From Campylobacter sp. (lineage in GTDB: Bacteria > Campylobacterota > Campylobacteria > Campylobacterales > Campylobacteraceae): a DNA stretch of 25,775 nt. A program made the translations under genes and the position numbers. Where the stretch lies: the NCBI GenBank assembly GCA_017506845.1, contig JAFVMP010000221.1:1-25775 (forward strand), read 5' to 3'. The notes beneath the pieces are model-generated. The model saw only the letters and a program-made list of their open reading frames with translations, did not search any database and was not told the DNA's origin. This document shows positions 1 to 25,775 of this stretch, one piece after another; the stretch's first letter is position 1, and the number at the start of each line of letters is the position of its first letter.

Positions 1-387
1 TCAGAAGAATTACCAGCATTAACTAAATTAACCAATGAAGAGGATGTAAACAATTTATATTATGCTTTAAATAAATTAACTTCTTTTACTCACAATTTAA
101 ACAAACAAAAATCTTTTAGTAATTTTACTTTCACTTTATTTGCTCTACTTGCTTTGCCGAGTTTGGCATTGGCTGGCGGACTTTCGAGCGCTGAAAATTT
201 ACTTAATACAGTTTCAGGGTGGTTAACTGCTTTGTCAGCAGTTACTGTTACTATTGCTATCTTGGTAGTTGGCTATAAAATCACATTTGGTGGTCAAACA
301 ATTAGAGAATGCACGCCGATCATTATTGGTGCTGTTTTAATTGCATCTGCTTCAACTATAGCTGGTTTAATGCTTGGCAACATCTGA
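1..387 (+). CDS. virB2: VirB2-like major pilin, 5' end outside window
   Basis: The frame is open from base 1 and has no ATG before the mature region, so the gene starts to the left of the window. 128 codons are visible. The product is the type IV secretion pilin subunit, which sits in the inner membrane and is then assembled into the pilus. A hydrophobic leader (TLFALLALPSLALA) ends in a signal peptidase site at about visible residue 58. The mature part is about 70 residues with two membrane segments (around SAVTVTIAILVVGYKI and IIIGAVLIASASTIAGLML) joined by a short loop, as in the VirB2/TrbC family. A TTG at 154 lies inside the leader and is not a sensible start. The visible pre-sequence is at least 58 residues, longer than a usual leader. 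The stop (385-387) overlaps the ATG of the next gene. Identification is by length, topology and position first in the virB order. Confidence 0.85.
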   Translation, partial: SEELPALTKLTNEEDVNNLYYALNKLTSFTHNLNKQKSFSNFTFTLFALLALPSLALAGGLSSAENLLNTVSGWLTALSAVTVTIAILVVGYKITFGGQTIRECTPIIIGAVLIASASTIAGLMLGNI

Positions 388-3194
388 TGATAAATAAAGA
401 ACCTGTTTATAAAGCTATGACACGCCCAGCAATGATTTTCGGCATTCCTTTAATGCCATTTATGCTTGTGTGTTCGATTTTTGCTTTGATTGGTGTTTAT
501 ACAGAGATTTTTATGGCACTCTTAGGAGTGCCTGTATTATATGGTATGAAGCTTATGGCTAAAAAAGATGATTTGATTTTTAGACTTTGGTGGTTTAAAA
601 TCTTTTTGGCTTCTAATCCAAGAAATAGCTTATTTTATGGGGTAAAATCATTTGCACCCAGCCTATATCCTAAGCAAAAGCTTCATAAATTTGACATTCC
701 AAATATAGAAATATTAGCGAGTAAAAAAATGTTAAATAAGCCTACAAATTTATCAGTTATACCATCATTTGAAAAATTTATACCCTACGAAGTTAGTATA
801 AAAAATATTGTTTTAACAAAAAATTTTGATTTTATAGCTACTTATGCACTTGAAGGTATTGATTTTCAAGTTGAAAGCGACGAAGACAATGATTATGCAA
901 AAAATATATTACACTCATTTTTTAAGCAGTTTTTAGGAGATAAAATCAGTTTTTATTTTCATAGTATTAGAACAAGCACAAAACAGAGTTTAGATGGAAA
1001 TTTTAATAATGAATTTGCAAAATGCTTAAATGATGAGTATTTCAAAGGTCTTAATGAACACGCACTTAAAGAAAATAGACTTTATATAAGTATTATATAT
1101 TCGCCTTTTGATAGAACAACAAAATCAACATTTAGAAATTTTATCTCTCGTGATGCATTAAATGCTCGTGATAAACAAATTGTTAAAGAGATATCGCAAA
1201 TGGAGAAAATTTGTGTAAATGTTGAGACTGCTCTAAGTGTATTTAATCCTATAAGGCTTGGAGATTATGAATTTGAAAATGTTACTTACAATTCTCAATT
1301 AGAATTTTTTAATACTTTATTTAATGGCATTCATTATCCTATAATAAAACTTAAATCACCTATTAGTGCTTATCTCAAAGGAAATTTAAATAATATTCAG
1401 TTCTCACAAAATGTTGGGCTTATAAATCTAAATGATGGTTCTAAAAAATACTTTAAAGCAATCGAATTCCAGGACTATCCAAGCGAGACATATGTTGGAA
1501 TACTAGATGAGCTTTTATTTTTAGATATAGACTATGTGATAACACAAAGCTATGTTCCAACAAATATAAAGGAAGCAAAAGAAGCTCTAAAGTCTCAAAG
1601 AAAAAGACTAATTTCAGCGCAAGATGATGGTGTTAGTCAAGTTTTAGAACTTGATAATGCTTTAGATGAGCTCACTAACAATGAAATCGGTTTTGGAGAG
1701 TATCATTTTAGCATTGTGATATATGCAAATAGCAAAGAAGAGATAGAAAAAGCAACAAGTATTGTAGCTTCAGTAATCAATAATCGTGGATTTGTTACTT
1801 CTCAAGCTAATATCGCTCTAGCAGCTACCTATTTCGGGCAATTTCCTGCGAACTTTGCATATAGACCAAGACTTCATAAAATTTCTACTTTAAATTTAGC
1901 TAGTTTAGTATCACTTCATAGCTTTGGCAGAGGTAAAATGTGTAAAAATGCTTGGGGCGACGCAATTACTATGTTTAGAACACCGAACGGGACTCCATAT
2001 TTTTTCAATTTCCACGAAACTGATTTTCAAAAAGACCAATTTGGCGATATGGTACTAGCCAATTCCCTTGTTATTGGTAAATCAGGTGGTGGTAAAACAA
2101 TGTTGATGAACTTTATTTTAGCACAGATGACAAAATTTGCTGATAAAACTTCTTTTCCATCGGATTTGCCTGATAATGCAAAAAAACTTACTATGTTTTA
2201 TCTTGATAAAGATAAAGGTGCCATTGGTAATATAATGGCACTTGGTGGCAAATATATTATCGTTAAAGATGGCGAAAATAGTGGTTTTAATCCATTTATG
2301 GTTGAATCAACAAATGAAAATTTAAATAAACTAAAAACTCTAATGAAAATGCTTGTAACACGCAATGGCGAAATTCTCACAACTCTAGAAGAAGAGAATC
2401 TGAATAGAGCAGTTGAGAGTGTTATGAGATTTCCAATTGAAGATAGGCAATATGGTATTAGTCTAGTTTTGGAGCATTTGACCGAAGGTAGCGATGAGAC
2501 AAATTCAATGAAATCACGCTTAAATTTATGGAAGTCAGGCAATAAGTTTGGATGGGTGTTTGACAATGCAATTGATAATTTTAAATTTGACAATGACGAA
2601 ATTAACATTTATGGAATTGATGGAACCGATTTACTTGCTAATGCTGAAGTTAATGGCGTTGTTAGTTTTTATATTTTATGGCGTATATTTAGTGTTTGCG
2701 ATGGTAGGCGTTATGCTTGTTTTATTGATGAAGCTTGGGATTGGATTCGTAATGAAACAGTAGCCGATTTTGTATTTGATAAAGAAAAAACGATTCGTAA
2801 GCTAAATGGTTTTTTAGTCCTAGGAACGCAGAGTGTTGAAGATTTCGCAAAATCTCCAATAGCACGAGCTATTTTAGAGCAATCTGCGACTCTTGTCTTA
2901 TTGGCAAATGACAAAGCACAAGAAGAGGATTATTGCAAAGCACTTAACCTTAGTAAAGAAGTTTATGAGTTTGTAAAAACAACTATGAAAACTGATTACA
3001 AATTTTTAACAATAAAAGATCAAAGATTCAAAACTATTTCAACTATGGATCTTAGCTTTCTTGATAAAAAATATCTAAAAATTTTATCGACAGGAAAAGC
3101 ATACACAGAGCCTTTAGAACATATTTTAGATAAAAAATTGCCATATTTAGAACAACTTCAAGAAATTTATAAACTTTATGAAGGAGATAAATAA
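387..3194 (+). CDS. virB4: VirB3-VirB4 fusion ATPase of type IV secretion
   Basis: This is a 935-residue fusion of the small membrane protein VirB3 (about residues 1-75, with two hydrophobic segments around IFGIPLMPFMLVCSIFALIG and IFMALLGVPVLYGM) to the VirB4/CagE ATPase. VirB4 powers pilus and channel assembly at the inner membrane. The Walker A motif GKSGGGKT is at residues 564-571 and Walker B CFIDEAWDW has D781-E782. The C-terminal LGTQSVEDFAKS segment is typical of VirB4. The start is set at ATG 387, which overlaps the virB2 stop (TGATG); a GTG or TTG-led extension upstream would only translate virB2 out of frame. The gene abuts virB5 with no spacer, and AAGGAG near its end serves as the virB5 ribosome site. 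Fused VirB3/VirB4 is known from Campylobacter plasmids and Helicobacter elements. Confidence 0.95.
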   Translation: MINKEPVYKAMTRPAMIFGIPLMPFMLVCSIFALIGVYTEIFMALLGVPVLYGMKLMAKKDDLIFRLWWFKIFLASNPRNSLFYGVKSFAPSLYPKQKLHKFDIPNIEILASKKMLNKPTNLSVIPSFEKFIPYEVSIKNIVLTKNFDFIATYALEGIDFQVESDEDNDYAKNILHSFFKQFLGDKISFYFHSIRTSTKQSLDGNFNNEFAKCLNDEYFKGLNEHALKENRLYISIIYSPFDRTTKSTFRNFISRDALNARDKQIVKEISQMEKICVNVETALSVFNPIRLGDYEFENVTYNSQLEFFNTLFNGIHYPIIKLKSPISAYLKGNLNNIQFSQNVGLINLNDGSKKYFKAIEFQDYPSETYVGILDELLFLDIDYVITQSYVPTNIKEAKEALKSQRKRLISAQDDGVSQVLELDNALDELTNNEIGFGEYHFSIVIYANSKEEIEKATSIVASVINNRGFVTSQANIALAATYFGQFPANFAYRPRLHKISTLNLASLVSLHSFGRGKMCKNAWGDAITMFRTPNGTPYFFNFHETDFQKDQFGDMVLANSLVIGKSGGGKTMLMNFILAQMTKFADKTSFPSDLPDNAKKLTMFYLDKDKGAIGNIMALGGKYIIVKDGENSGFNPFMVESTNENLNKLKTLMKMLVTRNGEILTTLEEENLNRAVESVMRFPIEDRQYGISLVLEHLTEGSDETNSMKSRLNLWKSGNKFGWVFDNAIDNFKFDNDEINIYGIDGTDLLANAEVNGVVSFYILWRIFSVCDGRRYACFIDEAWDWIRNETVADFVFDKEKTIRKLNGFLVLGTQSVEDFAKSPIARAILEQSATLVLLANDKAQEEDYCKALNLSKEVYEFVKTTMKTDYKFLTIKDQRFKTISTMDLSFLDKKYLKILSTGKAYTEPLEHILDKKLPYLEQLQEIYKLYEGDK

Positions 3195-3938
3195 ATGAGA
3201 AAAATAGCCATTAGTTTAACTACGGCATTATTAATATCTAGCAGTAATGTTAATGCTGGTATTCCTGTCGTGGACGGCGTTGCAAATACTTTAGCTCAGC
3301 TTCAATTAACAAATATGATTACTGAATACGCACAAACAGCTATCAGATACGCAGAACAGCTCAATACTTGGAAGCAAGAAACAATTGATAGAGCTAAAGA
3401 ATATTATGCCAAAACAGGCATAAAAGATTCTATTCAAACAATAGAAGATGTATATGATACATATAATGAACTAAGCTCAGATATTATGGATGTAGTAGAT
3501 ACTGTTAATTCGCTTGGAAATTTAGATTTTTCAAATGAAGCCATAGGTATGGCAAAAAAAGTATTTGGTAGTGAAATATGTAATGATATTAATCCTCTAA
3601 TATCCTATGAATTAAAAATGCAATGCTATAGGGCTTACGCTGGAAGTTTTGAGACACTAAGAATACTTAATAGACAAACACATGAAACTGCTAAAGATAT
3701 TGAAAAGCTAAACGAATTAGCCTTTAAATTAAAAAAATCTCAAGACATAAAGGAAAGTGCAGATATAGCAAATGCGATAGAGATCACTAAAGCAAGAATA
3801 GAAAAAAAGAAAGAATATACTGAACAAGCTCTAGCTATGATTAAAGAACAAGAAAGAGTTGAACAAAAAAAATACGAACAAGCTATGCTAAAGGAGCAAT
3901 TCAACGAAAAATTAAAACTAGATTTTAGGATAAATTAA
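3195..3938 (+). CDS. virB5: VirB5-like minor pilus protein
   Basis: A 247-residue protein with a clear Sec signal peptide (MRKIAISLTTALLISSSNVNA, 21 residues, cleavage after VNA). The mature part is almost entirely helical, opening with GIPVVDGVANTLAQLQLTNM and ending in a charged coiled coil from about residue 170 (EKLNELAFKLKKSQ, then ARIEKKKEYTEQALAMIKEQE). This matches the VirB5/TrbJ-type P-type secretion proteins that sit at the pilus tip and help contact recipient cells. Two cysteines near residues 133 and 148 could pair in the periplasm. The ATG directly follows the virB4 stop and is preceded by GAAGGAG. The family is assigned from the signal peptide, the opening motif and the place between virB4 and virB6. 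Confidence 0.85.
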   Translation: MRKIAISLTTALLISSSNVNAGIPVVDGVANTLAQLQLTNMITEYAQTAIRYAEQLNTWKQETIDRAKEYYAKTGIKDSIQTIEDVYDTYNELSSDIMDVVDTVNSLGNLDFSNEAIGMAKKVFGSEICNDINPLISYELKMQCYRAYAGSFETLRILNRQTHETAKDIEKLNELAFKLKKSQDIKESADIANAIEITKARIEKKKEYTEQALAMIKEQERVEQKKYEQAMLKEQFNEKLKLDFRIN

Positions 3939-3941
3939 AAA

Positions 3942-4952
3942 ATGACACCCTTTCAAGATTTGTATTCTAATATGGTAAATTTTATATCCACTCTAAATGC
4001 AGAACAAGCCGTAATAGTTCAAATTTTATCTGCACTTAGAACAGCTATTATGATAGGCATAACTATATCTATATTATGGACAGCTACTCAAGTAATGTTA
4101 AATAGGAACACAAGTCCATTTAATGAGATTTTATGGAATATGTTTAAAAAAACAATTATTCTATCAGTAGTATTTGGTGGAGTTGCGTGGATGCAATACG
4201 CTTTACCTATAGCGCAAGAAGCATATAATCTATTTAGTATGAATGCAGGTAGTACATTTCCAGCTATGCTGGATAAAAATTTAAATTTTTTAGCAACTAC
4301 ATTTTGGAAAAGTATGTATGATAAATTAGGCTTTAATGCCAATATGTTTTTAATTCCCATATATGCTTTGGTTACTTATGCAGTATTTTTAATTGTAGCT
4401 TTAACGACTATAGTATTTTTATGCTTAACTACATTAACATCGCATTTACTTGTTCTTGTGTTGCCTTTTGCAATTATAGCATTGCTTTATGAGCAAACTA
4501 AAGATATTTTTGCTATGTGGTTAAAGTTATTTATTGCTAATTTATTAAGTGTACTATTAGGCTTTTTAGTAATAGAAACTTTTATGATTAAAATTTTTGA
4601 TACTCATTTTGAAACTTTGATAAAACAACCTAAGTTGGAAGTATCGGTATTATTAATTCTTTTAATCTCATCTTTGCTTGGTTTGAAAGTTTTTTCAATG
4701 GCATTGCAATTAGCTCAAAATTTGGTCGGAGTATCTCTTGATATGAGTAGTGGTGCTGGAACAGTAGGTGGAGCTGCTTCAAGTGCTGTTGGCAACATAG
4801 CTGGCTCAGGCACTAAATATGGCACAAAAGTCGGTGGTCAAATTTTAGGCAAAGGTGCGAAAGTTGGTAGTCAAATTTTAAACAAAGGGGCTATGAACAT
4901 AGGCAAAAATAGTGCTAATATGATTGGTAATGCCATCAATAAATTTAAGTAA
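3942..4952 (+). CDS. virB6: VirB6-like inner-membrane channel protein
   Basis: A 336-residue polytopic membrane protein of the VirB6/TrbL type, the inner-membrane part of the translocation channel. Hydrophobic segments are visible around residues 25-50 (ALRTAIMIGITISILWTATQ), 70-90, 135-160 (LIPIYALVTYAVFLIVALTT), 160-185, 195-215 and 230-255. The C-terminal 70 residues are Gly/Ser/Lys rich and contain an imperfect duplication (VGGQILGKGAK, then VGSQILNKGAM), a flexible cytoplasmic or periplasmic tail. An AGGA sits 11 bases before the ATG. The gene follows virB5 by 3 bases and precedes the lipoprotein gene by 10. Confidence 0.9.
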   Translation: MTPFQDLYSNMVNFISTLNAEQAVIVQILSALRTAIMIGITISILWTATQVMLNRNTSPFNEILWNMFKKTIILSVVFGGVAWMQYALPIAQEAYNLFSMNAGSTFPAMLDKNLNFLATTFWKSMYDKLGFNANMFLIPIYALVTYAVFLIVALTTIVFLCLTTLTSHLLVLVLPFAIIALLYEQTKDIFAMWLKLFIANLLSVLLGFLVIETFMIKIFDTHFETLIKQPKLEVSVLLILLISSLLGLKVFSMALQLAQNLVGVSLDMSSGAGTVGGAASSAVGNIAGSGTKYGTKVGGQILGKGAKVGSQILNKGAMNIGKNSANMIGNAINKFK

Positions 4953-4962
4953 GGATAAAAAA

Positions 4963-5199
4963 ATGAAAAAATTAATTTTTGGTGTTATTGTCTTTTCTTT
5001 AATGGTTGGCGGTTGTGCTATGTCAAATAATACAGCTCTATATGAGTATGATGATTATTTGGATGGCAACAATTGGATTAGTATAAATGGATCAAATGCT
5101 AAGCTAAATGAAGCTAGAGAGATAACAAAAGAAGTATTAATAGACAATAATAATACAGAATATAAATTAATAAATAATGGAGAAATCAGTGAAAAGTAA
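4963..5199 (+). CDS. virB7: VirB7-like outer-membrane lipoprotein
   Basis: A 78-residue lipoprotein. The leader MKKLIFGVIVFSLMVGGC gives a lipobox VGGC with the acceptor Cys at residue 18. The mature protein is about 60 residues, acidic and Asn rich. Its size and place between virB6 and virB8 match VirB7, which anchors and stabilises VirB9 in the outer-membrane core complex. The start is ATG 4963, preceded by AAGGA; the longer in-frame reading from 4924 would put a hydrophilic stretch before the signal peptide and overlap virB6. The stop overlaps the start of virB8. The name rests on synteny and the lipobox, since VirB7 proteins are too short and divergent for motif-based recognition. Confidence 0.8.
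   Translation: MKKLIFGVIVFSLMVGGCAMSNNTALYEYDDYLDGNNWISINGSNAKLNEAREITKEVLIDNNNTEYKLINNGEISEK
5179..5182 (+). promoter_or_regulatory. Ribosome binding site favouring a GTG start of virB8
   Basis: GGAG at 5179-5182 lies 6 bases before GTG 5189. The upstream in-frame ATG at 5177 has no Shine-Dalgarno-like sequence before it, only AT-rich sequence. The GTG is therefore the better supported start, and the site lies inside the lipoprotein coding sequence, which suggests translational coupling. Confidence 0.55.
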
Positions 5200-5929
5200 A
5201 TTTAGTTTTACAAAATTTAGTAACAAAAGTAATAACGCAAACAAGGCAGATCTATCATCATTTAGTAATGATGATAAAGAAGCTTTAAGTTATAACTCAA
5301 ATATTAGATATTTGATTGAAGCTTCCAATAAAAGAGCTTGGTTAATAAGTTTTATCTTTGGATTAATAGCTTTAGTTGCAGTAATGGCTGTTGCTTTATT
5401 GACACCACTAAAGCAATCTGTTCCATATGTAGTAAGAGTAGATAATATAAGCGGTATGGTTGACATAATATCTAAACTTGATGACGAAGCAACAATAATC
5501 AAAGACAATGAAGCACTAGATAAATACTTTACGGCTAACTATGTTAAACTTAGAGAACAATACTATTGGAACATATTAGAACAAGATTATTATAATGTTC
5601 AAGTATTCTCTACAAATCGTATAATTGCTGATTATCAATCTTTATATCAAGGTGCAAATAGTAGATTAGAAAAGTATAAAAATTCAACAGAGATTGAAAT
5701 TCAAATAATTTCTGTTGTTTTAACAAAATCTGCTGGTGAAAGTATAGCCACTATAAGATTTAACGAAATTGAAAAGAATTTACAAAGTAGTACTTCTAAA
5801 ACAAAAACTAAGGTAGCTACAATGGCTTACGAGTATGTTAAAAATTTAAATACTGAAAAGGAAAGGATATTAAATCCGCTTGGCTTTAAAGTCAATACCT
5901 ATAGAATAGATAGCGAGATTGAAAGATGA
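5189..5929 (+). CDS. virB8: VirB8-like inner-membrane core protein
   Basis: A 246-residue bitopic protein (250 if ATG 5177 is used). A hydrophilic cytoplasmic N-terminus of about 50 residues is followed by one membrane segment (LISFIFGLIALVAVMAVALL) and a periplasmic domain opening with TPLKQSVPYVVRVDNISG, a characteristic VirB8 pattern. A Tyr-rich segment (LREQYYWNILEQDYYNVQVF) and FNEIEKN follow, as in the NTF2-like VirB8 fold. VirB8 bridges the inner-membrane complex and the VirB9/B10 core. GTG 5189 is chosen for its well spaced GGAG; the overlap with the lipoprotein gene is then 11 bases. The stop overlaps the virB9 ATG (ATGA). Confidence 0.9.
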   Translation: MKSKFSFTKFSNKSNNANKADLSSFSNDDKEALSYNSNIRYLIEASNKRAWLISFIFGLIALVAVMAVALLTPLKQSVPYVVRVDNISGMVDIISKLDDEATIIKDNEALDKYFTANYVKLREQYYWNILEQDYYNVQVFSTNRIIADYQSLYQGANSRLEKYKNSTEIEIQIISVVLTKSAGESIATIRFNEIEKNLQSSTSKTKTKVATMAYEYVKNLNTEKERILNPLGFKVNTYRIDSEIER

Positions 5930-6870
5930 AAAAATTTATTATATTAGCTTTTTGTATCAATATAGCATTTGGATTAGCGTTGCCAAAAAACTCTAAATAT
6001 GATAATCGAATTAATCATATAAATTATAATGGCGAAAACGTAACACTAATCAAATTGGCTGTTGGTTATGTAACAATGCTGGAATTTGCAAATGATGAGC
6101 GTTCTATAAATATAGTTACAGGATTTAGTGATGGGTGGGAAATATTAGCAAAGGAAAATTTTGTATTTTTAAAGCCTAAAAGCTATGCTGTAAAACAAAA
6201 TGAACAAACTCTTACTGATGAAAATGGTAAAAAAATCAAATTAGATAGTTTTATTCACCCAACTTCTGAAATAGAAAAATGGAAAACAAATTTAATTATA
6301 ACAACTAATAAGAGAATTTATTCTTTTGATTTGGTGTTAGTCGACAATAATGAGAGTTTTAATTATCAAGTGTCTTTTAGATATCCACAAGAAGAGATGT
6401 TAAAAAGAGAAGAAGAGAGAAAAAAAATAGAATTAGCTCAGCTTAAAGCCGATGAAAAATCAAAAAAAGTTGCAGAGAAAAATAAAATTGAAAATGAGCT
6501 AAACAGAGTAAATGTACCACGTAATTATGATTTTGTAATGCATATTAATAAAAATTCTGAAAATATTGCACCAAATTTCGCTTATGATGATGGTGTATTT
6601 ACATATATTGGTTTTGATAATACAAAAACTATGCCTTCAGTTTTTTTATTTGATGAAACAAATGGCGAGACTATGGCAAATACTCATATAGAAAAGTACG
6701 GCAATTACGAAGTATTAGTTATTCATCAAACAGCTCAAAATATATTTTTAAGAAGTGGAGATAAACTTGTAGGCGTTAAGAATAATGGATATGCTAAAAA
6801 TCCATTAGAAAAAACTTTTACCACTAAAAGCAAAAATGTAATTAGAAAGGTTAAAGATGAGCGAAAATAA
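5926..6870 (+). CDS. virB9: VirB9/CagX-like outer-membrane core protein
   Basis: A 314-residue secreted protein with a signal peptide (MKKFIILAFCINIAFGLA). The N-terminal beta domain covers about residues 25-150. A highly charged helical linker follows (about 155-200, starting MLKREEERKKIELAQLKADE). The C-terminal domain has the VirB9 pattern RNYDFVMHINKN, then FAYDDGVFTYIGFDN and VIHQTAQNIFLRSGDKLVGV. VirB9 and VirB7 form the outer layer of the core complex, with VirB10 inside. ATGA overlap with virB8 and a 14-base overlap with virB10 indicate coupled translation. Confidence 0.92.
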   Translation: MKKFIILAFCINIAFGLALPKNSKYDNRINHINYNGENVTLIKLAVGYVTMLEFANDERSINIVTGFSDGWEILAKENFVFLKPKSYAVKQNEQTLTDENGKKIKLDSFIHPTSEIEKWKTNLIITTNKRIYSFDLVLVDNNESFNYQVSFRYPQEEMLKREEERKKIELAQLKADEKSKKVAEKNKIENELNRVNVPRNYDFVMHINKNSENIAPNFAYDDGVFTYIGFDNTKTMPSVFLFDETNGETMANTHIEKYGNYEVLVIHQTAQNIFLRSGDKLVGVKNNGYAKNPLEKTFTTKSKNVIRKVKDERK

Positions 6871-8092
6871 TCAAAATAATGAATTATTGCAAGATGATAG
6901 TGATATTAAAGATGAAAAAGTAGGAAAAAATAAAATAATGGTTTTAGGTGTAGCCATATTTGCTTTATTTTTGGTTGGTGTTGTTTTATGGACTACTTTT
7001 GGTGCTAAAAAAGAGCCTGTAGAAATCAAAACTATTGAAGAAAATTCTGACAGAAAAGATCTTAAAAATAAATCTTTTAGATCTGAAAATGAAGAGATAA
7101 ATATTAGCGAAGCAAAAAATGAAATAGTTGAGAATAGCGATACTGTAGTTGAAAGTAACCGTTTTAAGGATAGACCTATTGTAGAAAATAAACCTGAAGT
7201 TTATAAAAGCTCATCATTATTAATAATAAATAATAATGATAATATCGATACATCAAAAACATCTAAAACAAAGGAAGGATCTAGCGGTCTTGATATGAGT
7301 GATCCGTGCGTTGTATACGATGAAGCTCAAAAAAAATTTAGAAAATTAGGAGAAGATGAATGCCAATACCGTTTATCAAAGGGAATTACTTCTAAATATA
7401 TGAGCAAAACAGAGGTTACTGATGATATATATCAAACTGGCGTATATAAACCTTCTAGAGCTATAAAAAATGATTTTAATCCTACTTTAACACTGCCTGA
7501 AGGAACTTATATAGGTTGTAGTTTAAATACGAAGATTGTTAGTATGATTAGTGGTCAAATAAATTGCACCATATCTAATAATGTTTATAGTCAAGATGGA
7601 AAGGTGTTATTAATTGAAAAGGGCTCAAAGATGAGCGGTGGATTTAAAAGCGGGCAATTAAATGATGGAATGAATAGGATCTTTGTAGTTTGGAATAATA
7701 TTAGAACAACCGAAAATATTGATATACCGATCAACTCAGGTGCTACTGATGAATTAGGCGGTGCTGGTATAGAAGGCTGGGTTGATTATCATTATTTAAA
7801 AAGGTTTGGATCTGCAATACTTGTATCTGTGATTGATGATGCAATGGGTGCATTAGTAGATAGATATGTGAGAAAGACACACGAGAATCCAAATTCTATG
7901 GTTGCAAATTCAAGCGATGATGCTACGGCTCAAACAAGAGAAACTGCTAAAGAGATAGCAAGTAAAGTGCTTGATCAATTTGCAAATATTAAACCGACAC
8001 TATATCGCAATCACGGAGACATAGTTGGCGTATATGTAAATAGAGATATAGATTTTAGCAATGTATATGAATTGGAGTGGTCTCAAAAATGA
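6857..8092 (+). CDS. virB10: VirB10/TrbI-like core channel protein
   Basis: A 411-residue protein. Residues 1-22 are cytoplasmic and acidic, followed by one membrane segment (IMVLGVAIFALFLVGVVLW). Residues about 50-145 are a long Ser/Asn/Glu/Lys-rich linker instead of the proline-rich spacer of many VirB10 proteins. The TrbI-type beta-barrel domain begins near residue 210 with TLPEGTYIGCSLNTKIVS and continues through GQINCTISNNVYSQDGKVLL and KGSKMSGGFKSGQL; the two Cys are candidates for a disulphide. The helical antenna region corresponds to SAILVSVIDDAMGALVDRYV, and the C-terminus ends near YVNRDIDFSNVYEL. VirB10 spans both membranes and senses VirB4/VirB11/VirD4 energy use. AAAGG at 6846-6850 precedes the ATG by 6 bases. 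Confidence 0.95.
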   Translation: MSENNQNNELLQDDSDIKDEKVGKNKIMVLGVAIFALFLVGVVLWTTFGAKKEPVEIKTIEENSDRKDLKNKSFRSENEEINISEAKNEIVENSDTVVESNRFKDRPIVENKPEVYKSSSLLIINNNDNIDTSKTSKTKEGSSGLDMSDPCVVYDEAQKKFRKLGEDECQYRLSKGITSKYMSKTEVTDDIYQTGVYKPSRAIKNDFNPTLTLPEGTYIGCSLNTKIVSMISGQINCTISNNVYSQDGKVLLIEKGSKMSGGFKSGQLNDGMNRIFVVWNNIRTTENIDIPINSGATDELGGAGIEGWVDYHYLKRFGSAILVSVIDDAMGALVDRYVRKTHENPNSMVANSSDDATAQTRETAKEIASKVLDQFANIKPTLYRNHGDIVGVYVNRDIDFSNVYELEWSQK

Positions 8093-9087
8093 ATATATTA
8101 GAAGAAAATATAGTATTAAAAAAATATACAAATAACTTTTTTGGAAAATTTATAGCTGATGATAACATTAATGAAATTTGTTACAACGGCGAACATCTAC
8201 CCATAATGACCGAAGATATCAATGGAGTATGGCACGAAAACGAAAATACAATAAGCTTTGCAGATGCTATGAGTTATGCTCAAGCGTGTGCTAGTTATAA
8301 AAAAGATAAAATAGATAAGACAAAGCCTATTTTGTCAACTATGTTGCCTAGTGGAGAAAGATTGCAAATAGTAATTCCACCTGTTGTAGAAGATAAGTGT
8401 GTAAGTATTACCATCAGAAAGCCTAGCAAGATTATCTATACTATAGATGATTATATCAAAAATGGCTCTTTAAGTGAAAATATGGCTTTGTTTTTAAAAG
8501 AGAGTATTGAAAAAGGTAAAAATGTTGTTATTTGCGGTGAAACTGGCAGTGGTAAGACAACATTTATGAAAACATTAGTTACATATATACCTAGATCAGA
8601 AAGACTGATATCGATTGAAGATACCAGAGAGCTTGTTTTTGCTGAACATACAAATAGGGTGCATTTAGTATATCCTAGTGAAGCAAAAAGCAGTGATTTG
8701 ATAAATTCCGCTTCACTTTTAAAATCTTGTTTGCGTATGAAACCATCTCGTATTTTGTTAGCAGAGCTTAGGGGTGGAGAAACATACGACTTTTTAAATG
8801 TTCTCTCAAGCGGTCACGGTGGCTCTATGACCAGTTGTCACGCTGGTAGCGTAAAACAATGCCAAGATAGACTTGTAATGATGGCTATGCAACACGATGA
8901 TGCTAGAGTGCTTGGTAGAGAGATGATAGCTGAAGTAGTATCTCATACAATTGATATTATTGTGGTGTTTAAAAAACACGGCGCCAAAAGACAGGTTGTT
9001 GAGTATTTAAAAGATGGTGAAATTTATAGTCTAGATGATAAGGGCGAATTCCATAGAAAAGATAAAATCAATAAATTCAAAGGATAA
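8089..9087 (+). CDS. virB11: VirB11 traffic ATPase
   Basis: A 332-residue hexameric secretion ATPase of the VirB11/PilT family, on the cytoplasmic side of the channel. The Walker A motif GETGSGKT is at residues 150-157. The Asp box ISIEDTREL follows, then Walker B-like RILLAELRGGE with E226, and the His box MTSCHAGSV with H251. Length is normal for the family. ATG 8089 overlaps the virB10 stop (ATGA) and has GGAG at 8074-8077. A GTG four codons upstream (8077) is in frame but overlaps that GGAG, so it is not preferred. Confidence 0.95.
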   Translation: MNILEENIVLKKYTNNFFGKFIADDNINEICYNGEHLPIMTEDINGVWHENENTISFADAMSYAQACASYKKDKIDKTKPILSTMLPSGERLQIVIPPVVEDKCVSITIRKPSKIIYTIDDYIKNGSLSENMALFLKESIEKGKNVVICGETGSGKTTFMKTLVTYIPRSERLISIEDTRELVFAEHTNRVHLVYPSEAKSSDLINSASLLKSCLRMKPSRILLAELRGGETYDFLNVLSSGHGGSMTSCHAGSVKQCQDRLVMMAMQHDDARVLGREMIAEVVSHTIDIIVVFKKHGAKRQVVEYLKDGEIYSLDDKGEFHRKDKINKFKG

Positions 9088-9090
9088 AAA

Positions 9091-9351
9091 ATGACAAAAG
9101 ATTTAGAAATAATTAATAGTAAATTAGATTATGCGATTCAAAGACTTGATTACCTTACAGAGTTAGTTGGTGAAATTTATAACACAGGATATAACAAATT
9201 TAACCCACTAGATAGAAATATTTACTCATATGATGATGAAGAAGATGAAATACCTGAACTTACTCAATCACAAATGGAAGATATTTTAGATCTATTATGG
9301 AGATCAGAAAAATATGGCGTAAATGAAAACGGAACAGTAAAGGATAAATAA
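9091..9351 (+). CDS. Small acidic hypothetical protein in the virB operon
   Basis: An 86-residue protein that I do not recognise. Residues 1-30 form a likely amphipathic helix (LEIINSKLDYAIQRLDYLTE). Residues 45-72 are very acidic (YSYDDEEDEIPELTQSQMED). No signal peptide or membrane segment is present, so it should be cytoplasmic. It starts 3 bases after virB11, with AAGGA upstream, and its TAA overlaps the next ATG (TAATG), so it is co-translated with the secretion operon. A role as a cytoplasmic accessory of VirB11 or of DNA transfer is only inference from position. Confidence 0.7.
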   Translation: MTKDLEIINSKLDYAIQRLDYLTELVGEIYNTGYNKFNPLDRNIYSYDDEEDEIPELTQSQMEDILDLLWRSEKYGVNENGTVKDK

Positions 9352-9776
9352 TGAAAATACAAATTTTAGCTACTATTTGCTTGGGGATGATGTTGATTAA
9401 TGGGTGCTCTGCTCCAAAAGTGGTAAAACTTGACGGTGATAGCTTGATTACCATTAATGAAGATTTATTGAGATACAAAAAAAGCAATCTACCATTAGAT
9501 CCATTTTTAAGGGTTACTAATTGGACTTATTCAGCATTAATAAGCAAAACAAAAGATGGTTATATATTAGAAAATGATGATGTTATTAAAGTCTTTTTAG
9601 TAGCACATAATGCCGATAGGATTATTCTTAATGGCACTAAGGATATGGCTGAAGAGATAAAACAATATTTTATTGATAATGGTGTTAAAGCAAATATTGA
9701 AATATCTATAGTAGATAGCATTAAAGGATCAAAAAATATAGTTAATGCACTATTTTTTCACGAAAAAAAGGAGTAA
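9351..9776 (+). CDS. Lipoprotein, possibly Cag12/CagT-like
   Basis: A 141-residue lipoprotein: leader MKIQILATICLGMMLINGC with lipobox INGC and the acceptor Cys at residue 19. The mature domain includes RVTNWTYSALI, VIKVFLVAHNADRIILNG and YFIDNGVKANIEISIVD, a compact alpha/beta pattern. It reminds me of the Cag12/CagT-type lipoproteins annotated in epsilonproteobacterial secretion clusters, but I cannot confirm that without a profile search. It is a second lipoprotein in the same operon, after the VirB7-like one, and could contribute to the outer-membrane ring. Its ATG overlaps the previous stop, and AAAGGAG near its own end serves the next gene. Confidence 0.7.
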   Translation: MKIQILATICLGMMLINGCSAPKVVKLDGDSLITINEDLLRYKKSNLPLDPFLRVTNWTYSALISKTKDGYILENDDVIKVFLVAHNADRIILNGTKDMAEEIKQYFIDNGVKANIEISIVDSIKGSKNIVNALFFHEKKE

Positions 9777-9778
9777 AA

Positions 9779-9991
9779 ATGTCGTCTGATAACAACAATA
9801 AAAAACATTTGAAAGATTTTATTATGGATGTTAAAGATATGACTAATGAGCTTGGAATATCTGAGGCTACTCAATGTGCTTGGAGACTCAGAAAAGAGAA
9901 TCCATTGCCATATGTTCGCTCAGGGAAAGGCGGTAAAATTTTTTATATTAGAGAACAAGTATTAGAGTGGTTTAAAAATAATGTTAAGTAA
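9779..9991 (+). CDS. Small helix-turn-helix DNA-binding protein
   Basis: A 70-residue protein. Residues about 15-68 resemble an AlpA/excisionase-like helix-turn-helix of the MerR superfamily: DMTNELGISEATQCAWRLRK, then LPYVRSGKGGKIFYIREQVL and EWFKNNVK at the end. The wing contains the basic GKGGK. Proteins of this type act as small regulators or recombination directionality factors of mobile elements. Its place between secretion genes suggests control of transfer gene expression, which is inference. AAAGGAG at 9767-9773 gives strong initiation; the last 11 bases overlap the next gene. Confidence 0.75.
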   Translation: MSSDNNNKKHLKDFIMDVKDMTNELGISEATQCAWRLRKENPLPYVRSGKGGKIFYIREQVLEWFKNNVK

Positions 9992-11198
9992 TGAAATAGA
10001 ACAAATAAATAGTGATCAGCTTAGCGATAACACTACAATAGATATAAATAAGAAACAAAGTAATAATGAACAAATTCAACAAATTTCTAATTCAAATGTA
10101 GCTATGGCAATTGCCAATAATAAGAAATTAGGTGAAGAGAATACAAAACTCAAAAGCGACTTGCAAAATGCTAAAGAAACTATAGAAATGTTGCAATCTG
10201 AGATAGATAAAATTGCCAAAGATGATAGTAAAAAAGATCAAGTAATCTCTATGTCTGAGTTAATACGCAAAGGAATTCAAACTGCTAAAGATAATAAGTT
10301 AGAGATTTTGTTTGACTATAAAGAAGTAGATAATGAATTTCAAAGTGAATTTAAAAAGCTAGAAAGTTATGAAAATATTAGATTTAATGAAGCCTCATCA
10401 AAGGATGAGATTAAATCTGCTGAAAATAGCATTAAAAAAGCTCTTGAAAATTTACAAGCTAAGCTTAAAGTATTATTTTTGCTTTTGCAAAGTCCAAGCA
10501 CGATAGAGTTATTTAAAATTAGCAATGATGCAACTATAATCAATAAATTAAAAACTGAACTAGATATATCTATGAGAGCTATTAACGATTTAACTGCTAG
10601 ATATTCGGATTTTAATCAAGAAATAAAAAGTTTTATAAATGATGAAAATTCAATTTCTAGTCAATTTCTAAATATGCTAAAGGATTGGGAAAATAATATT
10701 AATAGTATAGGATCTCATATTAAATCTAAATTTGATAAACAAAAATCTATTGTAGCTGATAATTTTGATGTTATTACTTCGAATTTGAATGCCGAATTAG
10801 ATAAAAAGCTAAAAACAGAAATTAGTAATAACGAAGAAATATTTAAAGCCATTAATGAAAAAAGACTTAATATCAAAACAGATATTAATGATGCTTTAAC
10901 AGCAATTAGTACAGGTTTAAATAATTTAACAGAGCAGTTCGAAAACTTTATAGATAAAAATAAACTTATAGAAAGTCTTGAAAATGCTAAAAAAATTACA
11001 GATGAAAGTTTTACAAAATTAGAAGAAAGTACATCTAAAGTTCAAACAAATTTAGATAATGCATTAATCAAATTTAATAAAGGAGTTGAAAATGTAAATA
11101 GCAAATACAAAACATATTTATTAGTATATGTAGTTACTACTTTATCATTTGGTGTAACTATAGGTTTTTTAATGGGTAAATCAACTGGTTTATTCTAA
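9981..11198 (+). CDS. Coiled-coil protein with C-terminal membrane anchor
   Basis: A 405-residue protein that I do not recognise. After a Ser/Asn/Gln-rich N-terminus it has coiled-coil stretches around residues 48-85 (LKSDLQNAKETIEMLQSEID) and many amphipathic helices to about residue 370. One membrane segment lies near the C-terminus (YLLVYVVTTLSFGVTIGFLM, about 379-398). No signal peptide is present, so the long helical part is most likely cytoplasmic, tethered to the inner membrane by its tail. It overlaps the helix-turn-helix gene by 11 bases and is the last gene before a hairpin. A structural or mating-pair accessory role is plausible but unproven. Confidence 0.75.
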   Translation: MLSNEIEQINSDQLSDNTTIDINKKQSNNEQIQQISNSNVAMAIANNKKLGEENTKLKSDLQNAKETIEMLQSEIDKIAKDDSKKDQVISMSELIRKGIQTAKDNKLEILFDYKEVDNEFQSEFKKLESYENIRFNEASSKDEIKSAENSIKKALENLQAKLKVLFLLLQSPSTIELFKISNDATIINKLKTELDISMRAINDLTARYSDFNQEIKSFINDENSISSQFLNMLKDWENNINSIGSHIKSKFDKQKSIVADNFDVITSNLNAELDKKLKTEISNNEEIFKAINEKRLNIKTDINDALTAISTGLNNLTEQFENFIDKNKLIESLENAKKITDESFTKLEESTSKVQTNLDNALIKFNKGVENVNSKYKTYLLVYVVTTLSFGVTIGFLMGKSTGLF

Positions 11199-11213
11199 AA
11201 ATAGTAGATAAAG

Positions 11214-11243
11214 AAAATTTGTTTTATAAATTAAACAAATTTT
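11214..11243 (+). terminator. Hairpin between the virB operon and the virD4 operon
   Basis: Perfect 11-bp inverted repeat: AAAATTTGTTT at 11214-11224 and AAACAAATTTT at 11233-11243, with an 8-base loop, 16 bases after the stop of the coiled-coil gene. The T run of the right arm continues as TCTAAAT. The stem is AT-rich (one G:C pair), so it would be a weak terminator or attenuator. It is the only sizeable gap in this part of the cluster. Confidence 0.4.
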
Positions 11244-11265
11244 TCTAAATAATTAAAATCAAAAT

Positions 11266-11271
11266 TATAAA
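11266..11271 (+). promoter_or_regulatory. Possible -10 box (TATAAA) for the orf269-virD4-trbM block
   Basis: TATAAA lies 26 bases before the next ATG, in a T/A-rich stretch of the kind found upstream of epsilonproteobacterial sigma-70 promoters, which often lack a -35 box. A transcript starting about 7 bases downstream would keep the AAGGA at 11286-11290. In so AT-rich a gap such a box can occur by chance. Confidence 0.35.
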
Positions 11272-11297
11272 AAATAGATCAAAACAAGGAATATACA

Positions 11298-12107
11298 ATG
11301 AGTAAAGAATTTAATAATGAAAACAAAGGTTTAAATATATATGTTACAAGTTATGATTTTGTAAAAACAGATGAAAATGGAGTTCAAAGCGATAAAAGAA
11401 GACTAGGATTTGGTGCTTTGGGTCAATATGCGGATGAAACTGGAAAAATAAATCAACCAAATGCTATACAAGCTTTAAATAAATTAGGTCAAATTGAAAC
11501 TTTTTTACACGCTAATAATGTAGATCCTAGAAAAATGCCTATTGTAATTACTGGCGATAAAGTGCCAGATCAGGATGGCAAAGAGAAAGCTTCTACTGTA
11601 ATGGTGGCTAGATTTTATTCTCATAAATACACAAACCCTGAAACAGCTCAAGTTGGATATATCAATAAAGTATCTATTAGCTATGGTCAAAATACCACCA
11701 ATCCTGAAACCGGAGAAATTGAGTATGCGCCATCAATTTCGGCTACTCGTGGTAAAAACGGTTATATAATGGATAGTGATAAATATATCAATAAAGATGT
11801 TTTAGAAAAATTTTCAAATATGGTTAAAAATGTAGATAGTTATGGTAAATCAGCAGAATTTTCACTTGGTATGAATGATAAATCTAAACTTTATGGACAA
11901 TATCCACAATTAGCAAATTTAAGCGAGTATATTGCCCAAAATGGTGGTGCTGCTGTTGCAAACATAACTTTTGCAGAAGGTCGTGGAGCTATCGTTACTA
12001 ATGTAACTCCAGTTGTAAAAAAAGAGCAAGTTCAATCTCAGCAAATGGGACAAGACTTAAATAAAGCAATGGATCAAGGCTTGCAACAAAACAACGAAGG
12101 TAGATAA
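11298..12107 (+). CDS. Hypothetical protein upstream of virD4
   Basis: A 269-residue soluble protein, not recognised. It lacks a signal peptide and membrane segment. The body looks beta-rich (GLNIYVTSYDFVKTDENGV, MPIVITGDKVP, TVMVARFYSHKY, YINKVSISYGQNT, NGGAAVANITFAEGRG, AIVTNVTPVV), and the last 30 residues are a Gln-rich flexible tail (KKEQVQSQQMGQDLNKAMDQ). A beta core with a polar tail before a coupling protein would fit a single-stranded DNA-binding or relaxosome accessory, but this is speculation and no motif confirms it. It has AAGGA 7 bases before the ATG and ends 2 bases before virD4, so the two are co-transcribed. Confidence 0.75.
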   Translation: MSKEFNNENKGLNIYVTSYDFVKTDENGVQSDKRRLGFGALGQYADETGKINQPNAIQALNKLGQIETFLHANNVDPRKMPIVITGDKVPDQDGKEKASTVMVARFYSHKYTNPETAQVGYINKVSISYGQNTTNPETGEIEYAPSISATRGKNGYIMDSDKYINKDVLEKFSNMVKNVDSYGKSAEFSLGMNDKSKLYGQYPQLANLSEYIAQNGGAAVANITFAEGRGAIVTNVTPVVKKEQVQSQQMGQDLNKAMDQGLQQNNEGR

Positions 12108-12109
12108 AA

Positions 12110-14149
12110 ATGGGCGATAAAATAGAATTAACTAAAACACAAAAAATAATAGTTCATTTATTTTTTACTATTTTAGGCTATTTAGCTATGCCTGTATTAT
12201 TTGCTTTAATCATAGGTGATATTAAAAATATAAACAGGTATTATCAGATTTGGCACGATTTATTTTTGGTTCAATTAGAAATATTGACTACTGATGACTA
12301 TACGGCTAAAGGTTTTGGTTCTCTATTTTTATCGCTTATATTATTTAACTCAATAGCATTTATATTGCCATATATACCTAAAAAAGAGAAACTGCACGGT
12401 GATGCAAAATTTGCAAATTCAAGTGATGTAGCTAAGATGGGTTTATATGGCGATAAAGGTATCATTGTAGGTAAATACAATAACAAGCTCTTACGCTTCG
12501 GTGGCTCCCAGTTTGTTTCACTGGGAGCCCCAACAAGAACCGGCAAAGGTGTGGGTATTGTAATACCCAATTTAATGGATTGGCAAGAGAGTTGCGTAGT
12601 ACAAGATATAAAGCAAGAATGTTTTAACTTTGCCAGTAAATATAGAAGAGATAAATTAAACAATGAAGTTTATTTGTTTAATCCATTTGATAGAAGAACT
12701 CATAGATACAATCCACTAGCGTATGTAGATTTAAATGGAGGCAATGGCGATGCTGAATTAACAGATTTAGCAAATATCATATATCCAGTACCTGAAAATG
12801 ACAATGGAAAATTTTTCGCTCAACAAGCCCAAAATTTGTTTATGGGTTTATGCTACCTATGCAATGATCTGTTAACAACTATAGCAGGTTTAGAGTTTTT
12901 GGAAAAATATAATCTTAAATGCAGTTTTGATTTGGCAGGTTTATTAGAACTCAGTGAGGGTTTTAATTTTTCTTATGGAGCTTTGATTGAAAATCTAAAT
13001 AGTGCTGATGGATTTGTTGAAAGTCAAGAGAAAAAAGAGATAAGTAATTTTGATGATACTTGGAATTTTCTTAAAGATCTAAATTTAAAATCTAAATTGC
13101 TAGGCAAGAAATTTTTAAGCGATAAAACATTAGCAAGGATAAATGCGTATTACTCCATCACTGCTGAAAACACTAGAAGTTCGATTCTTGGTTCATTTAA
13201 CGCGCCTCTTGGTATGTTTAGGGGTGACAATATGAGACTAGCAACTAATGGTAATGATTTTGATTTTAGAGATTTACGCAAGAAAAAAATGACAATTTTC
13301 ATAGGAATCACTCCTGATCAATTAGCTAATGCAAAACAGATACTAAATCTATTTTGGCAACAACTAATTTTAGTCAATACAAAAGAGTTACCACAAGACA
13401 ATGCGCAATTAAAACATAAGGTAATGCTTTTGATGGATGAATTTACTGCCAGTGGTTATCTGTCGACTTATTTAAAAGGAATTTCGTTTATTGCTGGTTA
13501 TGGACTTAGATCAGTAATGATTTATCAATCAAATTCGCAACTTGAAACGCCTGAACCTAACGGATATGGCAGAGATGGAGCTAAGACTCTATTAACTAAC
13601 CACGCCTGCCAAATATATTATACACCAAGAGAGATGGAAGATGCTGAAAAATTATCAAAAATGCTCGGAAACAAAACCATTAAAAATAGAAGTCGCAATT
13701 TAGGCAAAGGTGGCGGTGGAAGCGAGAGCGATACGCAGCGTCCTTTGATGCTACCGCAAGAACTTTTAACGCTAAAAGCAGACAAAGAGATTCTAAAAAT
13801 AGACAACAATAAGCCTGTGATGGCTAATAAAGCATACTATTATAACGATCCATACTTTATAGACAAATTTAAAGAAATAAGCCCAACATTTAAAAATATT
13901 TGCGATAAAAAGAAAAATAAGCTTGAACAAGATGACTGGGAAACAATGTTGCAAAGTCAAGAAACAAAAATAGATATACCTGTGCAAAGTTTTGAAAAAT
14001 TTGAAGTTGAACTTCAAGATAGATATAAAATTTATAGAGATATTGCTTTTAAAAAAATAGAAGAAGAATATAAACAAAAGCATAAAGAAGAGATTCAACT
14101 AGATGAAGAAGTAATGATAGAAGAAATAGATATAGATGAGAATCTATAA
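12110..14149 (+). CDS. virD4: VirD4/TraG coupling protein (T4CP)
   Basis: A 679-residue inner-membrane ATPase that recruits the relaxase-DNA complex to the channel. Two membrane segments lie at the N-terminus (IIVHLFFTILGYLAMPVLFA and about residues 65-88). HGDAKFANSSDVAKMGLYG is the typical entry to the nucleotide-binding domain. Walker A GAPTRTGKG is at residues 139-147 and Walker B LLMDEFTASG has D443-E444. The YLSTYLKGISFIAGYGLRSV and NGYGRDGAKTLLTNHACQIY regions are conserved in this family. The C-terminus carries an acidic and charged helical tail (EEYKQKHKEEIQLDEEVMIE), possibly a substrate-binding extension. It follows orf269 by 2 bases, and trbM comes 16 bases after it. Confidence 0.95.
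   Translation: MGDKIELTKTQKIIVHLFFTILGYLAMPVLFALIIGDIKNINRYYQIWHDLFLVQLEILTTDDYTAKGFGSLFLSLILFNSIAFILPYIPKKEKLHGDAKFANSSDVAKMGLYGDKGIIVGKYNNKLLRFGGSQFVSLGAPTRTGKGVGIVIPNLMDWQESCVVQDIKQECFNFASKYRRDKLNNEVYLFNPFDRRTHRYNPLAYVDLNGGNGDAELTDLANIIYPVPENDNGKFFAQQAQNLFMGLCYLCNDLLTTIAGLEFLEKYNLKCSFDLAGLLELSEGFNFSYGALIENLNSADGFVESQEKKEISNFDDTWNFLKDLNLKSKLLGKKFLSDKTLARINAYYSITAENTRSSILGSFNAPLGMFRGDNMRLATNGNDFDFRDLRKKKMTIFIGITPDQLANAKQILNLFWQQLILVNTKELPQDNAQLKHKVMLLMDEFTASGYLSTYLKGISFIAGYGLRSVMIYQSNSQLETPEPNGYGRDGAKTLLTNHACQIYYTPREMEDAEKLSKMLGNKTIKNRSRNLGKGGGGSESDTQRPLMLPQELLTLKADKEILKIDNNKPVMANKAYYYNDPYFIDKFKEISPTFKNICDKKKNKLEQDDWETMLQSQETKIDIPVQSFEKFEVELQDRYKIYRDIAFKKIEEEYKQKHKEEIQLDEEVMIEEIDIDENL
12503..12529 (+). 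repeat. GC-rich perfect inverted repeat inside virD4
   Basis: GGCTCCCAG (12503-12511) and CTGGGAGCC (12521-12529) form a perfect 9-bp stem with a 9-base loop, with 7 G:C pairs in a strongly AT-rich gene. The right arm covers the first codons of the Walker A motif. The codons here (TCC, CAG, CTG, GCC) are unlike the surrounding ones. No T run follows, so it is not a terminator. Confidence 0.7.
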
Positions 14150-14165
14150 AATTAAAGGAGAAAAA

Positions 14166-14891
14166 ATGAAAAAAGTCACATTTGGAGCTATGGCTATAAT
14201 GTTAGGTTTATCGATAAATTTATTAGCAGACGAAAATGAATTAACTGGAGATAGAAGAACTGCTTGTGAAGTTCTATTGTGTTTAAGCAGTGGACAAAGA
14301 CCAAGTGAATGCAATCCACCTTTAAAGCATTTTTACTCAATTAAAGGTAAAAAACCAGGAGACACTCTAAAAAAAAGAAGAAGATTTTTAGAACTATGCC
14401 CTACGGATAGCGGAAATACAGCAACTAATATAATCTTGGCGGATTATAAAGGAATGTTAGCAAGTGTAAATCCAGACGAATGCAAACCTGAATACCTAAA
14501 TAATCAATTTCAAAATATTAATCGTGATACACATATAAAATATTATAGAAATAACTATCTAACAAGCGATAGTATTGAAAATAGATACACTAGAATAAAT
14601 CCAAATATGCCAAGTCATTGTCCAACCTTCATTAATCACGAATACACTGACTATCAAATGCCAAAATACAACTGTGATGGTAAATATTACACTGTAGCTG
14701 GATTTAATCGTGGCTATGAGCTTATCACAATCACAAAAGAAGAGTATGAAAGGTTAAATCCTGATGATAGACACTATGAGACAAGAAGTTACTCTTATGA
14801 GTGTGGTGGCGATAGTTTTAGAACTTGCTATGTAAAAGAAGAGTATTACTATCAAAAAATCAAAATTCCAAAAACTTGCTGGAGTTATTGA
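14166..14891 (+). CDS. trbM: TrbM/KikA-like conjugal transfer protein
   Basis: A 241-residue exported protein. Signal peptide MKKVTFGAMAIMLGLSINLLA, then the TrbM signature LTGDRRTACEVLLCLSSGQR, PSECNPPLKHFYSI and KRRRFLELCPTDS. The cysteines are numerous and probably paired in the periplasm; the C-terminal region adds C-x-rich segments (MPSHCPTFINHEYTDY, SYECGGDSFRTCYVKEEYYY). TrbM of IncP plasmids is required for or stimulates mating. The start is ATG 14166 with AAAGGAG 5 bases upstream; the in-frame ATG at 14136 would put a hydrophilic stretch before the signal peptide. The last 23 bases, including the stop, are part of a 24-bp direct repeat bounding the next gene. Confidence 0.88.
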   Translation: MKKVTFGAMAIMLGLSINLLADENELTGDRRTACEVLLCLSSGQRPSECNPPLKHFYSIKGKKPGDTLKKRRRFLELCPTDSGNTATNIILADYKGMLASVNPDECKPEYLNNQFQNINRDTHIKYYRNNYLTSDSIENRYTRINPNMPSHCPTFINHEYTDYQMPKYNCDGKYYTVAGFNRGYELITITKEEYERLNPDDRHYETRSYSYECGGDSFRTCYVKEEYYYQKIKIPKTCWSY

Positions 14892-14892
14892 T
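14869..14892 (+). repeat. Left copy of a 24-bp perfect direct repeat
   Basis: Begins CAAAAACTTG and ends GTTATTGAT; identical to 15555-15578, 686 bases away. This copy encodes the last residues of TrbM (KTCWSY) and its stop. The two copies bracket the DUF285 repeat gene, which suggests an insertion or unequal duplication. Confidence 0.9.
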
Positions 14893-14933
14893 AAATAGAT
14901 TGATGAATTAACAGAATTTAGGAAACAAAATAT

Positions 14934-15584
14934 ATGAAAAAATATAAACCAAAAACAAGAGAAGAATTAAAAAGTCTAGTAGATAATTTATCGATAAATT
15001 TAAGCGATATAGATACTAGTGCTATAACTGATATGAGTTGGTTGTTTTATAAGAATGAGCGTAAAGATTTTAGTGGTATTGAGAATTGGGATGTAAGTAG
15101 TGTAACTGATATGAGTATGATGTTTTTGGGTTGCGATAATTTCAATCAACCACTTAATAACTGGAATGTAAGCAGTGTAATTTATATGAATGAGATGTTT
15201 GATGGTTGCAAAAATTTCAATCAACCACTTAATAATTGGGATGTCAGCAGTGTAACTGATATGAGTATGATGTTTATATATTGCCATAATTTCAATCAAC
15301 CACTTAATAGCTGGGATGTAAGCAGTGTAACTAATATGGATGGAATGTTTGCTGGTTGCAAAAATTTCAATCAGTCACTTAATAGCTGGGATGTAAGCAG
15401 TGTAACTAAAATGAATTCGATGTTTATAGGTTGCAAAAATTTCAATCAACCACTTAATAGCTGGGATGTAAGTAGTGTAACTGATATGAGTATGATGTTT
15501 TTGGGTTGCGATACTTTCAATCAACCACTTGATAGCTGGAAAGACAAACTATCTCAAAAACTTGCTGGAGTTATTGATGAATAA
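14934..15584 (+). CDS. BspA/DUF285-type leucine-rich repeat protein, no secretion signal
   Basis: A 216-residue protein. After a 50-residue N-terminal part (KKYKPKTREELKSLVDNLSI, then DTSAITDMSWLF) it has six perfect-length 25-residue repeats at residues 51-200 of the form WDVSSVTDMSMMF, then GC-NFNQPLN. This is the DUF285 / BspA-like repeat, also spread as PARCEL coding repeats in Mycoplasma and other bacteria. The last residues QKLAGVID are encoded by the 24-bp direct repeat, read in a frame different from TrbM. Unlike surface BspA proteins it has no signal peptide, lipobox or anchor, so it appears cytoplasmic. AGGA lies 10 bases before the ATG. It sits inside the transfer operon as apparent cargo; function unknown, binding through the repeats is the usual guess for the family. 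Confidence 0.85.
   Translation: MKKYKPKTREELKSLVDNLSINLSDIDTSAITDMSWLFYKNERKDFSGIENWDVSSVTDMSMMFLGCDNFNQPLNNWNVSSVIYMNEMFDGCKNFNQPLNNWDVSSVTDMSMMFIYCHNFNQPLNSWDVSSVTNMDGMFAGCKNFNQSLNSWDVSSVTKMNSMFIGCKNFNQPLNSWDVSSVTDMSMMFLGCDTFNQPLDSWKDKLSQKLAGVIDE
15084..15533 (+). repeat. Six tandem 75-bp coding repeats (DUF285 units)
   Basis: Units start at 15084, 15159, 15234, 15309, 15384 and 15459, each exactly 75 bases with no indels. A core (TTTCAATCAACCACTTAAT followed by a WDVSSV block) is conserved at DNA level. Units 1 and 6 share about 50 consecutive identical bases from 15087 and 15462, more than neighbouring units do, which suggests recent gene conversion or block duplication. Confidence 0.92.
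15555..15578 (+). repeat. Right copy of the 24-bp direct repeat
   Basis: Identical to 14869-14892. Here it encodes the end of the DUF285 protein and also carries GGAG (15567-15570) 6 bases before ATG 15577 of the next small ORF, and the AT of that ATG. Confidence 0.9.
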
Positions 15585-15714
15585 ACATAGCGAGTTAGAA
15601 ATTTTGAAGCTCTGCGAGAGATTAGCAGAGCTTTTAAGTGATAAGGAAGCCATAGCAGATTTGAAATATTTATATTACTTTATCAAATATTATAAAAGAA
15701 CTCTCAAAAGATGA
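15577..15714 (+). CDS. 45-residue hypothetical helical protein
   Basis: A short ORF coding for a charged helical peptide (HSELEILKLCERLAELLSDK, then EAIADLKYLYYFIKYYKRTL). The ATG has GGAG 6 bases upstream and overlaps the end of the DUF285 gene by 8 bases. If the segment between the two direct repeats is removed, this ATG falls on the trbM stop as TGATG, so it was probably once the gene directly coupled to trbM. Function unknown. Its TGA overlaps the ATG of a still smaller ORF. Confidence 0.55.
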   Translation: MNKHSELEILKLCERLAELLSDKEAIADLKYLYYFIKYYKRTLKR

Positions 15715-15764
15715 GAATGATTGCAAAAAATCAAAAAAATAAAAATATAGAATTGGAGCGTTAA
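15711..15764 (+). CDS. Possible 17-residue coupling ORF before topB
   Basis: Encodes MRMIAKNQKNKNIELER. Its ATG overlaps the stop of the 45-residue ORF (ATGA) and its TAA overlaps the topB start (TAATG). The exact start-stop joins on both sides suggest it passes ribosomes on to topB, but it has no good ribosome site of its own and could be chance. Confidence 0.3.
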   Translation: MRMIAKNQKNKNIELER

Positions 15765-17926
15765 TGAGATTATTTATAGCAGAAAAACCTGAACTTGCAA
15801 GAGCCATTGCAAATGGTATGGATGGGAAACAAGAGAAATTTGATGGATATATAAAAATTGGAAATGATATTATTACTTGGGCATTTGGGCATATTTTAGA
15901 GTTATGCGAACCAGAAGAATATGATGAAAAGTATAGTAAGTGGAATTTAGCTGATTTGCCTTTTGAAATTAATGATTTCAAGTATAAACCAAAAGAAAAA
16001 TCAAAAGCTCAATTAAAAGCTATCATAAAGCTTATTAATGATAGTCAAGTTACTGAAATTGTCAATTGTGGCGATTATGATGAAGAGGGTCAAATTCTAA
16101 TCGATGAGATTATTATCTATTCTAAAACTAATAAACCAGTAAAGAGAATGCTACTACAAGACATCACTGAAGCTGGTATCAAAAAATCTTTAAAAGATTT
16201 AAAGCCAAATTCTGAATTTAAAGGTATGAGCGATAGTGGATTTGCTAGAAGTCAAGCAGACTGGCTCGTGGGATTAAATTTAACAAGAGCCTACACAATT
16301 AAGGCTAGACAACAAAACGCTATGAATATTAAAGTTTTAAGTGTTGGTAGAGTTCAAACACCAATTTTAGGACTTATAGTAAGTAGGGATAAAGAACACG
16401 AAAGCCATAAATCAAGTTATTATTATAGCGTAACAGCAAATATCAACGCTCAAGGCTTAAATATACCTATGCGTTATAAACTGAGTAAAGATGAAAAGAT
16501 TACAGATGAAAGCGTAGCAAACGATATAAAAGCCAATACGCAAGGTAAAAACGGATTAGTTACTAAAGCAACACACGAAAATAAAAAAGAGTTTGCTCCA
16601 CTACCATATTCGCTTTTAATACTTCAAGCAGAGTGTAGTAAGAAATTTGGCTATAAACCTGATCAAGTCTTAAAAATTACTCAATCTTTAAGAGAAACCC
16701 ATAAGGCAATTAGCTACAATAGAAGCGATTGTCAATACTTAAATGAGAATACATTTCAAGAATGTCCAAATATCTTAAAAGCAGTAGCAAATAATCTAAA
16801 TTTAGATATATCTAAGTGCGATACAACTATCAAGCATTCAGCATTTAATGATGAGTTTGTAACAGCTCATACTGGTATAATTCCATTAGCTAATCCAAAT
16901 GTAAAGAATTTAAGCAAAGAAGAACTAAACATCTATACTCTTATTTGCAAACGCTTTGTGGCTCTATTTTATCCACCAATGGAATACATAGCTACGAATT
17001 TAGAAGTTAGCGTAGATGAGCATAAGTTCATCTCATCAGCTAAGAAAATTCTAAAAGCTGGTTATAAAGAGATTTATAATGAAAGTGATGATGAAGAAAG
17101 CGATAATGAGATAAAACAAGATCTAACTTCTATCAAAGAAAACGAAACAGCATTAATAAATGAAGTCAAGATAAGCAAAGAGCAAACTAAACCAAAACCA
17201 TACTACACAATGGCAACTCTACTTAAAGATTTAACCTCGGTTAGTAAATATGTAAAAGATGAGAAAATCAAAAAGCTACTTCAAGAAAAAGATAAAGGTA
17301 AAAAAGGTGAAAACGGTGGTATAGGAACACCAGCAACGAGATCAGAACATATTAAAAATCTTTTTGAGCGTGGATATATTGCCGAGAGAGGCAAAAATAT
17401 TATATCGAGTGAGCTTGGTAGGCAATTATATAGTGTAGCACCACAAATTTTAACTAGTGTAGATTTAACTGCGTTGTGGTTTGAAGAACAAAAAGAGATA
17501 AGTATCGGCACAAAAAGCAAAAATGAATTTTTACTTGGAGTAAAACAAGTTGTAAAAGATGAAATTAATAGACTAGAAGGAAATTTTAAAATGAATTTAT
17601 CAAATCAAGAAACAACATATCAATGCCCTAAATGTCAAAGTAATTTAAGAAGATTAGAAGCTAAAAATAAAAAGGGCAGATTCTATTGGGGTTGTGCTAA
17701 TTATAAAAATTGTAATATTGGTTTTATTAATGATGATAATGGAAAGCCAAATTTTGATAATAAACCAAAAGAGATAGATGAAACACATAAATGTCCGCAG
17801 TGCAACAAGGGTTTTTTGCAAAGAATGAAAAATAAAAAAGGCAATTGGTGGTGGGGTTGTAGCGAGTTTAAACAAGGTTGCAAAGCTATGTATTATGATG
17901 ATAATGGAAAACCAAAAATTCAATGA
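15764..17926 (+). CDS. topB: DNA topoisomerase III (type IA)
   Basis: A 720-residue topoisomerase that cuts and passes single DNA strands; mobile-element copies probably help resolve transferred DNA. The TOPRIM domain begins MRLFIAEKPELAR (E7) and has the metal-binding CGDYDEEGQ with D104 and D106. The FARSQADWLVGLNLTRAYT and LSVGRVQTPILGLIVSRD segments are typical of the family. The likely catalytic Tyr is Y318 in AISYNRSDC, equivalent to the SYPRSDC motif. Two C-terminal zinc-ribbon modules start at C621 (CPKC) and C677 (CPQC), each ending in a WGC. GGAG precedes the ATG and the stop overlaps the next ATG (ATGA). Confidence 0.95.
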   Translation: MRLFIAEKPELARAIANGMDGKQEKFDGYIKIGNDIITWAFGHILELCEPEEYDEKYSKWNLADLPFEINDFKYKPKEKSKAQLKAIIKLINDSQVTEIVNCGDYDEEGQILIDEIIIYSKTNKPVKRMLLQDITEAGIKKSLKDLKPNSEFKGMSDSGFARSQADWLVGLNLTRAYTIKARQQNAMNIKVLSVGRVQTPILGLIVSRDKEHESHKSSYYYSVTANINAQGLNIPMRYKLSKDEKITDESVANDIKANTQGKNGLVTKATHENKKEFAPLPYSLLILQAECSKKFGYKPDQVLKITQSLRETHKAISYNRSDCQYLNENTFQECPNILKAVANNLNLDISKCDTTIKHSAFNDEFVTAHTGIIPLANPNVKNLSKEELNIYTLICKRFVALFYPPMEYIATNLEVSVDEHKFISSAKKILKAGYKEIYNESDDEESDNEIKQDLTSIKENETALINEVKISKEQTKPKPYYTMATLLKDLTSVSKYVKDEKIKKLLQEKDKGKKGENGGIGTPATRSEHIKNLFERGYIAERGKNIISSELGRQLYSVAPQILTSVDLTALWFEEQKEISIGTKSKNEFLLGVKQVVKDEINRLEGNFKMNLSNQETTYQCPKCQSNLRRLEAKNKKGRFYWGCANYKNCNIGFINDDNGKPNFDNKPKEIDETHKCPQCNKGFLQRMKNKKGNWWWGCSEFKQGCKAMYYDDNGKPKIQ

Positions 17927-18390
17927 AGGCAATAGTTTTTTTTCTTTTATTGATAAGCTCAATATATGCTAAAAGCGATTATGATCATCTATTTATGCGT
18001 GAATCAGTTCGCTTTAATATACCTTTTAAGCTATTAAAAGCTATAGCCCTAACTGAAAGCAATCTTAATCATACAGCAATTAATATGTCAAATTCTAATG
18101 GAACTTCGGACTTTGGATTAATGCAGGTAAATAGTATCCACTTAAGCAGATATCAAAATATAAATGAAACAGATCTTTTAAATCCAAGTATTAATGTGTA
18201 TATAGGTGCTGAAATTTTAAGTCGCTGTATTGCCAAACATAAACTTAACTATAAGGCGTTAAATTGCTACAACGGAAGAGTAAAAAACAATAACTATTCA
18301 AACAAAGTGATACAAAATTTATTAAAAATAAACAAAGGAATTGATTATGACACTATCGCCACATCAAACCGCTTTATTTTTACAAAATAG
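17923..18390 (+). CDS. VirB1-like lytic transglycosylase
   Basis: A 155-residue exported protein with signal peptide MKAIVFFLLLISSIYA. The SLT (goose-lysozyme-like) domain shows the catalytic Glu at residue 45 in AIALTESNLN, then SDFGLMQVNSIHL and NVYIGAEILSRCI, ending with the LNCYNGR motif. It would open the peptidoglycan locally for assembly of the secretion channel, the role of VirB1, although it lies about 9 kb from virB11. It is coupled to topB by ATGA and overlaps the following gene by 44 bases in another frame. Confidence 0.92.
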   Translation: MKAIVFFLLLISSIYAKSDYDHLFMRESVRFNIPFKLLKAIALTESNLNHTAINMSNSNGTSDFGLMQVNSIHLSRYQNINETDLLNPSINVYIGAEILSRCIAKHKLNYKALNCYNGRVKNNNYSNKVIQNLLKINKGIDYDTIATSNRFIFTK

Positions 18391-19324
18391 AGGTTATGAA
18401 GTAGATAAAAATTTCAAATTTAAAATTAGAAAAGATGAAAGAACGCCATCTGCATCAATCTATAAAGATGGTAAAATTCACGATTTCGGCACTGGTTGGC
18501 ACGGTGATATCGTAGATTTTATGGTTGCTTTTGAAAATCTTGGCAAAAGAGAAGCATTTGCTATAGCAAAAAGCTTTACAAATCAGTCTATAAATGATAC
18601 TACTTTTAAACCTGATATCCAAATGAACATTCAAGAGCAAAATTCTGCCAAACATCTTGAACGAGATGAGGCTTTAGAAAAATTTCAAGCTTATAAAGTT
18701 GGCAGAGATTTAAATCAAGCTAGATTTAAAGAGTTAGTAAATCAAACCATACATACTGCTAATAATAATGGATTAAACCAGCAACTTAAAGAGTTGTTAG
18801 GATACGACAGTAAAAGAGATAGAATTACAATGCCTATAATAGATAGCGATGGAAATGTAGCAAATTTCTGGGCTTATAACCCTAATTATAAAGAGTATAA
18901 AGTTTTATTTGAAAAAAATAGACCAAGAGAGATATTTAACATACAAATTTTAAACAAAACAAAAAAAGATGAAGTAATCTATATATGCGAAGGAGAAAAA
19001 GATGCATTAAACGCAATTAATCTAGGTATTAATGCTATTGGTATGCCAAGTGCTAGTTCTAAGATAAAAGATAAAGATTTAAATTTGTTTAAAGATAGAA
19101 GTATATGTATAGTTTTTGATGTAGATGTAAGTGGAAAAAATGGAGCAATAGCATTAAAAAATCAATTACAATCAGTAACCAGTCAAGTCCAAATACTTAA
19201 TTTGGAAATTTTAGCCAAAGAGATAAAAAATGAACCAATAAAAAATGGATATGATTTTAGCGATTATGTCAAAGATAGGCAAGATATTTTATCTAAAAAT
19301 ATAAAAGTTAATTTAAATCGATAA
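18347..19324 (+). CDS. TOPRIM-domain primase-like protein
   Basis: A 325-residue protein. The N-terminus (about residues 20-65) resembles the DnaG zinc-binding domain (DERTPSASIYKDGKIHDFGT, GWHGDIVDFM) but has no zinc-ligand cysteines. The C-terminal TOPRIM domain has ICEGEKDALNAI (E215) and IVFDVDVSGKNG (D258, D260), the metal-binding residues of primases and primase-like mobile-element proteins. It has no helicase motif. A role in priming the complementary strand after transfer, or in element replication, is inferred. ATG 18347 is chosen because AAGGA lies 7 bases upstream; a TTG two codons earlier is also in frame. It starts inside the transglycosylase gene. Confidence 0.85.
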   Translation: MTLSPHQTALFLQNRGYEVDKNFKFKIRKDERTPSASIYKDGKIHDFGTGWHGDIVDFMVAFENLGKREAFAIAKSFTNQSINDTTFKPDIQMNIQEQNSAKHLERDEALEKFQAYKVGRDLNQARFKELVNQTIHTANNNGLNQQLKELLGYDSKRDRITMPIIDSDGNVANFWAYNPNYKEYKVLFEKNRPREIFNIQILNKTKKDEVIYICEGEKDALNAINLGINAIGMPSASSKIKDKDLNLFKDRSICIVFDVDVSGKNGAIALKNQLQSVTSQVQILNLEILAKEIKNEPIKNGYDFSDYVKDRQDILSKNIKVNLNR

Positions 19325-19354
19325 ATGGTGCGATTTCTTAATTATTTAATAGTT

Positions 19355-19384
19355 AATTAATTATTATTTATTTAATAATTAATT
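19355..19384 (+). repeat. AT-only inverted repeat upstream of the giant gene
   Basis: AATTAATTATTA (19355-19366) and TAATAATTAATT (19373-19384) are perfect 12-base inverted arms around a 6-base loop, in the 107-base gap before the giant gene. As the stem has no G:C pair it is a poor terminator; it could be an operator or a bend in the control region. Base composition alone makes such palindromes fairly common. Confidence 0.4.
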
Positions 19385-19431
19385 TAAGCATATTTTTATT
19401 AAATTTATTTTAAAATTACAAGGAATCAAAA

Positions 19432-22400
19432 GTGTTAAAAAAATTATTAGATAAAAACAGCAAAGAGATATTAGAAAAATATAATTTAAATTTTGATGAG
19501 TTAGGCTGGGCGGTTGAGCATAGTGTATTAAATAGTTTAAATATTAATTTCACAGCTCAAGATAGATATGCTTTAATAGGGATTGGAGCGATAAGAGGAG
19601 CCATAAGCAGATATGAAAATTTGCATAAAAATAGTATGGCTACATATAGAGATGATCTATTTGGCGAAGCTAAAAATATAGTAGACTTTACTTTAGATGA
19701 TTTTAGCTATATTAAAACAGTTGCTAATTATCAAAATATAAAAGATAGATTGGCTAAGAAAATACGGGATGAAGTTAGGCTAAATTTAGAAAGAATAGGA
19801 GTTATAAATGAGATTAGAGACATTAACGCCAGATATATACAACACGATAATTCCACAATACATAGGCAAGAATCCACCGACAATGCTCAACAAATTTCAA
19901 GGAGCGGGGATAGGAGAGAGCAGAGCGATACTACAAGAGACGCTATATCAACACAAGGATTGGTGGGAGAAACTAATTACAATACCAGCACAAGAGCTGA
20001 TGGATATATTCAGTCTAGAAGCCTTGATAGAGAAGGAATTTCATCTAGTGGATCTAGGTTGGCAGAGCAAGGAGAGCAATCCAACAATAGAGAAGACAAA
20101 AGAGAGAATAACACCGCAATACAAAGAGATTTTAATACAAACTCTAATGAAATCAGGGACAACAGAACTTTGGACTCAGGAATTGAACGAGAGATACGAC
20201 CTGATACCAGAGCTGGAGTTTCAAGAGAGCAAGAAACTTCATCAACTACTCAAAAACAGTATGAATGGGACGACCGACACAATGAGCCATATACTTCCGA
20301 TTTCAGCAGTGGAGCCACTATTGGTGATAGAGGCGATATACAATCTACGAAAAACATTTTTGGAGATGAATTGGGGGTGGAAGCTAGAATTAATGAAGGC
20401 TCAGGATATATATTGGGGAGCAGTAGCTCAATCACTAATAATGCAAATTTGGTTTTGGGAGAACAGACACAACACTCTAACATCAGAGATAACCAAGCCA
20501 TCACCACTGAAAGGATTTGGGCTGATACGAACCTTACATTGGATCTCAGTAACTTCAAAGATGATGGCATTGCCACAGGAATTTCGCAATCAACTATGGA
20601 ATTTGATGATAGAATACGACCTAGCTCAAAAGGAATTTCAAGCACAGATGATACCGATATATCTCAAAAAGATAAAAGAGATATCGATACCAATAAGACA
20701 GAATATCCAACCATCACTAAAAACTGGAGCGATGATCTACTCAGCAATTCAGCTCAAAAATGGAATCCAAAAACCATACGAGATAGTAGCGACGGAGATG
20801 AACTCAATGAAGACCACACTAGATCAGATGGGGATGGAGATAGATTTAGCCACAGGCAAGGCAGTCAAGCTAGACAAAATCAGACACACTCAACTACTCA
20901 AGGAGTTATGGGAAGAAGAGCAGAATTCTCGCAAGAAAGAGTATTACGAACTGATTCATCAATGGATGATGAAAGATTACGAAACTCTCCAAGAAGCATT
21001 AATTTGGAAGAAAGAGCTAATCGACTCAACGCTAGCTTGGATATTACCAAACAAGGAAATGAGCCAAGAGATGGATATGAAAGAAGTGGAATATATGGTG
21101 AAAAACGAATGGTATTACCAGCTACCGATGATAGTTTACGGTACAGACAAGACAGCCTATTCTCTGCAATTGATGGAGAAAAAATGGTTAGAGATTCGAC
21201 AATTGATAATGGGAAAAAACAGTCCATACAATCATCTTTTAACGCAGAATTACACTCAAGAAATGATAGATATATTAGTCAAGATTTGCGAACTAGGCAA
21301 ACCAACGAACAAAGAGATAATCGAGAAAATGGAGCTTATCAAAATAACTCCGATAGAAATTTAAAAGAGTATATTTTAGATAATTACTCTCAAATAGGGA
21401 GTTTCGAAGTTGTCTCTGTGGATTATAATACCATGGAGACACCTATAACAAAATCTGCTAGATTACAAAGCAATTTAGAAGCTATAGAAACACTTTTTGC
21501 TCTTAAAAGTGCCGAAATAGATATTAGACAAAAATTTAATATTAATAAATTAGATAATAGAAATCATATCTATGCAAATAAAGAGAGCCTAGAAAAGCTT
21601 AGTAAATATACTGGATTTGGTGGTTTAAGTGGATTTTTTAATGATAGCAATAAAGATTTTGACAAAGAAAGAGATAAATTTAATGAAATTATTAGAAAAT
21701 ACTCACATTTAGATAATGAATTTAATTTTAATAGCTTAAAAACCCAATTAGAATTAAGTTCTGATAATGCATATTATACACCTACATATATCATAAATAG
21801 CATAAATGAAATTACAAAGAAATTAGGTATTGCTAGCAATAATGAAGAAAAATTAGAGATTTTAGAGCCTTCAGCTGGTATTGGTAGATTTATTAACAAC
21901 TGTGATTTAAATGCAAATTTTACAGCATATGAATTAGATAAAATCACTGCTGATATTTTAAAATTTATTCAGCCAAACACTAATGTTATAAATAAAAATT
22001 ATCTAAGTGATATCAAAGAGGCTAAATATGATTTAGTTATAGGCAACCCTCCATACGGAGCTAATAATTTAACTGATAAATTTGTTGAAAAAGCTTTAGC
22101 AAATACCAAAGATGGCGGATTTGTTATATTTGTAACTTCAAGCCGTTTTTTGGATAATTGCAATATGGAGATAAAAAAAATTATAGATGGGAATGATAAT
22201 ATAGATATAATTGATACTCAAGAAGTTGGATTTGAGGGTATTGGTAGATTTATAGGTGCTTTAAGATTGCCACCTGATGTTTTTAAAGATCAAGGCGTAT
22301 CAATATCTACAGATATAGTTGTTTTTCAAAAAGGCTATACATATGAAACTACCAAAGATGATAATGGAGAGATCAAAACTATGAAAAGAACTCCATTAGC

Positions 22401-25400
22401 TAATAAGTGGGAGCAAAATAAAGATGAAATTTATGATTTTAAATTTCATATAAAAGATTTAGAAATTATGGAAGCATTAAAAGAACATTATATCTTTTAT
22501 GGAGATAAAAAAAATGAGATATATTTGAGTCAAATTATAGGTGTTGATAATTTGCAAGAATTAAAAAATGATAATAATTTTAAACACGATATAATCATAA
22601 AACTAAAAAAAGGATTAAATAGTAAAAACAAGGAATTATATGAAAAATTCTTTGGATATGAAGATATTAATAGCTTTGATTTGGATTATGAAAAACTGGG
22701 CTATTCTATGTTATATTACAATGAAATCGAAAAAGTCAAATTTAACTTATATAAGACTAACAGTTATTTTCTAAATAATCCAAAAAACAATTTAACAACT
22801 GAAGCAATTGTAAATTCATCAAGATTTGGCTATGAGTTAAAAATAGATCATAAAGCAAATATAGAATTTGACCAGCAAATAATTAGTAATGAAATAGCAA
22901 AATTTGCTAATAGACTTCCTGAAAATATTTTTAAATATACAAAGATAGAAAAAAATCTATTTGAACTAGAATTATCAAATATGCCTACAAATACTCAAGA
23001 ATATTATAGTAGTCTTTCTGTCAATTCATATGTCGCAATAGAACAAGATATTTATAAAATAAAAGATAAAAATAGTGATAATTTTACAATATCATTGGAA
23101 AAAATTGAAACAAGTGAAAGCGAGAAAAAATTTGTTAAATCCTATATAAAATATAGAGATGCTATAATGAGAAAAATAGATATAGATAATGATTTTACCA
23201 TAGATAATAACGATATTCGCATAAGTAAAGCAAGAGATGAAGTACATACTGTGGCATTTGATTTGTATGGTAAAAATGGAAAGCCTATTAAATCTGTTAA
23301 GCGTTTCAGCGATGATCCGAGTATGGGAATGATGTTATCGTTAATATACCCTGAAGAACAACCTAATGGAACTTTTATTTTTAAAAGATCTAAAATACTC
23401 GATGAAAGAGTAATAACAAATAAAAATGATAATACTGAATTTGTTTTTAAAAATCCTAGCGAAGGTGTTTTAAGCTCAATTTCTAAATATGGTTATATAA
23501 ATGTGCATTATCTAGCCAATGAAACTGGTTTAAGTATTGAAGAAACAAGAAATGAACTTTATAATAGTAATAGCGATATATTTTTTACAAACCCTGATTA
23601 CTTAACTGGTAAAACTATTAATATAGAAGAAGAATTTCTCTTTAGAGAACAATATTTAAGTGGTAATGTAATAAAAAAAATAGAAGAAGCTCAAAAATTA
23701 ATTGAAAAATATTCATTTTTAGAAAAAAATATAAAAGAATTAAATGCTCGTAAACCTGAAGCACTAAGCCTTGATGATCCTATTACAATAAATTTTGGAG
23801 TAGATTTTGTTCCAATACATATCTATAAAGATTTTATAGCTCAAAAATTTAAAACCGATCCTAAAAATGTAGATTTAAAATATTTTGAAATAAATGTAGG
23901 AAAAAGCGAGGGTTTTGGATGGATGCTTAAAGTAAATGGTGGTAGAAAAACATACATTACAAGTAGAATTACAGATGTTGATGTTTTAGAAAATACTATG
24001 AATACTAAATCAACTCGCATTACCAAAGATGGCAAAATAGACAAAGAAGCAGTGATGAAAGCTGATATAATTTCAAGAGATATAAAAAGAGAATGGAGTG
24101 ATTGGATTAATAATAAACCTGAATATCTAAATGAAATTTACAATCTATATACTGATAGATATATGTGCTATGTAGATCCAAAATACGATGGTAGTATTTT
24201 AACTTTTAGTTCCCAAATACCTCTTAGAGAGCATCAGAAAAATGCAGTATTTAGATGCAATATGGAGAAAAACACATTCCTAAATCATCAAGTAGGAAGT
24301 GGCAAAACTATGACTGCTATAGCAACAGCAATCGAAGGTAAAAAACTTGGAACTATCGAAGGCAAAACTTTAATAGTTGTAAAACCTGAAACACAAGCTG
24401 GTTGGATGAGTGAAATTTATAAAACCTACCCAAATGCCTCTGTATTAAGTAGCTCTATGGTTGAATTTAAACAATCAGATCCTAGTGAATTTCTGAGAAA
24501 AATGGCTAATTTTGATGGTGATATAGTGTTGATTACACATAATGAATTTGCTAATATAGAAAGACCAATAGAAGTAAAAATAAAAATTTTACAAGAGAGA
24601 ATAAGTGCTATAGATAGTATAATTAACGAAGTTAATATTGATAGAGAAAGGGAATGGAAACCAAAAGCTCTGCCAAAACTTCAATCAGAGTATAGAAAAG
24701 AGATTAATAATCTTATGATTGAGGCTAACACTGATAAAACTTTAAAAACAAAACTTACAATTGATAAATTAGGCATTGGTTGTTTTGTATTTGATGAATT
24801 TCAAGAAGCCAAGAACATGGAAACTTTCACAGCTCTAAAAGCTCGTGGGATTAGAAATTCTAAAGGCTCAAGGCTTGGAAATGCTCTTTTAGAAACTAGC
24901 TATACATTTAATAAAGAAAGTTGTAACACTAAAATGATTATGTTGAGCGGAACGCCAATCTCTAATGCTCCATATGAATTATATAATATTATGAGAATAA
25001 TGTCGCCTGAGACATTAAAAGAAACACGCCTAAACAGCCTTGATAGCTTTATGAGGGTTTATGGAAATATTGAAATAGATTATGAATTATCGCCATCAGG
25101 TGTATCTATGATTGAGACTACTAGAAATAAAGGATATACCAATCTAATTGAGCTTGGCAATATGACTAAGACTATATTTGATAATATTACTAATGAAGAT
25201 GTTGAAAGAGCTATGGATGGCAAATTTGTTCCTAGAGCAAATTATATCCCAGTCTTTTTAAAGCCTACAGATTTCCAGTTGGAAGTATCGCAAAATATAG
25301 CCTCTACTATAGAGAATTTAAAAGGAGGCGAATTGTTAGCAGAATATACAAAAGGTAGAAAAAATGGAACTGATCCTAGATTAATTTCAAATCGATCAGA

Positions 25401-25775
25401 ACTTGATGAAGATAAAACTAAAATTAATTCCTTAATAAACAATGTAGTCACTGAATATGAAAATACTAAAGAAATAAAAGGCACACAGCTTGTTTTTATG
25501 GATTTAGGAACACCGCAAATAAAATCTTATAATATCTTAAATGGAGTAGAAGAAATATTAGATGATAAAGAGATTGAAAATTTAAAAAAAAGTAATGCTT
25601 ATGAGCTAGGATTGATTAAAAAATCAATTATTACTGCTGAAGGAGATAAGATCGAAGCATATTATAGCGAGAGTGAAAATACATACTATAAAGCTCATAT
25701 AATTGGTTCAAGTGTTGAATTTTCTGAATTAAATGAAGACACAGGGTTATCTTTAATGGATATTTCAAATGATAA
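19432..25775 (+). CDS. Giant N6-adenine methylase / SF2 helicase, 3' end outside window
   Basis: One frame is open from GTG 19432 to the right edge (2114 codons), with AAGGA at 19420-19424, 7 bases before the GTG. Residues 1-125 are ordered and unrecognised. Residues about 126-643 are Ser/Thr/Asp/Arg/Asn/Gln-rich, apparently disordered, and coincide with an overlapping ORF. Then come YTGFGGL (from 726), YYTPTYI (from 781), methylase motif I EPSAGIG (812-818) and the catalytic NPPY (872-875), all marks of N6-adenine methylases. The SF2 helicase follows: GSGKT (1622-1626), DEFQ (D1788, in place of DEAH) and SGTP (1839-1842). This order is that of large phage P1 DarB-like methylase-helicases common on conjugative elements. 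In DarB the role is protection from restriction; the same role here is inferred. The C-terminus is not visible. Confidence 0.92.
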   Translation, partial: MLKKLLDKNSKEILEKYNLNFDELGWAVEHSVLNSLNINFTAQDRYALIGIGAIRGAISRYENLHKNSMATYRDDLFGEAKNIVDFTLDDFSYIKTVANYQNIKDRLAKKIRDEVRLNLERIGVINEIRDINARYIQHDNSTIHRQESTDNAQQISRSGDRREQSDTTRDAISTQGLVGETNYNTSTRADGYIQSRSLDREGISSSGSRLAEQGEQSNNREDKRENNTAIQRDFNTNSNEIRDNRTLDSGIEREIRPDTRAGVSREQETSSTTQKQYEWDDRHNEPYTSDFSSGATIGDRGDIQSTKNIFGDELGVEARINEGSGYILGSSSSITNNANLVLGEQTQHSNIRDNQAITTERIWADTNLTLDLSNFKDDGIATGISQSTMEFDDRIRPSSKGISSTDDTDISQKDKRDIDTNKTEYPTITKNWSDDLLSNSAQKWNPKTIRDSSDGDELNEDHTRSDGDGDRFSHRQGSQARQNQTHSTTQGVMGRRAEFSQERVLRTDSSMDDERLRNSPRSINLEERANRLNASLDITKQGNEPRDGYERSGIYGEKRMVLPATDDSLRYRQDSLFSAIDGEKMVRDSTIDNGKKQSIQSSFNAELHSRNDRYISQDLRTRQTNEQRDNRENGAYQNNSDRNLKEYILDNYSQIGSFEVVSVDYNTMETPITKSARLQSNLEAIETLFALKSAEIDIRQKFNINKLDNRNHIYANKESLEKLSKYTGFGGLSGFFNDSNKDFDKERDKFNEIIRKYSHLDNEFNFNSLKTQLELSSDNAYYTPTYIINSINEITKKLGIASNNEEKLEILEPSAGIGRFINNCDLNANFTAYELDKITADILKFIQPNTNVINKNYLSDIKEAKYDLVIGNPPYGANNLTDKFVEKALANTKDGGFVIFVTSSRFLDNCNMEIKKIIDGNDNIDIIDTQEVGFEGIGRFIGALRLPPDVFKDQGVSISTDIVVFQKGYTYETTKDDNGEIKTMKRTPLANKWEQNKDEIYDFKFHIKDLEIMEALKEHYIFYGDKKNEIYLSQIIGVDNLQELKNDNNFKHDIIIKLKKGLNSKNKELYEKFFGYEDINSFDLDYEKLGYSMLYYNEIEKVKFNLYKTNSYFLNNPKNNLTTEAIVNSSRFGYELKIDHKANIEFDQQIISNEIAKFANRLPENIFKYTKIEKNLFELELSNMPTNTQEYYSSLSVNSYVAIEQDIYKIKDKNSDNFTISLEKIETSESEKKFVKSYIKYRDAIMRKIDIDNDFTIDNNDIRISKARDEVHTVAFDLYGKNGKPIKSVKRFSDDPSMGMMLSLIYPEEQPNGTFIFKRSKILDERVITNKNDNTEFVFKNPSEGVLSSISKYGYINVHYLANETGLSIEETRNELYNSNSDIFFTNPDYLTGKTINIEEEFLFREQYLSGNVIKKIEEAQKLIEKYSFLEKNIKELNARKPEALSLDDPITINFGVDFVPIHIYKDFIAQKFKTDPKNVDLKYFEINVGKSEGFGWMLKVNGGRKTYITSRITDVDVLENTMNTKSTRITKDGKIDKEAVMKADIISRDIKREWSDWINNKPEYLNEIYNLYTDRYMCYVDPKYDGSILTFSSQIPLREHQKNAVFRCNMEKNTFLNHQVGSGKTMTAIATAIEGKKLGTIEGKTLIVVKPETQAGWMSEIYKTYPNASVLSSSMVEFKQSDPSEFLRKMANFDGDIVLITHNEFANIERPIEVKIKILQERISAIDSIINEVNIDREREWKPKALPKLQSEYRKEINNLMIEANTDKTLKTKLTIDKLGIGCFVFDEFQEAKNMETFTALKARGIRNSKGSRLGNALLETSYTFNKESCNTKMIMLSGTPISNAPYELYNIMRIMSPETLKETRLNSLDSFMRVYGNIEIDYELSPSGVSMIETTRNKGYTNLIELGNMTKTIFDNITNEDVERAMDGKFVPRANYIPVFLKPTDFQLEVSQNIASTIENLKGGELLAEYTKGRKNGTDPRLISNRSELDEDKTKINSLINNVVTEYENTKEIKGTQLVFMDLGTPQIKSYNILNGVEEILDDKEIENLKKSNAYELGLIKKSIITAEGDKIEAYYSESENTYYKAHIIGSSVEFSELNEDTGLSLMDISND
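19797..19801 (+). promoter_or_regulatory. Internal ribosome binding site of the overlapping ORF
   Basis: AGGAG lies 6 bases before ATG 19808, within the giant gene. This is as good as the ribosome sites of the other genes in the window and supports separate initiation of the +1-frame ORF. Confidence 0.65.
19808..21364 (+). CDS. Overprinted 518-residue ORF in the +1 frame of the giant gene
   Basis: An ATG with AGGAG 6 bases upstream opens 518 codons wholly inside the methylase-helicase gene. The protein is not recognised. It looks like a foldable, mostly helical, Leu/Ile/Glu/Lys-rich protein without signal peptide or membrane segment, and with unusually many Trp (about 20) and Met; examples are LYQHKDWWEKLITIPAQELM and TLQEALIWKKELIDSTLAWI. 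It covers just the part where the giant protein is low-complexity. Codon choice shows both frames are kept open. In the giant frame all 12 ATA codons here precede C or T, while all 17 Ile before A or G are ATT/ATC. In this frame all 9 Tyr before AA- or GA-type codons are TAC, and TAT is used only elsewhere. Alternative: a chance by-product of a biased disordered region, which these patterns make unlikely. Confidence 0.7.
   Translation: MRLETLTPDIYNTIIPQYIGKNPPTMLNKFQGAGIGESRAILQETLYQHKDWWEKLITIPAQELMDIFSLEALIEKEFHLVDLGWQSKESNPTIEKTKERITPQYKEILIQTLMKSGTTELWTQELNERYDLIPELEFQESKKLHQLLKNSMNGTTDTMSHILPISAVEPLLVIEAIYNLRKTFLEMNWGWKLELMKAQDIYWGAVAQSLIMQIWFWENRHNTLTSEITKPSPLKGFGLIRTLHWISVTSKMMALPQEFRNQLWNLMIEYDLAQKEFQAQMIPIYLKKIKEISIPIRQNIQPSLKTGAMIYSAIQLKNGIQKPYEIVATEMNSMKTTLDQMGMEIDLATGKAVKLDKIRHTQLLKELWEEEQNSRKKEYYELIHQWMMKDYETLQEALIWKKELIDSTLAWILPNKEMSQEMDMKEVEYMVKNEWYYQLPMIVYGTDKTAYSLQLMEKKWLEIRQLIMGKNSPYNHLLTQNYTQEMIDILVKICELGKPTNKEIIEKMELIKITPIEI

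Follow-up and report, generated by a model that had tools for sequence, protein, structure and literature searches.

The window, by which we mean the whole 25,775-nucleotide stretch of Campylobacter DNA analysed here, is one contig (C203) of a 1.54 Mb genome in 250 contigs, and its last quarter is taken up by a giant gene, P0001, encoding a DarB-like N6-methylase/SNF2 helicase (Table 1). The giant protein matches PHROG 10089, described as DarB-like antirestriction, at 2.9e-131. Its N6-adenine methylase carries an NPP(Y/F)-type motif whose residues N872, P873 and P874 are invariant in our alignment A1, and the glycines of the GFGG motif ahead of it, which fits the GxG(G/A/S) pattern of LPD36, are invariant in the same alignment; the LPD36 region was judged by this motif and not by an LPD36 profile. 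C-terminal to the methylase, residues 1610-1955 match the SNF2 domain PF00176 (SNF2-rel_dom) at 9.9e-13, with 48.3 bits against a cut-off of 24.9. An LPD36 domain with the GxG(G/A/S) motif precedes the methylase in this protein class, as described in section 14 of PMC5512222. Upstream of the giant gene lie genes matching VirB3/VirB4, VirD4, topoisomerase III and DnaG primase, and the giant gene belongs to a conjugative element. DarB-like methylase-helicases are thought to protect the incoming DNA of such elements from restriction. The window's own genome holds a second copy of the giant gene, L033, which is truncated at its 5' end.

Table 1. Features of the giant gene and of the gene embedded in it (positions in the window).
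Feature	Position	Strand	Remarks
Giant DarB-like N6-methylase/SNF2 helicase gene (P0001)	19432..25773	+	GTG start after AAGGAA; runs off the contig
N-terminal leader of the giant protein, ahead of the overlap	19432..19806	+	Giant-frame leaders at the same place in relatives
Shine-Dalgarno AGGAG of the embedded gene	19797..19801	+	6 nt before the ATG
Giant-frame stretch over the embedded gene	19807..21363	+	Polar, disordered-looking linker, stop-free
Embedded +1-frame gene P0002	19808..21364	+	ATG to TAA, 518 codons; open in +1, own start signal
LPD36-like region and N6-methylase core of the giant protein	21457..22386	+	GFGG at residue 728, NPPY at residue 872

The first-pass annotation had described a long ORF with its own ATG and AGGAG inside the methylase-helicase gene, and this is what we find. 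The ORF, P0002, is contained entirely in the giant frame at an offset of +1. Its start region reads, in order, AGGAG, TTATAA and ATG, and an in-frame TAA at 19805-19807 abuts the ATG, so that the open frame starts exactly at the start codon. P0002 lies after the N-terminal leader and ends ahead of the LPD36-methylase module, with about 95 nt between its last codon at 21361 and the aligned module. The GC content of the overlap is 39%, compared with 30% for the whole giant gene, and the giant-frame stretch over P0002 has codon-position GC values of 0.44/0.44/0.29.

Stop codons are avoided in both frames of the overlap beyond chance. When the giant codons were shuffled synonymously the +1 frame acquired 17.3 stops on average (minimum 9), and when codons were drawn from the rest of the giant gene it acquired 26.6 (minimum 17); in the reverse direction, with the +1 protein kept, the giant frame acquired 19.3 stops on shuffling (minimum 10) and 43.8 with the codon usage of the window (minimum 27). 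Each of these figures comes from 2000 draws, and the number observed is zero in every case. Free permutation of the overlap codons gave 23 stops in the +1 frame (minimum 14), again with none observed, and when all giant codons were permuted, 2000 times over, +1 runs reached at most 148 codons, against the 518 of P0002.

The codon statistics from which dual coding in both directions had been proposed hold up on recounting and agree with the absence of stops where 17-44 would be expected. One count needs amending: giant-frame codons ending in TA, given as 21 and all followed by C or T, number 22, of which 21 do precede C or T and one precedes A, this last being the +1 ORF's own stop. The giant-frame codons ending in TG are indeed 18, with 17 before G, one before C and none before A. 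Isoleucine is encoded by ATA 12 times before a pyrimidine and never before a purine, and by ATT or ATC 17 times before a purine and 7 times before a pyrimidine (Fisher p = 4.5e-5, where the hand estimate was about 4e-5). The constraint stops with the ORF, as had been claimed; downstream of it ATA precedes a purine 60 times and a pyrimidine 11 times. In the +1 frame, tyrosine is TAC in 9/9 cases where TAT would introduce a stop in the giant frame. Two further tests of the +1 proteins were dropped: helical periodicity did not separate real from chance frames, and a codon log-likelihood test had its negative set in the wrong phase. The latter gave 0.70 bits per codon for P0002, 0.11-0.68 for the true +1 frames of ordinary window genes and 0.66-0.68 on average for shuffles of the overlap.

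P0001 was matched in 25 of 153 genomes of the family Campylobacteraceae, and regions fetched from 20 of those 25 genomes contained 19 giant genes and the truncated L033. A +1 ORF of 165-447 codons lies before the methylase in 15 of these 19 other family giants; it is absent from L044-L047, of which L044-L046 have merely a short linker. In 13 of the 15 the ORF exceeds 1.3 times the longest run in 30 codon shuffles, while L034 and L040 are not outstanding by length against their 30 shuffles and are counted as homologues. The last +1 codon is separated from the aligned module by about 45 nt in pTet-type genes and by as much as about 390 nt in L052. At the level of the order, a methylase profile matched 55 of 398 genomes, with many of the matches lying in short open frames and probably representing ordinary methylases. 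Among the 18 order-level regions fetched, a long +1 ORF (163-424 codons) is present in 13 (L218-L230) and a short one in L232 and L233; none was found in L231 or L234, and L235 yielded no giant ORF. The giant L337 also has no long +1 ORF.

A GGAG lies no more than 20 nt before the ATG in 27 of 32 nested ORFs, the window's included, as counted by eye and with L057, L076 and L088 omitted, as they are from the family counts. Of these omitted candidates, L076 and L088 have long +1 stretches with no profile match and no Shine-Dalgarno sequence at the listed starts, and the 135-codon +1 stretch of L057, preceded by AAGGAA before its ATG, is within the range of its shuffles and shows no profile similarity.

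As a correction to the first-pass annotation, the arrangement is not an isolated case: it recurs in relatives, which keep the ORF open at the same place, and this is what the proposed comparison of homologues was meant to test. Disordered regions with stops in the +1 frame, which had been named as telling against dual coding, do occur in L231, a counter-example whose polar stretch before the methylase has 25 +1 stops over 360 codons, and to that extent they tell against it.

Relatives of these nested ORFs also turn up in Helicobacter, in genomes related to Desulfovibrio, on Pseudomonas plasmids and on viral contigs. A search with an HMM built from the +1 proteins reached a Desulfovibrio relative at 1.2e-7, and a profile including that sequence (A4) matched 21 of 297 genomes of its order; in the window's order it matched 11 of 298 genomes and in the window's class 41 of 397, the genome draws for these last two overlapping. 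In 19 of 20 regions from the Desulfovibrio order an ORF of 443-2242 codons covers the match, and the nested ORF is in the +1 frame in 19/19, a figure that speaks for the frame and not for prevalence, since these loci were chosen by their +1 match. Several of the loci are identical, and GGAG stands ahead of the chosen ATG in 18 of the 19. The remaining region, L301, has four tandem copies standing alone, with no giant ORF recognised in its 12-kb stretch. The class search gave 14 regions, of which 11 have the ORF nested in the +1 frame of a longer ORF, two (L325 and L326) are partly broken and one (L328) has it standing alone. The covering ORF carries a methylase motif in seven of the 11; in the other four it spans just 271-353 codons without the motif and is probably a truncated giant.

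Among plasmids, a nested-protein query of the pTet type found 212 records (206 Campylobacter and 6 Helicobacter), and a query of the Desulfovibrio type found 65 records at E values up to 0.1 and 67 at E values up to 1, with Pseudomonas foremost (30); the frame was checked in pTet, in the H. suis plasmid and in four of the 65-67 Desulfovibrio-type records. A giant ORF was recognised in 53 of 80 viral contigs. An exact-pattern search of the viral contigs with A4 gave no match, and an iterated profile later found 12 nested ORFs in 11 contigs, all of them in frame +1, together with a weaker one in L154.

To see which of the two frames selection acts on, substitutions in the relatives were divided into those changing both proteins (NN), those changing the giant protein and silent in +1 (NS), those silent in the giant frame and changing the +1 protein (SN), and those silent in both (SS). 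In the pTet-type overlap (8 sequences) the rates per site are 0.105 for NN, 0.529 for NS, 0.070 for SN and 0.079 for SS, compared with 0.053, 0.095, 0.487 and 0.581 in the downstream control, giving an NS/SN ratio of 7.56 in the overlap against 0.19 in the control. The same reversal is seen in four Helicobacter-type genes (3.72 against 0.49), in L054/L228 (4.25 against 0.43) and in L050/L051 (5.50 against 0.32); L048/L049 and the Desulfovibrio type (16 distinct sequences) give 2.10 and 2.32, both without a control. The +1 protein served as the guide for aligning the overlaps and the giant protein for aligning the controls, a choice that leans towards this result where there are gaps. SS counts are tiny, and SN/SS scatters.

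Expressed as dN/dS, the giant frame (NN/SN) stands at 0.95-1.50 in the overlaps of six groups against 0.11-0.37 in four downstream controls. The +1 frame (NN/NS) stands at 0.20 (0.15-0.26) for the pTet type, 0.26 for the Helicobacter type, 0.27 for L054/L228 and 0.23 for L050/L051. The values of the diverged groups, 0.49 for L048/L049 and 0.44 for the Desulfovibrio type, are weak evidence by themselves because the notional +1 dN/dS in the controls is 0.50-0.85 and not 1. In six viral and plasmid sets, which are without controls, NN/NS is 0.19-0.49 and giant-frame NN/SN 0.71-1.30 for viral-contig copies, and 0.38-0.44 and 1.49-1.74 for Pseudomonas-plasmid copies. The +1 protein is better conserved than the overlying giant frame in every pair compared (for example 0.80 against 0.56). 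Stops are also absent from the giant frame of 21 Campylobacterota copies, where synonymous shuffling of the +1 frame predicts 5.8-15.4 in each; this test is weak for 16 GC-rich copies of the Desulfovibrio type, for which 1.1-3.1 giant-frame stops are expected and up to 24% of shuffles are free of giant-frame stops and up to 43% free of +1 stops. The selection test in homologues that had been suggested for this gene thus finds purifying selection on the +1 protein in the relatives' copies. In the relatives the +1 protein is the constrained product, and the giant linker is approximately neutral in its amino acids and merely kept open, which amends the first-pass picture of the two frames.

We propose that the +1 ORF encodes a real protein and lies entirely within the methylase-helicase gene of a conjugative element, that both proteins are made from one mRNA, and that the embedded protein is guarded by selection while the giant frame is just kept open; we put the probability of this reading at roughly 0.8. 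A single mRNA would be read twice. Ribosomes starting at the GTG of the giant gene would produce a methylase-helicase whose leader and LPD36-methylase module are joined by a long floppy linker, and ribosomes entering at the internal AGGAG would produce a separate protein from the same bases. Selection would guard the embedded protein, with the overlying giant frame merely staying open, and the overlap would cost little because the amino acids of the linker hardly matter. The window's own copy is presumably translated and selected in the same way as those of the relatives.

How P0002 is related to the nested genes of the relatives is less clear. That its 518-residue product matches nothing known is borne out by our searches: the best profile matches are 0.065 in Pfam, 0.047 in PHROGs and 1.2 in the PDB, with none in NCBIfam; no homologue was found in plasmids, phages, genome contigs or viral contigs, and a search of the 153 family genomes returned only P0002 itself. 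The giant core likewise has no close relative in the viral contigs. Comparison of P0002 with the main-family profiles, by hhalign and by hmmsearch with hhalign over 50 members, gave nothing. AlphaFold2 run on P0002 alone returned a pLDDT of 34.8, and this model was set aside as uninformative. P0002 shares its frame, place, start signal and stop avoidance with the family; it is an instance of the same arrangement and not a demonstrated member by sequence.

It has accordingly either diverged beyond recognition or is a different gene in the same niche. The second case, a separate de novo overprint on the relaxed linker or a replacement of the earlier gene, is a real possibility, if the less favoured of the two. 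Two other groups in Campylobacterota, L048/L049/L052/L230 and L050/L051, resemble neither the main family nor each other at the profile level, and L041 matches the main family only weakly (hhalign E 0.0085), yet frame and place are identical throughout; L043 and L256 are clear relatives of that family. Fast divergence is, however, to be expected in a family whose accepted members fall to 23-38% identity to the first sequence, and common descent is the likelier where frame, position and start signal are all identical.

Most likely, the embedded protein is co-produced with the DarB-like methylase-helicase and serves as its small helical partner or regulator. This role is suggested because the gene is nested in this type of gene over large distances and the two would share an mRNA. 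A 107-residue Desulfovibrio member, folded with one aligned relative, is predicted to be all-helical, the best of five models having a pLDDT of 80.5 and a pTM of 0.71 and two of the five having pLDDT values of 63-65; a fold search with this model found no match in the PDB (best E 8.4) or BFVD (best E 3.3). The short +1 ORFs L232 and L233, in distant giants, resemble TnpV (PF14198) at 5.4e-5 and 0.0028, but their scores of 23.6 and 18.1 bits are below the curated cut-off of 27, and the match is absent from P0002, from the main-family members L036, L042, L221, L228 and L229 and from seven further members scanned; we take this similarity as a hint only.

It is less likely, though a real possibility, that the embedded protein acts alone, for example in an anti-defence or toxin-antitoxin-like capacity, and is nested just to travel with the giant gene. 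The apparently stand-alone copies, four in tandem in L301 and one in L328, would fit such a role, and they show that nesting is not absolutely required. Against it, 42 of the 49 copies tallied over the Desulfovibrio-order, viral-contig and class loci are nested in the +1 frame of a longer ORF, mostly of the methylase-helicase type, with five standing alone and two broken; this sample is partly non-random, as the Desulfovibrio-order and viral loci were not drawn at random.

Returning to the two overlapping genes themselves, one could suppose that the +1 gene alone is translated and that the methylase-helicase starts downstream of it, the openness of the giant frame being incidental. Public annotation leans this way in places: the records of L302 and L305 (RefSeq) and of L306 (GenBank) trim the start of the giant gene and call the +1 ORF a hypothetical protein, and the near-neutral evolution of the overlap's giant-frame amino acids would be in keeping with such a start. 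The records of L303 and pTet, in contrast, show the giant gene and no +1 ORF, in a gene table stated to be incomplete. A downstream start is nevertheless improbable. Given the +1 protein, zero giant-frame stops are observed where 19.5 are expected in the window and 5.8-15.4 in the Campylobacterota relatives; an in-frame leader that has a possible start is present upstream, and in L302, L303, L305 and L306 the giant frame stays open across the +1 ORF and back to an ATG ahead of it; and in 11 viral contigs the same frame continues through ORFs of 3,499-4,891 codons. That the giant gene alone is real, with the +1 frame open through composition or low complexity, is more improbable still: the giant-frame makeup of the overlap is biased and polar and its GC content is raised (39% against 30%), but synonymous shuffling introduces 17 stops (minimum 9) and free permutation 23 (minimum 14), and relatives conserve the +1 protein and usually keep its start signal.

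The host gene resembles the DarB-like methylase-SNF2 dyad of polyvalent proteins, represented by P1 DarB, H. pylori OrfQ and the pTet SNF2-related protein, in its LPD36-type GxGG motif, NPPY N6-methylase, SNF2 helicase and conjugative context. P1 DarB differs: its methylase match starts near residue 91, leaving only about 90 residues ahead of it, and no nested ORF was seen in that stretch. The nested gene is not named in the portions of PMC5512222 covered here, where the word 'overlapping' occurs 0 times and section 14 makes no mention of it, nor in the passages of PMC2731543 on orfQ and related terms. We found no description of it in searches of openly licensed papers, and it may be described elsewhere.

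Like bacterial and viral overprinted genes generally, the pair yields two proteins from one stretch of DNA, on the same strand and with a shift of one. It differs in that the nested arrangement occurs across plasmids, chromosomes and viral contigs from several bacterial groups, and in that the long frame, and not the nested one, is the relaxed partner. Long, conserved and fully nested genes are regarded as rare in bacteria, and annotation rules exclude them.

These observations describe a clean natural overlap whose constraint falls on one frame, leaving the other as a free linker, and this division would account for the overlap being tolerated. We offer a broader reading tentatively, as one that may well prove too general: that a nested second subunit, overlooked by annotation or set against the giant gene, accompanies many DarB-like methylase-helicases of plasmids, integrated elements and phages, and that the linker is DNA freed from amino-acid constraint, where +1 genes are maintained across phyla over very long periods and sometimes give way to unrelated ones, of which the 518-codon gene may be an example. 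The annotation conflict, in which one gene is called instead of the other, is open to immediate checking. Studies of DarB-type proteins and of OrfQ have lacked a subunit if the nested protein does act as a partner of the methylase-helicase.

Members of the embedded family, the proteins of +1-frame ORFs nested in DarB-like N6-methylase/SNF2 helicase genes, are apparently also encoded outside any such giant gene. In a region from the Desulfovibrio order (L301) the embedded-family protein is encoded four times in tandem, with AGGAG preceding the ATG in every copy, and no ORF of at least 200 codons covers these copies; this is a stand-alone array of embedded-family genes. A single member stands alone in L328, a region from the class search, with AAAAGGAGA upstream of its ATG; no ORF of at least 120 codons covers it, and across the 11-kb stretch the strand that encodes it carries no giant ORF. 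One giant gene of a viral contig (L118) holds two successive embedded-family +1 ORFs.

Coordinates of the features discussed in this section
Region	Coordinates	Genome	Feature
L301	2506-3825	G741	tandem embedded-family genes
L328	2072-2599	G064	single embedded-family gene
L118	9159-9809		successive +1 ORFs
L033 (contig C69)	7841-9877	G000	second giant-gene copy
Window	309-3194	G000	VirB3-VirB4 frame

Several giant N-terminal leaders (for example in regions L259, L260 and L277 and plasmid records L302 and L303) carry QLTLFD, QMSLFD, QLSFFD, QLSFDF or QMTFDF motifs directly upstream of the embedded gene, which resemble sliding-clamp binding motifs and are candidates for such motifs. In plasmid records L302, L305 and L306 an upstream ATG lies in the same open frame approximately 520-760 nt before the annotated methylase-helicase start, which was placed late because the +1 ORF was called in its place.

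The second giant-gene copy in the window's own genome (56% identity across residues 1441-2113) is 5'-truncated and has one internal stop. In the window itself, a single open frame matches VirB3 (residues 28-117) and VirB4 (from residue 152), and is apparently a fused gene. In Ochrobactrum phage POI1126 (L304), a +1 stretch in the DarB-like gene resembles (E 1e-4) the short ORF of L232, which matches TnpV (PF14198) only below the curated cut-off.

Broken embedded-gene copies occur in L254, L325 and L326. In L252, L253, L255 and L256 no giant gene was recognised and most of the nested ORF is still overlain by an open ORF in another frame, as if the ORF pair outlives the methylase-helicase, or else is a recent remnant.
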